From the NCBI GenBank assembly GCA_958296105.1, contig OY282441.1, positions 3,110,773 to 3,174,772 of the forward strand: a stretch of 64,000 bases of DNA, written 5' to 3'. The stretch comes from an uncultured Dehalococcoidia bacterium (GTDB lineage: Bacteria; Chloroflexota; Dehalococcoidia; Lucifugimonadales; UBA1123). Position 1 is the first letter of the stretch; the number at the start of each line of letters is the position of its first letter. Positions 1-64,000 of this stretch are shown here, one piece after another. The position numbers and the translations under genes were made by a program. The notes below the pieces were generated by a model that was not told the origin of the DNA, ran no database searches, and worked only from the letters and a program-made list of their open reading frames with translations.

Positions 1-572
1 ATGACGTGCGCCATCCGCCTGCGCAGAAGCTCGCGGGTAAAGCGCGCCACCTCCGCGCCCCATGTTCCGACCACGCTGCCGGACGTGATCTGACTCAGCA
101 TCCCGCGCTCGATGAACTTCTTCAGCATCTCCGGTTCGCGCTGGAACGCCTCGATGCGCTCCGGATGCGCCAGCACCGGAGTCAGCCCGCGCTCCTGCAC
201 TTCGGAGAGCGCCCTTTCTATGTAGTCCGGTCTGCCGAAGAACGGCATCTCTATCAGTATATAGCGCGAGCCGTTCATCGGCAGCGCGCGCCCCGCGTCT
301 ATCTCGGCAGGCAGCCCCGCGTCCAGATGGTTCTCCATGCCCAGAGCCAGCGAGACGTCCACCCCCAGCTCGGCGTTCTGCGCGTTCATGTCGGAGGTCA
401 GGCGGACGACGTGTTCGATCGACCAGTCTTCGATGACGTCCTTGCGGTGCGGAGTCGCCAGCGCCACCTTCGTGCCGCTCGCCGCCGCCGCGCGAGACAT
501 CTCCAGCGTCTCCAGCGGAGACCTTGCGCCGTCGTCCACACCCGGCAGGATGTGCGCGTGGAGGTCGTACAT
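1..572 (-). CDS. CpsB/CapC-family PHP-type tyrosine phosphatase, cut by left edge
   Basis: The reading frame is open from an ATG at 572 to the window edge, so about 190 N-terminal residues are visible and the C-terminus is missing. It opens with MYDLHAHILPGVDDGA, the metal-binding HxHxLPGxDDG signature of the PHP/CpsB family. A second block, LATPHRKDV, and a later VLAHPERIEAF supply further metal-ligand histidines. Family members are manganese-dependent protein-tyrosine phosphatases that regulate exopolysaccharide synthesis. The start overlaps the stop of the preceding deacetylase as TGATG, so the two are translationally coupled. A sugar-surface role fits the LmbE neighbour, but the true substrate is unknown. 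Confidence 0.85.
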   Translation of the reverse strand, partial: MYDLHAHILPGVDDGARSPLETLEMSRAAAASGTKVALATPHRKDVIEDWSIEHVVRLTSDMNAQNAELGVDVSLALGMENHLDAGLPAEIDAGRALPMNGSRYILIEMPFFGRPDYIERALSEVQERGLTPVLAHPERIEAFQREPEMLKKFIERGMLSQITSGSVVGTWGAEVARFTRELLRRRMAHV

Positions 573-1276
573 CACCTGCGTATGTTGATCCTGCGGAAAG
601 CCTCCGCGTAGGGCATATCCGCCCTCTGTCCGATTCGCCGCGCGTTGGCGCGCACGAACTCGCCCACGTCGGTATCGCCGTCCTCGCCCCCCACCTGCGA
701 GGCGTGCTTCTTGAGTGACTCTATCTTTACGCCGATGGTGTCCGTGATATCTATGTACGTATCCGGCTCCTCGGTTCCCCAGAACAGCACGTCGCCCACC
801 TTGTGAGTATCCAGCCCGTCGCGCGTGATATGCTCCGGGTAGTGCAGACGGTCTCGCGCGTAGGGAAAGACCGCGTCCATCGTCACCATTCCGCACATCC
901 GATGATCGCGGTGCAGGTAGAAGCTGCGTCTGTGCGGATCCGTGGCCAGCACCACATCCGGCCTGAACCTGCGTATGGCGTGTACGAGCTGCCCTCTGAA
1001 CTCCGCCGTGTCTTCGAGCGCGCCGTCAGGGTGTCTGAGGTACACCACCTCTTTGATGCCAAGAACTCGCGCAGCCTCCGCCTGCTCCCGCTCGCGGATC
1101 TCCGCCAGTCGCTCCGATGTAAGGTTGGGGTCGCTGGTGCCTTTGTCCCCATTGGTGCAGAGAACGTAGTAAACCTCCGTCCCTTCTGCGATCCAGCCGG
1201 CCACGGCGCCCCCGCAGCCGATCTCCGCATCGTCAGGATGCGGCGTCACCACCAGCGCTCGTTCAGGTCTTTCCAT
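572..1276 (-). CDS. PIG-L/LmbE family deacetylase
   Basis: A 234-residue protein with VVTPHPDDAEIGCGG at its N-terminus, the zinc-binding HPDD motif of the PIG-L/LmbE/BshB fold. A downstream YLHRDHRMCG block supplies the third metal ligand (HxxH). These enzymes remove N-acetyl groups from GlcNAc-type sugars. I chose the ATG at 1276 because homologous enzymes begin only a few residues before this motif; an in-frame start at 1378 would add 34 residues lacking family character. A GGGAGG lies about 14 nt upstream, which is rather far. The stop overlaps the start of the PHP phosphatase gene. Substrate not determinable from sequence. Confidence 0.88.
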   Translation of the reverse strand: MERPERALVVTPHPDDAEIGCGGAVAGWIAEGTEVYYVLCTNGDKGTSDPNLTSERLAEIREREQAEAARVLGIKEVVYLRHPDGALEDTAEFRGQLVHAIRRFRPDVVLATDPHRRSFYLHRDHRMCGMVTMDAVFPYARDRLHYPEHITRDGLDTHKVGDVLFWGTEEPDTYIDITDTIGVKIESLKKHASQVGGEDGDTDVGEFVRANARRIGQRADMPYAEAFRRINIRR

Positions 1277-1494
1277 ATCGCTTCGCGCGACCTCCCGTTC
1301 AGATATAGGTTGTCGCATCCAGTTTACAGATATGGGCTGACGCCTGTCAGCATCTTGGCTGCCAGTAGCTGCCAGCATCTGCCAGTATATGGAGAGATGA
1401 CGCCTTCCCCCACTTCGCGCGCTGGCGAGCGGTCTTCCGCCACTTTTGTTACAATCCCCACAGTCTGCGAGTGTATTGGAAGTCAGGAGCGCAA

Positions 1495-2412
1495 ATGGAC
1501 GGCAGCGTTGAACTGCGAAAGTTCGATTGGAAAGACATAGAGGCGGTCACACGCCTGTTCAGCCGACTAGGCGGCACGGAGGGGACGGAGAAGGAGGCGG
1601 ACACCGAGCTGGTGCGCCAGACGCTTTCACATCCGTCAGCGTCTCCCGAAGACAATCTGACCCTTGCGCTGAGCGGCGGCAGGCTGATCGGCTTCTATCA
1701 GCTGTTCCCCGAGGTCCCCATCGGCAGGGCTGTCGTTGCGAGTGGAGCGTTGACGGAGTTTCGACACGGCGACGCTGCCCGCCGTCTGCTGAGCGCGGCA
1801 ATCGAGCAGGTCGAGGCGCTGGACGTCGGCGTACTCCACATACAGGCGTCCGGCGATGACGACCACACCCGCGAGATGCTCGAATCCGAAGGCTTCCGCA
1901 GCGTCAAGGACTACTGGCAGATGCGCTGGGAGGGCGGCGAGCTTCCGCCGCTGAGCATGAGGCCCAACTTCAGCCTGCGCCCCTTCAGGCTCGGACAGGA
2001 TGAGGCTGTCCTGACCGACCTCCAGAACTCCGCCTTCGGCGAGCATTGGGGATTCTGCCCCAACACCGTCGAAGAGATAGCGGCGCGCGTCCGAATCAAG
2101 AACACCGATCCGAACGGCATAATCTTCGTGATGGACGGCGACAGGCCCGCCGGATACAACTGGACACTCCGAAACGAGAACCGCTACGGCAAGATCGGCT
2201 TCGTGTCCATGACCGGCGTCCACCCCGACTATCGGGGCAACGGACTAGGAACCGCCGTCGTGGTGAGCGGAATGCGCTACTTGCAGGAGCGCGGAGTGAG
2301 CGCCGTCGAGCTGGAAGTCGATTCCGAAAACACCCCAGCCAGAGAGCTGTATCGCAAGCTCGGATACTGCCAAGTTCACCATTCCGTCTGGTACGAGCGC
2401 CGCTTTCCATAG
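1495..2412 (+). CDS. Tandem GNAT-domain N-acetyltransferase
   Basis: A protein of 305 residues made of two GNAT halves. The C-terminal half carries a clear acetyl-CoA pyrophosphate loop, HPDYRGNGLGTAVV, followed by the usual ELEVDSENTPARELYRKLGY helix-strand. The N-terminal half has a degraded loop around TEFRHGDAARRLL, suggesting that only the C-terminal domain is catalytic. The start at 1495 is supported by AGGAG six bases upstream; an in-frame start at 1471 would add eight residues. It stands alone on this strand, divergent from the LmbE gene. Acceptor substrate unknown. Confidence 0.85.
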   Translation: MDGSVELRKFDWKDIEAVTRLFSRLGGTEGTEKEADTELVRQTLSHPSASPEDNLTLALSGGRLIGFYQLFPEVPIGRAVVASGALTEFRHGDAARRLLSAAIEQVEALDVGVLHIQASGDDDHTREMLESEGFRSVKDYWQMRWEGGELPPLSMRPNFSLRPFRLGQDEAVLTDLQNSAFGEHWGFCPNTVEEIAARVRIKNTDPNGIIFVMDGDRPAGYNWTLRNENRYGKIGFVSMTGVHPDYRGNGLGTAVVVSGMRYLQERGVSAVELEVDSENTPARELYRKLGYCQVHHSVWYERRFP

Positions 2413-2506
2413 ATCTTTCGCATCCCGCAGGCGGGTAGGGTGGGGTGCTGTCTGGCTTCGGCTTCATGCCCGGTGTTTGTCGCCAGCCGTTGGTTCGTCC
2501 CAGTCT

Positions 2507-3568
2507 TCACGTCGCGGATTCGGGCATTCCGACACGCGGCATGATCTCTTTGGCGAACAACTCCATAGACTTCAGAACCTTCGCGTGGCTCAGCCCGCCC
2601 ATGGCGAAGTTGGCGCCGAGATAGCGGACTCCATGCCGCTTCAGCTCCTCTATTCGGGCGATGCAGTATTCCGGGTCGCCGACTATCGCGCGGTTCTGGT
2701 GGACGTAGTCCAGAGTGGCGGGGACTTCCGTTCTCGTCTTTCGCCAGTCGCCTATCTTGTGATGTACTTCGCTGCCCCCGTCTTGGAAGAAGCCGCGCCA
2801 CAGCAGCATGTCCAGCACCCATTCGAGATGGGCGGCGGTGTCGCGCCGCGCCTGCTCCATCGTCTCGGCAACGTACATGTACCTGAAGAACGGCACCTCC
2901 GAAGCCGGACGATTCACCCCATACTCTGCCGACTTGCTCACGAAGCGTTTCAGCAGGTCGAGCGCGGGCGCGGTGTCCATCACCACCGCGATACAGAGAT
3001 TATGCCCCTTGGATATGCAGTATTCGAGCGTTTCCGGCGTGCGCGTGGCGGCGATGTAGATAGGAGGATGCGGCTTCTGGACCACAGGCGGCGCAAGGCT
3101 GACCTTGTTCAGACTGTAGAACTCGCCCTCGTGCGAGAACTCCGGAGTCGTCCACAGCCCTTGAACTATGTCCACACTCTCGCGGAAATGCGCTTGACTC
3201 GTGGCGGGGTCGACCCCGAAGCCGCCGTACTCGTAGCCATACACCCCGCGCCCGAACCCAGCGTCTAGGCGACCGCCGCTGACCGCGTCCATCGTGGCGG
3301 CGTCCTCGGCCAGCCTGATCGGATTGTGGAGCGTTGGGATGAGTACACCCGTCCCCAGCCTGATCCTGCTCGTGCGACCTGCGATGTAGCTCGCCAGCAC
3401 CAGCGCGGACGATCCTACGCCATAGCGCGTGAAGTGGTGTTCCGCAATCCACGCGCTGGCGAAGCCCAGATCCTCCGCCAGCCCCACCTCCGCCGCCGCA
3501 TGAGCCAGCAGCTTCGCCGAATCCGTACCCTCCGGCCACGGAACATGCGTAAATATGGCGTATTTCAT
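2507..3568 (-). CDS. LLM-class flavin-dependent oxidoreductase (luciferase-like)
   Basis: A 353-residue bacterial-luciferase-like TIM barrel. Family marks include AEHHFTRYG near residue 43, the ASYIAGRTSRIRLGTG strand, PIRLAEDAATMDAVSGGRLD and a C-terminal VGDPEYCIARIEELK. Such enzymes are FMN- or F420-dependent monooxygenases or dehydrogenases. Nothing adjacent identifies the substrate. The upstream side is a GC-rich repeat patch with no clear promoter. The length is normal for the family. Confidence 0.9.
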   Translation of the reverse strand: MKYAIFTHVPWPEGTDSAKLLAHAAAEVGLAEDLGFASAWIAEHHFTRYGVGSSALVLASYIAGRTSRIRLGTGVLIPTLHNPIRLAEDAATMDAVSGGRLDAGFGRGVYGYEYGGFGVDPATSQAHFRESVDIVQGLWTTPEFSHEGEFYSLNKVSLAPPVVQKPHPPIYIAATRTPETLEYCISKGHNLCIAVVMDTAPALDLLKRFVSKSAEYGVNRPASEVPFFRYMYVAETMEQARRDTAAHLEWVLDMLLWRGFFQDGGSEVHHKIGDWRKTRTEVPATLDYVHQNRAIVGDPEYCIARIEELKRHGVRYLGANFAMGGLSHAKVLKSMELFAKEIMPRVGMPESAT

Positions 3569-3603
3569 CTATTTCCCCCAGACATATTCGAGCCACATAA
3601 AAC

Positions 3604-3930
3604 CTCTCCCCCCTCTGATGTTAGATTATAGAAATCCTCCCCCTTTCTGGTGTTAGCTTATAAACCCTCTCCCGCGTCTGGTGTTAGCTTATAAAATCTC
3701 TCCCCCCTCTGGGGGGAGATTAAGAGGGGGGGCTTCATTGAACCAAGGTTCCAATGCGAGCCTCAGAAATCCTCTCCCCCTCTGGTATTAGCTTAGAAAT
3801 CCTCCCCCTTTCTGGTGTTAGCTTATAAAGCCTCTCCCCGTCTGGCGGTAGATTGTAAAGCCCCTCCCCCTCTGGTGGTAGATCAGAAAATCTCTCCCCC
3901 CTCTGGGGGGAGATTAAGAGGGGGGGCATT
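3604..3930. repeat. Degenerate palindromic repeat patch
   Basis: About ten degenerate copies of a roughly 33-bp unit built from CTCTCCCCCTCTGG and GTTAGCTTATAAA-type segments. Two copies, near 3695-3731 and 3892-3928, keep a full inverted repeat in which the CTCCCCCCTCTGGGGGGAG palindrome is followed by ATTAAGAGGGGGG. The patch fills the gap between the LLM oxidoreductase start and the nucleosidase stop. One frame can be read through it but yields only repeated Pro/Glu/Gly peptides, so I do not call a gene here. Confidence 0.75.
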
Positions 3931-4630
3931 CCATCGGGGCAAAGAACCCGTCGGCGTCGCGGGCAAGGCGCCCCAGCGCCAGCGCGATACGCCCCATAGC
4001 GCGCGGGATGTTCTGCTCGAATTCGGCCATTGCCGACTCGCCGGCTCCGTCGGATATGGCTCTGATCTCCAGAAATGGCGTTTCGGAGAACTGCGCGGCG
4101 CGCGCTCCGCCGGCGCCCTCCCAGGCTACGGCCAGCGCCCCGGTCTGCTCTCGAAGCTCACGCGCTCGCTCGCTGTTGGCCACCCCTTCGTCCCCGCTGG
4201 CGATGGGCCCGAAGCAGACGTTGAACGGCAGACCGAGCGCGGGCAGCGCCGACCTGAGCATGGAGATAACGTTCCCGTCGCCCTCGAATCTGGGCGCCGG
4301 CTTGATCGTCATTCCCCACTTGAAATCGTGTTCGACCGTCTCCGTGCCTACGACCACGTCGCCTATCGAGAGCGAGTCGCACAGCCCCCCGGCGCTTCCG
4401 GCGCACACCACTAGGTCGATGCCTTCGAGATGGTCTAACAGGTGCTGCGTCTGGATGCCGAACTGCGCCTTGTCCAGCCCCCCTCTGGCGGTGATCAGCC
4501 CGATGTCGCTGAACACGCGCGCGGGCAGGCGTCCGATCTTCGTCTCGGTCGCAGAGTAACCCAGCTCGTTCAGCGCCGAGCTCAGCGCATCGAACTCATT
4601 CTCGATTGGTATGACTGCCAGAATTCCCAC
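3914..4630 (-). CDS. MTA/SAH nucleosidase-like (PNP_UDP_1 family)
   Basis: A 238-residue nucleosidase-fold protein. Visible family features are the N-terminal [15 protein letters not shown], where the Glu matches the MTAN catalytic-loop Glu, and the ribose-binding block [30 protein letters not shown] corresponds to the usual MEGAA segment, with Met replaced by Trp, and [11 protein letters not shown] carries the catalytic Asp. It could act on methylthioadenosine, S-adenosylhomocysteine or futalosine. I chose GTG at 4630 because GAGGG sits six bases upstream and the length then matches the family. The same frame stays open upstream to 4840 through a TolB-repeat tail, so a read-through fusion is possible but less likely. 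Confidence 0.8.
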
Positions 4631-4670
4631 CGCAAGCCCTCGATCACATGCTGCGCCTTCAGTCCCGTCC
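4601..4670. repeat. Left copy of imperfect direct repeat flanking the TolB block
   Basis: About 70 bases resembling 8274-8342 (roughly 80 percent by eye). They share CTCGATT, GACTGCCAG, CCGCAA, CCCTC, GATCAC and GCTGCGCCTTCA in order. In this copy the right-hand part looks like the 3' end of the CoA-transferase gene (the ELKAQRVI-encoding stretch) and the left-hand part is the intact nucleosidase start. Confidence 0.6.
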
Positions 4671-4866
4671 GTTTTCATCACGTATATGTCCGAGACGTAT
4701 ATGTTCGGGTTCCCGTGCCGATCAGAGACAAACGCTATGCGCCGCCCGTCCGGAGACCCATCGAACCCATGATGATAAGTGAGCCGGGTGAGTTCCGATC
4801 CGTCCGAGTTCATCACGTATATGTCCCTGCTCCCGTCCATATCCCGACTAAACGCTATCTTCCCGG
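4631..4866 (-). pseudogene. Third-frame tail of the TolB/PD40 array
   Basis: This segment encodes two further PD40 units ([15 protein letters not shown] and [16 protein letters not shown]) in the third frame of the array. It follows a one-base loss near 4866 relative to the equivalent sequence at 6470, which reads CCCGGACGATG where this copy has CCCGGAGATG. It ends by running in frame into the nucleosidase coding sequence. I read it as the severed C-terminus of the propeller protein. It has no start with a convincing ribosome site, although an ATG exists at 4840. Confidence 0.6.
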
Positions 4867-6123
4867 AGATGTCATAGATTCGATTCGAGGAGGAGAGTCG
4901 TCAGCAGTCTTGGTTGTCGGCGGGAGCGGCGTCACAACGCCTGCGCCTGCCCATGCCGGCGACCCATCGGGCCCGGGATGATTAGTGAGTCGGGAGACTT
5001 CGGAGCCGTCCGAGTTCATCACGTATATCTCCCAGTTCCCGTCCCGATCGGAGGCAAACGCTATGCGCCGCCCGTCCGGAGACCAGACCGGGTCTTCATC
5101 CCACCCGGGATTATCCGTGAGTCGGGTGAGTTCTGAGCCGTCCTCGTTCACCAAGTATATGTCCGAGTTCCCGTCCTGCTCAGACTGAAACGCTATGCGC
5201 CGCCCGTCCGGAGACCAAGCAGGCCCCCAATCCCCAGGATGCTCAGTTAGTCGGGTGAGTTCGGATCCATCCGAGTTCATCACGTATATGCCGGTGTTTC
5301 TGTTCCCGTGCCGATCAGAGACAAACGCTATGCGCCGCCCGTCCGGAGACCCATCGAACCCATGATGATAAGTGAGCCGGGCGAGTTCGGAGCCGTCCGC
5401 GTTCATCACGTATATGTCCCTGTTCCCGTCCATATCCCGAGTAAACGCTATCTTCCCGAATGATGTTATAGGTTCGATTTGAGGAGGAGAGTCTTCAGTT
5501 GTCGGTGGGAGCAGCGTCACAACGCCTGCGCCTGTCCATGCCGGGGACCCATCGGCCCCAGGATGCTCAGTTAGTCCGGTGAGTTCGGATCCGTCCGCAT
5601 TCATCACGTATATGTCCGAGTTCCCGTCCCGACTAGAGACAAACGCTATACGCCGCCCGTCCGGAGACCAGACCGGGTACTTATCATACTCAGGATGATC
5701 AGTGAGCCTGGTGGCTTCGGAGCCGTCCGAGTTCATCACGTATATGTCCGAGTTCCCATTCCGCTCAGAGTAAAACGCTATGCACCGACCGTCCGGAGAC
5801 CAGACCGGGTAATAATCCCCCTCAGGATGCTCAGTGAGTCGGGTGGCTTCGGAGCCGTCCGAGTTCATCACGTATATGTCCTTACTAGCGTGAAACGCTA
5901 TACGCTGCCCGTCCGGAGACCAGACCGGGAAATAAGCGCCCCCAGGATGATACGTGAGTCGGGTGAGTTCGGAGCCGTCCGAGTTCATCACGTATATTTC
6001 GGCGTTCCCGTGCCGATCAGAGACAAACGCTATGCGCCGCCCGTCCGGAGACCAGACCGGGTCCCAATCCCTCTCAGGATGATCCGTGAGCCGTGTGGCT
6101 TCCGAGCTGTCTGCGTTCATCAC
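4855..6123 (-). CDS. TolB-like PD40 propeller protein, middle part of a frameshifted array
   Basis: 422 residues from the first ATG. The same frame is homologous upstream to about 6246, where an extra dinucleotide separates it from the anchor-bearing upstream part. It consists of PD40 units with consensus [10 protein letters not shown] followed by [14 protein letters not shown] and TRLTDHP. A Pro/Thr linker ([17 protein letters not shown]) begins another propeller module, and a near-identical linker occurs at the end. The frame terminates just after the final linker because of a one-base loss near 4866. No signal peptide belongs to this piece itself, so it is probably not an independent gene. 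PD40 propellers normally bind proteins or glycans outside the cytoplasm. Confidence 0.65.
4877..5216. repeat. Near-identical internal duplication in TolB array, copy 1
   Basis: About 340 bp almost identical to 6481-6820, at a constant offset of 1604 bp. It covers one linker (DSPPRIES) and about two and a half PD40 units. Only scattered substitutions are seen, so the copies are recent or kept alike by gene conversion. Confidence 0.8.
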
Positions 6124-6161
6124 ATATATGTCCGAGTTCCCGTTCCGCTCAGAGTCGAACG

Positions 6162-7718
6162 CTATACGCCGCCCGTCCGGAGACCAGGTCGGATACCCAT
6201 CGAACTCAGGATGATACGTGAGCCGTGTGGCTTCCGACCCGTCCGCGCATTCATCACGTATATGTCCGAGTTCCCGTCCCGCTCAGAGTGAAACGCTATA
6301 CGCCGCCCGTCCGGAGACCAGACCGGGGACCAATCACTCCCAAAATGATCAGTGAGCGGGGTGAGTTCCGAGCCGTCCGCGTTCATCACGTATATTATCG
6401 TCGGTATCGGATCTTCTGGAGGCGGTTCATATAACCTATGCGGCTTGGAGACAAACGCTATCTTCCCGGACGATGTTATAGATTCGATTCGAGGAGGAGA
6501 GTCGTCAGCAGTCTCGGTTGTCGGCGGGAGCGGCGTCGCAGCGCCTGCGCCTGCCCAGTCCGGGGACCCATCGGGCCCGGGATGATTAGTGAGTCGGGAG
6601 ACTTCGGAGCCGTCCGAGTTCATCACGTATATCTCCCAGTTCCCGTCACGATCGGAGGCAAACGCTATGCGCCGCCCGTCCGGAGACCAGACCGGGTCTT
6701 CATCCCATCCGGGATTATCCGTGAGTCGGGAGAGTTCGGATCCGTCCGCGTTCACCAAGTATATGTCCGAGTTCCCGTCCTGCTCAGACTGAAACGCTAT
6801 GCGCCGCCCGTCCGGAGACCAGACCGGGGACCAATTAATCCCAGAGTGATCCGTGAGCCGTGTGGCTTCGGAGCCGTCCGAGTTCATCACGTATATGTCC
6901 CCCCAGTTCCCGTCCCGACTGGAGACGAACGCTATGCGCCGCCCGTCCGGAGACCAGGCAGGGGTATAATCACCTTCAGTATGATCCGTGAGTCGGGTGA
7001 GTTCGGAGCCGTCCGAGTTCATCACGTATATCTCGGGGTTCTCGTAGCTACGAGACTCGATCTCTCTACGCCCGCTCTCGTCTTTAAGAGACTCGAACGC
7101 TATACGCCGCCCGTCCGGAGACCAGACCGGGGACCAATGAATCCCAAAGTGATCCGTGATCCGTGTGGCTTCGGAGCCGTCCGAGTTCATCATGTATATG
7201 TCCGATTTCCCGTCACGCTCGGAGGCAAACGCTATACGTCGCCCGTCCGGAGACCAAGCAGGGTGATAATCATCCCCGGGATTATCCGTGAGCCGTGTGA
7301 GTTCGGATCCGTCCGAGTTCATCACGTATATCTCCCAGTTCCCGTCTCGATTAGACCCAAACGCTATACGCCGCCCGTCCGGAGACCAGACCGGGTCAGA
7401 ATCATCCCAAGGATGATCCGTAAGTCGGGTGAGTTCGGAGCCGTCCGAGTTCATCACGTATATCTCGGGGTTCCCGTCCCGAGGAGAGACAAACGCTATC
7501 TTCCCCGATGATGTGATCGGGGCTGCTTGCTGAGCGGGAGCGGACGCTGCGGGAACGGTTGTCACGGCGTCGGCGGGTGCAGGCGTGATAGTCGTGTAGT
7601 CTAGGGTGCGCTCGGATTCTTCTTTGGCAATCAAGAATATGGCGACGGCAATTGCCGCCACAATGAACGGCAGCGCAACTATCGACACGAGGGTTTTACT
7701 CAACTGCGGTCTCCGCAT
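6162..7718 (-). CDS. Membrane-anchored TolB-like PD40 propeller protein, N-terminal part
   Basis: 518 residues. Residues 8-30 form a single hydrophobic anchor ([19 protein letters not shown]), then comes an Ala/Pro/Thr linker and [14 protein letters not shown], which starts the first propeller. Seven to eight PD40 units ([26 protein letters not shown]) follow, then a second linker with [15 protein letters not shown] and the beginning of a second propeller. The last 29 residues after DIYVMNA are out of frame: a CG dinucleotide is added near 6246, while the correct continuation lies in the frame ending at 4855. If the shift is real, the product is truncated. The topology predicts the propellers outside the membrane. 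Confidence 0.7.
6481..6820. repeat. Near-identical internal duplication in TolB array, copy 2
   Basis: Partner of 4877-5216. The 1604-bp spacing is not a multiple of three, consistent with the frame change between the two halves of the array. A shorter duplication also links 4711-4870 with 5304-5463 (offset 593). Confidence 0.8.
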
Positions 7719-7744
7719 GGGGATCGTTGCTTACGATAGACAAT

Positions 7745-8059
7745 CGCACATCTGTTGGCAAGCCGAAGTGGGTGCCGAGGTGGGTGGACTGTGACTGAGC
7801 GCGCGCTGTCTCACTGCGGCGACGACAGTCGCGGAGGTCATCCGAAGCACTTTCTGGGGCGCGCTGCAAGCAGTAGTCGATGTTCCAGTCGTCGAAGGCG
7901 ACCTCGCTGCCGCCGAGCGAGTCCACGACGTCCGACCATCATCAGCGCGCCGCGCTCACTGGCGAGCGTGGAAATGCCTTCGAGCGGCCGTCTGACGCCC
8001 GTCGACGTCTCCGCGTGAATGACGTCGACCATCAGCTTGGCATCTGGGCGAGCGTTCAT
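7745..8059 (-). pseudogene. Fragment of class-V PLP aminotransferase
   Basis: Translated across frames, this stretch reads AKLMVDVIHAETSTGVRRPL, then GISTLASERGALMMVDVVDS, then LGGSEVAFDDWNIDYC and SAPQKVL. That order matches the central part of alanine-glyoxylate/serine-pyruvate aminotransferases: the HxETSTG motif, the VDxxxSLGG cofactor-Asp strand and the QK catalytic lysine. At least two frameshifts (near 7928 and near 7875) and the absence of both ends make it a remnant. It lies immediately upstream of the anchor-bearing TolB gene. Confidence 0.75.
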
Positions 8060-8226
8060 CCATCTACTCGGGAAGAGGTAAAATCATCATCAGGATGATC
8101 AGTGAGCCGGGCGACTTCCGAGTTCGTATATACGATAGCCCCCGTCCCGCTCAGAAAAAACACTATCTTCCCTGATGATGTAATCGGCGCTGCTTGCTGA
8201 GCAGGAGCGGGCTGAGCGGCGTTGCC
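8060..8226 (-). pseudogene. Remnant of a second TolB-like gene N-terminus
   Basis: Reading leftward, the sequence encodes [15 protein letters not shown] and, a little further on, SEVARLTDHPDDD. This mirrors residues 60-100 of the intact TolB gene that starts at 7718 ([17 protein letters not shown] ... ELTRLTDHP). Substitutions and small indels destroy the PD40 unit, and the frame then runs into the aminotransferase remnant. It shows that the TolB module was duplicated more than once here. Confidence 0.65.
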
Positions 8227-8273
8227 GGTTGAGGATCGGGTTCAGGAGCTTCGAGCTCGAACCTCGTGTCCCG

Positions 8274-8342
8274 CTCGATTGCGAGACTGCCAGCATTCGC
8301 GCCGCAAACCCTCAGATCACGCGCTGCGCCTTCAACTCCGCC
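8274..8342. repeat. Right copy of imperfect direct repeat flanking the TolB block
   Basis: Counterpart of 4601-4670. Here the right-hand part is the genuine 3' end of the CoA-transferase gene, including its stop. The left-hand part resembles the first codons of the nucleosidase (LAVS against GILAVIP), now decayed. Confidence 0.6.
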
Positions 8343-9517
8343 AGCTCTTTGGAGCTGTGGTCGAAGAGCTCGGAATAGACCTCGGCGTTGTGCTGCCCGA
8401 GCAGCGGGGCGGCGCTGAGCTCCACCGGCGAATCCGACAGCTTGACAGGGCAGCCGGGCAGAGTGAAGCGGCCGCGTTCGGGATGATCCACCGACACTAT
8501 CATCCCACGCTGCCGCAGGTGGTCGTCCGCGTAGATATCCACCGCGTTGAAGCACGCGCTCGCGGGTATGCCCGCCTCCCCCAGAATCTTCATCGCCTCG
8601 AACTTGGTGCGCTTCCGAGTCCATCCGTCTATCACCGCGTTGATCTCGTCCGCCACTTCGATGGCGCGGTCGGGATCGTCCAGGCGAGGGTCGTCCTTCA
8701 GATCGTCCCTTCCGATGATCTTCACCAGCGCCTCCCACATCGGCTTCCGAGCGGGCGAGGCGATCATGTACACGTAGTCATCGGGGCCCCCCGGCGCGCA
8801 GCGGAACGTGCCTGTGCCAGGACTCGATCTGAGGCTGTTTCCGCTGCGCTCGGGCGAAACCCTGCCCTCGTCCGAGCGCGCCATCCAAGTGCGGCTCAGG
8901 TTGACTATCGCGTCCTGCATGGAGACCTCTACGATCTGCCCCCTGCCGCTGGTCTGCCGCTGCCAGAGCGCGGCGAGGATGCCTAGCGCGGCGTGCATTC
9001 CTGTGGCGGAGTCTCCGGACGTGGTGCCGGGTCTCATGGGCGGGCCGCCAGCCTCGCCCGTGGCGCAGAACCCGCCGCCCGCCGCCTGAGCTACCGGGTC
9101 GAAGCTCTTGTACGCGCTGTAGGGTCCATACGTGCCGAATCCCTTGACGCGCGCGAGGATGATTCTGGGGTTGACCTCGGACAGCGCCTCGTAGCCCAGC
9201 CCCAGCCGCTCCAGCGTTCCCGGCCCCATGTTCTCCGCCACGATGTCGCCTTGCCTGACGAGATCGAAGAACATGCCCATGCCCTTCTCCGTCTTCAGAT
9301 CGAGCGTGACGCTGCGCTTGTTGGAGTTGTAGTGGATGAAGTAGACCGAGTCGCCTTCGCCGTCATGTCGCCCGGTGCCGCGCCCGGGGTCGCCCACGAA
9401 CGGCTGTTCCACCTTGATGACGTCCGCGCCCAGCCACGCGAGCATCTGAGTGCAGGACGTCCCCGCCTCGAACTGCGTCAGGTCGATTACTCGCACGCCT
9501 TCCAGCGCCTTCAGCAT
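8312..9517 (-). CDS. CaiB/BaiF (class III) CoA-transferase
   Basis: 401 residues with the full family layout: N-terminal GVRVIDLTQFEAGTSCTQML, GADVIKVEQP, NSNKRSVTLDLK, DIVAENMGPGTLERLGLGY and the FDPVAQAAGG region. The Asp in TTSGDSATGMHAALGI corresponds to the catalytic aspartate that carries the acyl intermediate. Such enzymes transfer CoA between carboxylic acids (formate/oxalate, carnitine, succinate/benzylsuccinate types). The substrate cannot be chosen from sequence. Its 3' end is repeated 3.7 kb away at 4601-4670 beside the nucleosidase. Confidence 0.92.
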   Translation of the reverse strand: MLKALEGVRVIDLTQFEAGTSCTQMLAWLGADVIKVEQPFVGDPGRGTGRHDGEGDSVYFIHYNSNKRSVTLDLKTEKGMGMFFDLVRQGDIVAENMGPGTLERLGLGYEALSEVNPRIILARVKGFGTYGPYSAYKSFDPVAQAAGGGFCATGEAGGPPMRPGTTSGDSATGMHAALGILAALWQRQTSGRGQIVEVSMQDAIVNLSRTWMARSDEGRVSPERSGNSLRSSPGTGTFRCAPGGPDDYVYMIASPARKPMWEALVKIIGRDDLKDDPRLDDPDRAIEVADEINAVIDGWTRKRTKFEAMKILGEAGIPASACFNAVDIYADDHLRQRGMIVSVDHPERGRFTLPGCPVKLSDSPVELSAAPLLGQHNAEVYSELFDHSSKELAELKAQRVI

Positions 9518-9577
9518 GACTGTCTCCTTTGCCCCTGCCCGGTAGGTAAGAGGATACTATCACGACACGACAACGCA

Positions 9578-9599
9578 GGGGCGGTCCGAGAACCGCCCC
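9578..9599 (-). terminator. Hairpin between DUF1501 gene and CoA-transferase gene
   Basis: A perfect 8-bp stem (GGGGCGGT/ACCGCCCC) with a 6-nt loop sits in the gap after the DUF1501 stop. No T-run follows, so it is either a weak or factor-assisted terminator or an mRNA-end stabiliser. Confidence 0.4.
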
Positions 9600-9647
9600 C
9601 ACAAGTATATTCCGATCCGGAAGACCGCCCCAGAAGATCGGGAACGC

Positions 9648-10790
9648 CTAGTTCCGAACGAAGTCCATCTGCTCGAAGCTGCCGTTGGTGATGGGAGCTG
9701 GGTCGAGGCCGAGCCAGCGGTCGAGTATGGTCGAGTAGGTGATTCGGAAGTCGTTGCTGAAGTGCATGTCGCCCTCCAGCTGGTCCTCCGGACGCAGAGA
9801 CGGGAACTCGCCGTACAGCCCGCCGCTGACGTCGCCGCCAATCACGAACGCCACCCCGCCGGAGCCGTGGTCGGTGCCTGCGCCGTTGTCGTTGATGCGC
9901 CGCCCGAACTCCGAGAACATCAGAATTACGGTGTCCCTGTCCTTGCCGTGTTCCTTCAGATCGTCCATGAAGTCGGCGACTGCCGTAGAGACGTCGCCCC
10001 ACAGCTTGGCGTGAGCGTTCAGCTCGTTGGCGTGAGTGTCGAAGCTGCCGTGCTGAGTGTAGAAGACGCGCGTTCCCACGTCTGCGAACATCACTTGGGC
10101 GATGCTCTTCATATTCTGCGCGATCGGAGTGTCGGCGTACTCCACGCTGGACGAGTACGCGGCGGGAGCCGTCCGCAGAATATCCGCGCCCTTGAGCGCG
10201 TCCATGCCCACTTGGCTGATGAACTGCGAGATGGCGTCTTTGCCGGAGCCGCCGTATATCTGAGAGAAGGCTTCGAGCGCAAGCGCGCGCGCCGCCTCGT
10301 CTTTGATGTCAGGCATCAGTCCGTAGGTCTCCAGGTTGCCCACGGACGCCACTGGCACGTCCTTCGCGTACATCGCGCGCGGCAGCCCCCTGCCGAAGTT
10401 GACGCCCGTCACCACGTTCTCGGATTTAGGGTCCAGCTCCCTGATCGCCTGTCCCAGCCAGCCCTCTGGCGCTATGTCTGCGGGCTGCGCCGTGTGCCAC
10501 ACGTCCATCGAGCGGAAGTGCGACCTGTTGGGGCTGGGGTAGCCGATCCCCTGAATGACGGCGACTTTTCCATCGTCCCACAGAGACTTGATCGGCCCCA
10601 TGGCCGGATTCAGCCCCAGCTTGCCGTCTAGGTGCAGCACTTTGTCTTCGGGTATGCCCAGATAGGGCCTCTGGTCGTAGTAGAGCGGGTCGTTGTAGGG
10701 GATCACAGTGTTCAGCGCGTCGTTGCCGCCGCTGAGCTGGAGGACTACCACGTTCTTGCCGCCATTTCCGCCGTTGCCGATTGATGCCAT
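9648..10790 (-). CDS. DUF1501 family protein
   Basis: A 380-residue sulfatase/alkaline-phosphatase-like protein. It has NVVVLQLSGGNDALNTVIPY at the N-terminus, the HFRSMDVWHTAQP block in the middle and FSEFGRRINDNGAGTDHGSGG, the DUF1501 signature. The ATG at 10790 has a GGGGGGG run seven bases upstream; a GTG one codon earlier also exists. DUF1501 genes usually pair with DUF1800 genes. Here the DUF1800 partner lies upstream in the same direction, separated by a coiled-coil gene and an NHL gene. No twin-arginine signal is visible at the N-terminus, unlike many relatives. Function not established. Confidence 0.88.
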   Translation of the reverse strand: MASIGNGGNGGKNVVVLQLSGGNDALNTVIPYNDPLYYDQRPYLGIPEDKVLHLDGKLGLNPAMGPIKSLWDDGKVAVIQGIGYPSPNRSHFRSMDVWHTAQPADIAPEGWLGQAIRELDPKSENVVTGVNFGRGLPRAMYAKDVPVASVGNLETYGLMPDIKDEAARALALEAFSQIYGGSGKDAISQFISQVGMDALKGADILRTAPAAYSSSVEYADTPIAQNMKSIAQVMFADVGTRVFYTQHGSFDTHANELNAHAKLWGDVSTAVADFMDDLKEHGKDRDTVILMFSEFGRRINDNGAGTDHGSGGVAFVIGGDVSGGLYGEFPSLRPEDQLEGDMHFSNDFRITYSTILDRWLGLDPAPITNGSFEQMDFVRN

Positions 10791-10920
10791 CACACTGCCC
10801 CCCCTCGTCTTGGGTCTGCTTCTTGGCTCAATGTTTCGTTCTCTCTCGCTATTGTAACACCCGTTAGCAAGCCTTTGTGGAAATCTCAGAGAAACGCCGC
10901 CTCTTGCGACTCTGCCTCGA

Positions 10921-11958
10921 TCACGCCTTTCGACCGCCGTTCCGCCGATATATCTGCACGCGGTGGCGGTTGCTCTCGGTGACGTACAGCCTGCCTTCGC
11001 CGTCCAGCTTGACAGACGTGGGCGCCCAGAAGTATTTCTCGATGTGCGAGGATTCCTCGTGTGGGTCGTCGATGAAGTAGTCGATCTCCGGCTCCATGTT
11101 CGCGCGGCTTCTGGCGGCGGCTTCCTCTAGGTTGATGGACAGGAACGCCTCCGCCCACTTGGAATCTGTCGCTTCGCCGCGAATGTTCTGAACCAGCCCC
11201 CCGTCCGCGTCGAACACGACCACGCGCTCGTTGCCCCAGTCCGCCACGTACACACAGCCGCCGTCGTCCACAGCCACCGCAGACGGCCTGAACAGCTGAC
11301 CGTCTCCGCGCCCGGATTCGCCGAACTGGGCGATGAACTCGCCGTCCGGCGTCAGCTTCTGCACTCGGTCGTTCTGCCAGTCTGCCACGTACAGATTGCC
11401 GTCCGGCGCGATTGTCAGCCCCCAGGGTAGGGAGAGCTGCCCCTCGCCGTTCCCATGCGAGCCGAAGCCGCCCAGATACTCGCCCTCGGCGCTGAACATC
11501 TGGATGCGGTGATTGTGCTGGTCTGCCACGTATAGGCGGTCGTCTTCGTCGAACGCGAGGCCCGCCGGCCCGTCCAGCTGTCCGGGCGCGCAGCCCGTCT
11601 CGCCCCAGTGGTGGATGACCGTACCGGACGCGTCGAAGGCGGTTACTACGTTCTTGTCCTCATCGCTGATGTAGATGAGACCCGCGCCGCTCTGAGCTAT
11701 GGACACGGGCCAGATGAACTGTCCAGCCTGCTCGCCGAACGATGCGAACGTGCCGTAGTATTCGCTGTCGATGTCGTATATGGTGACTCTGACGCCGCGC
11801 GTGTCGCCCTCCAGCGAGCGGCTGATCGTGTACAGCCTGCCGTCGCTGGCGCAGAGCGTATCTACGGGATAGTAGAATCCGCGCCCCTCCATGGTGGAAA
11901 GGCCTATCGAGTGGCTGTAGACCAGCCTTCCCGTCTTTTCCAAAGCCTGAGTCGCCAT
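10921..11958 (-). CDS. NHL-repeat six-bladed beta-propeller protein
   Basis: 345 residues with at least four NHL blades, recognisable by LYVADQHNHRIQMFSAEGEY, LYVADWQNDRVQKLTPDGEF, VYVADWGNERVVVFDADGG and LYVTESNRHRVQIYRRNG. There is no signal peptide or membrane segment. The ATG at 11958 is preceded by GGAGG with an optimal spacer. It lies 44 bp downstream of the coiled-coil gene and 130 bp upstream of the DUF1501 gene, in the same direction. NHL propellers are binding scaffolds; the partner is unknown. Confidence 0.88.
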   Translation of the reverse strand: MATQALEKTGRLVYSHSIGLSTMEGRGFYYPVDTLCASDGRLYTISRSLEGDTRGVRVTIYDIDSEYYGTFASFGEQAGQFIWPVSIAQSGAGLIYISDEDKNVVTAFDASGTVIHHWGETGCAPGQLDGPAGLAFDEDDRLYVADQHNHRIQMFSAEGEYLGGFGSHGNGEGQLSLPWGLTIAPDGNLYVADWQNDRVQKLTPDGEFIAQFGESGRGDGQLFRPSAVAVDDGGCVYVADWGNERVVVFDADGGLVQNIRGEATDSKWAEAFLSINLEEAAARSRANMEPEIDYFIDDPHEESSHIEKYFWAPTSVKLDGEGRLYVTESNRHRVQIYRRNGGRKA

Positions 11959-12002
11959 GTTCGACCTCCGCCGCGCGTGTTTCGTTACAGTCTTCGCCGT
12001 CG

Positions 12003-13013
12003 CTATACGATGAGCCGCATAATCACGCCGGTGACTATTCCCACCACCGCGACGGTTATTCCAATCCAAATAGCGGAGCTCTGCCTATGGCGGCGTTCGG
12101 CTTCCAGGCTCGCCTCTATGCGAGCCACCGCCCCGATCAGAGCGTCGATCTTGGCGTCCCGCACCCTGCCTTCCGCCTTCAACTCGGCGAAACCCGCTCT
12201 GTAGTCCGCCTTCGACTCGTCGAGCCGTGCCCTGAAGTCCGCCCTCGACTCGTCGAACTGCGCTCTGAAGTCCGCCTTTGACTCGTCGAACCGCGCCCTG
12301 ACCTCCGCCTTCGACTCGTCGAACTGCGCCCTGACCTCCGCCCTCAGCTCGTCAGTACGCGCCTTGCTGTCCGCGTCTAGCTTAGTGTCCCACGCCCTGC
12401 CGTCCGCCTTCGACTCGTCGAACCGCGCCCTGACCTCCGCCTTCGACTCGTCGAACCGCGCTCTGACCTCCGCCTTCGACTCGTCGAACTGCGCCCTGAC
12501 CTCCGCCCTCAGCTCGTCAGTACGCGCCTTGCTGTCCGCGTCTAGCTTGGTATCCCACGCCCTGCCGTCCGCCTTCGACTCGTCGAACCGCGTCCTGACC
12601 TCCACCTTCAGCTCGTCGAACCGCTCCCTGACCTCCGCCTTCAGCTCGTCAGTACGCGCCTTGCTGTCCGCGTCTAGCTTGGTGTCTCGCGCCCTGTAGT
12701 CCGCCTTCGACTCGTCGAACCGCGTCCTGACCTCCACCTTCAGCTCGTCGAACCGCTCCCTGACCTCCGCCTTCAGCTCGTCAGTACGCGCCTTGCTGTC
12801 CGCGTCTAGCTTGGCGTCCCGCGCCCTGCCGTCCGCCTTCAGCTCGTCGAACCGCTCCCTGTTGTCCGCCCTCAGCTCGTCGATCCGAGAGTTGACGCGC
12901 GCTTCCATCTCGCGCAGGTCTCCGCGCGTGGCGACAAGCCAGACTGGGGGCGCATCCGCATCCGCAAGTTGCGCCGTCGTCGGCTCGGTACGTTCTTCTG
13001 CGTCCGCAGTCAT
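12003..13013 (-). CDS. Tail-anchored hendecad-repeat coiled-coil protein
   Basis: 336 residues. Residues 45-286 are 22 consecutive 11-residue repeats of the type DELKAEVRERF / DESKADYRARD / TKLDADSKART, largely arranged in 44-residue quartets. Residues 287-311 continue as amphipathic helix (IGAVARIEASLEAERR), and 312-336 form one C-terminal membrane helix (IWIGITVAVVGIVTGVIM). Hendecads favour a nearly straight or right-handed coiled coil. The predicted topology is a long cytoplasmic rod held by a C-terminal tail anchor. The start at 13013 has only a moderate AGGAAAG site. It sits between DUF1800 and NHL genes. I know no named family. Confidence 0.75.
   Translation of the reverse strand: MTADAEERTEPTTAQLADADAPPVWLVATRGDLREMEARVNSRIDELRADNRERFDELKADGRARDAKLDADSKARTDELKAEVRERFDELKVEVRTRFDESKADYRARDTKLDADSKARTDELKAEVRERFDELKVEVRTRFDESKADGRAWDTKLDADSKARTDELRAEVRAQFDESKAEVRARFDESKAEVRARFDESKADGRAWDTKLDADSKARTDELRAEVRAQFDESKAEVRARFDESKADFRAQFDESRADFRARLDESKADYRAGFAELKAEGRVRDAKIDALIGAVARIEASLEAERRHRQSSAIWIGITVAVVGIVTGVIMRLIV
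12156..12881. repeat. 33-bp tandem repeats encoding hendecads
   Basis: Twenty-two in-register 33-bp units inside the coiled-coil gene. They group mostly into 132-bp higher-order units with long identical stretches, which indicates expansion by recombination or slippage. Copy number may vary between strains. Confidence 0.85.
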
Positions 13014-13082
13014 CCGTTCGTCTTTCCTAGAGGGACGCGGATTCCCCGACGGAAGATCCGCGCCCCCATGTGTTCGGTGCGC

Positions 13083-14501
13083 CTAAGCGCGCTGGAACTC
13101 GTGGGTGGCGGCGATCATCTGGAGAAGCTCGGCGACCCGTCTCTCGGATTCGACGTCGTCGCCGTCCTTCGACGCGAATGCGATCAGGCTGTCCCTCGTG
13201 TCCTCCGACACCGACACCATGCCGATCTCGTCCAAGCAGCGGTCCACGAGCCGATCCGGCCCCATCGCGCCGCCGTTCGCAGCCACTCGCTCTATTATCG
13301 CCCTGACGCCGGGAAGCTCGGCGTTCCCCATCTGGCTGGACGCGAAGTTGAGCCGCTCGACGAACGTGCCGGTGTCGATCCACTCCAAGCCCTCGTGCCA
13401 GCCCTCCACGGACGGCGGGTTGATGAGATACTGCCCCATCCATGTCATCTGCTGCTGCCTCTCGACGATCTGCCTCCTCGGCCTGTCGAACTCGCCCGTC
13501 AGCCTCAGCACGCCCGCCACCAGCTCCGCAGGGCTCTTGACTCTGGCGTACCAGCTGTCGCTTGACATGAAGAAGTCGGACATGAACAGCGTCCGAAGCA
13601 TGTGCGATATGTCGCCGTCGCTCTCGAAGTAGGCGTTGGCGAGCGTGTCTATCGCCTGCGGGTCTTGCGCTTCCACGTAGGGCCACTGGGGAACGGGCGG
13701 CTCGTCCGCCACGAAGAAGTGGTACATGTGGCGCGCGATGAACCTGGCAGTCGCCTCCCGCTGGCAGATGATCTCGACGATCTCTTCGCCGTCGAATCTG
13801 CCCTTGCGCCCCAGGAACTCCTTCTCCCCGTCGTCGTGGTCATGCTCGTTGAACTGGAAGTGCCAAGCGATGCGTCCATAGGGCCATATCGAGTCGCGTT
13901 CCGCGCGCAGCGCCATGTACTCGGTGTTGCCGATCGTCCATCCGGTGAAGGCGCGCGACGCCTCCTTGATATCCTCCTCGCTGTAGTTGCCCACTCCCAT
14001 GGAAAACAGCTCCAGCAGCTCCCTGCCGAAGTTCTCGTTGATTGCGCCCTTGTGGTTGTCGTGATTGTCCAGCCACACGATCATCGCCGGGTCTTTCGCC
14101 AGCTCGGTCAGCAGATCCCTGAATCTGCCCAGACCGTAGCGGCGGAACATCCTGATCTGGTCGCTCAGCACCTTGCCTTGCGTGATCTTCGGATATCCGG
14201 TGGCGAAGATGCCGTGCCAGAACAGCGTCATCTTCTCGCGGAGCGCATCCTCGGACGATGCCAGCTTGTACAGCCAGTACGAGCCTGGGCTGATCTGCCC
14301 CATCATGCCCGACTGCTCATGGTGGTATCGGCGGATCAGGTCGTCCGACATCTCGCTTCGGTCAGGGGCGTCGAGAAGCTCGTCCACCGTCGCCCCGTAG
14401 CCCTTCTCGGCGTACTTCTCTAGCTGCCCCCTGCTGGCGCCGAATCCCGCGCGCCGAATGAGGTGCGCCATCAATCTCAGGTCTGTTGCAGTCGTAGTCA
14501 T
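13083..14501 (-). CDS. DUF1800 family protein
   Basis: 472 residues typical of DUF1800: LMAHLIRRAGFGASRGQLE at the start, MTLFWHGIFATG, NENFGRELLELFSMG followed by YSEEDIKEASRAFTGWTI, and the later HMYHFFVADEPP. Start 14501 has GGAGG five bases upstream; an in-frame start at 14564 would add 21 residues. DUF1800 and DUF1501 proteins are commonly encoded together and are thought to be exported or envelope-associated. Here two structural proteins (a coiled-coil rod and an NHL propeller) lie between them. Biochemical role not established. Confidence 0.9.
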   Translation of the reverse strand: MTTTATDLRLMAHLIRRAGFGASRGQLEKYAEKGYGATVDELLDAPDRSEMSDDLIRRYHHEQSGMMGQISPGSYWLYKLASSEDALREKMTLFWHGIFATGYPKITQGKVLSDQIRMFRRYGLGRFRDLLTELAKDPAMIVWLDNHDNHKGAINENFGRELLELFSMGVGNYSEEDIKEASRAFTGWTIGNTEYMALRAERDSIWPYGRIAWHFQFNEHDHDDGEKEFLGRKGRFDGEEIVEIICQREATARFIARHMYHFFVADEPPVPQWPYVEAQDPQAIDTLANAYFESDGDISHMLRTLFMSDFFMSSDSWYARVKSPAELVAGVLRLTGEFDRPRRQIVERQQQMTWMGQYLINPPSVEGWHEGLEWIDTGTFVERLNFASSQMGNAELPGVRAIIERVAANGGAMGPDRLVDRCLDEIGMVSVSEDTRDSLIAFASKDGDDVESERRVAELLQMIAATHEFQRA

Positions 14502-14704
14502 GTCGACCTCCGTCCAACTCCGGCACGACCCCCACTCGAGAGAGTCGCCTGACACCCAATCCACATACTTCGATGGAATCTATAAGGCATATCGCCAATG
14601 GAACCTTATACCCACAAATGTACCACAACATCCCCATTTGCGCGACAGTCTCGGCCTTGTCTCTGCCCGCCATTGCAAGATCCCCCTCTTCGCCGTCGGC
14701 AAGT

Positions 14705-16141
14705 CTACGGCCCCGCGCCCGCCGCCAGCCAGTCCAGCAGCGCAATGACGATCTCGGCGGACCACCCAACGAGGTTTGGGGATACGTGCCTGATATCGTC
14801 CTGCGGGGAGTTTATGCGGGAGAGGTCGTTCGCCAGCAGGAACAGCGCCGGAATTCCAGCCTCCGCGAACGGGGCGTGATCGCTGCTGGCGTATGTGGAA
14901 AGCTCCGAGCTTTGCGACACCCTCACGCCGATCTCCGCGCCGATCCTCCGCGCCTCTCGCGTCATGTCCGCCTCGCCTATCGCCTCGAACGAGTCTCCCG
15001 ATCCCACCACGTCCAGATTCAGCATGGCGAGCGTGTTGGATATCTCCCGCTCGCTCATCGTCTCCACGTAGTGGCGGCTGCCGAACAGCCCGATCTCCTC
15101 AGAGCCGAACAGGATCAGCTTCACGTCGAACGGATAGCTTTCGCCGCTGACGTGTCGGGCGATGGACATGAGCGCGGCAACGCCGGATCCGTTGTCGTTC
15201 GCGCCCTGCGTGTCTGGCACGGTGTCGTAGTGCGCGCCGATGATGACAGTTTGGCCGCCGCTCCCCGCCCCCCGTTTCTGCGCGATGACGTTCCGAGACG
15301 GCGCCTGTCGTTTCGTCACCGACACGGTGGCGTCCGCGCCCCCTGCCTCGACCATCGCCCGCAGCCGCAGCCCGTCGCCCCTGCCTATCGCCACCGCCGG
15401 AATAGCGGAGCGCTCCATCAGCGTTCCCCCGAACAGCCCGGCCTCGTTGTTGAACACGATCGCCGCGTCCGCGCCCGATTCCGCCACGCGCTTCACCTTC
15501 TCCTCGAACGTGATCGTCCCCCGCTCGATCAGCGCCACCCTGCCTTCCAGCCCACTGGCGGGGATGTCCTCCGCGAAAGCCGCGCCCGCGTCCGCCAGCG
15601 CGCCCGATGCCGTTCCCGCCTGCGACAGGGCGATGCGCAGCGAATCTATCCGCTCGGTCACTCCCGACGACGTGGAGATTGCAACCTCCGATGAGAGCCG
15701 TTCGACTGTGAAATCCTGTATCGCAGTGTCGTATCCCATAGCTTCGAGCCGCTCCTCGATGAAGCGCGCCGCCGCAAGCTCCTGATCCGTAGCGCTCTCC
15801 CTCGGGCTGTACTCGCTTGTGAACCTTTCGAGGAACGCGAACGTCTGCTGAGCCAGCGCGCTCTCGGACTGCCGCTCCGCCACAGCAGCGGGCGTCCGAG
15901 TCGACGTAGCAGTCGCCGCAGGCGATGGCGTGGCAGTGGGGTAGGGCGTCGTTCGTGGACTCGCCGCGCCGAGCGTCAGCGCGGTCGGTACCGCTTGCGC
16001 GGTGGGGTAGGGCGTCGTTCGCGGATTCGCCGCCCCTCTCGGCTCGCTCTCCCCCACGTCCCCGGCGCACGCTGTGAGAAGCGCCAGCGCAGCCGCCAGC
16101 GCCAGAATAAACAGGCATTTATGACGGTTCGGATTCGGCAA
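14705..16141 (-). CDS. M28-family aminopeptidase lipoprotein with PA domain
   Basis: 478 residues. A lipoprotein signal (LAAALALLTAC) is followed by a low-complexity Thr/Pro/Ala linker, in which NPRTTPYPTA and SPRTTPYPTA are a tandem copy. A protease-associated insert (VALIERGTITFEEKV ... AIVFNNEAGLFGG) precedes the M28 zinc-peptidase core: GAHYDTVPDTQGANDNGSG, LILFGSEEIGLFGS and SSDHAPFAEAGIPAL. The metal ligands His, Asp, Glu and the final His are present. It probably acts outside the membrane on peptides. The start is TTG with GGGAG about five bases upstream, 15 bp after the MMPL stop. Confidence 0.9.
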   Translation of the reverse strand: MPNPNRHKCLFILALAAALALLTACAGDVGESEPRGAANPRTTPYPTAQAVPTALTLGAASPRTTPYPTATPSPAATATSTRTPAAVAERQSESALAQQTFAFLERFTSEYSPRESATDQELAAARFIEERLEAMGYDTAIQDFTVERLSSEVAISTSSGVTERIDSLRIALSQAGTASGALADAGAAFAEDIPASGLEGRVALIERGTITFEEKVKRVAESGADAAIVFNNEAGLFGGTLMERSAIPAVAIGRGDGLRLRAMVEAGGADATVSVTKRQAPSRNVIAQKRGAGSGGQTVIIGAHYDTVPDTQGANDNGSGVAALMSIARHVSGESYPFDVKLILFGSEEIGLFGSRHYVETMSEREISNTLAMLNLDVVGSGDSFEAIGEADMTREARRIGAEIGVRVSQSSELSTYASSDHAPFAEAGIPALFLLANDLSRINSPQDDIRHVSPNLVGWSAEIVIALLDWLAAGAGP

Positions 16142-16156
16142 GACGTCTCCCGTATA

Positions 16157-18448
16157 TTACAGCCAATCGCTTCGAGGCGGCCTGTGGCTGCTGCCCCCGC
16201 CGCCCAGGAACCCGGGCGCCCACCAGTTGAGGTCGGACATGACGCGCATCAGCGCCGGCGCAAGCAGCGCGCGAACCACGGTCGAGTCTATCAGCACAGC
16301 AAGCGCGGTTCCGAGTCCGAGCGCCTTGATGATGAGTATATCCCCGGTGGCGAATCCGGCGCACACCAGCGCCAGAACAGCAGCCGAGCTGGTTATGACC
16401 CTGCCTGACCTGTCCATGCCCACCGCCACGGCGCGCGCGTTGTCGCCAGTCCTCTCGTACTCCTCCTTGACGCGGCTCAAGAGGAATATCTCGTAGTCCA
16501 TGCTCAGACCGAACACCACCGAGAACAGCAGTATGGGAACTGTCGCTTCGGTAAAGCCTTCGGACGTGAACCCGAGCAGCGTCTGGAAGTTGCCCCACTG
16601 GAACACGAACACCAGCGCGCCGAAGCTCGCCAATATGCTCAGGACGTTCAGCGCCACAGCCTTCAGCGGCAGGAGCGCCGACCTGAACAGCAGGAACAGC
16701 GCCGCATACGTGACCGCCGAGACGTACAAGATCACCTTCGGAAAGTCGGAGTACATGCGGTCCACCGTGTCCATCAGGTCTGGCGAAACGCCTGTCAGCC
16801 CAACCTCCATATCCCCGCGCGGCGGGGATGCCCTGATGTCGGCTACGAGCGACTTGGTCTCCTCCGAAGTTGGCGGATGCTTCGGCACTACGCGAACGAC
16901 CTGCGTTCGCCTGTCCTCGCTGACCAGCGAGCCGAGCGCGGCGCGCGCAGTTTCGCCTTCGACCGCCGCCGGATCGTCCAGCGTCAGCAGCGCCGCTGCC
17001 CGCTCTCGGCTCATGCCCGCTTCCGCTCCGAACACACTCTCCACCCTCGCCACGCGGTCATCTGCCTCCATCCGCTCCACGAAATCGAGATTGGCGGCGA
17101 TGTTCTCGGCCGACAGCGTGGATGTCTCGGACGTCTCGACCACGAATATCTTGGCAAGCTCTCCCGGACCGAACCGCTCGGCTGCCAGCTCCCAGCCCTG
17201 TCTCGATTCCGCGCTCTCAGGCAAGACGGACGCCCACGGGCTGCCCAGCTTCACGTCCAAGAAGGGCAGCCCAAGCGCGATGAGAAACACCGTGACCGGA
17301 ACTATGACAGCTATGGGATGTCGCATCACCCACCGAGAGAGCGCAAACCAGAACCCGCCCTCGCCGCGCCCCCCGCTCGCCCGTCCGCGCCGCCACAGCG
17401 TGAGACTGTCCACCCTGTGACCGAGCGCCGCCAGCAGAGCGGGTATCAATGTAAGCGCGATCGACATGGAGAGCGCTATGACCGCTATTCCGCCGATTCC
17501 CAGCGAGCGCAGCATCATAAAATCGAAGAACAGCAGCCCAGACAGCGCGATGACAGAAGTGCCGGCCGAGAACATGATCGACTTGCCCGCAGTCTCCATC
17601 GTGGCGCTGACCGCCGCCGCCGCCGAACCCGCCGCGCCAAGCTCCTCACGGAAGCGGCTGACCATCAGCAGCGAGTAGTCGACCGCCATGCCCAGACCCA
17701 GAAACGAGACGATGCTCAGCGCGAACACCGACATGTCGGTGACTCGAGACATCACGAAGACCAGAGCCAGGGTGGTGACCACGCTCACCAGACCCATCGC
17801 CACCGGCAGCCCGGCGGCGACCGCTCCGCCAAAGACGATCAGCAGCGCAAGCGCGAGCAGCGGCAGCGTGACGATCTCGGCGCGTCGAAAGTCGGCTTCG
17901 GTCGCGCTGCTGAGGTCTGCGAATATGCCGATGCCGCCCGTGACCCAAACGCCCAGCTCGGCGTCGCCCAGCCGCTCCCGTATCGGCCCCACGAGGTCGG
18001 CGGAGTCGTCTATGGCAGTGTCCAGCTCTACCCATGCGTACGTCGTTCGCCCATCGTCCGCAGTCAGTCCAGAGTCGGGGATCATGCCCGTTCGGACGCC
18101 CTGCGGCTGCCCTCGATCCCATACGCCGTAGAACGTGACGATCCTGACTATCTCGGAGATATCGCGCAGCGGGGCGATTGCGGCTTCGACTTCCGAGACG
18201 TAAGCCGGGTTGTGAGCTTCGAGATAGTCGCTGGAAAATACCAGCGTGATGGACGACTCCGCCAGTCCGAGCGACTCGCGCATCTGGCGCAGCGCGACCC
18301 TCGACTCCGTATCCACCTCGCCGAACCCGCTCTTCAGCTCGGACGTGACACTTGGCGCGAGCGTCAGGCTGAGCAGGAACACCCCCGCCCAGCCCGCGAT
18401 GATCCACCACCGAAGACCGATGACGCCAGCGGCGAGCGCGTTCAGCAC
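16157..18448 (-). CDS. MMPL/RND-superfamily transporter
   Basis: 763 residues with two sets of six membrane helices, each after a large extracytoplasmic loop, the MMPL/HAE2 layout. The hydrophobic N-terminal helix (WWIIAGWAGVFLLSLTLAP) is followed by a soluble loop, then the GLGMAVDYSLLMVSRFREEL signature. The second half repeats this as VVFGLSMDYEIFLLSRVKEEY. The conserved Asp in each GxxxDY motif carries proton coupling. Such proteins export lipids or hydrophobic compounds. It begins with GTG, 28 bp downstream of gyrA, and is followed after 15 bp by the M28 peptidase, so the three may be co-transcribed. Confidence 0.9.
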   Translation of the reverse strand: MLNALAAGVIGLRWWIIAGWAGVFLLSLTLAPSVTSELKSGFGEVDTESRVALRQMRESLGLAESSITLVFSSDYLEAHNPAYVSEVEAAIAPLRDISEIVRIVTFYGVWDRGQPQGVRTGMIPDSGLTADDGRTTYAWVELDTAIDDSADLVGPIRERLGDAELGVWVTGGIGIFADLSSATEADFRRAEIVTLPLLALALLIVFGGAVAAGLPVAMGLVSVVTTLALVFVMSRVTDMSVFALSIVSFLGLGMAVDYSLLMVSRFREELGAAGSAAAAVSATMETAGKSIMFSAGTSVIALSGLLFFDFMMLRSLGIGGIAVIALSMSIALTLIPALLAALGHRVDSLTLWRRGRASGGRGEGGFWFALSRWVMRHPIAVIVPVTVFLIALGLPFLDVKLGSPWASVLPESAESRQGWELAAERFGPGELAKIFVVETSETSTLSAENIAANLDFVERMEADDRVARVESVFGAEAGMSRERAAALLTLDDPAAVEGETARAALGSLVSEDRRTQVVRVVPKHPPTSEETKSLVADIRASPPRGDMEVGLTGVSPDLMDTVDRMYSDFPKVILYVSAVTYAALFLLFRSALLPLKAVALNVLSILASFGALVFVFQWGNFQTLLGFTSEGFTEATVPILLFSVVFGLSMDYEIFLLSRVKEEYERTGDNARAVAVGMDRSGRVITSSAAVLALVCAGFATGDILIIKALGLGTALAVLIDSTVVRALLAPALMRVMSDLNWWAPGFLGGGGSSHRPPRSDWL

Positions 18449-18476
18449 AGCGCCGCCCCCGCGCCTTCGACAGCCG

Positions 18477-21029
18477 CTATCCCATGCCGTCCAGCTTGGG
18501 CTGCGCGCCGTTGCGCCGTCCGTTGGCGCTTGGCTTGCTCGCCTTCGCCTTCGCCTTTGGCTCCTCGTCCGGGATGCTCAGGTCGCTCACGCAGCAGATC
18601 GAAGCCACCGCGTCGCCCTCGGATGGCCTGAATATCGTCACCCCCTGCGCGGCGCGGCCCGTACTCCTGATCTCCGACAGGCTCGTTCTGAGAACCTGCG
18701 CCTGCTCGGATACCACGTATATCTCTTTGCCGTCGTCTATCACCTGAGCGTCGGCCACGGGGCCAGTGTCTTCGGTAATTTTGTAGGTCAAAACCCCTTG
18801 CCCGTTTCTTCCCTTCTTGCGGTACGATCTGAGAGGCGTCGTCTTGCCGAAGCCCTTGCTGCTTATGACCAGCAGACTTGCCGATGGAGGCCCTACGTCC
18901 ATCGAAACCACCCTGTCCCCGTCGATGAGATTGATCCCCTTGACACCGCCGCCGCCGCGATTCTTGTACAGACGGACTTCCGACTGATCGAAGCGAAGCG
19001 CCTTGCCGTTGCTGGTGACCAGAATGATGTTGTCTTTGGGAGTGGCGGGGCGAACCGAGACGAGCTCGTCCCCCTCTGCGAGGCTCATCATGTTGTAGCC
19101 GGCCGGGCGAACGTTGGCTATCGTACTCAGAGCTATGCGCTTGACCTTCCCCTGAGCGGTGGCAAGCACCAAGACGCGGTCTTCGGATTGCAGCTCCTCT
19201 TTGGACATTCCAATGACGGCAGTCACCTTCTCGCTGCTTCCCGCGGATATGATGTTCATAAACGGCACCCCCCGCGTGTTGCGCGAGGTGTCCGCGCGCA
19301 GCTCGAACGCCGTCAGCGAATAGACACGCCCCTTGTTGGTGAAGAACAGCAGCTTGTCGTGCGTATCCACCACCAGCAGATGCTTCACCGCGTCATCGTC
19401 TCGCGTGGTCATGCCGCCAACACCCTTGCCGCCCCTGTGCTGGTTGCGGTACGTGTTCGCCGGTATGCGCTTGATGTATCCCCCTTGGCTGAGCGTGACC
19501 ACGATCTGCTCGTGCGCCTCCAGCTCCTCGCGCGACAGGTCGAACGCATCCTCGCTTATCTCCGTGCGCCGATCGTCGCCGTGCTTCTTCTTGAGCGCGC
19601 GCAGCTCCTTCTTGACCTCGTTCAGCATCTTCCTGTCGCTGGCTAGAAGATCCTCCATCCCCTGTATCGCAATGCGGATCTCGTTGTACTCCTTCTCCAG
19701 CTGCTCCCGCTCCAGCGCGGCAAGACGGCGCAGCTGCATGTCGAGTATTGCCTGCGCCTGATCGTCGTCCAGCCCGAAGCGCGTTATCAGCCCCTGCTTG
19801 GCAGCCTGCGCGCTCTCCGAGCTGCGGATCAGCTGTATGACCTCGTCGAGATTGCTGATGGCGATGCGCAGCCCGGCGAGGATGTGCGCGCGCTGCCGAG
19901 CCTTCTTCAGCTCGAACTCGGTGCGCCGCCTGATCACCTCGCGCCTGAACTGGATGAACTGATCCAGCGCCTGCCTGAGCGTGATCACTCTGGGCATCCC
20001 GTCCACCAGCGCCAGCATGTTGGCGGAGAACGAAGACTGCATCGGCGTCAGCTTGTACAGATTGTTCAGAACCACTCTGGGCTGCACGCCGGCGCGAAGC
20101 TCGAACACCACGCGCATACCCTCGCGGTCCGACTCGTCGCGCAAGTCCGAGATGCCCTCGATCTTGCGACTCTTCACCAGCCCCGCCACCTTCTCGACCA
20201 GCGCCGCCTTGTTGACCTGATACGGCAGCTCGTCCACGATGATCTGCATACGGTTGGCGCGGCGCATCGGCTCGATCCTCGCCTTGGCGCGCACCACTAT
20301 CTGCCCCCGCCCGGTCGAGTATGCGTCCCTGATGCCGGACGTCCCCATGATGATGCCGCCTGTGGGGAAGTCCGGCCCCTTCACGAAGCCGGTCAGCTCT
20401 TCCACAGAGGCGTTTGGGTGATCCGCCAGATGGATCAGCGCGTCGCAAACCTCCGTCGGGTTGTGCGGAGGGATGTTGGTAGCCATGCCCACCGCGATAC
20501 CCGACGCGCCGTTGACCAGCAGATTGGGCAGTCTGGCGGGCAGGACGGTAGGCTCTCTGAGCGAACCGTCGAAATTCTCCGCGTAGTCCACGGTGTCCTG
20601 ATCTATGTTGACCAGCATCTCCTCGGCGATGAGCGCCATCTTCGCCTCGGTATAGCGCATAGCGGCGGGAGGGTCGTTGTCCACCGAGCCGAAGTTGCCC
20701 TGCCCGTTCACCAGCGGCGCCCGCAGCGTGAACGGCTGAGCCATGCGAACCAGCGCGTCGTAGACCGCTGCCTCCCCGTGCGGATGCCACTTGCCCAGCA
20801 CCTCTCCAACCAGACGCGCGCTCTTCTTGTGCGCCGAGTTTGGCCTCATGCCCAGATCGTGCATCCCGTACAGAATGCGCCGCTGCACGGGCTTCAGACC
20901 GTCTCTTATGTCCGGCAAAGCCCGCGACACGATCACACTCATAGCGTAGTCGAGATACGAGCTTCGCATCTCCTCGACTATCTGAGTGGGCCTGATGTAT
21001 CCGAATTCGGTCTTCGTAGCGGTTACCAT
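18477..21029 (-). CDS. gyrA: DNA gyrase subunit A
   Basis: 850 residues from the ATG at 21029, which has AGGAG six bases upstream; an in-frame start at 21209 would add 60 non-homologous residues. Visible features are [20 protein letters not shown] at the N-terminus, the winged-helix/QRDR segment [13 protein letters not shown], and the catalytic tyrosine in [10 protein letters not shown] (about residue 126). A coiled-coil gate region and a C-terminal six-bladed pinwheel domain follow. The GyrA box QHRGGKG supports gyrase rather than topoisomerase IV. At the position of E. coli Ser83 there is Ala, and at Asp82 there is Glu. The C-terminus is a short basic tail. gyrB is not in the window. Confidence 0.96.
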
Positions 21030-21350
21030 GAGCAGCTCCTGACCCAAAGGCTGGCCGTCGTCGTGGGCGGCAATCTCCCTGAGCCGTTCAGCGCTCGCAG
21101 TCTTGCTGCGACGCCCTCGAAGGGCGCGCCAGACACTCGAACTCCTGCCGCAAAGCGCGCAGGCGGATGAGCCTAGCTTCAGACTGCTAAGCGCGGACTG
21201 CGTGAACACGGCGAAGGCTGGAGATTGGTCTTCGAAAGGTCGAGAATCGCCATCTCACGCGCCAGTTTCACGCGCTGCGACTCTCGGAAAGATGAAGCAT
21301 AACCAGCTGCCCTTATTGTATCATTTCCCGCCTGCTTCTTCATCATTTGT
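21030..21350. other. Upstream region of gyrA without a recognised gene
   Basis: About 320 bases with an in-frame extension of gyrA and a short leftward frame (21179-21412) that runs into the tandem repeats. I see no convincing gene, consensus promoter or RNA structure. Confidence 0.4.
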
Positions 21351-21610
21351 AAAGTGCTTCTGAGATCGTCTTTGTTCAGGAACGCAGAAATCCTTGCCGC
21401 TCGCTCCGCCATCGACAGGCAAAGCGCTTCTGAGAGCGTCTTTGTTCAGGAACGCAGAAGTCCTTGCCGCTCGCTCCGCCATCGACAGGCAAAGCGCTTC
21501 TGAGAGCGTCTTTGTTCAGGAACGCAGAAGTCCTTGCCGCTCGCTCCGCCATCGACAGGCAAAGCGCTTCTGAGAGCGTCTTTGTTCAGGAACGCAGAAA
21601 TCGCTGCCGC
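21351..21610. repeat. 70-bp tandem repeat derived from the 3' end of the C26 peptidase gene
   Basis: Three full units (21351-21420, 21421-21490, 21491-21560) and a partial fourth. Each contains AAAGCGCTTCTGAGAGCGTC, TTTGTTCAGGAACGCAGAA and CGCTCGCTCCGCCATCGACA. Middle units are nearly identical and the outer ones have a few changes. The last unit is the actual end of the neighbouring peptidase gene (its FLRS-stop), so that gene end has been tandemly copied toward gyrA. Confidence 0.9.
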
Positions 21611-22308
21611 TCCGCCGCCCGCTCCGCCAGCGACTGGAACAGACGCTCGAAGTGCGGCGGCAGCTCCATACGGCGCTCGGGGTGGAACTGCACGCCGATC
21701 ACCCAGCGGTGAGACGGGCTTTCCAGCGCCTCGATCACCCCGTCTTCCAGCGAGTAGGCGGAGGCGAGCAGGCGCGGCGACTTCTGCGCCTCGCGCACGC
21801 CCTGATGATGCAGACTGTTCACCCGAACGAATCCGCCCGATCCCACCACAGCCGCCAGCTTGGAGCCGGGCGAGATGTAGATGTGGTGGTAAGACGGCTT
21901 CCAGTCATCCTCCGGCCCCACCACGTCATGCCCGTCCATGTGCTGAACCAGCTTGCCGCCCATCGCCACGTTGAGAAGCTGCATCCCTCGGCAGATTCCG
22001 TAGATCGGCATGTCCGCTTCCAGCGCCGCCCGCGTGATCGACAGCTCCATGTCGTCGCGCGCCGTATCGAACGGCATGTACTCCACGTCCGCGCGCGGCT
22101 GTTCGCCGTAGCGAGACGGATGCACGTCCTCGCCGCCCGTCAGCACCAGCGCGCCCGCGCCTCGCAAGACGTCTTCCGGCGAGACGTCGGAATCGGGAGT
22201 CAGCGCCCACGGCTCCCCGCCTGCGCGCGCCACCCCTTCGGCATAGCCCTCGATCTCCAAGCCGCCCGCGCCGCCAGTCACCGCCACCACCGGCCGCCTG
22301 TCAGCCAC
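21586..22308 (-). CDS. Class I glutamine amidotransferase-like hydrolase (peptidase C26)
   Basis: 240 residues of the gamma-glutamyl-GABA hydrolase (PuuD-like) family. ALVLTGGEDVHPSRYGE is at the N-terminal side, PIYGICRGMQLLNVAMGG carries the nucleophilic Cys, and VIGVQFHPE carries the catalytic His-x-Glu. Reaction: hydrolysis of a gamma-glutamyl amide. It starts with GTG and overlaps the enoyl-CoA hydratase stop by 8 bp, so the two are coupled. Its last codons lie inside the first unit of the 70-bp tandem repeat, so the C-terminal AERQRFLRS tail may be repeat-derived. Confidence 0.9.
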   Translation of the reverse strand: MADRRPVVAVTGGAGGLEIEGYAEGVARAGGEPWALTPDSDVSPEDVLRGAGALVLTGGEDVHPSRYGEQPRADVEYMPFDTARDDMELSITRAALEADMPIYGICRGMQLLNVAMGGKLVQHMDGHDVVGPEDDWKPSYHHIYISPGSKLAAVVGSGGFVRVNSLHHQGVREAQKSPRLLASAYSLEDGVIEALESPSHRWVIGVQFHPERRMELPPHFERLFQSLAERAAERQRFLRS

Positions 22309-23086
22309 CGTGGAACCTTGGCTGCCGCCTCTCCCTGAACGCCGCCAGCGCCTCCCTGTGCGCGTCCGTGTCCTGCGCCGCCCTGAATATGACCCCTTCG
22401 TCCGTCAGCGCCTTGTCCACGTCGTGCTCGATGTAGTTCTGATGGATCAGCTTCTTGACCTGCGCCATCTGCCAGATTGGATTGTCCGCTATCTCGGCGG
22501 CGAGCGAGACGGCCTCTTCCAGCATCTCCCCGTCCGGGTGGACGTAGCCGACTAGCCCGGCGCTCAGCGCCTCGTTGGCGGGGATCATGTTGCCGCGAAG
22601 CATGTACTCCAGCGCCCGCCCCATGCCGATAAGGTGCGGCGCGTAGTGGGTGGACGCGAACTCCGGCGTAAGCCCCACGCGCACGAACCTGAACGACAGC
22701 CGCGCGCTCTCCGCCGCCACGCGCACGTCGCACGGCAGAGTTCTAGTCAGACCCTCGCCCACCGCCACGCCGTTGATAGCGGCTATCACGGGCTTCGAAG
22801 CCTTGATCATCTCGTGCCAGCTGTCCTGCGGAGTGGGTATCATCTCATCGGTCGGCTGCCCGTCCCGACGCGCCTCGAACCGCCCGATGTCCGCGCCCGC
22901 GCAGAACCCGCGCCCCGCGCCCGTCCAGACTATCGCCCCTATCGAGTCGTCCGCGTTCCACTCCGCGATCTGGCTGCGGATATCGCAGTCCATCTCCGGA
23001 CTCATCGCGTTCAGCTTGTCCGGCCGATTCATGGTGATCAGGCCGACTCTGCCCCTGACTTCGCTGAGAATGGTTTCGTAAGACAT
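22301..23086 (-). CDS. Enoyl-CoA hydratase/isomerase family protein
   Basis: 261 residues of the crotonase fold: GLITMNRPDKLNAMSPEM, IVWTGAGRGFCAGADIGRFE (first oxyanion-hole peptide), KPVIAAINGVAVGEGLT (second oxyanion-hole peptide) and the LPCDVRVAAESARLSFRFVR strand. The usual catalytic Glu positions are partly replaced (TPEFASTHYAP retains one Glu). The substrate is an acyl-CoA, not further resolvable. It is the first gene of a pair with the C26 hydrolase and is divergent from the enolase-superfamily gene, sharing a 157-bp intergenic region. Confidence 0.9.
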   Translation of the reverse strand: MSYETILSEVRGRVGLITMNRPDKLNAMSPEMDCDIRSQIAEWNADDSIGAIVWTGAGRGFCAGADIGRFEARRDGQPTDEMIPTPQDSWHEMIKASKPVIAAINGVAVGEGLTRTLPCDVRVAAESARLSFRFVRVGLTPEFASTHYAPHLIGMGRALEYMLRGNMIPANEALSAGLVGYVHPDGEMLEEAVSLAAEIADNPIWQMAQVKKLIHQNYIEHDVDKALTDEGVIFRAAQDTDAHREALAAFRERRQPRFHGG

Positions 23087-23176
23087 GGTTCACACTCCAC
23101 ACGGGCTGATGTCCGATGCGCGCCCCCTGCGCCAGCTTCCAAAACGCCCAAGACACTGAAAATGTTACCACACCCG

Positions 23177-23205
23177 TTGAATATGCCAAAGCGCATATGT
23201 AGTAT
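23177..23205 (+). promoter_or_regulatory. Sigma70-like promoter for the enolase-superfamily gene
   Basis: TTGAAT, a 17-bp spacer and TAGTAT end 39 bp before the start codon at 23244. On the other strand TTGGCA and TAACAT (16-bp spacer, 23162-23189) could serve the enoyl-CoA hydratase gene. Confidence 0.55.
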
Positions 23206-23243
23206 CCAGAAAACCCCCAAAGCCCCAGCCGGGAGGCTCCGCC

Positions 23244-24293
23244 GTGAAGATCACAAGCCTGAAGGCAGTATATCCCAACTATCGCCACGTCGCCCCCTCG
23301 TGGAGAACGCATCTGTGGCAGATCGTGGTGCGAGTGGAGTCGGACAGCGCAGCCGTCGGCTTCGGATACGGCGGCGGAGGCAAGGCATCCGTGGAAGTCG
23401 TCAACGGCCACATGCGCGATCTGCTCGTAGGACGCGACCTAGACGACGCGAGCGACATCTTCAGCGCGTGGGACGCGCTCTACCGCGAGTCGATCCCATA
23501 CGGACGCAGGGGGATCGGCGTAATGGCGCTGAGCGGAATAGACCTCGCGCTGTGGGACCTTCTCGCCAAAGCCGAGCGCGTCCCCGTCCACGCGCTCATC
23601 GGCCCCAGGTCCAAGCGCCGCATCCGCTCCTACGCCACTGGCGTAGATGCCGAGTGGTACGCCGAGATGGGCTTCACCGCAAACAAGTTCCCGCATCGAG
23701 CCACAGGCAGCCCGAGCGACTTCGAGACCGCCGAGCAGTCGGCGGCGCGCGCGCGTGAAGTCATGGGCGCGGACGCCCTGCTGATGATAGACACCTACAT
23801 GTCTTGGGACTCCGATACGACCGTCGAGATGGCGCGGCGTCTCGCGCCCTGCGACATCTACTGGTTCGAGGACGTTCTCACGCCCGACGATCTCGAAGGC
23901 CAAGCCGCGCTCAGACCGCAGGTAAAGCCAACCCTCATAGCCGGCGGCGAGCATGAGTTCACCCACGTGGGCTTCGCCGAAGCCGCCAGAGCCGGAGCCA
24001 TGGACCTGTGGCAGCCGGACATCACGTGGTGCGGCGGAATCACCGCAGGCCTGCGAATACTCGACATCGCCCGCGAGAGCCGCATCCCCGTCGCCCCGCA
24101 TCGCGGCGGCGAGGTGTGGGGACTGCACCTGATAGCGGCGTCCGACTGCATGGACTTCGCCGAAGTCTTGCCCGGACTTCGAGGCGCGCCCAGAGACGAT
24201 CTCTGGATTGGCGAGCCGTTCCCGGAGCGCGGATACATCGAGCCGTCGGACGAGCCAGGCTTCGGCGTTACGCTGAACGAGGATCTGCTGTAA
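23244..24293 (+). CDS. Mandelate racemase/muconate lactonizing enzyme family protein (enolase superfamily)
   Basis: 349 residues. The N-terminal capping domain ends in GIGVMALSGIDLALWDLLAK. In the barrel, YATGVDAEWYAEMGFTANKF supplies the Lys-containing strand (unusually NKF). LLMIDTYMSWDS carries the first metal Asp, IYWFEDVLTPDDLEG the Glu and TLIAGGEHEFTHVGF the third Glu. DLWQPDITWCGGITAGLRI precedes the catalytic His in PVAPHRGGEVW. Acid-sugar dehydratase or racemase activity is likely; the sugar is unknown. It is a single gene with its own promoter and convergent with the MFS gene. Confidence 0.9.
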   Translation: MKITSLKAVYPNYRHVAPSWRTHLWQIVVRVESDSAAVGFGYGGGGKASVEVVNGHMRDLLVGRDLDDASDIFSAWDALYRESIPYGRRGIGVMALSGIDLALWDLLAKAERVPVHALIGPRSKRRIRSYATGVDAEWYAEMGFTANKFPHRATGSPSDFETAEQSAARAREVMGADALLMIDTYMSWDSDTTVEMARRLAPCDIYWFEDVLTPDDLEGQAALRPQVKPTLIAGGEHEFTHVGFAEAARAGAMDLWQPDITWCGGITAGLRILDIARESRIPVAPHRGGEVWGLHLIAASDCMDFAEVLPGLRGAPRDDLWIGEPFPERGYIEPSDEPGFGVTLNEDLL

Positions 24294-24302
24294 CATCTCC
24301 CC

Positions 24303-25556
24303 TCATCTCGGCGGCTCCCTCGATAGTCCGATGAGCGCCGCCCCCGACATGTATGCGCCGATGACTGCGAGGAACGCTAGGCCGTAGGACCCGGACAGGT
24401 CGAACCACGCGCCGAGCAGGATGGGACCCACCCCCGTACCCACGACCGAAACAGGGTTGCTGATACCGCGTATCGCGCCAATGTGCCGCCTGCCGAAGTA
24501 CCGCGCCCACAGGAATTCACTGATCGGGATGGTGCCGCCGAAGCCGAAGCCGTACAGGAAGAAGCCCAGAAACAGGATGCCCACCTGACCCAGATCACCG
24601 GCGAGAACCATCAGCGCAACGCCGGCGGACGAGGTCGAAAAAGCCGCGAGCGCCAGCCTTCTGGTCTCGAAGCGCTGGAGTCCGTATCCCCACACCGCCT
24701 TCGATAGCAGGTTGCCCAACCCGTTCACCGTCAGCGCGGTGGCGGCGATCCCCCTGCTGAACCCCGCCTCCGTAACGAACGGAGTCGCGTGAACCAAGAT
24801 CGCGCTCAGCGCCACGAAATTCAGCCCGAACCCCGCAGTCAGCAGCCAGAACGCGCCGCTCCTGAGCGCCTGCGCCCTGTTCAGCGACGGAGCTTCCGCG
24901 CGCCCGTCCGCCGCGCCCGGATCATCGGACGCCCCGCCGTCCGGCAGCAGACCGTAGTCTTCCGGCGCGCGCCGCATCACGAACGCCGCCGGCGTGACCA
25001 CCACGAGCACGAACGCCGCAACCGTCATGTATCCCGTCCGCCAGTCCCACGTGTCCACCACCAGGGTTATCGCTATCGGCGAGATTATCCCCGCCAGCGA
25101 TATGCCGGTGGATCCGATGGCAAGCGCCCAGCCGCGCTTTGCGATGAACCACTTCGACACTGTGGCGTTTGCCACGAGCGAGCCGAAGAGGTTGTGTCCG
25201 GCCAGCCCCGAGACTATGTACAGCGCGAGAAACACCCACAGGTTCGACTGCCAGCCCAGCCCCAAGAAGCAGAGCGCGGTGACCGCCACCCCGACCAGCA
25301 TCAACGGGCGCGGCCCGTGCCTGTCCACCACCTGCCCGGCGATGACTCCCGAAACCGCCCCCGACACCGCGGACAGCGAAGTGCCGAGCGTGAACTCCCA
25401 GACCCGCCATCCCAGATCGTCCACAACCGGCATGAGAAACACGCCGACCACCGTCAGGCTGACCGCCATCCACGTGAACTGCGACACGATCGCCCCCGCC
25501 ACTATCCACCACCCATAGAACGGCCTTCCCAGCAGGGATTTCAACATGGAGCGCAT
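24303..25556 (-). CDS. MFS transporter (monocarboxylate/oxalate-formate type)
   Basis: 417 residues with twelve predicted helices. The N-terminus GWWIVAGAIVSQFTWMA is typical of the oxalate-formate antiporter/MCT branch. GVIAGQVVDRHGPRPLMLVG is the MFS loop 2-3 motif. A central cytoplasmic loop of about 30 residues is rich in Asp/Ala. The second half contains GFGFGGTIPISEFLWARYFG. It likely takes up or exchanges a small carboxylate. It ends 9 bp after the convergent enolase-superfamily gene, whose acid-sugar product or substrate it may carry (inference only). Confidence 0.88.
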   Translation of the reverse strand: MRSMLKSLLGRPFYGWWIVAGAIVSQFTWMAVSLTVVGVFLMPVVDDLGWRVWEFTLGTSLSAVSGAVSGVIAGQVVDRHGPRPLMLVGVAVTALCFLGLGWQSNLWVFLALYIVSGLAGHNLFGSLVANATVSKWFIAKRGWALAIGSTGISLAGIISPIAITLVVDTWDWRTGYMTVAAFVLVVVTPAAFVMRRAPEDYGLLPDGGASDDPGAADGRAEAPSLNRAQALRSGAFWLLTAGFGLNFVALSAILVHATPFVTEAGFSRGIAATALTVNGLGNLLSKAVWGYGLQRFETRRLALAAFSTSSAGVALMVLAGDLGQVGILFLGFFLYGFGFGGTIPISEFLWARYFGRRHIGAIRGISNPVSVVGTGVGPILLGAWFDLSGSYGLAFLAVIGAYMSGAALIGLSREPPR

Positions 25557-25639
25557 CTCTCACCCGTCCGTCGGACGGGGTATGTTCCGTTAACCACTCT
25601 CGACCAAGCGCGCCTCATATTCTTCGCCCATATCCCATC

Positions 25640-26065
25640 TCCTTTCCCTATATCCCCTCTCCCTTGAAGGGAGAGGGCTAGGGTGAGGGTGACCATCGCA
25701 CCCCTCCGAAACATATCTTCCATCTCTAGCAAGTCGCCTTCCCCCACATCCCCCTCCCTCGAAGGGAGAGGGCGATCTTCCCCCATATCCCCTCTCCCTC
25801 GAAGGGAGAGGGTTAGGGTGAGGGTGACCACCGCACCCCTCCGAAACATATCTTCCATCTCTAGCAAGTCGCCTTCCCCCATATCCCCTCTCCCTCGAAA
25901 GGAGAGGGCTAGGGTGAGGGTGACCATCGCACCCCTCCGAAACATATCTTCCATCTCTAGCAAGTCGCCTTCCCCCACATCCCCCCTCCCTCGAAGGGAG
26001 AGGGCGATCTTCCCCCATATCCCCTCTCCCTCGAAGGGAGAGGGTTAGGGTGAGGGTGATCCCGC
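25640..26065. repeat. Composite palindromic repeat cluster
   Basis: Six copies of the palindrome CTCTCCCTCGAAGGGAGAG (with small variants), most followed by GG(C/T)TAGGGTGAGGGTGA. They are embedded in a larger unit of about 97-135 bp that also carries ACCCCTCCGAAACATATCTT and CCATCTCTAGCAAGTCGCC. The larger unit occurs about three times with two shorter insertions. Long frames cross it only because the unit lacks stops. Confidence 0.85.
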
Positions 26066-26183
26066 CCCCCATCGCCTCCCCCCAAAGCCCGACGTCTTTC
26101 CAGACGAGTGTATCCGAATAGCCTGCAATCACGCTATCTAGCCGTAACGCCAGACGAGCGCCCGCGCCCGCAAACCCGACCGC

Positions 26184-26212
26184 TTGACACGGGCATTTCA
26201 GACCGTTACAAC
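26184..26212 (+). promoter_or_regulatory. Sigma70-like promoter of the aldolase operon
   Basis: TTGACA, a 17-bp spacer and TACAAC precede the ATG at 26239 by 26 bp. This is the only good match in the 174 bases after the repeat cluster. Confidence 0.65.
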
Positions 26213-26238
26213 TGAGCTGCATATTACGGTGACGACCT

Positions 26239-26931
26239 ATGAATACGACATGGCGAACTTCGAGACAGCAGGTTGCCGACGCCGCTAGGCGGATGGCAGA
26301 ACTCGGACTGGTTGTCGGCACTGCCGGCAACGTCAGCGTCCGCTTGGATTCGGCGGAAGGGCGCGACCTGATGGCAGTCACACCCTCCGGCGCGCCATAC
26401 GATGGGCTTGCCGCTGAAGACGTCGTCGTAACGGACTTCGAGATCGAGCCGGTCGAGGGCAGCAGACCGCCGTCATCGGAGAGCCTGCTTCACGCGGGCA
26501 TCTACCTGAGACGCCCTGACGCCCGCGCAGTCGTTCACACCCACTCGATCTTTTCGAGCGTGTTGGCAGTCTTGGGCGAAGACCTGCCGCCCGTCACAGA
26601 CGAGGTCGCCGTGTACGTGGGCGGCGCGGCGCGCGTGTCCGAGTACGCATTTCCCGGCAGCGAGCAGCTGGCGCGCAGCGTCTGCGCCGCGCTCGGCGAC
26701 AACAAGGCGGCGCTCATCGCCAACCACGGCGCGGTCGCCATTGGCAGGTCGCTAGACGAGGCGCTGGACATCTGCCTGCTGGTGGAGAGGGCTTCGCAGA
26801 TATACGTCACCGCGCGCGCCATCGGGCAGGTCAGGCCCATCCCCCCCGAGTTCGTAGAGGCGGAGAAGGCTGTATACAGAATGCGAAACCCGCTCGCGCG
26901 CGGCGATGCGCGCTCGCAGGAGGTCCCCTGA
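26239..26931 (+). CDS. Class II aldolase/adducin family protein
   Basis: 230 residues of the fuculose-/ribulose-phosphate aldolase fold. AELGLVVGTAGNVSVRL matches the GTxGNxS phosphate loop. ESLLHAGIYLRR carries the catalytic acid. AVVHTHSIFSSVLAVL supplies the zinc HxH pair and ALIANHGAVAIGRSLDEAL the third His. It would cleave or epimerise a phosphorylated sugar or decarboxylate a related acid. It opens an operon whose next gene overlaps by one base (TGATG), followed by an SDR and a nucleoside hydrolase, pointing to catabolism of a sugar or nucleoside. Confidence 0.9.
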   Translation: MNTTWRTSRQQVADAARRMAELGLVVGTAGNVSVRLDSAEGRDLMAVTPSGAPYDGLAAEDVVVTDFEIEPVEGSRPPSSESLLHAGIYLRRPDARAVVHTHSIFSSVLAVLGEDLPPVTDEVAVYVGGAARVSEYAFPGSEQLARSVCAALGDNKAALIANHGAVAIGRSLDEALDICLLVERASQIYVTARAIGQVRPIPPEFVEAEKAVYRMRNPLARGDARSQEVP

Positions 26932-27302
26932 TGGTCTCGGTTCCCGCCTTTCTGCTCAGGAGGCTGTACGTCAAGGAGTCCTTGAAGAACACCGCAGACG
27001 GCTTCGAGTTCCAGCTGATGAATCGGCTGGGAGCCGGCTACGCCCACAAGGTGCATCCCCTTACGGTGGATGACGTGGAAGCGCCCGCCCAAAGCTCCGC
27101 CTTCGTCCTAGATGGCGAGGTCATCGGATTCGAAGACGTGTCCGCCCACAGAACCCTCACACTGGCGATGAACAAGACCATAGGCGTCAGGGTCGTCGGC
27201 GTGCGCCTGAGCGCCGGGCATCGCAGGATAGGCATGGGCTTCGACGTTCCCGGACTCGGAACGCTCAGGTTCGACTTCTCGGACGTCGCGCAAGGTGGCT
27301 GA
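26931..27302 (+). CDS. Small beta-rich protein, possibly C-deglycosylation beta-subunit-like (DUF6379)
   Basis: 123 residues with no membrane segment. The pattern PAFLLRRLYVKESLKN, GFEFQLMNRLGAGY, LTVDDVEAPAQSSAFVLDG and GMGFDVPGLGTLRFDFSD suggests an all-beta sandwich. It resembles what I recall of DUF6379/C-glycoside deglycosidase beta-subunit-like proteins, but I cannot confirm that here. It overlaps the aldolase stop by one base and its own stop overlaps the next GTG start by eight, so it is tightly built into a sugar-processing operon. Treat the family name as tentative. Confidence 0.65.
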   Translation: MVSVPAFLLRRLYVKESLKNTADGFEFQLMNRLGAGYAHKVHPLTVDDVEAPAQSSAFVLDGEVIGFEDVSAHRTLTLAMNKTIGVRVVGVRLSAGHRRIGMGFDVPGLGTLRFDFSDVAQGG

Positions 27303-28239
27303 AAAGCTCCGCGTGGCGGTGACAGGCGCATCCGGCTACGTTGGCGGCAGACTGATCAGCGAGCTGGAGTCCGACCCGAACGTGGCAGCCGTGCTTGCGC
27401 TGGACATCATGCCGCCTCCTCGGACACGCTCGGACAAGGTCCGCTTCGTTCGCGTGGACGTCACGCAGCCGTTCCCAAACCTGTTTGCCGAACACGGAAT
27501 ATACACTGTGGCGCATCTGGCATACGTGATGGATCCGCGCCGTCGCCCCTCCGCTGCGTGGCGGGTCAACGTGCTTGGCGCTCAGCGCGTCTTGGAAGCC
27601 TGCGCCTCCGCGCGCGTTCGGCACGTCCTCTATCTCAGCAGCACTTCCGTCTACGGCGCGCGCGCCGACAACCCCGATCTCCTCACCGAGCGCCATCCAG
27701 TCAGACCCATGACGGGCTTCCAGTACAGCGAGGACAAGGCAGCCGCCGAATCCCTGCTGACCCAGTTCGCGCGACGGCATACCGCTGCCTCCGTTACGAT
27801 TCTGCGCGTATGCCCCGTGCTGGGACCGCGCGCCGACAACTTCATAGCCAACGCCTTCCGAAAGCCGATTCTCCCCCTGCTCGGAAACAGCGACCCCCAC
27901 ATGCAGTTTCTGCACGAGGACGATCTGACAGAGGTAATCGCGCGCTGCTTGGAGATCAGACCCAGAGGAATCTACAACGTGGCGGGAGACGGCGCGATAA
28001 GATGGAGCCGAATGGCAGAGACGATGGGCAGCCGCGCGCTGAGGCTTCCCCCCTTCGCGTGGCGCGCCCTCGCCTCGCTCGGCTGGAGCCTGCGACTCCA
28101 GAACGAATCCCCGCCCGTCGGCTTGGACTTCATCAGGTATCGCTGGATTGCGAGCGCTGATAAGATCAAGCGCGCCTTGGATATAGAATTCCGCCATACC
28201 TCTTGCGAGGCTTGGCGCTCATACGTGGAGAAGACCTGA
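27295..28239 (+). CDS. NAD-dependent epimerase/dehydratase (extended SDR)
   Basis: 314 residues. VAVTGASGYVGGRLISEL is the Rossmann TGxxGxxG motif near residue 10. VRFVRVDVTQPF, a catalytic STSVYG and then YSEDKAAAE (YxxxK with the active Tyr and Lys) follow. Further on are CPVLGPRADNF and YNVAGDG. This is the layout of UDP-sugar epimerases and related extended SDRs. It starts with GTG inside the preceding gene. Within this operon it most likely oxidises or epimerises the same sugar handled by the aldolase. Confidence 0.9.
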   Translation: MAEKLRVAVTGASGYVGGRLISELESDPNVAAVLALDIMPPPRTRSDKVRFVRVDVTQPFPNLFAEHGIYTVAHLAYVMDPRRRPSAAWRVNVLGAQRVLEACASARVRHVLYLSSTSVYGARADNPDLLTERHPVRPMTGFQYSEDKAAAESLLTQFARRHTAASVTILRVCPVLGPRADNFIANAFRKPILPLLGNSDPHMQFLHEDDLTEVIARCLEIRPRGIYNVAGDGAIRWSRMAETMGSRALRLPPFAWRALASLGWSLRLQNESPPVGLDFIRYRWIASADKIKRALDIEFRHTSCEAWRSYVEKT

Positions 28240-28241
28240 CA

Positions 28242-29147
28242 ATGGGCATCCCAGCAGTAATAGACGTGGACACAGGCACGGACGACGCCATAGCCTTGAT
28301 CATGGCGGCGAATTCGCCAGAGCTGGACATACGCGGCATCACCACGAGCGGCGGCAACGCCAGCTTGGCGCACACCACCCGAAACACACTCAGGCTGATG
28401 AGCGCCATCGGACGATCCGATGTTCCGATCTCCAAGGGCGCGGACAGGCCGCTCAGGGGGAGCTTCGAGTATGCGTACCACTATCACGGCCCCGGCGGAA
28501 TGACCGCGCCCCTGCCCGCCGCCGACCTGCTGCCAGTCGAGAAGAGGGCGCCCGAGTACCTGATCGAGTCCGCCGCCCAGCTCGGAGGAGAGTTGACGAT
28601 CATCGCGCTCGGCCCTCTGACGAACGTCGCCCGCGCCATCCGCCGCGAGCCGAGCATGAGGGACATGGTGAGCCACGTCTTCGTAATGGGCGGCGCGGTG
28701 GAGGTGGGAGGAAACGTCACCCCGAACGCCGAGTTCAACATCTACGCCGACCCGTATGCCGCCAGCGTGGTGTTCGACTCCGGGCTTCCCGTCACCCTCG
28801 TGGGGCTGGACATCGGAGACGAAGTCGGCTTCGCCCGCGAGGATGAAGACTGGCGATCAGGCGACTCGCCCGGCCAGCGGCTCGCGGCGCGCATCATCGA
28901 GGGCTGGTTCGCCATCCACCCTGACAGAGATACCTACGTGCTGTGCGATCCGATGACCGTAGCCGTAGCCCTCGCCCCCGATCTGTTCGAGTTTCGGCAG
29001 GCATCCGTCAGCGTGGACGAGGACGGAGTTTTCAGAGGAAGGACGAGAGCCATATACGGCGAAGGAAACGTCAGAGTTGCCTTGACCGTAGCCGTCGAGC
29101 AAGCCCGCGCCCTCACACTGGAGCGCCTCGCATCTCCGACAGACTGA
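28242..29147 (+). CDS. Inosine-uridine preferring nucleoside hydrolase
   Basis: 301 residues with the calcium-binding N-terminal VIDVDTGTDDAIALIMAA, followed by GITTSGGNASLAHTTRNTLR. ELTIIALGPLTNVARAI, HVFVMGGAVEVGGNVTPNAE (with NAEFNIYADP) and the later LCDPMTVAVAL carry the remaining ligands, including the Asp of the active site. The reaction is N-ribosidic bond hydrolysis to base and ribose. The start was set at 28242, two bases after the SDR stop; an in-frame upstream start would overlap that gene. It is the last gene of the aldolase operon. Confidence 0.93.
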   Translation: MGIPAVIDVDTGTDDAIALIMAANSPELDIRGITTSGGNASLAHTTRNTLRLMSAIGRSDVPISKGADRPLRGSFEYAYHYHGPGGMTAPLPAADLLPVEKRAPEYLIESAAQLGGELTIIALGPLTNVARAIRREPSMRDMVSHVFVMGGAVEVGGNVTPNAEFNIYADPYAASVVFDSGLPVTLVGLDIGDEVGFAREDEDWRSGDSPGQRLAARIIEGWFAIHPDRDTYVLCDPMTVAVALAPDLFEFRQASVSVDEDGVFRGRTRAIYGEGNVRVALTVAVEQARALTLERLASPTD

Positions 29148-29184
29148 TCGCCCCCGCCCATCCCCAACAGATCCCCGTCCCCCC

Positions 29185-29320
29185 ATGTGAGAGGCTCCAA
29201 CAAATCCCCTCTCCCTTGAGGGAGAGGGTTAGGGTGAGGGTGATTCCCCCTCCCCCGATGTGAGAGATGCCCCAACAAATCCCCTCTCCCTTGAGGGAGA
29301 GGGCTAGGGAGAGGGTGATC
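29185..29320. repeat. Two copies of the CTCTCCCTTGAGGGAGAGGG element
   Basis: Palindromes at about 29209-29228 and 29283-29302, each followed by TTAGGG- or CTAGGG-type G-rich tails and preceded by CCAACAAATCC. They fill the gap between the convergent nucleoside hydrolase and TatD genes, where such elements can act as bidirectional mRNA-end structures. Confidence 0.75.
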
Positions 29321-30119
29321 CGCCCGCGTACTTGCTCAGCACACCCCAGCCGCGTTCGCCAAGCACGCGGCGCATGTTTGCCGTAGTGACCCGCTCGACC
29401 TGCTCGACCTCGATGCCCTTCAGCTCGGCGAGCGCGCCCGCCACCGTGGCCACGTGTCGCGGCTCGGTCCAGTTCTCCCTCTTCGACTTGAAGGGCTGAG
29501 GCGTGGCGTCCGTCTCTAGCACGATGCTTTCCAGCGGCGTCTTGACCGCCGTCTCTTGCAGCTGGGGAAGCCTCAGCAGCGGACGCGCCAGCGAGATGTA
29601 GAACCCCAGGTCCATCACCTTCCGGGCCGTCTTGAAGTCCCCTTGGAAGTAGTGCATCACCCCGCCCACTTCGTATGCGCGCTCCTCCCGAAGCACGCGG
29701 AACGTCTCCTCGTGCGCCTCTCGACTGTGGAATACGATGGGAAGGCGAAGCTCCCGAGCCAGCCTGATCTGCTCGCGGAACGCCGTATACTGGATGGCGC
29801 GGTCGGGTGCGTCGTCCACGTCTAGGAAGTCCAGCCCGATCTCGCTCACCACCAGCGCCTTCTCCGTAGAGAGCGCGGCATCCCTCAGCGCGGCGTAGGT
29901 TTCGTCCGTAAACGCTTCCCGAATGTACATCGGATGTATGCCCACGCCGGAGAAGAAGGCCGGGTGCTTCGCGGAGAGATCGAGCGAGCGGAGCGAGGAG
30001 GGTATCGTCGTCCCTGCCGAAATCACCGCGCCCACGCCCACCTGACGGGCGCGATCCAGTATCTCGCCCACTTCCGCATCGGTGAACGGGTCCAGATGAA
30101 CGTGGCAGTCTATGAACAT
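29304..30119 (-). CDS. TatD-family metal-dependent hydrolase
   Basis: 271 residues. MFIDCHVHLDPFTDAEV opens the amidohydrolase barrel with the HxH motif. GIHPMYIREAF, SEIGLDFLDVDD (metal Glu), LPIVFHSREAHEETF (His), VMHYFQGD (His) and IVLETDATPQPF (Asp) complete the site. TatD enzymes are 3'-5' DNA exonucleases or related hydrolases. I set the start at 30119, because the 109 extra residues available upstream are unrelated low-complexity sequence. The last residues overlap a palindromic repeat, so the C-terminal GGSPSP tail may be repeat-derived. Confidence 0.9.
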   Translation of the reverse strand: MFIDCHVHLDPFTDAEVGEILDRARQVGVGAVISAGTTIPSSLRSLDLSAKHPAFFSGVGIHPMYIREAFTDETYAALRDAALSTEKALVVSEIGLDFLDVDDAPDRAIQYTAFREQIRLARELRLPIVFHSREAHEETFRVLREERAYEVGGVMHYFQGDFKTARKVMDLGFYISLARPLLRLPQLQETAVKTPLESIVLETDATPQPFKSKRENWTEPRHVATVAGALAELKGIEVEQVERVTTANMRRVLGERGWGVLSKYAGGSPSP

Positions 30120-30285
30120 GTCAGCGAGCCTCCATCGTCTCGTTCGGCAATTCCCAAGCCTGTTCGGGGGCGATACTTTGTCCCCAGCATAGTAACCGAA
30201 ATGCCCATTCATTATACTAACTTGCGAGGAGCGCCGCCCGCCGACTGGGGCGGCGTCGAGTGAGGCAGGGTCGAGTGAGGCAGGA

Positions 30286-31263
30286 TTGAAGCGTAGAGCG
30301 TTCACTTTGGGCAGGGTCGCCATTGGCATAGCCGCCAGCGCCGGGCTGGGCTGGCTGGTCGTGCGCGGACTCGACTGGAGCCTCGTAATCGAGTCTTTCC
30401 GGCAGCTGTCCCTGTCGCTGGCGGCACTAGCCGTGGCCGTGTTCATGGGCGCGAGCTACCTGCGCGCACTGCGCTGGCGCGTCCTGTTCGTGAACGGCGA
30501 AGTCACCGCCAACCGGCTGTTCCTCATCCAGAACATCGGCATAGGGCTGAACAACGTGGTGCCCGTCAGGGTGGCGAGCGAGGCGGCTCAGCTGGCGATC
30601 CTCTCTTTCAGAGACCGCGTCAGCCCGTCCGTCTCCCTCGCCACTCTCGGCATGGAGCGCGTTCTCGACGTGGTGGCGAGCAGCCTGATACTCGCCATAG
30701 CCTTCTTCTTCGTTCCCGAGATGGAGCAGTTCAGCCTGTACGTCTGGGGCGCGCTTGGGTTCGCCGCAGTCTGCATCGCCCTCGTCAGACTGCTCGCGTG
30801 GGGAAGCGCGGGCATGGCATGGATCGGGCGAGTGCCATTTCTGGCAGCCTTCAGCATGGCGGTGAAAGACTTGGAGCGAGAGCGGGCGAGGCTGGCGGCG
30901 GCAATGGCGATGACCGTCGGCTACTGGCTGCTCGTGGGCATAACCGCATGGCTGCTGGCTGGCGCGATCGACCTCTCGATTACGCCAACGACCGCGACTA
31001 TGGTAATAATGGGTACCATCTTCTTCGCCACCGCCGTTCCCGGAGCGCCGTCCGCCATCGGCACGTTCGAGTTTGCAGTCGTCTACGTGCTGGGAGTCTT
31101 TGGAGTGGGCAGAGAATCCGCCTTCGGGTTTGCCATAATAACCCACGCCGTCTTCTTCCTCCCGCCCACACTTATGGCAGCCGTCTTTCTGCCGAGAGAG
31201 GGCATCGGATCTCTCGGCAGGCTGAGAGATGTCATGTCCGCTCGCGTACAGGAGACCGCATGA
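30286..31263 (+). CDS. LPG-synthase-TM/UPF0104 flippase-like integral membrane protein
   Basis: 325 residues with about eight hydrophobic helices. The family pattern includes SYLRALRWRVLF, QNIGIGLNNVVPVRVASEAA (matching the usual GxxxNxxxP-R-E block), SLATLGMERVLDVVASSLI and FFATAVPGAPSAIGTFEF. Relatives are the membrane domains of MprF and putative lipid or polyprenol flippases. The start is TTG with AGGA directly upstream. The stop overlaps the ATG of the ABC binding lipoprotein (ATGA), so the two are coupled. Confidence 0.88.
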   Translation: MKRRAFTLGRVAIGIAASAGLGWLVVRGLDWSLVIESFRQLSLSLAALAVAVFMGASYLRALRWRVLFVNGEVTANRLFLIQNIGIGLNNVVPVRVASEAAQLAILSFRDRVSPSVSLATLGMERVLDVVASSLILAIAFFFVPEMEQFSLYVWGALGFAAVCIALVRLLAWGSAGMAWIGRVPFLAAFSMAVKDLERERARLAAAMAMTVGYWLLVGITAWLLAGAIDLSITPTTATMVIMGTIFFATAVPGAPSAIGTFEFAVVYVLGVFGVGRESAFGFAIITHAVFFLPPTLMAAVFLPREGIGSLGRLRDVMSARVQETA

Positions 31264-33041
31264 GGCTCGCGCTCGCGGCATGGATCGCGGCTGCCGCCTG
31301 CGTCGTGCTGGCGGCGGGATGCGGCGAGCCTGCGCCGCCCGATCCCCCAACCCCATCGCCCACCCGGCAGCCTGCGCCGTCTCCCACACCCCAGCCCGCG
31401 CCCACCCCGACGGCGGAGCGTCCCGCGCCGACCCCCACGCCACTTCCGCCGACCCCTACGCCTGCGCCGTCTCCCACACCCCAGCCAGCGCCCCCTACGG
31501 CAAAGCCCGTTCCCGCGCCGCCCACGCCCAGGCCCACCCCAGACCCCCGCGTTCGCGGCGGCGTCCTGAACCTGACTACCGAGCAGGACATAGCGCACGT
31601 GGACGTCCACGCAGACGTATCGCCCGCGCTTGCGACTTGGGGGCCAGGCATAGCCTACTCCCGCCTGATGAGGCTGCAAAGCGGCGCGGACGTGACGCTG
31701 CCGAGCTTGGCGGTGGAGTGCGACCTGTGCCAGAGCTGGGAGATGGAGTCTCCGACCTCGTTCAGGTTCGACATGCGCGCAGATGCGCGCTGGCATCGGA
31801 TATCTCCCGTCGACGCTCGCCCCGTCGACGCCCACGACGTCGCCTTCAGCTACCTGCGTCTGAGCGATCCCGACATGCCCAACTCGCCACTGTTTCGCGG
31901 CATCGCCCACGTTCAGGCGATAGACCGCTGGACTCTGCGAATCGACCTCGAACATGCCGACGCAGACGCGCTCTTGGCATTGGCGGACGGGCATTCCAAG
32001 ATAGTGGCGCGCGAGGCGGTGGAGGTGAACGGCGACCTGCGCGACGGCCCTACTGTGGGTTCTGGCGCATGGGTTTTTGATGGCGCGTCCAGCGAGGACG
32101 TTCACGCATTCCGCAAGAACGACCACTACTACGAGCCTGAGCTTCCGCTGGCGGACAGGCTGGACATTCACGTCCTGCGCGACCGCGTCACCAGAAACGC
32201 CGCCTTCCAGACGGGGCATCTGGACATAGTGGAGATGCGCCCGGATGAGTGGCTGGAATACTTGCGGCTGGTCCCGACCGCGCCGAGCGTCGCCGCTCCC
32301 CAGTCTGGAGGTGGCGCGGAAGTTGCGTTCAAGACTACGGAGCCGCCGTTCGACGACTTCGATCTGCGCCGAGCCGCGATGCTGGCTATGGATCCGCTGA
32401 AGGCAATCGAAGAACACTGGCGCGGCTTCGCGTTCGTCGGCCATGCGTTCCCCGCCGCCTCGCCTGAGTGGATGCTTCCGCAGACGGATACGGCGTCGAG
32501 ATTCGGCAGGCGCACGACCGCCGAAGCCGCCGTGATCGCTTCGGGAGTAGCGCCGCCGATCCCGCTGGTGATCAGCGTGGGTGACTTTGGCGAGCCGTAC
32601 CTGCGCCACGCCCATTCCATATCGGTCGAGCTTCAGGGGATTGGATTCGACCCGCAGGTGGAGATCGTCAACAGGCGGGAGTTCGGAGAGAGGATATGGC
32701 TTGGAGGCGACTACCAGATGATGTTCGGCCCGACCGCGCCTGTGACCGCGCCCAACGGCTACCTGTTGACCGTGCTTCACAGCGAGGGCATCTGGAACAC
32801 CACGGGACACCGAGATGAGACTCTCGACGAGCTGATCGAGGCGCAGGCAGTGGAGTTCGACCCCGAAAGACGCGCCGAGCTGATACGCCGTATACAGGAG
32901 CGCGTCATGGATCGAGCGTACAGATTCATGCCTGCCGCGCCGTATGGAATCTGGACGTGGCAGCCGCGCGTCCGCGATTTCCACCCCAACTTCGCCGCGT
33001 TCGAGTATGGCCACTGGTCGCGTGTTTGGCTGGACGGTTAG
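31260..33041 (+). CDS. ABC-type solute (peptide/nickel family) binding lipoprotein
   Basis: 593 residues. The signal peptide ends in a lipobox (VLAAGC), followed by about 70 residues of Pro/Thr-rich linker with repeated PSPTPQPAP-type motifs. The SBP_bac_5 domain starts at RGGVLNLTTEQDIAHVDVHA and includes LCQSWEMESPTSFRFDMRAD, VDAHDVAFSYLRL, MEGEE-less strands and a C-terminal ELIRRIQERVMDRAYRFMP block. I took the ATG at 31260 rather than the longer open frame, because the signal peptide begins there and overlaps the previous stop. No permease or ATPase genes follow, so it is an orphan binding protein. Confidence 0.88.
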   Translation: MRLALAAWIAAAACVVLAAGCGEPAPPDPPTPSPTRQPAPSPTPQPAPTPTAERPAPTPTPLPPTPTPAPSPTPQPAPPTAKPVPAPPTPRPTPDPRVRGGVLNLTTEQDIAHVDVHADVSPALATWGPGIAYSRLMRLQSGADVTLPSLAVECDLCQSWEMESPTSFRFDMRADARWHRISPVDARPVDAHDVAFSYLRLSDPDMPNSPLFRGIAHVQAIDRWTLRIDLEHADADALLALADGHSKIVAREAVEVNGDLRDGPTVGSGAWVFDGASSEDVHAFRKNDHYYEPELPLADRLDIHVLRDRVTRNAAFQTGHLDIVEMRPDEWLEYLRLVPTAPSVAAPQSGGGAEVAFKTTEPPFDDFDLRRAAMLAMDPLKAIEEHWRGFAFVGHAFPAASPEWMLPQTDTASRFGRRTTAEAAVIASGVAPPIPLVISVGDFGEPYLRHAHSISVELQGIGFDPQVEIVNRREFGERIWLGGDYQMMFGPTAPVTAPNGYLLTVLHSEGIWNTTGHRDETLDELIEAQAVEFDPERRAELIRRIQERVMDRAYRFMPAAPYGIWTWQPRVRDFHPNFAAFEYGHWSRVWLDG

Positions 33042-33045
33042 CCCA

Positions 33046-33495
33046 TTAGCCCCGCCCGGCCGCCACCCCATCCTCCAGCGTAGACCACGCCAGCAGCGCG
33101 CACTTTATCCGCACCGGAAAGTCGCGCACTTTCGATAGGCTGCCCAGATCCCCGAGCGCAGTCAGCATCTCGTCCGGCGGCTCCGGCCCCTGCATCATCT
33201 CATGGAACTTGGCGGAAAGAGCCTCGACTTGGGGCAGAGTCAGGCCCTTGATGGCTTCGGACAGCATGGAGCCGGTGGCTTGGTTGATCGAGCAGCCCTC
33301 CCCTTGGAATCCCACTTCCGCCACGCGCCCGCCATCGTCCAGCCTCATCTGAAGGTGGATCTCGTCGCCGCAGAACGGGTTTACGCCGTCCGCCGCGATG
33401 TCGGCATCTTTCAGACGCGCCGCGTTTCTGGGGTTGCGCCGATGGTCTAGGATCACGTCGTCGCGGTAGATTTCGTCGAGATTACCCAGCGCCAT
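33046..33495 (-). CDS. sufU: SufU-type iron-sulfur assembly protein, copy 1
   Basis: 149 residues of the NifU/IscU-like fold. It has the three expected cysteines, in NPFCGDEIHLQMRLDD, FQGEGCSINQATGSM and RIKCALLAWSTL, plus the Asp next to the first Cys. SufU accepts or relays sulfur from SufS, or acts as zinc-dependent sulfur carrier. It overlaps the end of sufS by 14 bp, so the pair is coupled. A second SufU-like gene lies 2.2 kb upstream in the same cluster. Confidence 0.92.
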   Translation of the reverse strand: MALGNLDEIYRDDVILDHRRNPRNAARLKDADIAADGVNPFCGDEIHLQMRLDDGGRVAEVGFQGEGCSINQATGSMLSEAIKGLTLPQVEALSAKFHEMMQGPEPPDEMLTALGDLGSLSKVRDFPVRIKCALLAWSTLEDGVAAGRG

Positions 33496-34723
33496 CCGAG
33501 AAGTACCTGAGAGCGCGCTTCACAGAGTCCACCAGAGCGTCTATCTCCTCCTCCGTGTTGTAGAGGTAGCAGCTGGCGCGCGCGGTGGCTATTACGCCAA
33601 GCTCGCGCATCAGCGGCATGGTGCAGTGGTGGCCCGTGCGAACCGCTATGCCGTCTCGGTCTAGGAACGTGCCGAGATCGTGCGGGTGAACGATGTCCGA
33701 GTGGAACGAGATGATCGCGCCGCGCCGTTCGGGGTCGCGCGGCCCGAACACGTCTATCTCCTCCTCCAGCTCCTTGAACGCTTCGAGCGCGTGCGCCGTC
33801 AGCGCTATCTCGTGATCGCGGACGTTCTCCATGCCCACCGCTTCCAGATAGTCTATCGCCGCGCCGAAGCCGATGGCGTCTGCGATGTTCGGCGTGCCTG
33901 CCTCGAACTTCATCGGCAGGTCGTTCCACGTGGCGCGGTCGTACCAGACCTCCAGCACCATCTCGCCGCCGCGCAGGAACGGCTCCATGCGTTCGAGTAT
34001 CTCGCGCCTGCCGTACAGCGCGCCGATGCCCGTTGGCCCCAGCATCTTGTGGCCGCTGAGCGTGAGGAAGTCGCAGTCCAGCCCCTGCACGTCCACCGGA
34101 AGATGCGGAGCGCTCTGAGTGGCGTCTATCAGCACGGTCGCGCCCACCGCCCGCGCCCGCCTCGCAAGCTCCTCTACCGGGTTTATGATGCCGATGCCGT
34201 TGGACATGTGGACCACCGCGAGCAGCTTGGTTCGGGGCGTGATGAACTCGTCCACCCGCTCCATGTCTAGGCTGTTGTCCTCCTCGCGCATGGGCAGGAT
34301 TCGCAGAGACGCGCCCTTGTCCCTTGCGACTTTCTGCCACGGCACCAGGTTGGAGTGGTGTTCGTATGGCGTGACGACTATCTCGTCGCCCTCGCGGATG
34401 TTCTCCTGCGCCCACGTGTAGGCGACGAGGTTGAGCGACTCCGAAGCGTTGCGCGTCCAGATGATCTCGTCTGGGCTTTCGGCGCCGATGAAGCGCGCGA
34501 CCTTGCCCCGCGCCTCCTCGTACCTCTCCGTCGCCTCCTGACTGAGCGCGTGGACGCCCCGATGGACGTTGGCGTTGTAGCCCTCGTAGTAGTCCACCAG
34601 CGCTTGGATCACCTGTCGCGGCTTCTGCGTGGTCGCGGCGTTGTCCAGATAGACCAGCGGCTTGTCATAGACCTTCCGACTCAGAATCGGAAAGTCCTTT
34701 CGTATCTTTTGCACGTCGTACAT
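33482..34723 (-). CDS. sufS: SufS-type cysteine desulfurase
   Basis: 413 residues, group II desulfurase. VYLDNAATTQKPRQVIQAL and NANVHRGVHALSQEATERYE are at the N-terminus. The PLP lysine is in DFLTLSGHKMLGPTGIGALY and the active-site Cys in VRTGHHCTMPLMRELGV. It transfers cysteine sulfur as persulfide to SufU for SufBCD. The order sufS-sufU with overlapping ends is the common Gram-positive/Chloroflexi arrangement. It starts at an ATG followed by YDVQKIRKDFPIL. Confidence 0.95.
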   Translation of the reverse strand: MYDVQKIRKDFPILSRKVYDKPLVYLDNAATTQKPRQVIQALVDYYEGYNANVHRGVHALSQEATERYEEARGKVARFIGAESPDEIIWTRNASESLNLVAYTWAQENIREGDEIVVTPYEHHSNLVPWQKVARDKGASLRILPMREEDNSLDMERVDEFITPRTKLLAVVHMSNGIGIINPVEELARRARAVGATVLIDATQSAPHLPVDVQGLDCDFLTLSGHKMLGPTGIGALYGRREILERMEPFLRGGEMVLEVWYDRATWNDLPMKFEAGTPNIADAIGFGAAIDYLEAVGMENVRDHEIALTAHALEAFKELEEEIDVFGPRDPERRGAIISFHSDIVHPHDLGTFLDRDGIAVRTGHHCTMPLMRELGVIATARASCYLYNTEEEIDALVDSVKRALRYFSDGAG

Positions 34724-34746
34724 TGCGGAGGATTACCCTCGCCCCG

Positions 34747-34857
34747 CCCCTCTCCCATCTGGGGAGAGAGGATTTACAGCCAGCCCATTGAACGACCCTC
34801 TCGATGTCGTCCCCTTCGACTCGCGCCGAGAGGGAGTCTATCGACACGCCCGCGCCG
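34747..34857 (-). pseudogene. Tandem copy of the Rieske gene 3' end
   Basis: About 111 bp duplicating 34858-34968. It includes the palindromic element (CTCTCCCATCTGGGGAGAGAG), TTTACAGCCAGCCC and the segment encoding VSIDSLSARVEGDDIE. The intact gene there has VPIDTFPVRVEGDDIELDV. Identity is roughly 86 percent by eye. The copy has lost the stop and has no start, so it is not a gene. Confidence 0.8.
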
Positions 34858-34898
34858 CCCTTCTCCCTATGGGGGAGAGGGAGTTTACAGCCAGCCCG

Positions 34899-35204
34899 TT
34901 AAACGTCCAGCTCGATGTCGTCCCCTTCGACTCGCACCGGGAAGGTGTCTATCGGCACGACCGCAGGAAGCGCGGTCACGTCGCCGTTGCGCACGTCGAA
35001 GCGCGCGCCGTGTCGCGGACACTCGATTTCGCAGCCTTCCAGGAAGCCCTGCTCCAGCGATGCCTCGTCATGCGTGCAGACGTCGTCTATCGCGTAGAGC
35101 GTTCCATCCACGTTGCACACCGCGATGGCGCGGTCGCCCACCTCATACACTTTGGCAGTCCCAGCCGGGACTTCCTCCACCTTGCCGACTTTTACGAATG
35201 CCAT
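34899..35204 (-). CDS. Rieske [2Fe-2S] ferredoxin of the SUF cluster
   Basis: 101 residues. DDVCTHDEASLEQGF carries the first Cys-x-His pair and EIECPRHGARFDVRNGD the second, giving the 2Cys/2His Rieske ligand set. There is no membrane anchor, so it is the soluble NirD/ferredoxin-component type often found in SUF operons, where it may deliver electrons. It lies 18 bp after the Rrf2 regulator and 175 bp before sufS; its 3' end has been tandemly duplicated in that gap. Confidence 0.92.
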   Translation of the reverse strand: MAFVKVGKVEEVPAGTAKVYEVGDRAIAVCNVDGTLYAIDDVCTHDEASLEQGFLEGCEIECPRHGARFDVRNGDVTALPAVVPIDTFPVRVEGDDIELDV

Positions 35205-35222
35205 GTTATGCGTCTCCTGTAA

Positions 35223-35690
35223 CTAATTCCGGCTGTTCCTGAATCCGACGGTCTGCGCTCCTTCGGCCCCGGCTGCCAGTATCGCGTGACTTCTGTCGAC
35301 CAGATCGCCGATGGTTCTGGATTTCAGAATCCGTTCGACCGCAAGCTCCACCTCTTGCCACACTTCCCGCTGAGCGCAGGAAGGAACGTGGACACACGCC
35401 CTCAGATCGTCCAGGCACGCGACGAGATTGTCGCTGCCCCCCAGACACTCCATCACACTGCTCAGGCTGATATCGTCCGGCTCGACTGCGAGCGAGTGTC
35501 CGCCATGCGGCCCCCGTTGAGACCTGACCATCCCCGCCTTGCCCATTGCGTGAAGCACCTGTGCGAGGTACGCCTCCGGTATCATCGTCCTGCCCGCGAT
35601 CTCGCTGGCGCGCACTGGCGCATTCTGGCGGTGCATCGCCAGATCCACCAGCGCCCTGACGCCGTAATCCACTTTCACAGGTATGTGCAT
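35223..35690 (-). CDS. Rrf2-family iron-sulfur regulator
   Basis: 155 residues. The N-terminal winged helix (VKVDYGVRALVDLAMHR, AGRTMIPEAYLAQVLHAM, VRSQRGPHGGHSLA) is typical of IscR/NsrR/RsrR proteins. It is followed by three Cys in ACLDDLRACVHVPSCAQREV, arranged as Cys-x6-Cys-x5-Cys, able to hold an Fe-S cluster. It probably represses the suf genes when clusters are abundant. Its place in the middle of the locus, after sufD and the second sufU, is unusual. It is 23 bp downstream of that sufU. Confidence 0.9.
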   Translation of the reverse strand: MHIPVKVDYGVRALVDLAMHRQNAPVRASEIAGRTMIPEAYLAQVLHAMGKAGMVRSQRGPHGGHSLAVEPDDISLSSVMECLGGSDNLVACLDDLRACVHVPSCAQREVWQEVELAVERILKSRTIGDLVDRSHAILAAGAEGAQTVGFRNSRN

Positions 35691-35713
35691 GTCTCCACCA
35701 CCTCCGAATCCAT

Positions 35714-36172
35714 CTACTCAGTGGAAACCGCCCCGTTCTTTTTCTCCGAGAGCGCCGACGCCAGCGTATGTATCGGCAGCGTAGCGCACTTGATCCGCGT
35801 CGGATAGCTCGACACGCCTTCCAGTATCTCGAGGTCGCCCAGAATCTCGTAGTCGAAGTCGTCTCCGGCTTTCCTGGTCAGCAGCAGCCTGAAGCCGTCT
35901 ATGACCTTGCGCGCGTCGGCTGAGCTTCGGCCCTTGACCGCCTCGCTCATCATGGACGCCGCCGCCTTGGATATGGCGCACCCTGCGGCAACGTAGCCGA
36001 TGTCCGAGATCGCGCCTCCGTCATCCAGATTCAGGTACAGCGATATCTGGTCGCCGCACAGCGGGTTGAAGCCTTCCGCCTCGCGGTCGGCCCCCTCTAT
36101 TCTCTTGAAGTTGCGCGGCCTGCGATTGTGGTCCATCACAACTTCGGCGTACAGGTCTCGAAGGTCGTTCAT
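35714..36172 (-). CDS. SufU-type iron-sulfur assembly protein, copy 2
   Basis: 152 residues from the ATG at 36172, which has AAGGA six bases upstream; other in-frame starts at 36193 and 36343 are less supported. MNDLRDLYAEVVMDHNRRPR is the typical SufU opening. The cysteines are in GFNPLCGDQISLYLNLDD, VAAGCAISKAAASMMSEAVK and TRIKCATLPIHTL. It differs clearly from the sufU at 33046-33495, so the pair is an old duplication rather than a recent one. Both retain the three Cys and the Asp, and could specialise as carrier and scaffold. Confidence 0.9.
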   Translation of the reverse strand: MNDLRDLYAEVVMDHNRRPRNFKRIEGADREAEGFNPLCGDQISLYLNLDDGGAISDIGYVAAGCAISKAAASMMSEAVKGRSSADARKVIDGFRLLLTRKAGDDFDYEILGDLEILEGVSSYPTRIKCATLPIHTLASALSEKKNGAVSTE

Positions 36173-36210
36173 CACCATTCCTTGTTGACTCATCCTTATT
36201 TCTGAGGAGA

Positions 36211-37362
36211 CTATCTGTGGCCCCAGCACTGTGAGGATCCGTCTGCCCGCAGCGCACAGGTATGAGCCGAGCCGCTGCTGCTTATGTCGACGAAAGTCCC
36301 AGCGGGCGGCGATGCTTGTCCGTATTCGTTCCAACCCCAGCACTGCGCGGCTCCGTCTGTCCGCAGCGCGCAGGTATGCCCGCCGCCGCTGCTTATGTCG
36401 GTGAAAGTCTCAGCGGGCGGCGATGCTCGGCCGTCTTCGTTATACCCCCAGCACTCAGCTATTCCATCCGTTCTCAGCGCGCAGGTATGCCTCCCGCCGC
36501 TGCTTACCTCGGTGAAAGGACCAGGACTCGTTGGCGCGGTTTGGCCGTAGTTACTACGTCCCCAGCATCCCACCGTACCGTCTGTCCGCAGCGCGCAGGT
36601 ATGATCCCCGCCGCTGCTTATGGCGACGAAAGCCTCAGAGGGCGGCGATGCTTGGCCGTATTCGTTGTTCCCCCAGCACTCAGCTATTCCATCCGTTCTC
36701 AGCGCGCAGGTATGACGCCTGCCGCTGCTTACCTCGGTGAAAGGACCAAGACTCCTCGGCGTGGTTCTGCCGTCGCCACTATATCCCCAGCATCCCACCG
36801 TACCGTTTGTCCGCAGCGCGCAGGCATGAGACCCGCCGCTGCTTACGGAGATTACTCTGTCCATGGCGGATGGCGGCGATGCTTCGCCGTATTCGTTGTC
36901 CCCCCCCCAGCAGCGTACTGCGCCGTCTGCCCGCAGTGCGCAGGTATGCCCCCCGCCGCTGCTTATGGAAGTGAACGCAGCGGGGGAGATCAACTCCGAG
37001 TTAGGCTGGGATACCAACTTCACCACTTCCTTGACCACTTCCACAGGCACCTCGACGGTCTTCACCACTTCCTTGATGACTTCCACGGGCACCTCGACAG
37101 TCCTCACCACTTCCACTTCCTTGATGACTTCCTTTGGCACCTCGACGGTCTTCACCACCTCCTTGATGACTTCCACGGGCACCTCGACAGTCCTCACCAC
37201 CTCCACTTCCTTGACTACTTCCACGGGTACCTCGACAGTCCTCACTACTTCCACTTCCTCGATGACTTTCAAGGGAACTTCTCTGGTACAGGCGAAGAGG
37301 AAGACCGCAAAGACAGTGACGATCATCACAGTCGAAAGTTGACAAGTCTTTATGACGCTCAT
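36211..37362 (-). CDS. RCC1-repeat lipoprotein with a VEVP-rich stalk
   Basis: 383 residues. The signal peptide ends at a lipobox (VFAVFLFAC). Residues 25-115 are a low-complexity stalk of repeated VEVPVEVVKEV / VVRTVEVP units. The rest is seven RCC1-type blades, each close to HTCALRTDG ... CWG ... GQASPP, which form a propeller with two Cys per blade. The Cys pairs may form disulfides outside the cell. GAGGA is located just before the ATG. It separates sufD from the second sufU, so it is an envelope protein embedded in a cytoplasmic assembly locus. Function unknown. Confidence 0.8.
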   Translation of the reverse strand: MSVIKTCQLSTVMIVTVFAVFLFACTREVPLKVIEEVEVVRTVEVPVEVVKEVEVVRTVEVPVEVIKEVVKTVEVPKEVIKEVEVVRTVEVPVEVIKEVVKTVEVPVEVVKEVVKLVSQPNSELISPAAFTSISSGGGHTCALRADGAVRCWGGDNEYGEASPPSAMDRVISVSSGGSHACALRTNGTVGCWGYSGDGRTTPRSLGPFTEVSSGRRHTCALRTDGIAECWGNNEYGQASPPSEAFVAISSGGDHTCALRTDGTVGCWGRSNYGQTAPTSPGPFTEVSSGGRHTCALRTDGIAECWGYNEDGRASPPAETFTDISSGGGHTCALRTDGAAQCWGWNEYGQASPPAGTFVDISSSGSAHTCALRADGSSQCWGHR

Positions 37363-37428
37363 TGATCCTCTACCGAAGCCTGATTGTTGCTACTGGCTCA
37401 ATGGACGAGCCTAACTTGAACTTCTGCG

Positions 37429-38745
37429 CTAAAACGTGAACTCGTACTTTGGGATCGCCTCCAAGAACGACTGCTCCAGCCAGTCGCGCAGCTCCCGCAG
37501 TTCCACCCTGTCTATGATCTCGGACGCGAACCCGAAGATAAGCAGACGGCTGGCGGATTCCAGGTCGATCCCTCGGCTTCGCATGTAGAACACCGTCTCC
37601 TCGTCTACGTTGCCCGCTGTCGCCCCGTGACCGCACTTCACATCGTCCGCCCAGATGAACAGCGCCGGCTTGGAATCCACTTCGGCGTTCGGAGACAGCA
37701 GCAGGTTCTTGTCCGACTGGAGCGCGTCCGTCTTGATCGCGCCCTTGCGCACGAACACCGTGCCGCCGAATACTGCCCTCGACCTCCCCGACAAGATCCC
37801 CTTGTAGTACAGGTTGCTGGTCGAGTTGGGCTTGACGTGGTCTATGTTGATGAAGTTGTCCACGTGCTGGCTTCCGGATGTGATGTACAGACCGTCGAGC
37901 GTCGTCTCACATCCGTCGCCGATGTGTACGTAGAGGTCGTGCCTGCCGAGTCTTACACCCTTGTAGAACGCGCCGGACGAGAATCTGCTGCCGTCCTTCT
38001 GGTGAATCCGCGCCACGCCCACGTGGTAAGCCGAATCGCTCTCGTCCATCAGCCGGTAGTGATTTAGCTGCGCGCCCTCTTCCAGCACCATCTCGGCGAC
38101 GCCGTTGTTGAGGTATGCGTTGTCGCCCAGTCCGACGTAGCTTTCTATTACAGTGGCTTCGGACTCCGCCCCGGCGACGATGAGAACGCGCGGATGGGCG
38201 ACGAAGTTTCCCTCGCCGGTGGAGACGAACGCCAGATGGATGGGACGCTCTACCCGCGCCCTGTCCGATATGTGGACGACTGCGCCATCCGAGACGAACG
38301 CGGTGTTGAGCGCGGCGAATCCGTCGTCCTCGACCGATGCCAGCGAGCTGAGGTTCTGGCGCGCGACTGCGCCGTCGTTCGACAGAACGCTCGACAGGCT
38401 GGATACCGTCACGCCCTCATGCTCATGGACAGCGGACAGATCGGACGAAAACCGCCCGTTCACGAACACCAGCGTGTTCCAGTCGTCCACCCACGGGGCC
38501 GCGCCGCGCACGGTCCCCGCCGCAGGCGCGCAGTCCGGATCGGGAATGGAAAGCTCCGCTCTGGCGATGGGCGCGACGTTGGTGTACTTCCAAGCCTCGT
38601 TGCCGCGCCGCGCGGTCGGGAATCCGAGCCGCAGGAAGCTGTCGAAGCCCTTCTGTCGCAGCCTGTTCAGCCAGTCCGATCCTGCGGAGGGCAGGGCGGC
38701 GTACTGTTCGGCGTAGCGGTCGTATGTCGTAAGCGTCTGTGTCAT
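37429..38745 (-). CDS. sufD: Fe-S cluster assembly protein SufD
   Basis: 438 residues of the SufB/SufD beta-helix family. RRGNEAWKYTNVAPIARAEL is at the N-terminus. In the C-terminal half are DLYVHIGDGCETTLDGLYI, VDNFINIDHVKPNSTSN and RAVFGGTVFVRKGAIKTDA. The conserved HGATAGNVDEETVFYMRSRG and FGFASEIIDRVEL close it. It partners SufB and SufC. The ATG is 3 bp after the aspartyl protease stop. A copy of its first ~95 bp lies upstream at 39120-39218. Confidence 0.93.
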   Translation of the reverse strand: MTQTLTTYDRYAEQYAALPSAGSDWLNRLRQKGFDSFLRLGFPTARRGNEAWKYTNVAPIARAELSIPDPDCAPAAGTVRGAAPWVDDWNTLVFVNGRFSSDLSAVHEHEGVTVSSLSSVLSNDGAVARQNLSSLASVEDDGFAALNTAFVSDGAVVHISDRARVERPIHLAFVSTGEGNFVAHPRVLIVAGAESEATVIESYVGLGDNAYLNNGVAEMVLEEGAQLNHYRLMDESDSAYHVGVARIHQKDGSRFSSGAFYKGVRLGRHDLYVHIGDGCETTLDGLYITSGSQHVDNFINIDHVKPNSTSNLYYKGILSGRSRAVFGGTVFVRKGAIKTDALQSDKNLLLSPNAEVDSKPALFIWADDVKCGHGATAGNVDEETVFYMRSRGIDLESASRLLIFGFASEIIDRVELRELRDWLEQSFLEAIPKYEFTF

Positions 38746-38748
38746 CGT

Positions 38749-39105
38749 CTAAATGTGTATCTCCTCTAGGGGCACCAGCTGCTGCGCGACCGGATCGACG
38801 GCAACGAACAGACCTTCGAGCGCATACGCGCCGAGCAGCGGCGTCGTGCCTTCGTCGTCGAACAGAACGAAGGTCATTATCTCCTGTCCATCGAATCGCA
38901 GCCATGTCTGGCAATAATCCAGCTCTCTGACCTCGCCCTGACCGAACCGAACGCGCCGCTTTCCCGAAGGCTGTACTCCGAGCGCCCGCAAGACCGATGT
39001 CGGAACGGACGTGATGAACGCCCCCGTATCCACCAGCGCGTCCATGTCGATCCACCGCTCGCGCGTCGGATCGCCGATTTCGATTTTGACGTTGAAGCTG
39101 CCCAA
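38749..39105 (-). CDS. Clan AA (retropepsin-like) aspartyl protease family protein
   Basis: 118 residues beginning at a TTG (MGSFNVKIEIGDPTRERW). DALVDTGAFITSVPTSVLRAL is the single DTG motif of clan AA proteases, and TPLLGAYALEGLFVAVDP is the second conserved block ending in the flap/psi region. A single-domain enzyme of this size would act as a homodimer, as in retropepsins. It ends 3 bp before sufD. A partial second copy upstream has lost the catalytic Thr (DKG). Such genes occur as isolated accessory genes in many bacteria; the substrate here is unknown. Confidence 0.82.
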   Translation of the reverse strand: MGSFNVKIEIGDPTRERWIDMDALVDTGAFITSVPTSVLRALGVQPSGKRRVRFGQGEVRELDYCQTWLRFDGQEIMTFVLFDDEGTTPLLGAYALEGLFVAVDPVAQQLVPLEEIHI

Positions 39106-39119
39106 TTTGTTGGTCGTCT

Positions 39120-39218
39120 TCTTCCTATTGGAGCGCGTTCAGCCAGTCCTCGCCTGCGGAGGGCAGGGCCGGCGTACTGCTCGGCGTAGCGGTCGTATGT
39201 CGTCAGCGTTTGTGTCAT
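39120..39218 (-). pseudogene. Duplicated 5' end of sufD
   Basis: Begins with the same ATG and MTQTLTTYDRYAEQYA as sufD, and carries the following CTGCGGAGGGCAGGGC stretch. A one-base gain near 39170 throws it out of frame, and it breaks off before the protease gene. It is the 3' boundary of a duplicated protease-sufD junction. Confidence 0.85.
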
Positions 39219-39258
39219 CGATGAGCCAATCTACCAGTGATCAGTGAACGTTCGGCGT

Positions 39259-39462
39259 TCATCCCAAGCAGTTCTGGCATCTGCTGGAGTTTGATGGTCT
39301 CAGTCGTTTCGCCTCTGCATCGGCAGCCTCTAACGTTCCGAACGGACCATGCCAACGTCCGTTCCGCGTTGTTTTGCTTTTCTTTTTCTTGAAATGCCCG
39401 CAACACGAGCAATGAACCCTTGCTCTGTTGGTGGGGTAGTTCTCATAGATATAGAAACTCAT
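39259..39462 (-). CDS. Small Cys-rich protein, 67 aa
   Basis: Sequence pattern: YIYENYPTNRARVH, CSCCGH, a Lys-rich turn, NGRWHGPFGTLEAADAEAKR and a C-terminal CQNCLG. The pairs CSCC and CxxC could bind zinc, making it a mini zinc-ribbon. AGGAA lies about eight bases before the ATG. It shares its layout (aromatic start, VH-x-C, then a GPF/EAL helix, then RC-x2-C) with the 55-aa gene at 39674-39841. It is inserted inside the duplicated protease-sufD junction. No assigned function. Confidence 0.6.
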   Translation of the reverse strand: MSFYIYENYPTNRARVHCSCCGHFKKKKSKTTRNGRWHGPFGTLEAADAEAKRLRPSNSSRCQNCLG

Positions 39463-39659
39463 GGCGGAGATTCCTGTTCTTTGACCTCGCCCTGACCCAA
39501 TCGAACACGCCGCTTTCCCGAAGGCTGCACACCGAGCGAGTGCAAGACCGATGTCGGAACGGACGTGAAGACCGCTCCCTTATCCACCAGCGCATCCATG
39601 TCAGCCCATCCCTCGCGCGCCGGATCGCCGATTTCGATTTTGACGTTGAAGCCGCCCAA
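39459..39659 (-). pseudogene. Truncated second aspartyl protease copy
   Basis: Starts at TTG like the intact copy (MGGFNVKIEIGDPAREGW). It matches its first 56 residues closely, but the catalytic triad reads DKG instead of DTG and the frame stops soon after GQGEV. The small Cys-rich gene begins at the break. Loss of the Thr-Gly loop and of the C-terminal half make it inactive. Confidence 0.85.
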
Positions 39660-39673
39660 TCTTTCGGATTTCC

Positions 39674-39841
39674 CTAAAAGCACTCCCCGCATCTGCGCGC
39701 CGCCGGCCCCGCCGCCGCCAGCGCTTCCCTTTCCGAGTCGTATCTTTCCCAATTGGGGTTGTCCGTCAGGATGTCCACGTGGCGACACGTCTCTTTGTGG
39801 ACGGTGATTCCGCCGCCGCCGTAGTTGACCCAGTAGTACAT
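39674..39841 (-). CDS. Very small Cys-rich protein, 55 aa
   Basis: Reads MYYWVNYGGGGITVHKETCR, then HVDILTDNPNWERYDSEREA, then an Ala-rich turn, RRCGECF and stop. HKETCRH plus CGEC gives a plausible zinc site of two Cys-containing knuckles. It ends 15 bp before the truncated protease. Its organisation parallels the 67-aa protein at 39259-39462, and I regard them as one family. No clear Shine-Dalgarno sequence is visible, which lowers confidence, but codon usage and internal motifs look genuine. Confidence 0.6.
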   Translation of the reverse strand: MYYWVNYGGGGITVHKETCRHVDILTDNPNWERYDSEREALAAAGPAARRCGECF

Positions 39842-39966
39842 TAGCGCCCCCGCGATCTTCGGGTTTTGGAGATCGGCAGAAGGGAAACCCGCCAGTTATT
39901 ATTCCTTCCCCCTTTGGGAGGAGGTTAGGATGGCGGCTTTCGTTCCCACTCTCCCATCGAAACCCG

Positions 39967-40722
39967 TCAGTCCGCCGCCGCCTCTTCGATTATCCAGTCG
40001 TAGCCCTTGTCCTCCAGCTCCAGCGCAAGCTCCTTGCCGCCGGAGCGAACTATTTTGCCGTCCACCAACACGTGAACGAAGTCCGGCGTTATGTAGTTCA
40101 GAATTCGCTGGTAGTGCGTCACCAGCACGATAGCCTTGTCCGCGTCCCTGAATGCGTTGACGCCGTTGGCGACGATGCGCAGCGCGTCTATATCCAGCCC
40201 GGAGTCTGTCTCGTCCAGCAGCGCCAGACGCGGGTCGAGCAGCACAAGCTGAAGTATCTCGTTTCGCTTCTTCTCGCCGCCCGAGTAGCCCTCGTTGACC
40301 GAGCGGCGCACTAGGTCGTCGTGTATGTTGACCAGCTCGCGCTTGGAGTCCAGCAGCCTGTCGAACTGGCGCACCGACAGCTCTGGCTCGCCCTTGTGCT
40401 TGCGCAGAGCGTCCACCGCCGCCTTCAGGAACTGCCATGTGCGCACGCCCGGAAGCTCGACCGGGTACTGCATCGCCAGAAACACGCCGGCGCGGGCGCG
40501 GGCTTCCGGGAACCACCCCACGATGTTTTCGCCTTCGTAGAGTATCTCGCCGCCGGTGATGGTGTACTCAGGGCGTCCGGCGACCACGTTGGCGAGGGTA
40601 CTCTTGCCGGAGCCGTTCGGCCCCATGATGGCGTGAACCTCGCCCGCGCTGACCGTCAGGCTTATCCCCTTCAGTATCTCGGTGTCTTCGATTGAAACGC
40701 GCAGGTCTCTGATTTCGAGCAT
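39967..40722 (-). CDS. sufC: Fe-S cluster assembly ATPase SufC
   Basis: 251 residues. Walker A IMGPNGSGKSTLANVVAGRP, a Q-loop in FLAMQYPVELPGV, the signature YSGGEKKRNEILQLVLLDPR, Walker B LALLDETDSGLDIDALR and the H-loop VLVTHYQRILNYI are all intact. SufC powers the SufBCD scaffold. Unusually it is separated from sufB by six other genes and from sufD by about 1.2 kb of small genes and gene fragments. Confidence 0.96.
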   Translation of the reverse strand: MLEIRDLRVSIEDTEILKGISLTVSAGEVHAIMGPNGSGKSTLANVVAGRPEYTITGGEILYEGENIVGWFPEARARAGVFLAMQYPVELPGVRTWQFLKAAVDALRKHKGEPELSVRQFDRLLDSKRELVNIHDDLVRRSVNEGYSGGEKKRNEILQLVLLDPRLALLDETDSGLDIDALRIVANGVNAFRDADKAIVLVTHYQRILNYITPDFVHVLVDGKIVRSGGKELALELEDKGYDWIIEEAAAD

Positions 40723-40749
40723 GGTCGTGTCTGTATTCCGCCTTCTGGT

Positions 40750-41241
40750 CTAGTCTGAAAAGTGGGTTGGCTTCGTGTCCGCTTTGAGATAGAGCGGGTG
40801 TTTGGGCTGATTTTGCTTGGTCATACCGAGGTGGCGCATCTTTGCAGACAGCCCCGCGCTCCTGAGCGCGCGCATGGTTTCGCTGCCCCTGTCGAGGTGC
40901 GCGCCGTCGTTGCCCCACGCGCATACGATCAGATCGGCGCTCCGCGCCGAAGCGAGTATCTCCTCCCGGTTTCCCGATCCGACAGGGTCCATGGCGCTCT
41001 TGAGCTCGTCGGGGTGCGGCGTTCGGAAGGCGAACAGGTTGCAAACCCACAGCCTGCCGTATCCCCACCGCTTGGCGAAGTCCTTGCATCTGGTAACGGT
41101 GGGGTCCGACCGAACCTCGTCCGCCCTGCTTGGATTGAGCATGACGAACACGCAAACGCCGCCAGCATCCGACAGCTTGGCTTCGAGCCGATAGCGGTAA
41201 CGGCGGTCTGAGGAGAATTTCGCGTCGTGCATGGTGTTCAT
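40750..41241 (-). CDS. DUF1643 family protein
   Basis: 163 residues with the DUF1643 hallmark VCVFVMLNPSRADEVRSDPT, then RCKDFAKRWGYGRLWVCNLF and ADLIVCAWGNDG. The N-terminal RYRYRLEAKL is also typical. The function of the family is not known; members are often found in accessory or mobile regions. The start codon immediately follows the stop of the last PaREP1/HEPN-like gene, so it is translationally coupled to that array. An alternative ATG lies three codons in. Confidence 0.85.
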   Translation of the reverse strand: MNTMHDAKFSSDRRYRYRLEAKLSDAGGVCVFVMLNPSRADEVRSDPTVTRCKDFAKRWGYGRLWVCNLFAFRTPHPDELKSAMDPVGSGNREEILASARSADLIVCAWGNDGAHLDRGSETMRALRSAGLSAKMRHLGMTKQNQPKHPLYLKADTKPTHFSD

Positions 41242-41658
41242 CTAGCGCCGTCTCACCCTTCGCATCTGTGAAGGTCGAGGGCTTGCCTCCGTGCCTGTCC
41301 GATTCTCAAGATGGGAGATCAACTCCCGCGCATCCTCGATGCCGCCTGCGACCCCTTGGTCAGAGTACCGATCTTCATAGAAGTTTATGTGCAGCCCTTC
41401 CACCGACCTGTAGAGATTCCATACCTTCCCGGGATCATTGGTTTCACGCGACAAGTCCTCGAGAATGTCTGACAAGTCCGTATGCGTCGTGTTCCCCCAA
41501 CTTCTAAACTTGGCGACCGACTTCAGATAGTATGCCACCGCCCCCCACGCCTTTTCCGATGCTTGCGGCAAATCGCCGTTCTCGAACTCGGCGATGGCGT
41601 GCCGGAGGAAGCGCTCGGAAACCTCTATGTGGTTCTCTATCTCGGCCTGTGTGGACAT
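41242..41658 (-). CDS. PaREP1/HEPN-like helical protein, paralogue 5
   Basis: 138 residues, all-helical. RFLRHAIAEFENGDLPQASE followed by KAWGAVAYYLKSVAKF resembles PaREP1 proteins. The next segment RSWGNTTHTDL holds an Arg-x6-His motif of HEPN-RNase type. Later INFYEDRY and a basic C-terminus MRRVRRR. It is the most diverged copy (AYY, NTTH). It is separated from the next copy by 15 bp containing AGGGATACG, and followed directly by DUF1643. Assignment to HEPN is inferred from motif and helix pattern only. Confidence 0.75.
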   Translation of the reverse strand: MSTQAEIENHIEVSERFLRHAIAEFENGDLPQASEKAWGAVAYYLKSVAKFRSWGNTTHTDLSDILEDLSRETNDPGKVWNLYRSVEGLHINFYEDRYSDQGVAGGIEDARELISHLENRTGTEASPRPSQMRRVRRR

Positions 41659-41673
41659 TGACGTATCCCTGTA

Positions 41674-42084
41674 CTACCGCCGCCTTCTAGCCTGCGATGG
41701 TCTGGGGCTTGCCTCCGGGCCTGTCCGATTCTCAAGACGGGAGATCAGCTCCTGAGCGTCACCGATGGCATCGGAAACTAGCTGGTCTGCCCACCGGTCC
41801 TCATAGAAGTTCTGGTGCAGCGCTTCCACTGATCTGTAAAGCCTCCTGACAATGCGCGGATTAGTCGTTTCATGGGCTAAATCAGTGGCGATGTCGGACA
41901 GATCGGAGTGGCTGTTGTTTCTCCATCCTCGGAATTTGGCTGCGGCTTTCAGATAGTGCGCCACCGCGCCCCACGCCTTTTCCGATGCCTGCGGCAGATC
42001 CCCGTTCTCGAACTCGGCGATGGCGCGCCGGAGGAAGCGCTCAGAAACCTCCGCGTGATTCTCTATTTCGGCTTGTGTGGACAT
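41674..42084 (-). CDS. PaREP1/HEPN-like helical protein, paralogue 4
   Basis: 136 residues. RRAIAEFENGDLPQASEKAW and GAVAHYLKAAAKFRGWRNNS form the helical core, with Arg-x6-His in RGWRNNSH. LHQNFYEDRWADQLV and the ENRTGPEASPRPSQARRRR tail follow. The tail is nearly identical to copies 1 and 3, pointing to recent exchange. It has the same 15-bp intergenic spacer with an AGGGA ribosome site. Confidence 0.75.
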   Translation of the reverse strand: MSTQAEIENHAEVSERFLRRAIAEFENGDLPQASEKAWGAVAHYLKAAAKFRGWRNNSHSDLSDIATDLAHETTNPRIVRRLYRSVEALHQNFYEDRWADQLVSDAIGDAQELISRLENRTGPEASPRPSQARRRR

Positions 42085-42099
42085 TGACGTATCCCTGTA

Positions 42100-42507
42100 C
42101 TACCGCCGCCTTCTAGCCTGCGATGGTCTGGGGCTTGCCTCCGGGCCTGTCCGATTCTCGAGACGGGAGATCAGCTCGGCGGCTGCGTCTATTCCTCGCG
42201 CGACCTGCCCGCCCGAAAGCCAATCTTCGTAGAAATTCTGGTGCAGCGCGTTCACCGTCACGTATAGCTCTTGCACTCTGGGGGGATTGTCTGTCTCATA
42301 TGCCAAGTCGTCAGCGATGTCGGATAGATCGGAGTGGCTGCTGTTTCTCCATGCTCGGAATTTGGCTGCGGCTTTCAGATAGTGCGCCACCGCGCCCCAA
42401 GCCTTCTCCGATGCCTGCGGCAAATCGTGGTTCTCGAACTCGGCGACGGCGTGCTGGATGAAGCGCTCGTATATTTCCGTGTGGTTTTCGATCTCTGCCT
42501 GCGTCAT
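42100..42507 (-). CDS. PaREP1/HEPN-like helical protein, paralogue 3
   Basis: 135 residues from the ATG at 42507 (MTQAEIENHTEIYERF); an upstream in-frame start at 42597 would overlap the preceding paralogue and is rejected. The motif is RAWRNSSH and the late block QNFYEDWLSGGQV. The MTQAE start differs from the MSTQAE start of copies 2, 4 and 5 and matches copy 1, suggesting that copies 1 and 3 derive from one subtype. Confidence 0.75.
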   Translation of the reverse strand: MTQAEIENHTEIYERFIQHAVAEFENHDLPQASEKAWGAVAHYLKAAAKFRAWRNSSHSDLSDIADDLAYETDNPPRVQELYVTVNALHQNFYEDWLSGGQVARGIDAAAELISRLENRTGPEASPRPSQARRRR

Positions 42508-42532
42508 GGCTTTCTCAGCGCCTCCAACGAGT

Positions 42533-42949
42533 TCATCGGCGACGCTGTCTCGCAATCTGCGAGGGTCTGGGGTGTATCTCCTGCTCGATTCTGGCATCCA
42601 GCCGCGAGATCAGCTCGTGGGCTGCGTCTATTCCCATTGAAACCGTACTGTCGAGAAGATGATCTTCGTAGAAGTTTATGTGCAGGTTGCTCACGATGGA
42701 GAACAACTCATCCACCCTGTGATGATCGTCCGTCTCACGCGCCAGATCGTGGGCTATGTCGATCAAGTCGCGGTGTGAGTGGTTTCGCCATCCCCTGATC
42801 TTGGCGACCGACTTCAGATAGTGCGCCACCGCGCCCCACGCCTTCTCCGATGCCTGCGGCAAATCGTGATTCTCGAACTCGGCGATGGCGTGCCGGAGGA
42901 AGCGCTCGGAAACCTCCGCGTGATTTTCGATTTCGGCTTGTGTGGACAT
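42533..42949 (-). CDS. PaREP1/HEPN-like helical protein, paralogue 2
   Basis: 138 residues. Core RHAIAEFENHDLPQASEKAW, motif RGWRNHSH, late block INFYEDHLLDSTV and a C-terminus IHPRPSQIARQRRR that differs from the other copies. It lies between paralogues 1 and 3, with 15 bp before it and 25 bp after it. Confidence 0.75.
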   Translation of the reverse strand: MSTQAEIENHAEVSERFLRHAIAEFENHDLPQASEKAWGAVAHYLKSVAKIRGWRNHSHRDLIDIAHDLARETDDHHRVDELFSIVSNLHINFYEDHLLDSTVSMGIDAAHELISRLDARIEQEIHPRPSQIARQRRR

Positions 42950-42964
42950 TGACGTATCCCTATA

Positions 42965-43372
42965 CTACCGCCGCCTTCTAGCCTGCGAGGGTCTGGGGCT
43001 TGTCTCCGGGCCTGTCCGGTTCTCGAGACGGGAGATCAGCTCGGCTGCTGCGTCAATGCCTCGATAGACCGTATAATCCAGAAGCCGATCTTCGTAGAAG
43101 TTCTGGTGCATTCCCTCCATTATCAGCCACAGCTCATCAATTCTGTTCGGATCGCCCGTCTCACGCCCCAAGTCGAAAGCCACGTCGATCAGGTCTGTGT
43201 GGCTGCTGTTCTTCCATCCCCTGAATTTGGCGACCGCCTTCAGATAGTGCGCCACTGCCCCCCACGCCTTCTCCGATGCCTGCGGCAGATCGTGATTCTC
43301 GAACTCGGCGATGGCGTGCCGGAGGAAGCGCTCGGAAACCTCCGCGTGATTCTCCATCTCCGCCTGCGTCAT
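42965..43372 (-). CDS. PaREP1/HEPN-like helical protein, paralogue 1
   Basis: 135 residues, the first of five tandem copies, starting 13 bp after the sufB stop and therefore probably on the same transcript. The core is RHAIAEFENHDLPQASEKAW, the motif RGWKNSSH, and a QNFYEDRLLDYTV block and RPSQARRRR tail follow. No partner nucleotidyltransferase (MNT) gene, which usually accompanies HEPN toxins, is present in the array. Confidence 0.75.
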   Translation of the reverse strand: MTQAEMENHAEVSERFLRHAIAEFENHDLPQASEKAWGAVAHYLKAVAKFRGWKNSSHTDLIDVAFDLGRETGDPNRIDELWLIMEGMHQNFYEDRLLDYTVYRGIDAAAELISRLENRTGPETSPRPSQARRRR

Positions 43373-43385
43373 TCGCGCCTTTGGA

Positions 43386-44846
43386 CTACCCCACAGTCCC
43401 TTCGAGGCTCACGCGCAGAAGCTGGCTGGCTTCGGCGGCGAACTCGAACGGCAGCTCCTTGAAGATGCCGCGGCAGAAGCCGTTGATTATCATGTAGTTG
43501 GCCTCTTCTTGGTCTATGCCGCGCTGCTGTAGGTAGAAGAGCTGGTCGTCGTTGATCTTGGACGTGGTCGCCTCGTGGCCCATCTGCGCCGTCGGGTTTC
43601 TGACCTCGATGTACGGGACGGTGTGCGCGCCGCACTCGCTGCCTATCAGCAGGCTGTCGCACTGCGTGAAGTTGCGCGCGCCCGACGCCGAGGGCATGAT
43701 CCGCACCATGCCTCGATAGGTGTTCTGCGCCTTGCCCGCGCTTATCCCCTTGGCGACTATGGTACTCTTCGTGTTCTTGCCCATGTGGATCATCTTGGTG
43801 CCGGTGTCCGCCTGCTGGTAGTTGTTGACCAGCGCCACGGAGTAGAACTCGCCCACCGAGTCGTCCCCCTGAAGTATGACGCTCGGATACTTCCACGTGA
43901 CCGCCGAGCCGGTCTCGACCTGCGTCCAGCTGATCTTGGAGTTTCGCCCTCGGCAGGCTCCGCGCTTGGTGACGAAGTTGAACACGCCCCCGTTGCCGTC
44001 TTTGTCTCCGGGGTACCAGTTCTGAAGGGTGGAGTACTTGATTTCGGCGCCTTCGAGCGCGACCAGCTCGACGACCGCGGCATGAAGCTGATGCGTCTTG
44101 CGAATGGGCGCGGTGCAGCCTTCGAGGTAGCTTACGTAGCTGCCCTCGTCCGCGATTATCAGCGTCCGCTCGAACTGCCCGGAGTCCAGCTCGTTGATCC
44201 TGAAGTAGGTCATCAGCTCTATCGGGCAGCGCACGCCGGGCGGAACGTAGCAGAACGAGCCGTCGCTGAATACGGCGGAGTTGAGCGTGGCGTAGAAGTT
44301 GTCCGTGTACGGCACCACCGACCCCAGATACTTCTCGACCAGATCGGGATGCTTCAGCACGGCTTCGGAGATCGGGCAGAATATGACGCCCGCGTCTTCG
44401 AGCATCTTCTGGTAGGTCGTGGCTACCGAAACACTGTCCAAGACCGCGTCCACCGCAACCCCGCTCAGCCGCTTCTGCTCATTCAGAGGGATGCCCAGCT
44501 TGTCGAAGGCTTCGAGTATCTCCGGGTCCACGTCCTCCAGACTCTTGGGGCCGTCGTCCTGAGACTTGGGCGCGGCGTAGTAGACCATGTCTTGGAAGTC
44601 TATTTCCGGGTAGCTCACGTTCGCCCACGTCGGCTCTTCCAGCCCCAGCCGCATCCAGTGGCGGAACGACCTCAGCCGCCACTCCAGCATCCACTCAGGC
44701 TCGCCCTTCTTGCGGGAGATGAACCTGACCGTATCCTCCGATAGCCCCCTCGGGGCGGTCTCGGACTCGTAATCGAAGTCGAAGCCCCACTTGTACTGAG
44801 ACTCCTCTATTCCGGTTTCTCTCGATATGACCTTCTGTGTGGTCAT
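43386..44846 (-). CDS. sufB: Fe-S cluster assembly protein SufB
   Basis: 486 residues. It begins [20 protein letters not shown]. VMFxx-equivalent blocks include [20 protein letters not shown] and [20 protein letters not shown]. The beta-helix core has [20 protein letters not shown] and [20 protein letters not shown]. The C-terminus has [20 protein letters not shown], matching the conserved His/Glu patch of SufB/D. SufB is the scaffold on which clusters form. It is the first gene of the locus, behind a good promoter, and is followed after 13 bp by the PaREP1/HEPN-like array. Confidence 0.96.
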
Positions 44847-44869
44847 GCGAATCTCGCCCCCGCCCTTTG

Positions 44870-44886
44870 TTGAGTTAAACAGTCAA
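44870..44886. promoter_or_regulatory. Candidate Rrf2 operator in the sufB leader
   Basis: TTGAGTTAAACAGTCAA has inverted TTGA/TCAA arms around an A/T-rich centre. It lies about 10-25 bases downstream of the predicted sufB transcription start. Weak palindromes of this type are bound by some Rrf2 regulators; that this one is bound is inference. Confidence 0.35.
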
Positions 44887-44899
44887 GAATTATAGATCA

Positions 44900-44929
44900 A
44901 GTATAGCGAAGCCCTTTTCAGCGGGTCAA
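44900..44929 (-). promoter_or_regulatory. Sigma70-like promoter of the suf locus
   Basis: Reading leftward: TTGACC (44929-44924), an 18-bp spacer and TATACT (44905-44900). The predicted start gives a leader of roughly 45 bases before the sufB ATG. Confidence 0.65.
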
Positions 44930-45056
44930 CTTACCCTGCGGGCGCAGAAACTCCCAATAGCAGGGCCCACCCTGTTCATGTCTGGGGTCGCAGAGACGCC
45001 GCCGCCAATTTCGCGGCAGGCGCGCGGATCAGGTCGCCGTATCTCGCAAGACAGAC

Positions 45057-45599
45057 TCACGCCGGCGCGAACAGGGGAGTGAACACGAACAGAGCGGGGA
45101 CGACCACGATCCCCCAGAACCAGCCTATGACAGCTGCGATCGTCGCCTTCCACCAGGCGATCTCGTGCGTGTGCTTCATCGCCACCACCACCGAGACCAG
45201 CGGCCAGACGCCGCCAACCGCCATGACCGCCAGCGACAGGTACTGAGTCCCAATGAGGATCATGAGCGCGATTGGCGCGTAGCAAACGCCTATGGCGCGG
45301 ACAGTCTGCCGGTAGCCGGCGTCGCCTCCGAACAGCACCCTGCCCAGCATCCACGCCAAGATAGCCCAGACGAACCAGCTCGTGAACGTGGTCGAGATCG
45401 CCACGAACAGGCTCAGGTTCTCATCCAGCCTCAATCCAACCTCGCCCGGCGACCTGTTCACGTTCCAGATTCCCAGCCCGAATGCGACGGCGGCTATGGC
45501 GACGATCCCCAAAGCGCTGAACATCGCTTGGTCGCGCTCTCTGATCTCCTCGTATACCCGCCCGTCGAGCAGCGTAGCGCGCAGGGCTAGTTGAAACAT
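45057..45599 (-). CDS. YIP1 family membrane protein
   Basis: 180 residues with five hydrophobic helices. Typical of bacterial YIP1-domain proteins are the short N-terminal amphipathic stretch LRATLLDGRVYEEI, the first helix after FSALGIVAIA, and the GDAGYRQTVRAIGVCYAPIA loop between helices. Function in bacteria is unknown; roles in membrane organisation have been proposed. It stands between sufB and the decarboxylase cluster with its own orientation, and is not obviously part of either. Confidence 0.8.
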   Translation of the reverse strand: MFQLALRATLLDGRVYEEIRERDQAMFSALGIVAIAAVAFGLGIWNVNRSPGEVGLRLDENLSLFVAISTTFTSWFVWAILAWMLGRVLFGGDAGYRQTVRAIGVCYAPIALMILIGTQYLSLAVMAVGGVWPLVSVVVAMKHTHEIAWWKATIAAVIGWFWGIVVVPALFVFTPLFAPA

Positions 45600-45754
45600 G
45601 TCTCTTCTCCGTATCGACTGTCTTGTCGAGGGCTGCGAACGATTCTAGCATCAAACGGCGCGCGAGTTTCGCCACCCCGTCGGCTGGCGGGGAGTCTGTG
45701 AAAACTTCGGCTGACTGTGTAAACTGACTACCGATTGTTTGCGGGGGTGACCCA

Positions 45755-46039
45755 TTGGAACAGCCCGACGCCGCGACCCTTACGGCGATAGGAATAGGCA
45801 CCGCGTTCGGCGTGCTGGCGCTGCTTCTCGGCTCGGCGCTGCTGATCAGGCTCGTCTCGTGGGCCGTGAGAAAGTACACGCGCGCTGAGGATGCCGAAGC
45901 GGACGCCCCCGAAGAGGCAGAGAGGACGGATCCGGAGATGCGCAATCGCGCCCGCGCCGCGGCGATAGCCGTTGCCGCGCTCATCGAGTCCCGCCCCCAC
46001 TTGGACATTCATCGGGAATCGGACCAGATACGTAGATAG
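45755..46039 (+). CDS. Na+-pump decarboxylase gamma subunit (OadG-like)
   Basis: 94 residues starting at TTG. One N-terminal membrane helix (TAFGVLALLLGSALLIRLVS) is followed by an acidic, Ala/Glu-rich cytoplasmic stretch and an ARAAAIAVAAL helix. This is the small single-helix gamma subunit layout that anchors the carboxyltransferase and holds zinc in oxaloacetate/methylmalonyl-CoA decarboxylases. A zinc-binding tail is not obvious. It stands 12 bp before the beta subunit gene. Confidence 0.8.
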   Translation: MEQPDAATLTAIGIGTAFGVLALLLGSALLIRLVSWAVRKYTRAEDAEADAPEEAERTDPEMRNRARAAAIAVAALIESRPHLDIHRESDQIRR

Positions 46040-46051
46040 GAACAGGCGTCG

Positions 46052-47203
46052 TTGGACGAGTTACTGGATTTCCTCGCTTCCACGGGGTTCAGCGCGATAG
46101 GCCCAGGCGAGGGCTTGATGATCGCGGTTGGCCTCGTCTTCATCTATCTGGCAGTAGCGCGGGATATGGAGCCGTATGAGCTTCTCCCCATTGGGCTGGG
46201 CGTGATCGTGGCTAACCTGCCGCTCACCGGGCTGCTCGTCTCCCCTGTGGAGGGAACGGGCTTTCAGGAGTCGGGCATCTTCGGAGTCATCTTCCACTAC
46301 GGCCTCTCTTTCTGGAACATCCTTCCCCCCATCATATTCCTGGGGCTCGGCGCGCTGACCGACTTCGGCCCCGTCATCTCCAACCCAAAGACGCTGCTGT
46401 TGGGCGCGGCAGCTCAGGTCGGAATCTTCGTGGCGTTCTGGGGCGCGCTCGCCACCGGCGTATTCGAGCTTCCCGAAGCGGCGTCCATCGGAATAATCGG
46501 CGGAGCGGACGGCCCAACGACTATCTTCCTCTCCGCGAGGCTGGCGCCCGAGCTGCTGGGAATAACCGCCGTCATCGCCTACTCGTACATGGCGGCAGTC
46601 GCCTTCATACAGCCCCCGCTCATGAAGCTGCTCACCACCAAGCGCGAGCGCGCAATCGAGATGCCCCCTCCGAGAGAGGTCAGCCGACTGGAGAAGCTGC
46701 TGTTCCCGACCATCGCCATGGTCGTGATAATCCTCATCGTCCCCAGATCCGCGCCGCTGATAGCGATGTTTATGATAGGAAACCTGTTCCGCGAGAGCGG
46801 CGCAGTGCCGCGCCTCACCTCCGCAGCTTCCAACGAGATACTCAACATCGCAACCATCTTCCTGATGCTGACGATAGGCACGCAGCTTTCCGCCCAGCGG
46901 GTGTTTCAGCTCGATACGCTGCTGATACTCGGGCTCGGCTTGGTCGCCTTCGCCTGCGGCACCATCGGAGGCTTGATATTCGCCAAGACCATGAACCTGT
47001 TCCTGAAGGAAAAGATCAACCCCCTGATCGGTTCGGCCGGAGTGTCGGCGGTGCCGATGGCGGCGCGAATCTCGCACCACGTCGGCCAGCAGTCCAACCC
47101 GCGAACGTTCCTGCTTCCCCACGCCATGGGGCCGAACGTGGCGGGAGTCATAGGCTCCGCCGTAGTCGCCGGCGTCTTCATCTCGCTGGTCAGCCCCGTC
47201 TGA
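46052..47203 (+). CDS. Na+-translocating decarboxylase beta subunit (OadB/GcdB/MmdB)
   Basis: 383 residues, an integral membrane protein of about 10-11 helices. FLGLGALTDFGPVISNPKTL, GIIGGADGPTTIFLSARLAP (with the ion-binding Asp of the conserved GGADGPT motif), NLFRESGAVPRL and VSAVPMAARISHHVGQQSNP all match the family. It couples carboxybiotin decarboxylation to sodium export. It starts with TTG. The gene lies between the gamma subunit and the biotin carrier; the carboxyltransferase alpha subunit is absent from the window. Confidence 0.93.
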   Translation: MDELLDFLASTGFSAIGPGEGLMIAVGLVFIYLAVARDMEPYELLPIGLGVIVANLPLTGLLVSPVEGTGFQESGIFGVIFHYGLSFWNILPPIIFLGLGALTDFGPVISNPKTLLLGAAAQVGIFVAFWGALATGVFELPEAASIGIIGGADGPTTIFLSARLAPELLGITAVIAYSYMAAVAFIQPPLMKLLTTKRERAIEMPPPREVSRLEKLLFPTIAMVVIILIVPRSAPLIAMFMIGNLFRESGAVPRLTSAASNEILNIATIFLMLTIGTQLSAQRVFQLDTLLILGLGLVAFACGTIGGLIFAKTMNLFLKEKINPLIGSAGVSAVPMAARISHHVGQQSNPRTFLLPHAMGPNVAGVIGSAVVAGVFISLVSPV

Positions 47204-47230
47204 TCCCCCACGCGCCACCACCAGAGCAGC

Positions 47231-47719
47231 ATGACCAACACAGTAAGAGTAAAGCTAGAAGGCAGATGGTACACCGTCGAGGTGGGCGATCTCAGCGAGC
47301 GTCCCGTAAGGGCAGTCGTGGACGGCTTCGCGGTGGAGGTCGAGATTGGCGAGCGCGTGGAGGACGCCTCGCCCGCCCCGCCTCGCCCCGAACCCGCCAG
47401 ACCTTCGCCGCCCCGAGCGCCTTCGCCCGCGTCGCGCCCCCGCGCTCCCGCGCCGCCCGGCTCGGCTAGGCCTCCGGGCGCGTTGGTAGACGCCGCGCCG
47501 AACCCCAACAAGGTGTTCTCCGCGCCGATGCCCGGAATCATCCTGTCCATAGAGGTGAATCCGGGCGATCAGGTCGTCACCGGCGATACGATCTGCGTGC
47601 TGGAGGCAATGAAGATGCGGCAGATCCTGCGCGCGGACTGGTCGGGAGTGATCAGGTCCGTACTGGTCACGGTTGGCCAGCAGGTCATGGAGGGCGCCCC
47701 GATAGTGGAGCTGGAGTAA
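47231..47719 (+). CDS. Biotin carboxyl carrier protein of a decarboxylase/carboxylase
   Basis: 162 residues. The N-terminal 45 residues form a small beta domain, followed by a Pro/Ala/Arg-rich hinge (residues 50-95) and the biotinyl domain with APMPGIILSIEVNPGDQVV. The biotin lysine lies in VLEAMKMRQI. The hinge lets the biotin arm swing between the carboxyltransferase and the membrane beta subunit. It follows oadB by 27 bp. Confidence 0.92.
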   Translation: MTNTVRVKLEGRWYTVEVGDLSERPVRAVVDGFAVEVEIGERVEDASPAPPRPEPARPSPPRAPSPASRPRAPAPPGSARPPGALVDAAPNPNKVFSAPMPGIILSIEVNPGDQVVTGDTICVLEAMKMRQILRADWSGVIRSVLVTVGQQVMEGAPIVELE

Positions 47720-47725
47720 GCCGAC

Positions 47726-48793
47726 CTACTGCGCGGCAGTCGGCCCGTACTTCCATATCCTGCCGCCGCTGCCGGCGGACAGCCCGCTGCTCGAACTCGT
47801 GAACATGACGCCCTTCAGAGAGTCGCCCGATGTCGTCGTCTCCTGCTCCGTCCACGTGTCCCCGCCATCCACAGAGCCGATCGCTTTGCTGCGCGCGCCG
47901 ACTGCCCACGCCTCGTTTTCGTTCAGCATGAACACCCCGAACAGGTCTTCGGTCAGCCCCGAGTCGACGGAGGTCCACGTCGCGCCGCCGTCCGCGGTTT
48001 TCAGCACCGCGCCTTCCGCCCCGACCGCCACGCCCACGTTCGCAGACGCGAACCACACACTGTTGAGCGTAGCTTCCGTTCCGCTGGTCTGCGCAGACCA
48101 GCTTGCCCCTCCGTCGCCTGAGTGAACGACCGCGCCGCCGTATCCGACCGCCCACGCTTGGCTTCCATCCGCTAGGAATACGAGATCGAGAAGGTCTTCG
48201 CCCGTGCCGGACTCCTGCTTCTCCCAGCTGGCCCCGCCGTCCGTGCTGCGGTAGATGTCTCCGCCGTCTGCGACCGCCCAGCCGTTCTGCGCGTCTTGGA
48301 AGTGGACGCCTTCCAATGAGAACACCCCGGAGACGGAGTCGAGAATCTCCCAGTTCTCTCCCCCGTCCGCCGTCCTGATCACCGTTCCTGCCGTTCCCAC
48401 GGCCCAGCCGTTGTTGGCGTCTGCGAACGACAGCGCCGTCAGATTGATCGCGGTCCCCGTCTTCTGCAAGCTGAACGTCTTGCCCGCGTCCAGCGTCCGC
48501 CCGACCGCGCCGTCGGTTCCCGCCACCCACGCGGTGTTCGCGTCCAGCATCTGAAGATCGTTCAGACCGAGCAGCCGTCTGCTGATCACCTGCTCGCGGG
48601 GCGGGAACTGCGGCAAGAGCGACCATCCCGCATCCCCCGCTGACGCCTCTTCAGCGCCGCTCCGCTCGGAATTCGACGTCGGAGCGTCCGACCCCCCGGA
48701 ACATCCCAGCGCCATCGCAAGCGCGGCGCAGGCGGCGAAGACCCATCTCGCAGACGCGCCAATCGACCGACAGCCGTCAATCTCGGTCCTCAC
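47726..48793 (-). CDS. Ycf48-like BNR-propeller lipoprotein
   Basis: 355 residues starting with GTG (GAGGAG six bases upstream). The signal peptide ends in ALAMALGCSGG, a lipobox, then a Ser/Gly/Glu-rich linker. Six to seven blades follow with repeated GWAVGTAGTVIRTADGG, WEILDSVSG and AVGAEGAVLKTADGGATW, the Ycf48/photosynthesis-system-II assembly-factor fold without any photosystem context. It is probably an envelope binding or assembly protein. It converges with the biotin carrier gene, ending 6 bp away. Confidence 0.82.
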   Translation of the reverse strand: MRTEIDGCRSIGASARWVFAACAALAMALGCSGGSDAPTSNSERSGAEEASAGDAGWSLLPQFPPREQVISRRLLGLNDLQMLDANTAWVAGTDGAVGRTLDAGKTFSLQKTGTAINLTALSFADANNGWAVGTAGTVIRTADGGENWEILDSVSGVFSLEGVHFQDAQNGWAVADGGDIYRSTDGGASWEKQESGTGEDLLDLVFLADGSQAWAVGYGGAVVHSGDGGASWSAQTSGTEATLNSVWFASANVGVAVGAEGAVLKTADGGATWTSVDSGLTEDLFGVFMLNENEAWAVGARSKAIGSVDGGDTWTEQETTTSGDSLKGVMFTSSSSGLSAGSGGRIWKYGPTAAQ

Positions 48794-48874
48794 AAGAATC
48801 TCCTCGCTCTTTGTAACACTGGTGTAACACGGACTGGGAACGCTCGTGATAAGCTCCCCATGAGTTCCACGTTT

Positions 48875-48903
48875 TTGACATTCTGCCGATTGTGGGATAG
48901 GTT
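48875..48903 (+). promoter_or_regulatory. Possible promoter upstream of the peptide ABC operon
   Basis: TTGACA, a 17-bp spacer and TAGGTT. It lies about 370 bp before the binding-protein start, so a long leader containing the 38-bp repeats would be transcribed. Confidence 0.35.
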
Positions 48904-49055
48904 AGTCCAAAATAGGCTTGACATTCAATATATCCTATGGCATGAGCGAGGAGATGAGAGAACCTGCCTCGCAGACCTGCGGGACGCGATTCAGATTCCC
49001 CAGCATGTTCCGCCCCTCCCTGACACACCCTCGGCGTCAGCGAGACTGACTCGCA

Positions 49056-49276
49056 GATAGTCGAAAGCAGTATGACAGCGATTGACGCGCCGACAGTCGA
49101 AAGCAGTATGACAGCGAGACTGACGCGCCGATAGTCGAAAGCAGTATGGCAGCGAGACTGACGCGCCGATAGTCGAAAGCAGTATGGCAGCGAGACTGAC
49201 GCGCCGATAGTCGAAAGCAGTATGACAGCGTCGCTGATGCGTTGCGCCGATAGTCGAAAGCAATTTGGAGGTAGAT
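49056..49276 (+). repeat. 38-bp tandem repeats in the leader of the peptide ABC operon
   Basis: Six copies of GATAGTCGAAAGCAGTAT(G) starting near 49056, 49092, 49130, 49168, 49206 and 49249, separated by CAGCGAGACTGACGCGCC. The middle three are almost perfect at 38-bp spacing; the outer ones have changed spacing. The last copy runs into GGAGG and the start codon at 49277, so the array forms the leader and end of the ribosome-binding region. The unit is too short and unspaced for CRISPR. Confidence 0.85.
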
Positions 49277-51121
49277 ATGATCAGAAGATTGGCAACAAGG
49301 TATGCGGCGTTCGCGGCGGCGCTGCTCATTCCGCTGCTCATCGCTTGTTCCGCTCAGGAAGAAGCGGCCGCGCCGGCGGCTCCACAGCAGGCGGCCCCAG
49401 CCGCGCCGGCGATGGCTCCGTCGTCGCCCGCGTCGGCGGCGCCGGCGGCTCCGCAGCAGGCGGCCCCAGCCGCGCCGGCGGCCACCGCCATGCCGGCGCC
49501 CCAGGCCGCCCCCGCTCCGACCGCCGCCCCCGCTCCCGCGAGCAGAGTCACGCGGACAGTCTCGGAGCCGATGATGGCGGAGTCCACAGGCATAACGTTC
49601 TGGAGCGATCTCGCCGCCAGCTGCGAGAGTCGCGGCGGCCACATCAAGCTGGGCAACCGCATAACCGAGTTCACCAACCTGAATCCCGCCACCGTGAATC
49701 AGGTCATCCAGTTCTCGATCACCGCGGAGGTACTCTCCGGGCTGGTGCAGCTGGACCCGGAGCTGCGCCCCTCGCCTGATCTGGCTTCCAGCTGGTCGGT
49801 GTCCGAAGATCTGCTCTCGTACACCTTCAACTTGCGCGATGACGCGAAGTTCCACACCGGACGGGCGTTCACCGCCGATGACGTGGTCTATACCTACGAC
49901 CACCAGCTCGACCCAGATACACAGTCCATTCACACGAAGGGACTGGAGGGCGTCAACCGACCCCAGAAGATGGACGAGCATACCGTGAGAATAGACACCG
50001 CCTTCCCCAGGGCGTCATTCCTTACGAAGGTGGTCGAGCGCGCCAGCGGTCGCGTCATGACGATAGTGGATAGGGAGACTATCGAGGCAGAGGGCGAGGG
50101 CGGATTCAATCGCAAGCCCGTCGGAGTAGGCCCATTCAGGATAACCGCCCACTCCTTCGGCGAGAGGCTGGAGATGGAGGCGGCGCGCGACACCTACTAC
50201 GATCCCTCCGTGCCGTGCGTGGACAGAGTGACCATGTTCAACATTCCGGAGGACAACACACTGGTAGCCTCGCTCGCCACCGGCGAAGTCGACATGATCT
50301 ACGGATTCGCGCCGCAGTTCTGGGACCAGCTGGAAGACACCGGCAGAGTCATCGTGGATACCACCCCAGACGTGGGCTTCCAGATGCTCGCGTTCAACAT
50401 GAGGGGAGACCGCGAAGAGAAGATCGGTATGGCGAGCGCGCCTTGGGACGACATCAACGTGGTGTACGCCATCGGGCAGGCGCTCGACCGCGACGCATAC
50501 ATCGAGCGCGCCTTCCAGGGCCGCGCGATCCCTTCCTACGGGCCGATACCGCCGGGCCAGAAGTACTACTTCCAAGACCTGAGCGCGAACAGCCGCAGGA
50601 AGTTCGATCCGGACAGCGCCCGAGATCTGATGGCAGCAGCCGGACTCTCGGACGGATTCGAGTTCAAGGTGCTGACCACACCCGAAAACCGCGTCCCGCT
50701 CGAAGTGATCGGCGCCCTCCTCAAAGAGGAGATCGGCGTAACGCTCGTGCCTGACATCGTGGAGGCGTCCGTCTATCAGCCGCGCCGCGCCGCAGGCGAG
50801 TTCCATGGCTTCATGGGCGGAAGCGGCGGAGACCCCGATCCGGACGACGCCATAGACGACTGGTTCGCCGACGGCTCCAAGTTCAACACCTACGGCTACA
50901 ACGACGAGACAGTCAACCGCCTCAACCTGAAACAGAAGGCGGCGGTCGATCTGGAAGATAGGCTGGAACACGTCCGCAGCCTGAGCGACCAGATAGACAA
51001 GACCTTCCACGGCGTGTTCACCCACCACAACGTCCAGCGCACCGCGTACCGAGACGACGTGAAGGGCTACGTATGGATACACGCGCTCAGGCAGCTCGGC
51101 GCAGTCTGGCTCGACAGGTAA
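49277..51121 (+). CDS. Peptide-type ABC transporter binding lipoprotein
   Basis: 614 residues. The ATG at 49277 has GGAGG seven bases upstream. The signal peptide ends in LLIPLLIACSAQ, a lipobox. Residues 28-90 are an Ala/Pro-rich linker with repeated APAAPQQAAPAAPA. The SBP_bac_5 domain has DLASSWSVSEDLLSYTFNLR, ADDVVYTYDHQLDPD, VIDREGE-like strands, YGPIPPG and a QIDKTFHGVFTHH end. It should deliver oligopeptides or nickel-chelates to the two permeases encoded next. Confidence 0.9.
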   Translation: MIRRLATRYAAFAAALLIPLLIACSAQEEAAAPAAPQQAAPAAPAMAPSSPASAAPAAPQQAAPAAPAATAMPAPQAAPAPTAAPAPASRVTRTVSEPMMAESTGITFWSDLAASCESRGGHIKLGNRITEFTNLNPATVNQVIQFSITAEVLSGLVQLDPELRPSPDLASSWSVSEDLLSYTFNLRDDAKFHTGRAFTADDVVYTYDHQLDPDTQSIHTKGLEGVNRPQKMDEHTVRIDTAFPRASFLTKVVERASGRVMTIVDRETIEAEGEGGFNRKPVGVGPFRITAHSFGERLEMEAARDTYYDPSVPCVDRVTMFNIPEDNTLVASLATGEVDMIYGFAPQFWDQLEDTGRVIVDTTPDVGFQMLAFNMRGDREEKIGMASAPWDDINVVYAIGQALDRDAYIERAFQGRAIPSYGPIPPGQKYYFQDLSANSRRKFDPDSARDLMAAAGLSDGFEFKVLTTPENRVPLEVIGALLKEEIGVTLVPDIVEASVYQPRRAAGEFHGFMGGSGGDPDPDDAIDDWFADGSKFNTYGYNDETVNRLNLKQKAAVDLEDRLEHVRSLSDQIDKTFHGVFTHHNVQRTAYRDDVKGYVWIHALRQLGAVWLDR

Positions 51122-51174
51122 TACCGCAGCCGGCTGCCCGCTGCTGAATACTAATAACTAATACAATACCAAGA

Positions 51175-51212
51175 CCCCATGCCGCTCCATTCAGGGCGCG
51201 AGCGGCATGGGG
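51175..51212 (+). promoter_or_regulatory. Perfect 13-bp intercistronic hairpin
   Basis: CCCCATGCCGCTC pairs exactly with GAGCGGCATGGGG across a 12-nt loop, between the binding-protein gene and the permease genes. There is no T-run. This is the usual form of an mRNA-end stabiliser or attenuator that raises binding-protein levels above the permeases. Confidence 0.7.
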
Positions 51213-51259
51213 TGGCACATCGTTTTAGCGCCCTCGTGCATCCCACTCGATGAAGTCCC

Positions 51260-52207
51260 ATGCAGCGCTACCTGATTCGCAGGTTTATCTTCTCACTGTT
51301 CGCCATCTGGGCAACCATGACGGTGACTTTCATCTTCATGCGCCTGCTTCCGGGCGACCCCGTAACCACACTGGTGGGCGAGGAGGGCGACCCCGCGCAG
51401 ATAGAGATCATCAAGGCGCGGCTCGGCCTTGATCAGCCCGTCCCCGTGCAGTACTTCTACTACATCAGAAGCCTGGTTACCCTGGATCTGGGAGACAGCA
51501 TATACCTGCGGCTGCCAGTCATGGATCAGATGGTGGAGGCGCTCCCGCGCACACTCTCGCTCTCGGTGGTGTCGTTCTTCGCCGGAGTTGCTATTGGCCT
51601 TCCGGCGGGCATAATCTCCGCCATAAGACGCTATTCCGTATGGGACCACGTGGCAACGTTCATCGCCTTTCTCGGACTTGCCATGCCCGGCTTCTGGCTC
51701 GGCATCTTGCTGATAATCGTCTTCGGCGTGCAGCTCGGCTGGCTTCCCGTCTTCGGCTACATGCCAATCGGAGAGGGCGTGTGGGAGTGGCTGAGCCGCC
51801 TCATTCTGCCCGCTCTGGCGACTGGAACCGGGTTCGCCGCGATATTGGCGCGTCAGACCCGCTCCGCCATGCTCGAAGTGCTTTCGCAAGACTACATCCG
51901 CACCGCATACGCCAAGGGCATGAGGGAGCGCGTGGTCATATTCAGACACGCCCTCCGAAACGGACTCATCCCCGTGGTTACCGTCATGGGCATAGCCCTT
52001 GCGATTCTGCTCAACGGCGCGGTGATCACCGAGAACGTGTTCGCCATCAGGGGACTCGGCAGGCTGTTCATAGACGCCATACTGGGGCGAGACTATCCCA
52101 TCGTGCAGGGCGTCATCCTGCTGGTAGCCTGCATATTCATATTTATGAACTTCTTCGTAGACATACTCTACGCGGTGATCAATCCGCGCATACGCTACAC
52201 CGACTAG
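51260..52207 (+). CDS. ABC transporter permease, DppB type
   Basis: 315 residues with six helices. The N-terminal RYLIRRFIFSLFAIWATM, MRLLPGDP and LGLDQPVPVQY are typical DppB/OppB. The ATPase-contact EAA loop is EVLSQDYIRTAYAKGMRERV. It is followed after 10 bp by the second permease. Substrate class is peptide/nickel, set by family only. Confidence 0.94.
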   Translation: MQRYLIRRFIFSLFAIWATMTVTFIFMRLLPGDPVTTLVGEEGDPAQIEIIKARLGLDQPVPVQYFYYIRSLVTLDLGDSIYLRLPVMDQMVEALPRTLSLSVVSFFAGVAIGLPAGIISAIRRYSVWDHVATFIAFLGLAMPGFWLGILLIIVFGVQLGWLPVFGYMPIGEGVWEWLSRLILPALATGTGFAAILARQTRSAMLEVLSQDYIRTAYAKGMRERVVIFRHALRNGLIPVVTVMGIALAILLNGAVITENVFAIRGLGRLFIDAILGRDYPIVQGVILLVACIFIFMNFFVDILYAVINPRIRYTD

Positions 52208-52217
52208 GCGAGACCAT

Positions 52218-53120
52218 ATGGCACAAGACACTGCCGCACAGTTCGAGCTAAGCGGAGAGAGCAGCCGAAGGCGCGGCTTCAGGTACTTCGCGCGCAGATT
52301 CTCACGAGACAAGCGCGCCATGCTCGGCTTGGTGATAGTGGCGGCGTTCGCCCTCAGCGCGCTGCTGGGTCAGCTCGCCGCGCCATACGATCCGAGCGCG
52401 CAGGCATACGAGCTTCTGGAGCCTCCGAGCATCGGCCACCCACTGGGAACCGACAACCTCGGCAGAGACGTACTCAGCCGCATCATAGTTGGCGCGCGCA
52501 TCTCCATGGTCGTGGGCATCAGCACCGTGGCGCTCGCCGCCTCCATCGGCATCGTACTCGGCGTGGCGGCCGGCTACTACGGCGGCTGGATAGACATGAT
52601 CGTCATGCGTCTCATAGACGTACTCTGGGCATTCCCCAACTTCATTCTCGCCGTAATGCTGGTGGCGATCTTCGGACTGGGGCTGGCGAACGTGATAGTT
52701 GCCATTTCCCTCGCATACGTAGACGACTTCGCCCGTGTGATTCGCGGAATGGTGCTGATGCTGAAGGAAGAAGACTTCGTCACCGCCGGGCGCGCGATGG
52801 GGTCTTCCAACCGCAGGCTCATGTTCAGGCACATCTTCCCCAACGCCTTGCCTCCCGTGATCGTTCAGGCGAGCGTGTTCGTGGCTGGGGCGATACTCGC
52901 GGAGGCTGGCTTGACCTTCCTTGGGCTGGGAGTATCCCCGCTCACCCCCACGTGGGCATCCATACTCAACGATGCGCGCCCCTTCTTCACCCGCGCTTGG
53001 TGGCTCGCCACGTTCCCCGGACTCGTAATCATGCTGGTGGTGCTGGCGGTGAACTTCGTCGGAGACGCCATCCGCGACATCAACGACGTGAGAGAGTACG
53101 GGCCGGGCGTAACTTCTTGA
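52218..53120 (+). CDS. ABC transporter permease, DppC type
   Basis: 300 residues. A cytoplasmic N-terminal stretch leads into DKRAMLGLVIVAAFALSALL. PPSIGHPLGTDNLGRDVLSR is the family signature and EEDFVTAGRAMGSSNRRLMF the EAA loop. No ATPase genes follow; the next gene is on the same strand but has its own promoter. The ATPases must be supplied elsewhere. Confidence 0.94.
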   Translation: MAQDTAAQFELSGESSRRRGFRYFARRFSRDKRAMLGLVIVAAFALSALLGQLAAPYDPSAQAYELLEPPSIGHPLGTDNLGRDVLSRIIVGARISMVVGISTVALAASIGIVLGVAAGYYGGWIDMIVMRLIDVLWAFPNFILAVMLVAIFGLGLANVIVAISLAYVDDFARVIRGMVLMLKEEDFVTAGRAMGSSNRRLMFRHIFPNALPPVIVQASVFVAGAILAEAGLTFLGLGVSPLTPTWASILNDARPFFTRAWWLATFPGLVIMLVVLAVNFVGDAIRDINDVREYGPGVTS

Positions 53121-53172
53121 TGAGCAGAGACGTGAATACTGCCCTTACATTCACAATCTCCAAAGCAAAGGG

Positions 53173-53201
53173 TTGACATCCCTGTACCCTCTTTTTACTA
53201 T
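53173..53201 (+). promoter_or_regulatory. Sigma70-like promoter of the small protein/dGTPase pair
   Basis: Exact TTGACA, a 17-bp spacer and TACTAT, 48 bp before the ATG at 53250. It marks a new transcription unit after the permeases. Confidence 0.65.
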
Positions 53202-53249
53202 TGCGCTCCGAATCGGCAAGATGCTGCACTGTTCTCAGGGGAGGCACAC

Positions 53250-53489
53250 ATGACACTCGAAGAGTACAAAGCGGCAAAGCCCAGGCTGATAGAGCTTCTG
53301 TCCGAATCCGAACCCCTGCCTCCGCGCGCGCTCCACGAGAAGCTGATGAAAGACGGGCATCTTCCCAAGCGCGAAGCCTATGACGCTATCGCACGGATGA
53401 TTGACGACGGCACCATAGATCTGAGAATCGACCGCAGGTTCGAATTTGTTCCGGATCCCCAGACTCACTGGACGCTTCCCCGAAGGTAG
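53250..53489 (+). CDS. Small predicted winged-helix-like protein
   Basis: 79 residues: MTLEEYKAAKPRLIELLSES, LPPRALHEKLMKDGHLPKR, EAYDAIARMIDDGTIDLRID and FEFVPDPQTHWTLPRR. Helix-helix-helix followed by a beta hairpin resembles a minimal winged helix, but I recognise no family. Ribosome site GGGGAGG. It ends 12 bp before the dGTPase gene and shares its promoter, so it may regulate or partner it (inference). Confidence 0.7.
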   Translation: MTLEEYKAAKPRLIELLSESEPLPPRALHEKLMKDGHLPKREAYDAIARMIDDGTIDLRIDRRFEFVPDPQTHWTLPRR

Positions 53490-53501
53490 CTCGCGTGCAG
53501 T

Positions 53502-54836
53502 ATGCCTTCACCAAGCCGCGAAGATCGGTTCTATGCCGATGACCGCCCTCCCGACCGGCGGACAGAAGGACAGCGTGACCGGGATCGGGTTCTGTACGCA
53601 TCCGCTTTCAGAAGACTCGGCGGCGTTACCCAAGTAGCCGCAGCCAGTGAGCGAATCGTCTTCCGCAACCGCTTGACTCACACTCTGGAAGTCGCTCAGA
53701 TTGCCAGACGGCTCGCCGAGTACACCGTACATGATCAGCAGGATGAAGCCGATGCGCTGGGCGGAGTAGATCCTGACGTTGTCGAAGCCGCCGCGTTTGC
53801 CCATGACTTGGGGCATCCTCCTTTTGGACACGTCTCCGAAACGAAGCTGGATGAGCTTGTGCGGCAGCTCGGCAACTCCGACGGGTTCGAGGGCAATCCT
53901 CAATCATTTCGTATCGTCACGAATCTTGCCCTCAGGCGTCGAAATTTTCACGGACTCAATCTGACTCGCGCGACGCTGAACGCTATCCTGAAGTATCCAT
54001 GGCTGCGAAGTAGGGATGGCGGACTGCGCGAACACAAGTGGGGCGCATACAGCTCTGAGAGTGAAGAATTTCACTGGGCGCGTGCGCTTACATCGGGAGA
54101 CGCCAAAAGCGCGGAAGCCGAGTTGATGGATTGGGCAGACGACATCGCATACTCGGTCCACGATTTGGACGACTTCTACCGGGCGGGGCTGATTCCTCTC
54201 GACAGGCTGCTGAATGACACTGACGAGCGCGACCGATTCCTAGAGAAGATGGTCAACCGGCAAGGTGCTGATTCGCAGTCGTGGGACTCCAGTGACCTGG
54301 AGAGTATATTCGATTATCTGCTCGATCTGATTCGTCCTTACCAACCCCTGAGCCGCCCATACAGCGGAATCCGAGAACAGAGAGCTGCCTTACGCTCATT
54401 GACCGCATTACTGATTAGACGATACGTTACCGACGCCATCCATCTTCGTCAGCCAGATGAGAGCAACCCGCGCTGCATGTCCATTACTCCAGAATTCCGG
54501 ACTGAGATCGAGATACTGAAGCAGCTAACTCGGGAATACGTGATAAACGCTCCCGCGCTGGCGACTCAGCAGTACGGCCAACGCAGGCTGATCGCAGACC
54601 TATTCGAGATTCTAGCCGATGCAGCCCGTAAGTCCGATTTCGGAGTCTTCTCGCCCAGATTCTCGGAACACTTGCAAGATACCCTCCGTGCCGAGGGGCG
54701 CAAGGCTTCCGACCGAGAGATAACCCGTGTGGCAGCCGATTACATATCGGGAATGACGGAACGAGAGGCTATCGAACTCCATCAGAGGATGACCGGCGCC
54801 TCCCTTGGCTCCGTGCTGGACCCGTTCTCGCCCTAA
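53502..54836 (+). CDS. dgt: dGTP triphosphohydrolase-like HD protein
   Basis: 444 residues. The HD site is spread over RNRLTHTLEVAQIARRLAEY (His) and EAAAFAHDLGHPPFGH (His-Asp). The downstream Asp lies in ELMDWADDIAYSVHDLDDFY. Residues DRVLYASAFRRLGGVTQVAA precede it. dGTPases hydrolyse dNTPs to nucleosides plus triphosphate; some bacterial relatives limit phage DNA synthesis. It forms a two-gene unit with the 79-aa protein. The surrounding codons look a little less GC-rich than neighbouring genes, compatible with lateral gain but not proof. Confidence 0.9.
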   Translation: MPSPSREDRFYADDRPPDRRTEGQRDRDRVLYASAFRRLGGVTQVAAASERIVFRNRLTHTLEVAQIARRLAEYTVHDQQDEADALGGVDPDVVEAAAFAHDLGHPPFGHVSETKLDELVRQLGNSDGFEGNPQSFRIVTNLALRRRNFHGLNLTRATLNAILKYPWLRSRDGGLREHKWGAYSSESEEFHWARALTSGDAKSAEAELMDWADDIAYSVHDLDDFYRAGLIPLDRLLNDTDERDRFLEKMVNRQGADSQSWDSSDLESIFDYLLDLIRPYQPLSRPYSGIREQRAALRSLTALLIRRYVTDAIHLRQPDESNPRCMSITPEFRTEIEILKQLTREYVINAPALATQQYGQRRLIADLFEILADAARKSDFGVFSPRFSEHLQDTLRAEGRKASDREITRVAADYISGMTEREAIELHQRMTGASLGSVLDPFSP

Positions 54837-54845
54837 CTGATTCGG

Positions 54846-55916
54846 ATGCTCCGCATGAAGCTCAGATACCGCAGACACCCGACCGCTGAGACGGTCGCGC
54901 TGGGCATGATCTTCCTGCTCGCGCTGGCTGCCGCCGTCCTCTACTTCACGCGAGACGCGGACGACATCGCCGCCCCCGCGTCCGGCTGGCGCTGGAAACA
55001 GATCGACTCAGGGGCGGATTCCACCCTGCTGGACATCGAGTTCGTCGATTCGCTCAACGGCTGGGCGGTGGGCGAGAACGGCGCGATCATCGCCACCACG
55101 GACGGCGGAAACACGTGGACGCCGCAGGATTCGGGGTTCGAGATCACACTGCGCGGCGTGGACTTCGCCGACGAGCGCGCGGGATGGGCAGTCGGACATC
55201 TCGGCCTGATTCTCCACACCGCAGACGGCGGGCGCAGCTGGTCTGCGCAGGGCGCTGAGGTCGCCTTGGGGCAGAACCTGATAGAGGTCCGCTTCGCGGA
55301 TAGGAGCAATGGCTGGATCATCTCCGAGCGCGGCAGCTTCGCGCTCAGAACCACGGACGGCGGCGACACTTGGGAGCGACGCTTCTTCGACAACACGCTG
55401 CCGAGATCGGACGCCTTCATCTTGGACGACAGCCGCGCTTGGGTCGCCCTGAAATCCGGCGGCGTCCTTTCGACCGAGAACGGAGGTGAGTCGTGGCAGC
55501 TGCGCGAGGGCGTCAATCGTGTCCAGATCGGCGCCATGGGCATCTTCTTTCTGGATGACAGACGCGGATGGATCGCCGGTTGGCGCGGCAAGGAGCGGGG
55601 CATTGGCTCCGGCGTCCAGCTCGTCAAGTACCTCACCGACGGCATGATCGCCCGCACCATCGACGGAGGACAGACTTGGACGCGCGTCGATTCAGACACC
55701 GGCAGGTTCATGTGGGACGTGGCGTTCTTGGACGAGAGCGAGGGTTGGGCAGTAGGCTCGTTCGGCGCTGCGCTGCACTCCACCGATGGCGGCATGACAT
55801 GGCAGCCCCAGCCGCAGATCACCGAATCTACACTGAGGGCGCTGGAGTTCTGGGGCCCGAACACAGGCTGGGCAGTGGGCGATGACGGAGCGCTGCTGAA
55901 GTTCAGCAGAGAGTGA
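54846..55916 (+). CDS. Ycf48-like BNR-propeller, membrane-anchored
   Basis: 356 residues. A single N-terminal helix (VALGMIFLLALAAAVLYFT) anchors the protein. Blades with GWAVGENGAIIATTDGGNTW, GWAVGHLGLILHTADGGRSW, WAVGSFGAALHSTDGGMTW and WAVGDDGALLKFSRE follow. It is related in fold, but not obviously in detail, to the lipoprotein at 47726-48793. It starts 9 bp after the dGTPase stop and converges with the DnaJ gene. Function unknown. Confidence 0.82.
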   Translation: MLRMKLRYRRHPTAETVALGMIFLLALAAAVLYFTRDADDIAAPASGWRWKQIDSGADSTLLDIEFVDSLNGWAVGENGAIIATTDGGNTWTPQDSGFEITLRGVDFADERAGWAVGHLGLILHTADGGRSWSAQGAEVALGQNLIEVRFADRSNGWIISERGSFALRTTDGGDTWERRFFDNTLPRSDAFILDDSRAWVALKSGGVLSTENGGESWQLREGVNRVQIGAMGIFFLDDRRGWIAGWRGKERGIGSGVQLVKYLTDGMIARTIDGGQTWTRVDSDTGRFMWDVAFLDESEGWAVGSFGAALHSTDGGMTWQPQPQITESTLRALEFWGPNTGWAVGDDGALLKFSRE

Positions 55917-55920
55917 TTGG

Positions 55921-56811
55921 TCAGCCCCTCTCCGCCCTCAGCTCGCGGAAGCGCGCGATCAGCTCTCGCTCCTCGTCCGTCAGCGATTCCGGCATCTGCG
56001 GCTTGACGGTCACGTACAGATCGCCCATCGCGTCGGTCGAACCCAGCTTGGGCATTCCCTGCCCGCGCAGCCGTATGTTCTGCCCGTTCTGGCTGTTGGC
56101 TGGTATCCCGACCCATATCGTCCGCCCGTCCAGCGTCCGCACCTGCGCCTCGCCGCCCAGAATCGCCTGCTCGAACGGGATGTTGGCGTCGGTGTACAGG
56201 TCTGCCCCGTCGCGCCTGAATACACGGTGAGGTTCTACCGATACCCTGATGCGGATTTCGATTCCACGCTCCGGCGTCACGCGCACGATGCTGCCATCGT
56301 CGACTCCCCGCGGAATGTCCACCTCGAACCGGCGGACGCTTCCGCGCGCGGTTCGGGATACTGTCATGGTGGTACCTGCGTATGCCTGCTCTAGGGATAT
56401 GGTTTCCGAAAGCTCAGACGGGGGCGCGGCAGTTTCGACCCGTCCGCCGCGGTATCTGCCGATATCGCCGAGGATGTCTTCGAACTCGGCAAAGATGTCG
56501 TCGGACTCCTGCCGCCAGTTTCCCCGACGTCCCGCGCCCGTGAAGTCATGCGAGGCCCTCGACGCCCTGCGCTGCGCCTCGATGTGGTCGGCCTGCTTCC
56601 ACCGCTCACCGTAGGCATCGTACTTTCGGCGACTGTCCGAGTCAGACAGAACCTCATAGGCTTCGTTGATCTGCTTGAACTTCGCCTCAGCGCCCTCGTC
56701 GCCCGGATTCAGGTCAGGGTGATACTTGCGCGCAAGCTCTCTGAAAGCCCGCCTTATCTCTTTCTGATCCGCATTCTTCTGGATGCCGAGAACGTTGTAA
56801 TAGTCCGCCAT
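55921..56811 (-). CDS. CbpA-like DnaJ-family chaperone
   Basis: 296 residues from the ATG at 56811 ([15 protein letters not shown]). The J domain runs over residues 1-70 with the HPD triad in [20 protein letters not shown] middle Arg/Gly/Asp-rich linker follows. The two C-terminal substrate domains include [17 protein letters not shown] and [20 protein letters not shown], then [20 protein letters not shown]. It lacks the zinc-finger repeats of true DnaJ, so it is the CbpA/DnaJ2 type that works with DnaK. It is divergent from hsp20, consistent with joint heat-stress control. Confidence 0.9.
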
Positions 56812-56910
56812 TGTCCCTGTCATCCGAATATTTACTGTCACCGCATTATAGCAAATACACATGCCTGAGCATATGATGTTCGATGTTTACAGCAATATAT
56901 CTGATTCGTA

Positions 56911-56939
56911 TTGACTAAACTATATTGCTTTCCTATAAT
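56911..56939 (+). promoter_or_regulatory. Near-consensus sigma70 promoter of hsp20
   Basis: TTGACT, a 17-bp spacer and perfect TATAAT, about 75 bp before the hsp20 ATG. On the other strand a TATAAT (56845-56850) could serve the dnaJ-like gene, but no -35 box is recognisable. No CIRCE inverted repeat is seen. Confidence 0.75.
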
Positions 56940-57013
56940 GAATTCATCGTATCGAAAGGCAACTTAGCCACAGTCGAAACAGAGTGTGAGCCATAGCAAG
57001 GAGGTTGACAGAA

Positions 57014-57448
57014 ATGACGATGCAGAGATGGACACCGTTCGCGGAGCTGAGGCGCATGGACGAGGTCTTCGACAGAATCTGGAACGGCGACCTGCGCGAG
57101 GCGGGACACCGGATCGCACGCTGGGACTTCCCCATGGATGTCTGGCAGGAGGGCGACGACCTGATCGTGCAGGCTTCCCTGCCGGGGGCGAAGCCGGAGG
57201 AGATCAGCGTCACCATCGAGGACAGCCTTCTGACCATAGAGGGCGAGTCCAGCTCCGAGAGCGAGGAGCGGAAGGGAGACTATCTTCTGCGCGAGCGGCG
57301 CTCGGGGCGCTTCCACCGCTCGCTGCGCCTGCCCAGCTCGGTGGACGCGGAGAAGGCGACCCCGACCTACGAGAACGGCATCCTCACCATCACGGTTCCC
57401 AAGGAGGAGGCTAGGAAGCCCCGCCGGCTGGAGATAAAGTCCGGCTGA
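57014..57448 (+). CDS. Hsp20/alpha-crystallin family small heat-shock protein
   Basis: 144 residues from the ATG at 57014, with AGGAGG nine bases upstream; a TTG three codons earlier is possible. The N-terminus MQRWTPFAELRRMDEVFDRI is typical. The alpha-crystallin domain has FPMDVWQEGDDLIVQASLPG and DYLLRERRSGRFHRSLRLPS, and ends in YENGILTITVPKEEARK with a C-terminal tail for oligomerisation. It binds unfolding proteins without ATP. Confidence 0.95.
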   Translation: MTMQRWTPFAELRRMDEVFDRIWNGDLREAGHRIARWDFPMDVWQEGDDLIVQASLPGAKPEEISVTIEDSLLTIEGESSSESEERKGDYLLRERRSGRFHRSLRLPSSVDAEKATPTYENGILTITVPKEEARKPRRLEIKSG

Positions 57449-57477
57449 GTCCGGGCTGACCCGTCCACACCCATTCA

Positions 57478-57510
57478 GGGGGCGGCCAGAAGGTCGCCCC
57501 TTTTTTCTTT
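57478..57510 (+). terminator. Rho-independent terminator after hsp20
   Basis: GGGGCGGCC pairs with GGTCGCCCC over an AGAA loop (one G-U pair), immediately followed by TTTTTTCTTT. A classical terminator 30 bp after the stop. Confidence 0.9.
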
Positions 57511-57536
57511 GCGCGTTATAATGAACCGAGCCATCT

Positions 57537-57986
57537 ATGAACGAACGCCACGAACGCGAAACAATCTGGGGAATAGACCCCAGAGATAGAAAGTGGTTCC
57601 AGGTTCTGACTCTGGTCGTTGGAATCACGATTTCCGCAGTACTGACGCAGTTGGAGCTAAGCTACGGATCCGCGCCCAATCACATGGCGCGAAACATCGT
57701 TTTGGGAATCGGGGGGAGTTTCGTCGCGGCTGGGTTCTTCTCTTGGGCGATATTGCATAGCAAGGGGTTGATCATGGCAATGGCAGATTGGATCAGAGAG
57801 CAGACCGCAAAGAGCAGGAAGAAGAGAGAAAGGGAGTTGCAGGAGACGGCGCGAAGAAGTCGGCAGGAGGGCCTGCAGAAGGGCATTCAGGAGGGCCGAC
57901 AGGAGGGATACGCGCTTGGCTACGCCGACGCCAGAGCGGGAAAGCCGTCCCAGCCGCCTGATGACGTCGCCGCCATCTCTTCCTGA
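57537..57986 (+). CDS. Two-helix membrane protein with a charged C-terminal tail
   Basis: 149 residues: two membrane helices (QVLTLVVGITISAVLTQLEL and NIVLGIGGSFVAAGFFSWAI), then a charged stretch with REQTAKSRKKRERELQETA and a Gly-rich run GLQKGIQEGRQEGYALGYA. I recognise no family. The last 90 residues are repeated at the start of the adenosyltransferase gene 110 bp downstream. Confidence 0.6.
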   Translation: MNERHERETIWGIDPRDRKWFQVLTLVVGITISAVLTQLELSYGSAPNHMARNIVLGIGGSFVAAGFFSWAILHSKGLIMAMADWIREQTAKSRKKRERELQETARRSRQEGLQKGIQEGRQEGYALGYADARAGKPSQPPDDVAAISS

Positions 57987-58320
57987 ATCCAAGCGCGAGA
58001 CGGGGAACGAGACACCTGAGAACCTACACGCGATCAGGGAAGTTTCATCGCGGCTGTTTTCCTCCTTGGGCGACGCTGCATAGCAAGGAGTCGATCATGA
58101 CAATGGCAGATTGGATCAGAGAGCAGACCGCAAAGAGCAGGGAGAAGAGAGAAAGGGAGTTGCAGGAGACGGCGCGAAGACTCCGTCAAGAGGCATACAC
58201 GCTTGGCTACGCCGACGCCAGAGCGGGAAAGCCGTCCCAGTTTCCTGATGACGACGTCGCCAGCTTCTTCCTGAATACAAGCGCGAGATGGGGAACGAGA
58301 CACTTGAGAATCTACACGCG
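57713..58320. repeat. Partial tandem duplication joining two genes
   Basis: Copy 1 (57713-58037) and copy 2 (58038-58320) share the coding region of the charged tail and the first bases of the adenosyltransferase reading frame (CTACACGCGATCAGG occurs in both). Copy 2 lacks about 45 bp. The duplication unit spanned the junction between the membrane protein and the adenosyltransferase. Confidence 0.8.
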
Positions 58321-58867
58321 ATCAGGGGACGAAGGCGAGACGGGGCTGCTCTTTGGCGGCAGAGTCTCGAAGTCGGATATTCGCGCCGAAGCCTACGGCT
58401 CGACCGATCACGCCGTATCGGCGATCGGCTTGGCGCGCGCCATGTCAGTCGAGGACAGAGTGAAGGATGCGCTGCTCGACGTCCAGCGCGAAATGTTCAT
58501 GATCGGAGCGGAGCTCGCCACGCACACCGAGAACCGCGCCATCTTGCTGGAACGCTTCCAGATCGTCACCCAAGACCACGTCGCCCGTCTCGAATCTCTG
58601 ATAGACGAGATCGGAGAGCAGGTCGAGCTTCCGCCCAACTTCATCATCCCCGGCGCGTCTTCAGGCTCGGCGGCGCTCGACGTGGCGCGGACACAGGTGC
58701 GCACAGCCGAGCGGCGCGTAGTGGAGCTGCGCGAAGCCGGGCTGCTGCCGAACGTACACGTACTCATCTACCTGAACCGACTCTCGGACCTGCTCTTCAT
58801 GCTGGCGCGCTACGAAGACCGCCACCTGCCCTTCGAGATCGTAACCGGCGAGCCACCGCAGCAGTAG
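58097..58867 (+). CDS. PduO-type cob(I)alamin adenosyltransferase with a duplicated N-terminal extension
   Basis: 256 residues as read from the ATG at 58097, which has AAGGAG six bases upstream. Residues 70-256 are a PduO-type adenosyltransferase: LRIYTRSGDEGETGLLFGGR, RAEAYGSTDHAVSAIGLARA, LDVARTQVRTAERRVVELRE and the YLNRLSDLLFMLARYE end. Residues 1-62 copy the charged tail of the preceding membrane protein. A TTG at 58304 would give a normal 187-residue enzyme. Thus the gene was fused to a duplicated fragment and may now be translated as a chimera. It precedes hisH by 22 bp. Confidence 0.8.
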   Translation: MTMADWIREQTAKSREKRERELQETARRLRQEAYTLGYADARAGKPSQFPDDDVASFFLNTSARWGTRHLRIYTRSGDEGETGLLFGGRVSKSDIRAEAYGSTDHAVSAIGLARAMSVEDRVKDALLDVQREMFMIGAELATHTENRAILLERFQIVTQDHVARLESLIDEIGEQVELPPNFIIPGASSGSAALDVARTQVRTAERRVVELREAGLLPNVHVLIYLNRLSDLLFMLARYEDRHLPFEIVTGEPPQQ

Positions 58868-58889
58868 AAGGGGAGCGGCAGAAGGACTG

Positions 58890-59510
58890 ATGGCGAAGAC
58901 GACCGTAGCGATAGTCGATTACGACGCAGGCAACTTGCGCAGCGTTCAGAAGGCGTTGGAGAAGTTCGGCGCGCGCGCCGAAATCACCTCGTCCGCCGCC
59001 GTGATCGAAGCGGCGGATGCGGTCGTCGTTCCCGGACAGGGCGCGTGCGACTCCTCGATGCGCAATCTGCGAGAGCGTGAGCTGGTCGACCCCATCCGCG
59101 ATTCGATAGCCAGCGGCAGGCCGTTCTTGGGCGTCTGTCTGGGCTTGCAGCTGCTCTTGGACGCATCGGACGAAGGGGAGGAACCCTGTCTCGGCATAGC
59201 GCGCGGCAGATGCAGACGGCTGCCCGGCGGCCAGAAGATTCCGCATATGGGATGGAATCAGGTCGTCTGGCGCAAGCAGCACCCCTTCTTCGAAGGCGTG
59301 CCGAACGGCTCGCACTTCTACTTCGTCCACAGCTACTACGCCGACCCGGAGGACTCGTCCATCATAGCGGCAGCCACCGATTACGGCGTGGAGTTTTGCA
59401 GCGCGGTAGCTTGGGACTCGGTGGCGGCGGTGCAGTTCCACCCGGAAAAGAGCGGCAGCATTGGTCTCAAGATATACGAGAACTTCGTGCGCTGCGCGAG
59501 CGAGCGCTGA
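58890..59510 (+). CDS. hisH: Imidazole glycerol phosphate synthase, glutaminase subunit HisH
   Basis: 206 residues. VAIVDYDAGNLRSVQKALEK, the nucleophile in PFLGVCLGLQLLLDASDEGE, the KIPHMGWNQVVW loop and the VQFHPEKSGSIGLKIYENFV His-x-Glu are present. It makes ammonia for HisF. It starts the his gene run, followed 3 bp later by hisA. Confidence 0.95.
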   Translation: MAKTTVAIVDYDAGNLRSVQKALEKFGARAEITSSAAVIEAADAVVVPGQGACDSSMRNLRERELVDPIRDSIASGRPFLGVCLGLQLLLDASDEGEEPCLGIARGRCRRLPGGQKIPHMGWNQVVWRKQHPFFEGVPNGSHFYFVHSYYADPEDSSIIAAATDYGVEFCSAVAWDSVAAVQFHPEKSGSIGLKIYENFVRCASER

Positions 59511-59513
59511 ACA

Positions 59514-60248
59514 GTGGAAGTAATCCCCGCAATAGACCTGATCGAGGGTAGCTGCGTTCGGCTGTACCAAGGCGATTACGCCCGGCAGACGGTGTACGCG
59601 GACGACCCCGTAGAGGTCGCTCGGCGCTGGGAGCGGCTCGGGGCAAGCCGCATCCACATAGTCGATCTGGACGGGGCGAGGATCGGAAGCCCGCAGAACT
59701 TGGACGTGGTAGCCCGAATCGCGCGCGCCGTCTCCGTCCCCATCCAGATGGGCGGCGGCGTCCGCGACCTGCGCTCGGCGCGCGAGGTCATCAGTGCGGG
59801 CGCGCAGCGCGTCATGCTCGGCACCGTCGCCGTCCGCGAACCCGACATCGTGCGCGATGCGTGCCAAGAGCTGGGGAGCGATGCGGTGGTGGTCGCCGTG
59901 GACTCGCGCGATGGATACGTGTCGGTGTCCGGCTGGATGTCCGACAGCCGCACGGAGGCGACCGACCTGATGCGCAGGATGATGGAAAGGGGCGCGCGGA
60001 CTTTCCTGTGTACCGATATATCGAGAGACGGAACGCTCCAGGGTCCGAACCATCGCTTGATGAGCGATCTCGTGAGGGTTGCCGGCGCGGGCGTGATCGC
60101 CGCCGGCGGAATCGCGTCCGTCGATCACCTGTCCCTGCTGGCAGAGGCGGGAGTTGGCGGCGCGGTGATAGGCAAAGCCCTCTACACCGGAGACATAGAC
60201 CTTGACGAGGCTCTGGACGCCGTCGCCAATCTGGAAAGAAAATGCTGA
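59514..60248 (+). CDS. hisA: ProFAR isomerase HisA
   Basis: 244 residues starting with [23 protein letters not shown] carries the first catalytic Asp and [17 protein letters not shown] the second. [15 protein letters not shown] and [20 protein letters not shown] are the phosphate-binding loops. It overlaps hisF by 7 bp. Confidence 0.95.
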
Positions 60249-61057
60249 CCAAGCGAATCATCCCATGCCTAGACGTGGATGGCGGCAGAGTCGTCAAGGG
60301 CGTCAGCTTCATCGAGATACGAGACGCCGGAGACCCCGTTCAGCTCGCCTCCTACTACGACGCCGAGGGCGCTGATGAGCTAGTGCTTCTGGACATCACC
60401 GCAAGCTCCGACTCGCGCGAAATCATGCTCGACGTGGTGCGCGAGGTGGCGGAGCGGCTGTTCATCCCGTTCACGGTCGGCGGCGGCATGAGGAGCGCGG
60501 CGGACGTTCGCCTGATGCTCGAAGCCGGCGCCGATAAGGTGTCCCTGAACACCGCTGCGGTGCAGAACCCCGATCTGGTAGGCGAGGCGTCCGACCACTT
60601 CGGCTCTCAGTGCATCGTGGTCGCCATAGACGCCACCGCAGTCAGACCGGGCGATCCGCCCGTCCCCTGCGCCGATCCCACGCTCGCGCTGGGCAGCAGC
60701 TCCCGCTGGCAGGTGTACATCCACGGCGGCAGAACCCCCACCGGGATAGACGCGCTCCAGTGGGCGATTCGCGCCGCAGATCTGGGAGCCGGGGAGCTGC
60801 TCTTGACCAGCATGGACACCGACGGACACCAGACCGGCTACGATCTGGACATGATTCGCCAGATATCCCAGACTGTGCCGATCCCGGTGATCGCCAGCGG
60901 CGGAGCCGGAACGCCCGACCACTTCTTGGACGCGCTGCAAGATGCCAAAGCCGACGCGGTGCTGGCGGCAAGCGTGTTCCACTTCGGCACGTATCGAGTG
61001 AAGGACATCAAAGACTTTCTGAGCGAGCGCGGCGTTCCCATGCGCCCGATAGATTGA
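60242..61057 (+). CDS. hisF: Imidazole glycerol phosphate synthase, cyclase subunit HisF
   Basis: 271 residues. The catalytic Asp pair lies in [18 protein letters not shown] and [35 protein letters not shown] and [20 protein letters not shown] are the phosphate loops. A short insert after [10 protein letters not shown] ([16 protein letters not shown]) makes it longer than the usual 250-255 residues. It closes the ring to IGP with HisH. Confidence 0.96.
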
Positions 61058-61110
61058 TATATAGTGAAATAGAGTGAACTTCCAGCCAGCTTTTCCGGAG
61101 GACAGCCATC

Positions 61111-61731
61111 ATGCCAACCGTTTTACTGGATGAAAAGGGTCTCGCGCCGGCAATCTGCCAGCACGCCGAAACCGGCGAGGTCATCATGCTGGGCTACGTC
61201 ACCCCCGGCGCGCTCAAGCGCACCCTGGAGGGCGGCGAAGTCTGGTTCTACTCGCGCAGCCGCGCCGACCTCTGGCACAAGGGCGAGGTCTCCGGAAACT
61301 ACATGAGGATCAGGTCCGCGTCCGTCGATTGCGACGGCGACGTGATCCTGCTCCAAGTCATCCCGGACGGCCCGATCTGTCATACAGGCAACCCCACGTG
61401 CTTCTTCACGCCGTTCGACGACCTGCCAGACTTCGAGTCTCCCGAGAAGGGCCCCGCCGTCTTGGAAGATCTGTTCTCCGTGATCCAGGATCGCAAACAT
61501 GCCATGCCCCAGGGCAGCTACACTGCCAAGCTGTTCGAGGGCGGCACGGACCGCATCGCGCAGAAGGTGATCGAGGAGGCGGGGGAAGCCGCCATCGCAG
61601 GGGTCAAGGGCGACCGTGACGCGGTGGCGTCCGAGATGGCAGACCTGCTGTACCACTCGCTCGTGATGATGTCCGCCGCCGGTGTCAGACCCGAGCAGGT
61701 ATGGGAAGCGCTGAGGGAGCGGCTAGGGTAG
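61111..61731 (+). CDS. hisIE: Bifunctional HisIE (PR-AMP cyclohydrolase/PR-ATP pyrophosphatase)
   Basis: 206 residues. The N-terminal cyclohydrolase has GEVIMLGYVTPGALKRTLEG and EVWFYSRSRADLWHKGE. Its metal Cys/His set is in VDCDGDVILLQV and GPICHTGNPTCFF. The C-terminal pyrophosphatase (from about residue 115) has LFEGGTDRIAQKVIEEAGEA with the Glu-rich metal motif. Two steps of histidine synthesis are joined in one protein. Gap of 53 bp after hisF. Confidence 0.95.
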   Translation: MPTVLLDEKGLAPAICQHAETGEVIMLGYVTPGALKRTLEGGEVWFYSRSRADLWHKGEVSGNYMRIRSASVDCDGDVILLQVIPDGPICHTGNPTCFFTPFDDLPDFESPEKGPAVLEDLFSVIQDRKHAMPQGSYTAKLFEGGTDRIAQKVIEEAGEAAIAGVKGDRDAVASEMADLLYHSLVMMSAAGVRPEQVWEALRERLG

Positions 61732-61800
61732 GGCAGCGCGCCTAGCGCTTCGACTTGGAGAAGCCGCTACGCCGCGCTCCTCGAACACGTCGAAACTCCC

Positions 61801-62766
61801 CTATGACCGCGCCCTACTACCCCCGCGCAGCCGCCCGTCCTCGCTGGCGGCGGACGGCGAATCCGTCTCCCTGTCCGCCGCCAGAGCGGTTCGCATAGCC
61901 GCAACCGCAACCTCTATCTGATCGTCGTCCGGCTGGCGCGTGGTCAGCTTCTGTAGCAGCAGGTTGGGAGCGCTTATCAGACGGACGGCGGGGTTGCCTT
62001 CGTACCTGCCGCTCAAGCGGATCACCTCGTAGGCGAGGGCGGCTATCACCGGAATGAACACGATCCGCGAAGCTACCAGCCACCAGAGCGGATCTCTCGG
62101 CACGAAGACGAACACCAGAATAGCCATGACCATCACCGTCAGCAGGAACGCGGTGCCGCAGCGCGGATGCGCGGGCGAATACCTTCTGATCGCGTCCAGC
62201 GAGAGCGCATCCCCCCGCTCTTGGGCGTGGACGGTCATATGCTCTGCGCCGTGATACATGAACACGCGCCTGATGTCTTCCATCCTGCCGATCAGCCAGA
62301 TGTACGCCACCAGCACCGCGAGCCTGATCGCACCCTCCGCGATGTTCGAGACCACGTCGCCGCCAAACACCCCCTCCAATGGCCTGCTGGCGAACAGCGG
62401 GAGCAGAAAGAACAGCGCGATGGCGAAGCTGAAGGACACCAGCAGCATGACTGCCAGAGCGCCTTTCCCCAGCTCCTCGGACTCCACTTCCGATTCAGGG
62501 TCGGCGTCTGCCGCCTCCATGCTGACGCTCGATGAGTAGCTCAGCGCGCGCATCCCCAGGCTGAGCGTCTCGATCAAGGTCAATACTCCCCTGATCAGCG
62601 GAATGCGTCTCAGCGATCCCGTATACAAGGGGCTGAGCGGCCGCAGATGGGTAGCGATGGCGCCGTTGGGACGCCGCACCGCCACCGCCATGTGGCTGCG
62701 GCCGCGGATCATCACCCCTTCGATCACCGCCTGACCGCCGTAGGTTGGTCTCTGCTGCGTTGTCAT
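61801..62766 (-). CDS. DUF1385 membrane protein
   Basis: 321 residues from the ATG at 62766. YGGQAVIEGVMIRGRSHMAV is the DUF1385 signature, followed by helices, RVFMYHGAEHMTVHAQERGD and HPRCGTAFLLTVMVMAILVF, another conserved block with His residues. The C-terminal region is hydrophilic. It is commonly encoded near rpmE and prfA, as here where it follows rpmE. Function not established. Confidence 0.9.
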   Translation of the reverse strand: MTTQQRPTYGGQAVIEGVMIRGRSHMAVAVRRPNGAIATHLRPLSPLYTGSLRRIPLIRGVLTLIETLSLGMRALSYSSSVSMEAADADPESEVESEELGKGALAVMLLVSFSFAIALFFLLPLFASRPLEGVFGGDVVSNIAEGAIRLAVLVAYIWLIGRMEDIRRVFMYHGAEHMTVHAQERGDALSLDAIRRYSPAHPRCGTAFLLTVMVMAILVFVFVPRDPLWWLVASRIVFIPVIAALAYEVIRLSGRYEGNPAVRLISAPNLLLQKLTTRQPDDDQIEVAVAAMRTALAADRETDSPSAASEDGRLRGGSRARS

Positions 62767-62908
62767 AGCGAAGGCGTCTCTGGCGTCGACCGCATCTCCG
62801 GGCACCTGACGCTGTGGAAGCTCGGCGCGCGGCTGTAGGACGGGTTGCAGACAAAGAGGGGCGAGACGCTCGATCCCTCCCCGTCGTCCTTGTCGAGCTG
62901 CACCGTCT

Positions 62909-63112
62909 CTACTGTAGCCCGAACCTGCGCTTCAGCCGCTCCACGCGCCCTTCCGTATCCACTATGCGCTGCTCGCCCGTGAAGAACGGGTGGCAGTTGG
63001 AGCAGATCTCCACGCGCAGCTCAGGCTTGGTGGCTCCGGTGGTGTAGCTGTGTCCGCAGCTGCAAATCACGCGAGCTTCGGCGTAGTAGCGAGGATGGAT
63101 TCCGCTTTTCAT
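62909..63112 (-). CDS. rpmE: 50S ribosomal protein L31, zinc-binding type
   Basis: 67 residues, with [14 protein letters not shown] and [14 protein letters not shown] holding a C+ (zinc) set, and [13 protein letters not shown] at the end. It overlaps the rpmA stop by 4 bp. Confidence 0.96.
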
Positions 63113-63408
63113 CGCCTCCCGTCTCCAGACGGCCCAGACCCAGACGGCCCAGACCCATATGGATAGACGCTGGCCAGCTTGCGCCCAAGCCGTCCATGCT
63201 CGAACTTGACCGACCCATCCACCAGCGAGAACAGCGTATGATCCCTGCCCACGCCCACGTTCGTACCGGGATGGATCCTGGTTCCGCGCTGACGAACGAT
63301 TATCGTGCCTGCGCGGACCGTCTCCGTGTCGTACCGCTTGACGCCCAGCCTCTTGGCGTTGCTGTCTCGACCGTTGCGGGTGCTGCCCCCGCCCTTCTTG
63401 TGCGCCAT
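63109..63408 (-). CDS. rpmA: 50S ribosomal protein L27
   Basis: 99 residues beginning [20 protein letters not shown], followed by [20 protein letters not shown] and [19 protein letters not shown]. The C-terminal tail has a duplicated Gly-Ser-Pro stretch ([15 protein letters not shown]), an unusual extension encoded by a short repeated sequence. No N-terminal cleavage extension of the Firmicutes type is present. Confidence 0.96.
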
Positions 63409-63490
63409 GATCCAGCCTCCGAATCTGTCATCGTGGTTCCGCCGCGCCCGGCCCGTGGGTCGAAAGCGCGCGCCAAGCCGCCGCCCTGTC

Positions 63491-63820
63491 TCATGCGTCC
63501 TCGTCCAGCAAGATGTCTGTCACCGTCAGGTCCGTGTAGAGCTGGCGATGTCCCTTCTTGCGCCTGTACCTAACCTTGGGCTTGTACTTGAAGACGACTA
63601 TCTTCTTGCCCTTGCCGCTCTCGGATATCTCGGCGATCACGCGCGCCCCCTCCACTTTGGGAGCGCCCAAGGTGATCCGCCCGCCGGCCGACACCATGCG
63701 GATATCGGTAAGCTCGACGGTGTCGCCGATGTCGCCCGCAATGGACTCGACGCGTATCGTATCGCCGCTCGATACCCGATACTGCTTTCCGCCTGTCTGA
63801 ACTATCGCATACTCAGCCAA
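63491..63820 (-). CDS. rplU: 50S ribosomal protein L21
   Basis: 109 residues starting with TTG (GAGGTG seven bases upstream). [40 protein letters not shown] and [20 protein letters not shown] are typical L21. It heads the rplU-rpmA-rpmE run. Confidence 0.95.
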
Positions 63821-63851
63821 TGGTCAACACCTCTTGGATAGCAACACTGCC

Positions 63852-63881
63852 ATTGTAGTTACGCGCCAGAACCGCCGTCAA
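63852..63881 (-). promoter_or_regulatory. Sigma70-like promoter of rplU
   Basis: Reading leftward: TTGACG, an 18-bp spacer and TACAAT, about 30 bp before the rplU start. Confidence 0.55.
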
Positions 63882-64000
63882 CCCAGTTCAGCCAAAGCTG
63901 CGCGTGGCGCGAGGACATTTGCGCCACCTTCCGACATGCTCTTAGAATAGCCCATCGGTCACAGCGCGAGCGGGGACAGGCGGATTGCTCTTAAAACAGC
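63882..64000. other. Right-edge sequence without a recognised feature
   Basis: The last 119 bases carry no recognisable gene, RNA or repeat. They may be the upstream region of a gene beyond the window. Confidence 0.3.

Follow-up and report, generated by a model that had tools for sequence, protein, structure and literature searches.

The closest described systems are the Rpn genes, which encode a long form, RpnL, and, via an internal start, a short form, RpnS, that blocks it; the long form is toxic, the short form is its antitoxin and the system is anti-phage (PMC10327210). When M244 of E. coli rpnA is mutated together with its ribosome-binding site (RBS), RpnS is gone (PMC10327210). Rpn tails carry four-residue repeats of variable number and are annotated in some species as DUF4351 (PF14261), Rpn arrays originate by tandem direct duplication, and stand-alone RpnS genes sit 3' of their parents, for example ypaA after rpnE (PMC10327210). 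Gene copies are many and patchy per genome (Zhong et al. 2023, PMC10327210), and many more intragenic-encoded regulators are proposed to await discovery (PMC10327210). Cas11d, made inside cas10d, is another nested in-frame product (PMC10327210, introduction); like the short form that the genes described here would make, it is a second product read in frame from an internal start, but it is unrelated to them in sequence and context.

We describe a family of genes for proteins with two transmembrane (TM) segments and a charged tail, which would be a specific, testable case of the prediction made for Rpn. The family shares with Rpn (E. coli rpnA-E and ypaA) an in-frame internal RBS and start that would yield the tail alone, a tail with four-residue repeats of varying number (here 13 of 15 tandem copies differ in length by multiples of four residues), tandem arrays with stand-alone tail genes on the 3' side (here at 8 of 11 loci) and many, patchy copies per genome. 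However, two TM segments take the place of the YhgA-like/Rpn nuclease domain and, unlike in Rpn, one tail copy is fused to a metabolic enzyme, a cobalamin adenosyltransferase (ATR). No Pfam match to the nuclease domain (PF04754/TIGR01784) was found in the eight family members scanned, and TIGR01784 was present in none of 21 genomes searched and in 2 of 14 control genomes; E. coli RpnE, as a control, matched PF04754 at 9.6e-88. PF14261 gave no match up to E 0.1 in the eight members, where only weak Yae1_N matches appeared. With two TM segments instead of the nuclease and no TIGR01784 member, the family is therefore not filed as Rpn. A literature search returned the Rpn work and no membrane counterpart, an absence from that search and not a proof. 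By analogy, it is most likely that the two-TM family works like Rpn; the Rpn-like layout would then serve an effector of another kind, embedded in the membrane, in uncultured Chloroflexota related to SAR202. Against this, repeat-rich tails can converge.

The locus and its tandem duplication

The window, a stretch of 64,000 nucleotides, belongs to a genome assembled as a single 3.18-Mb contig, and the named relatives closest to it are metagenome assemblies of Dehalococcoidia/SAR202-type Chloroflexota. On the forward strand, an Hsp20 gene (57005–57448; PF00011, 9.7e-22), which also lies 5' of the ATR in related genomes, is followed by a terminator-like hairpin (57477–57502), by a TATAAT (57517–57522) that is the sole match with at most one mismatch between Hsp20 and the ATR, and by the full-length two-TM gene (57537–57986, 149 aa). 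The product of this gene has hydrophobic segments at residues 23–41 and 54–72, and 57537–57983 fits the family in its RESIW-like N terminus, two TM segments, tail and end motif near the stop, the GxPFDEPPP-like motif being degenerate (GKPSQPPDD); its profile match of 2.0e-46 is that of a sequence which is itself one of the profile's eight members. An internal RBS, AAGGGG, and an internal start, ATG 57774, lie within it (57762–57776). The ATR occupies 58304–58867, and the translations of the ORFs 3' of it (58890–61731) look like those of a his operon.

A 324-bp segment (57713–58036), comprising TM2, the tail, the stop, the former ATR leader and the first ATR codons, is repeated in tandem at 58037–58327, as the preliminary description had proposed for a duplication spanning the junction. 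The copies align in four direct-repeat blocks of 82–94% identity: 57713–57740/58037–58064 (82%, spacing 324), 57742–57870/58065–58193 (91%, spacing 323), 57896–57978/58183–58265 (88%, spacing 287) and 57978–58039/58266–58327 (94%, spacing 288). Since the units abut, and GGG(G) is common to both unit ends and the junction, the event reads as a microhomology tandem duplication. Copy 2 carries the small indels that had been held to remove the stop, namely a 1-nt deletion 5' of its own ATG, an in-frame 36-nt deletion (12 codons) among the tail repeats, and a 3-nt insertion with a 2-nt deletion just 5' of the old stop. Because of the resulting net +1 frameshift, the stop is gone and the tail is joined to the ATR: copy 1 ends at TGA 57984–57986, while the frame of copy 2 continues into an ORF of 256 aa (58097–58867). 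The fusion is thus in frame as claimed, but the extension before the TTG start of the ATR (58097–58303) is 69 residues long and not 62, about 56 of them tail-like and 13 derived from the former spacer. In copy 1 the counterpart of the ATR start (58016–58018) is CTG, not TTG, so that a vestigial ATR start there may be silenced.

Most two-TM family members stop shortly after the GxPFDEPPP-like motif, and the stop-bearing copy 1 therefore represents the ancestral condition, copy 2 being derived. The copies differ by dN 0.062 and dS 0.131 (dN/dS 0.47; 51 codons, 11 differences), whereas the ATR differs from those of congeners by dN 0.13–0.17, indicating strong constraint, and dS 1.2–2.3; the duplication is therefore younger than the split of the compared species. 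Neither the deficit of amino-acid changes between the copies (P 0.052, 51 codons) nor the difference in divergence 5' of the ATG (10/60) and in the ORF (17/206; p 0.09) was significant, so that these comparisons do not establish selection on copy 2.

Probable expression and predicted structure of the fused adenosyltransferase

The ATR is of the PduO type and, like others of its kind, has a complete domain above curated cut-offs (PF01923, 1.9e-50, profile positions 1–170 of 171; TIGR00636, 141.7 bits, cut-off 108.45). It keeps the invariant residues of a 32-sequence alignment. The genome holds one PF01923 match and no CobA/BtuR match, and this is therefore its sole ATR of these two families; an ATR is present in 55 of the 60 genomes searched, own included. 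Unlike the 54 related ATRs compared, it has an N-terminal helix and linker of 69 residues, and its promoter is displaced. The comparison with relatives that the preliminary description had called for found none of 54 related ATRs matching query residues 1–35, and a literature search returned no description of an N-terminal ATR fusion in the titles and abstract openings it covered, which is not proof that none exists.

An exact TATAAT lies 18–23 nt 5' of the ATR start in 7/7 same-family genomes, and within 75 nt in 33 of 59 distinct ATR upstream stretches (from 69 ATR loci). Here there is none directly 5' of the native start, the only one being that at 57517, before the two-TM gene. The native SD, GGGG, and the intact start TTG 58304 (58290–58306) are both present, as had been stated for the start, with an SD energy of −5.5 kcal/mol against −9.5 to −9.9 kcal/mol in three congeners. 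The tail copy does have the good ribosome site ascribed to it, AAGGAG 6 nt before ATG 58097 (58085–58099), at −6.6 kcal/mol; its gap to the native value is small. Since the ATR has no recognisable −10 box of its own and a weaker SD than its congeners, it is most likely now made mainly from ATG 58097, as the fusion, its promoter being displaced and the upstream RBS inherited. With the native −10 box lost and the native SD weakened, it is plausible that the chimeric protein is being made. An AlphaFold2 model (32 sequences, mean pLDDT 86.4) is confident in a helix at residues 3–35 and in the ATR core, with a disordered, low-confidence linker at 39–68, consistent with what is most likely a folded enzyme bearing an N-terminal helix on a flexible linker.

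Two candidate traces of the origin of this arrangement were considered. A target-site duplication left when the two-TM gene inserted might pair GAACCGAG near 57524 with GAACGAG of the ATR leader, but the likeness is inexact. Promoter capture, proposed from the resemblance of TATAATGAACCG at 57517 to the congener leader TATAATGACCG (L011), would imply that the two-TM gene inserted between the ATR −10 box and SD; TACAAG at 58276–58281, 22 nt 5' of the TTG and in the place of TATAAT in congener G001, points rather to decay of the native box where it stood. Either route leaves the ATR without its own −10 box. In many ATR genes of the group (L010–L090) TATAAT nearly touches the start codon, as in very short or leaderless messages.

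It is possible, though we judge it unlikely, that duplication and fusion are recent debris of a neutral accident, with the ATR initiated at TTG 58304 and the extension irrelevant. The 51 aligned codons stayed free of stops in 58% of simulations with the observed number of changes and landing in the ATR frame would add a further factor of about one third, so that an open frame alone is not improbable. The absence of a significant selection signal on copy 2 and the persistence of the native SD and TTG agree with this, and no test gave a signal of selection for the fusion itself, which is confined to this genome and could thus be recent and neutral. Against a neutral accident, the native −10 box is missing where 7/7 same-family genomes keep TATAAT, the start on the 5' side is an ATG whose SD is slightly stronger and whose role is inherited, and the conserved internal start of the two-TM family described below would be left unexplained.

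Among 84 distinct family ORFs, five extend more than 60 residues past the family match, and only that of the window reaches a recognised enzyme; the ends of the long-extension ORFs at L099, L114 and L150 are unassigned or degenerate, and the remaining one, at L163, belongs to a different protein (below). Those at L114:1477 (minus strand) and L099:1477 run 95 and 195 residues, respectively, beyond the match and are possible other fusions.

The internal start of the two-TM family

Members of the family consist of two TM segments and a charged tail and lack a Pfam domain; PHROGs, PADLOC and Pfam returned weak, repeat-driven matches only. The eight-member profile (A2) has 25 matches in the genome itself. 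Of 40 relatives, 9 have a match at E 1e-3; in the class, 9 of 294 genomes do so at E 1e-10, and in the phylum 6 of 301 at E 1e-8, the own genome being counted each time. From 95 loci, members with both TM part and tail were aligned after removal of those more than 75% identical, leaving 40, of which 39 were counted as L132 is gapped at the key column. At this one column, just after TM2, an in-frame start codon is found in 37/39 (30 ATG, 5 GTG, 2 TTG), the other two having an ATG one codon 5' of it; at any other column of the alignment start codons reach at most 28%. The SD duplex 5' of the internal start has a mean energy of −9.33 kcal/mol, compared with −5.68 (s.d. 0.37) in 1000 synonymous recodings that used the family's codon usage (z −9.9), and 38 of the 39 members reach −6 or below (recodings: mean 18.7, maximum 27). 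The residues encoded at the SD stretch differ (GRFA, WRNI, GGFI, KENLV, VRYT), and it is therefore the DNA motif that is conserved and not the peptide.

This is supported by two-TM loci from outside the class, collected afterwards, in which the internal start is ATG in 7/7 and its SD the best of the gene in 6/7. As a negative control, 39 ATRs treated by the same procedure gave z 0.2 at their best SD column and no start codons. The proven sites of E. coli served as positive controls, with −7.1 for rpnA M244 and −7.1 for rpnE M244, the Met at which ypaA starts; in neither gene is the proven site the best-scoring SD. The internal start also divides the protein, with at least two hydrophobic segments before it in 34/39 members at the threshold used, none after it in 39/39, and with 42% charged residues after it versus 15% before. 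The internal start is conserved across the two-TM family, and the tail's own RBS, noted in the preliminary description, is neither new nor accidental; it is inherited and recurs at other loci. From its anatomy, each family gene most likely gives rise to a long form that is anchored in the membrane and, separately, to a charged helical tail that is free.

The purine-rich motif might not be a start but a place where ribosomes pause, to the benefit of membrane insertion, or one where recombination copies the tails. SD-like pauses in the mRNAs of membrane proteins have been proposed; the motif lies directly after TM2, and truncated copies have their beginnings close to it, in several cases (L125, L132, L136, L138, L150) precisely at the ATG. 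Neither role would need a start codon at fixed spacing, yet one is present in 37/39 members, including GTG in all five valine cases, and the duplication ends range from the ATG itself to well 5' of it, which makes this explanation improbable.

Two loci of other Chloroflexota, L163 and L164, were excluded as members, their N-terminal parts being unassigned and only the repeat tail common; L163 encodes a different protein that has the tail alone in common with the family. Both (L163:940–2022, L164:838–1818) have a long non-membrane N-terminal part and an EGREEG-type repeat tail, with no Pfam domain at E 0.01 save a weak Yae1_N, and are possible Rpn-like nucleases.

Tail copies in the genome and the probable origin of the fusion

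Eleven loci of the genome were examined, the window and ten others, L124 being judged from its ORFs only. Tandem copies occur at all but L129, and N-terminally truncated ones at eight loci, where there are 11 such copies (one each in the window and at L125, L126, L128 and L130; two each at L122, L127 and L131). None of the 11 has lost the internal start codon, and the SD survives in 10, the exception being the L125 copy, which starts 3 nt after the stop of its parent; tail copies beginning exactly at the internal codon are also found in several other genomes (L132, L136, L138, L150). For 13 of 15 copies, the difference in tail length to the first copy of the array is a multiple of four residues (binomial p 9e-7 against 1/4), the exceptions being the L128 copy and one L131 copy; the two tails in the window are 12 residues apart.

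As the internal start is conserved in the family and truncated, start-bearing copies recur in this genome, copy 2 probably existed as a tail gene of its own before it became a fusion; by analogy, an RpnS-like free tail gene minus its stop is the best reading of it. The earlier proposal that the duplication fused a membrane-protein tail to the ATR thus stands as regards the in-frame chimera, with fusion probably a separate, later step. Tail copies could also be silent cassettes from which recombination varies the coil of the full-length gene, the ATR fusion being a by-product. Such cassettes would share both ends, vary in repeat-unit number and lie in tandem with their parents, as the copies do, but would have no need of the start codon and SD that are retained; we give this little credence. 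That the fused frame, seen in one genome only, is an assembly or sequencing error is highly improbable, since the net +1 results from three inserted and two deleted bases with substitutions close by, and not from a homopolymer slip, and the ATR 3' of the junction is clean and strongly constrained.

We consider it fairly probable that a family with nested tails had its tail copied and that a free copy was fused into the ATR, probably tagging it. Two-TM genes hold a conserved internal RBS and start just after TM2, and the 324-bp duplication took in TM2, the tail with its stop and the opening codons of the ATR. Without TM1, copy 2 would have become a free tail gene, as are the RpnS copies 3' of rpn genes, until the net +1 frameshift deleted its stop and placed it in frame with the ATR, which would then be made mainly from ATG 58097 and co-transcribed with the two-TM gene. 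We infer, in analogy with Rpn, that the short tail holds the long form in check by binding the latter's tail; given such tail-tail binding, the tagged ATR may also bind the membrane protein. The locus would then capture a rarely caught step, in which a free regulatory tail copy enters a metabolic enzyme in frame and probably takes over its expression. More speculatively, and rather doubtfully, the two-TM family may be a membrane counterpart of Rpn, its long form a membrane toxin and its nested tail an antitoxin amplified by tail-only copies, one of them welded to the sole ATR. If so, making a needed cofactor enzyme would also make the antitoxin, or the ATR would dock at the membrane.

Just 5' of the four-copy family array at L131 lies a perfect 71-bp tandem direct repeat (L131:1223–1364; G000:C1 near 2999530). 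At L127:1287–2562 the tandem copies lie within long alternative frames that stay open for 291 and 301 aa from stop to stop, and the sequence is repeat-rich in other frames.
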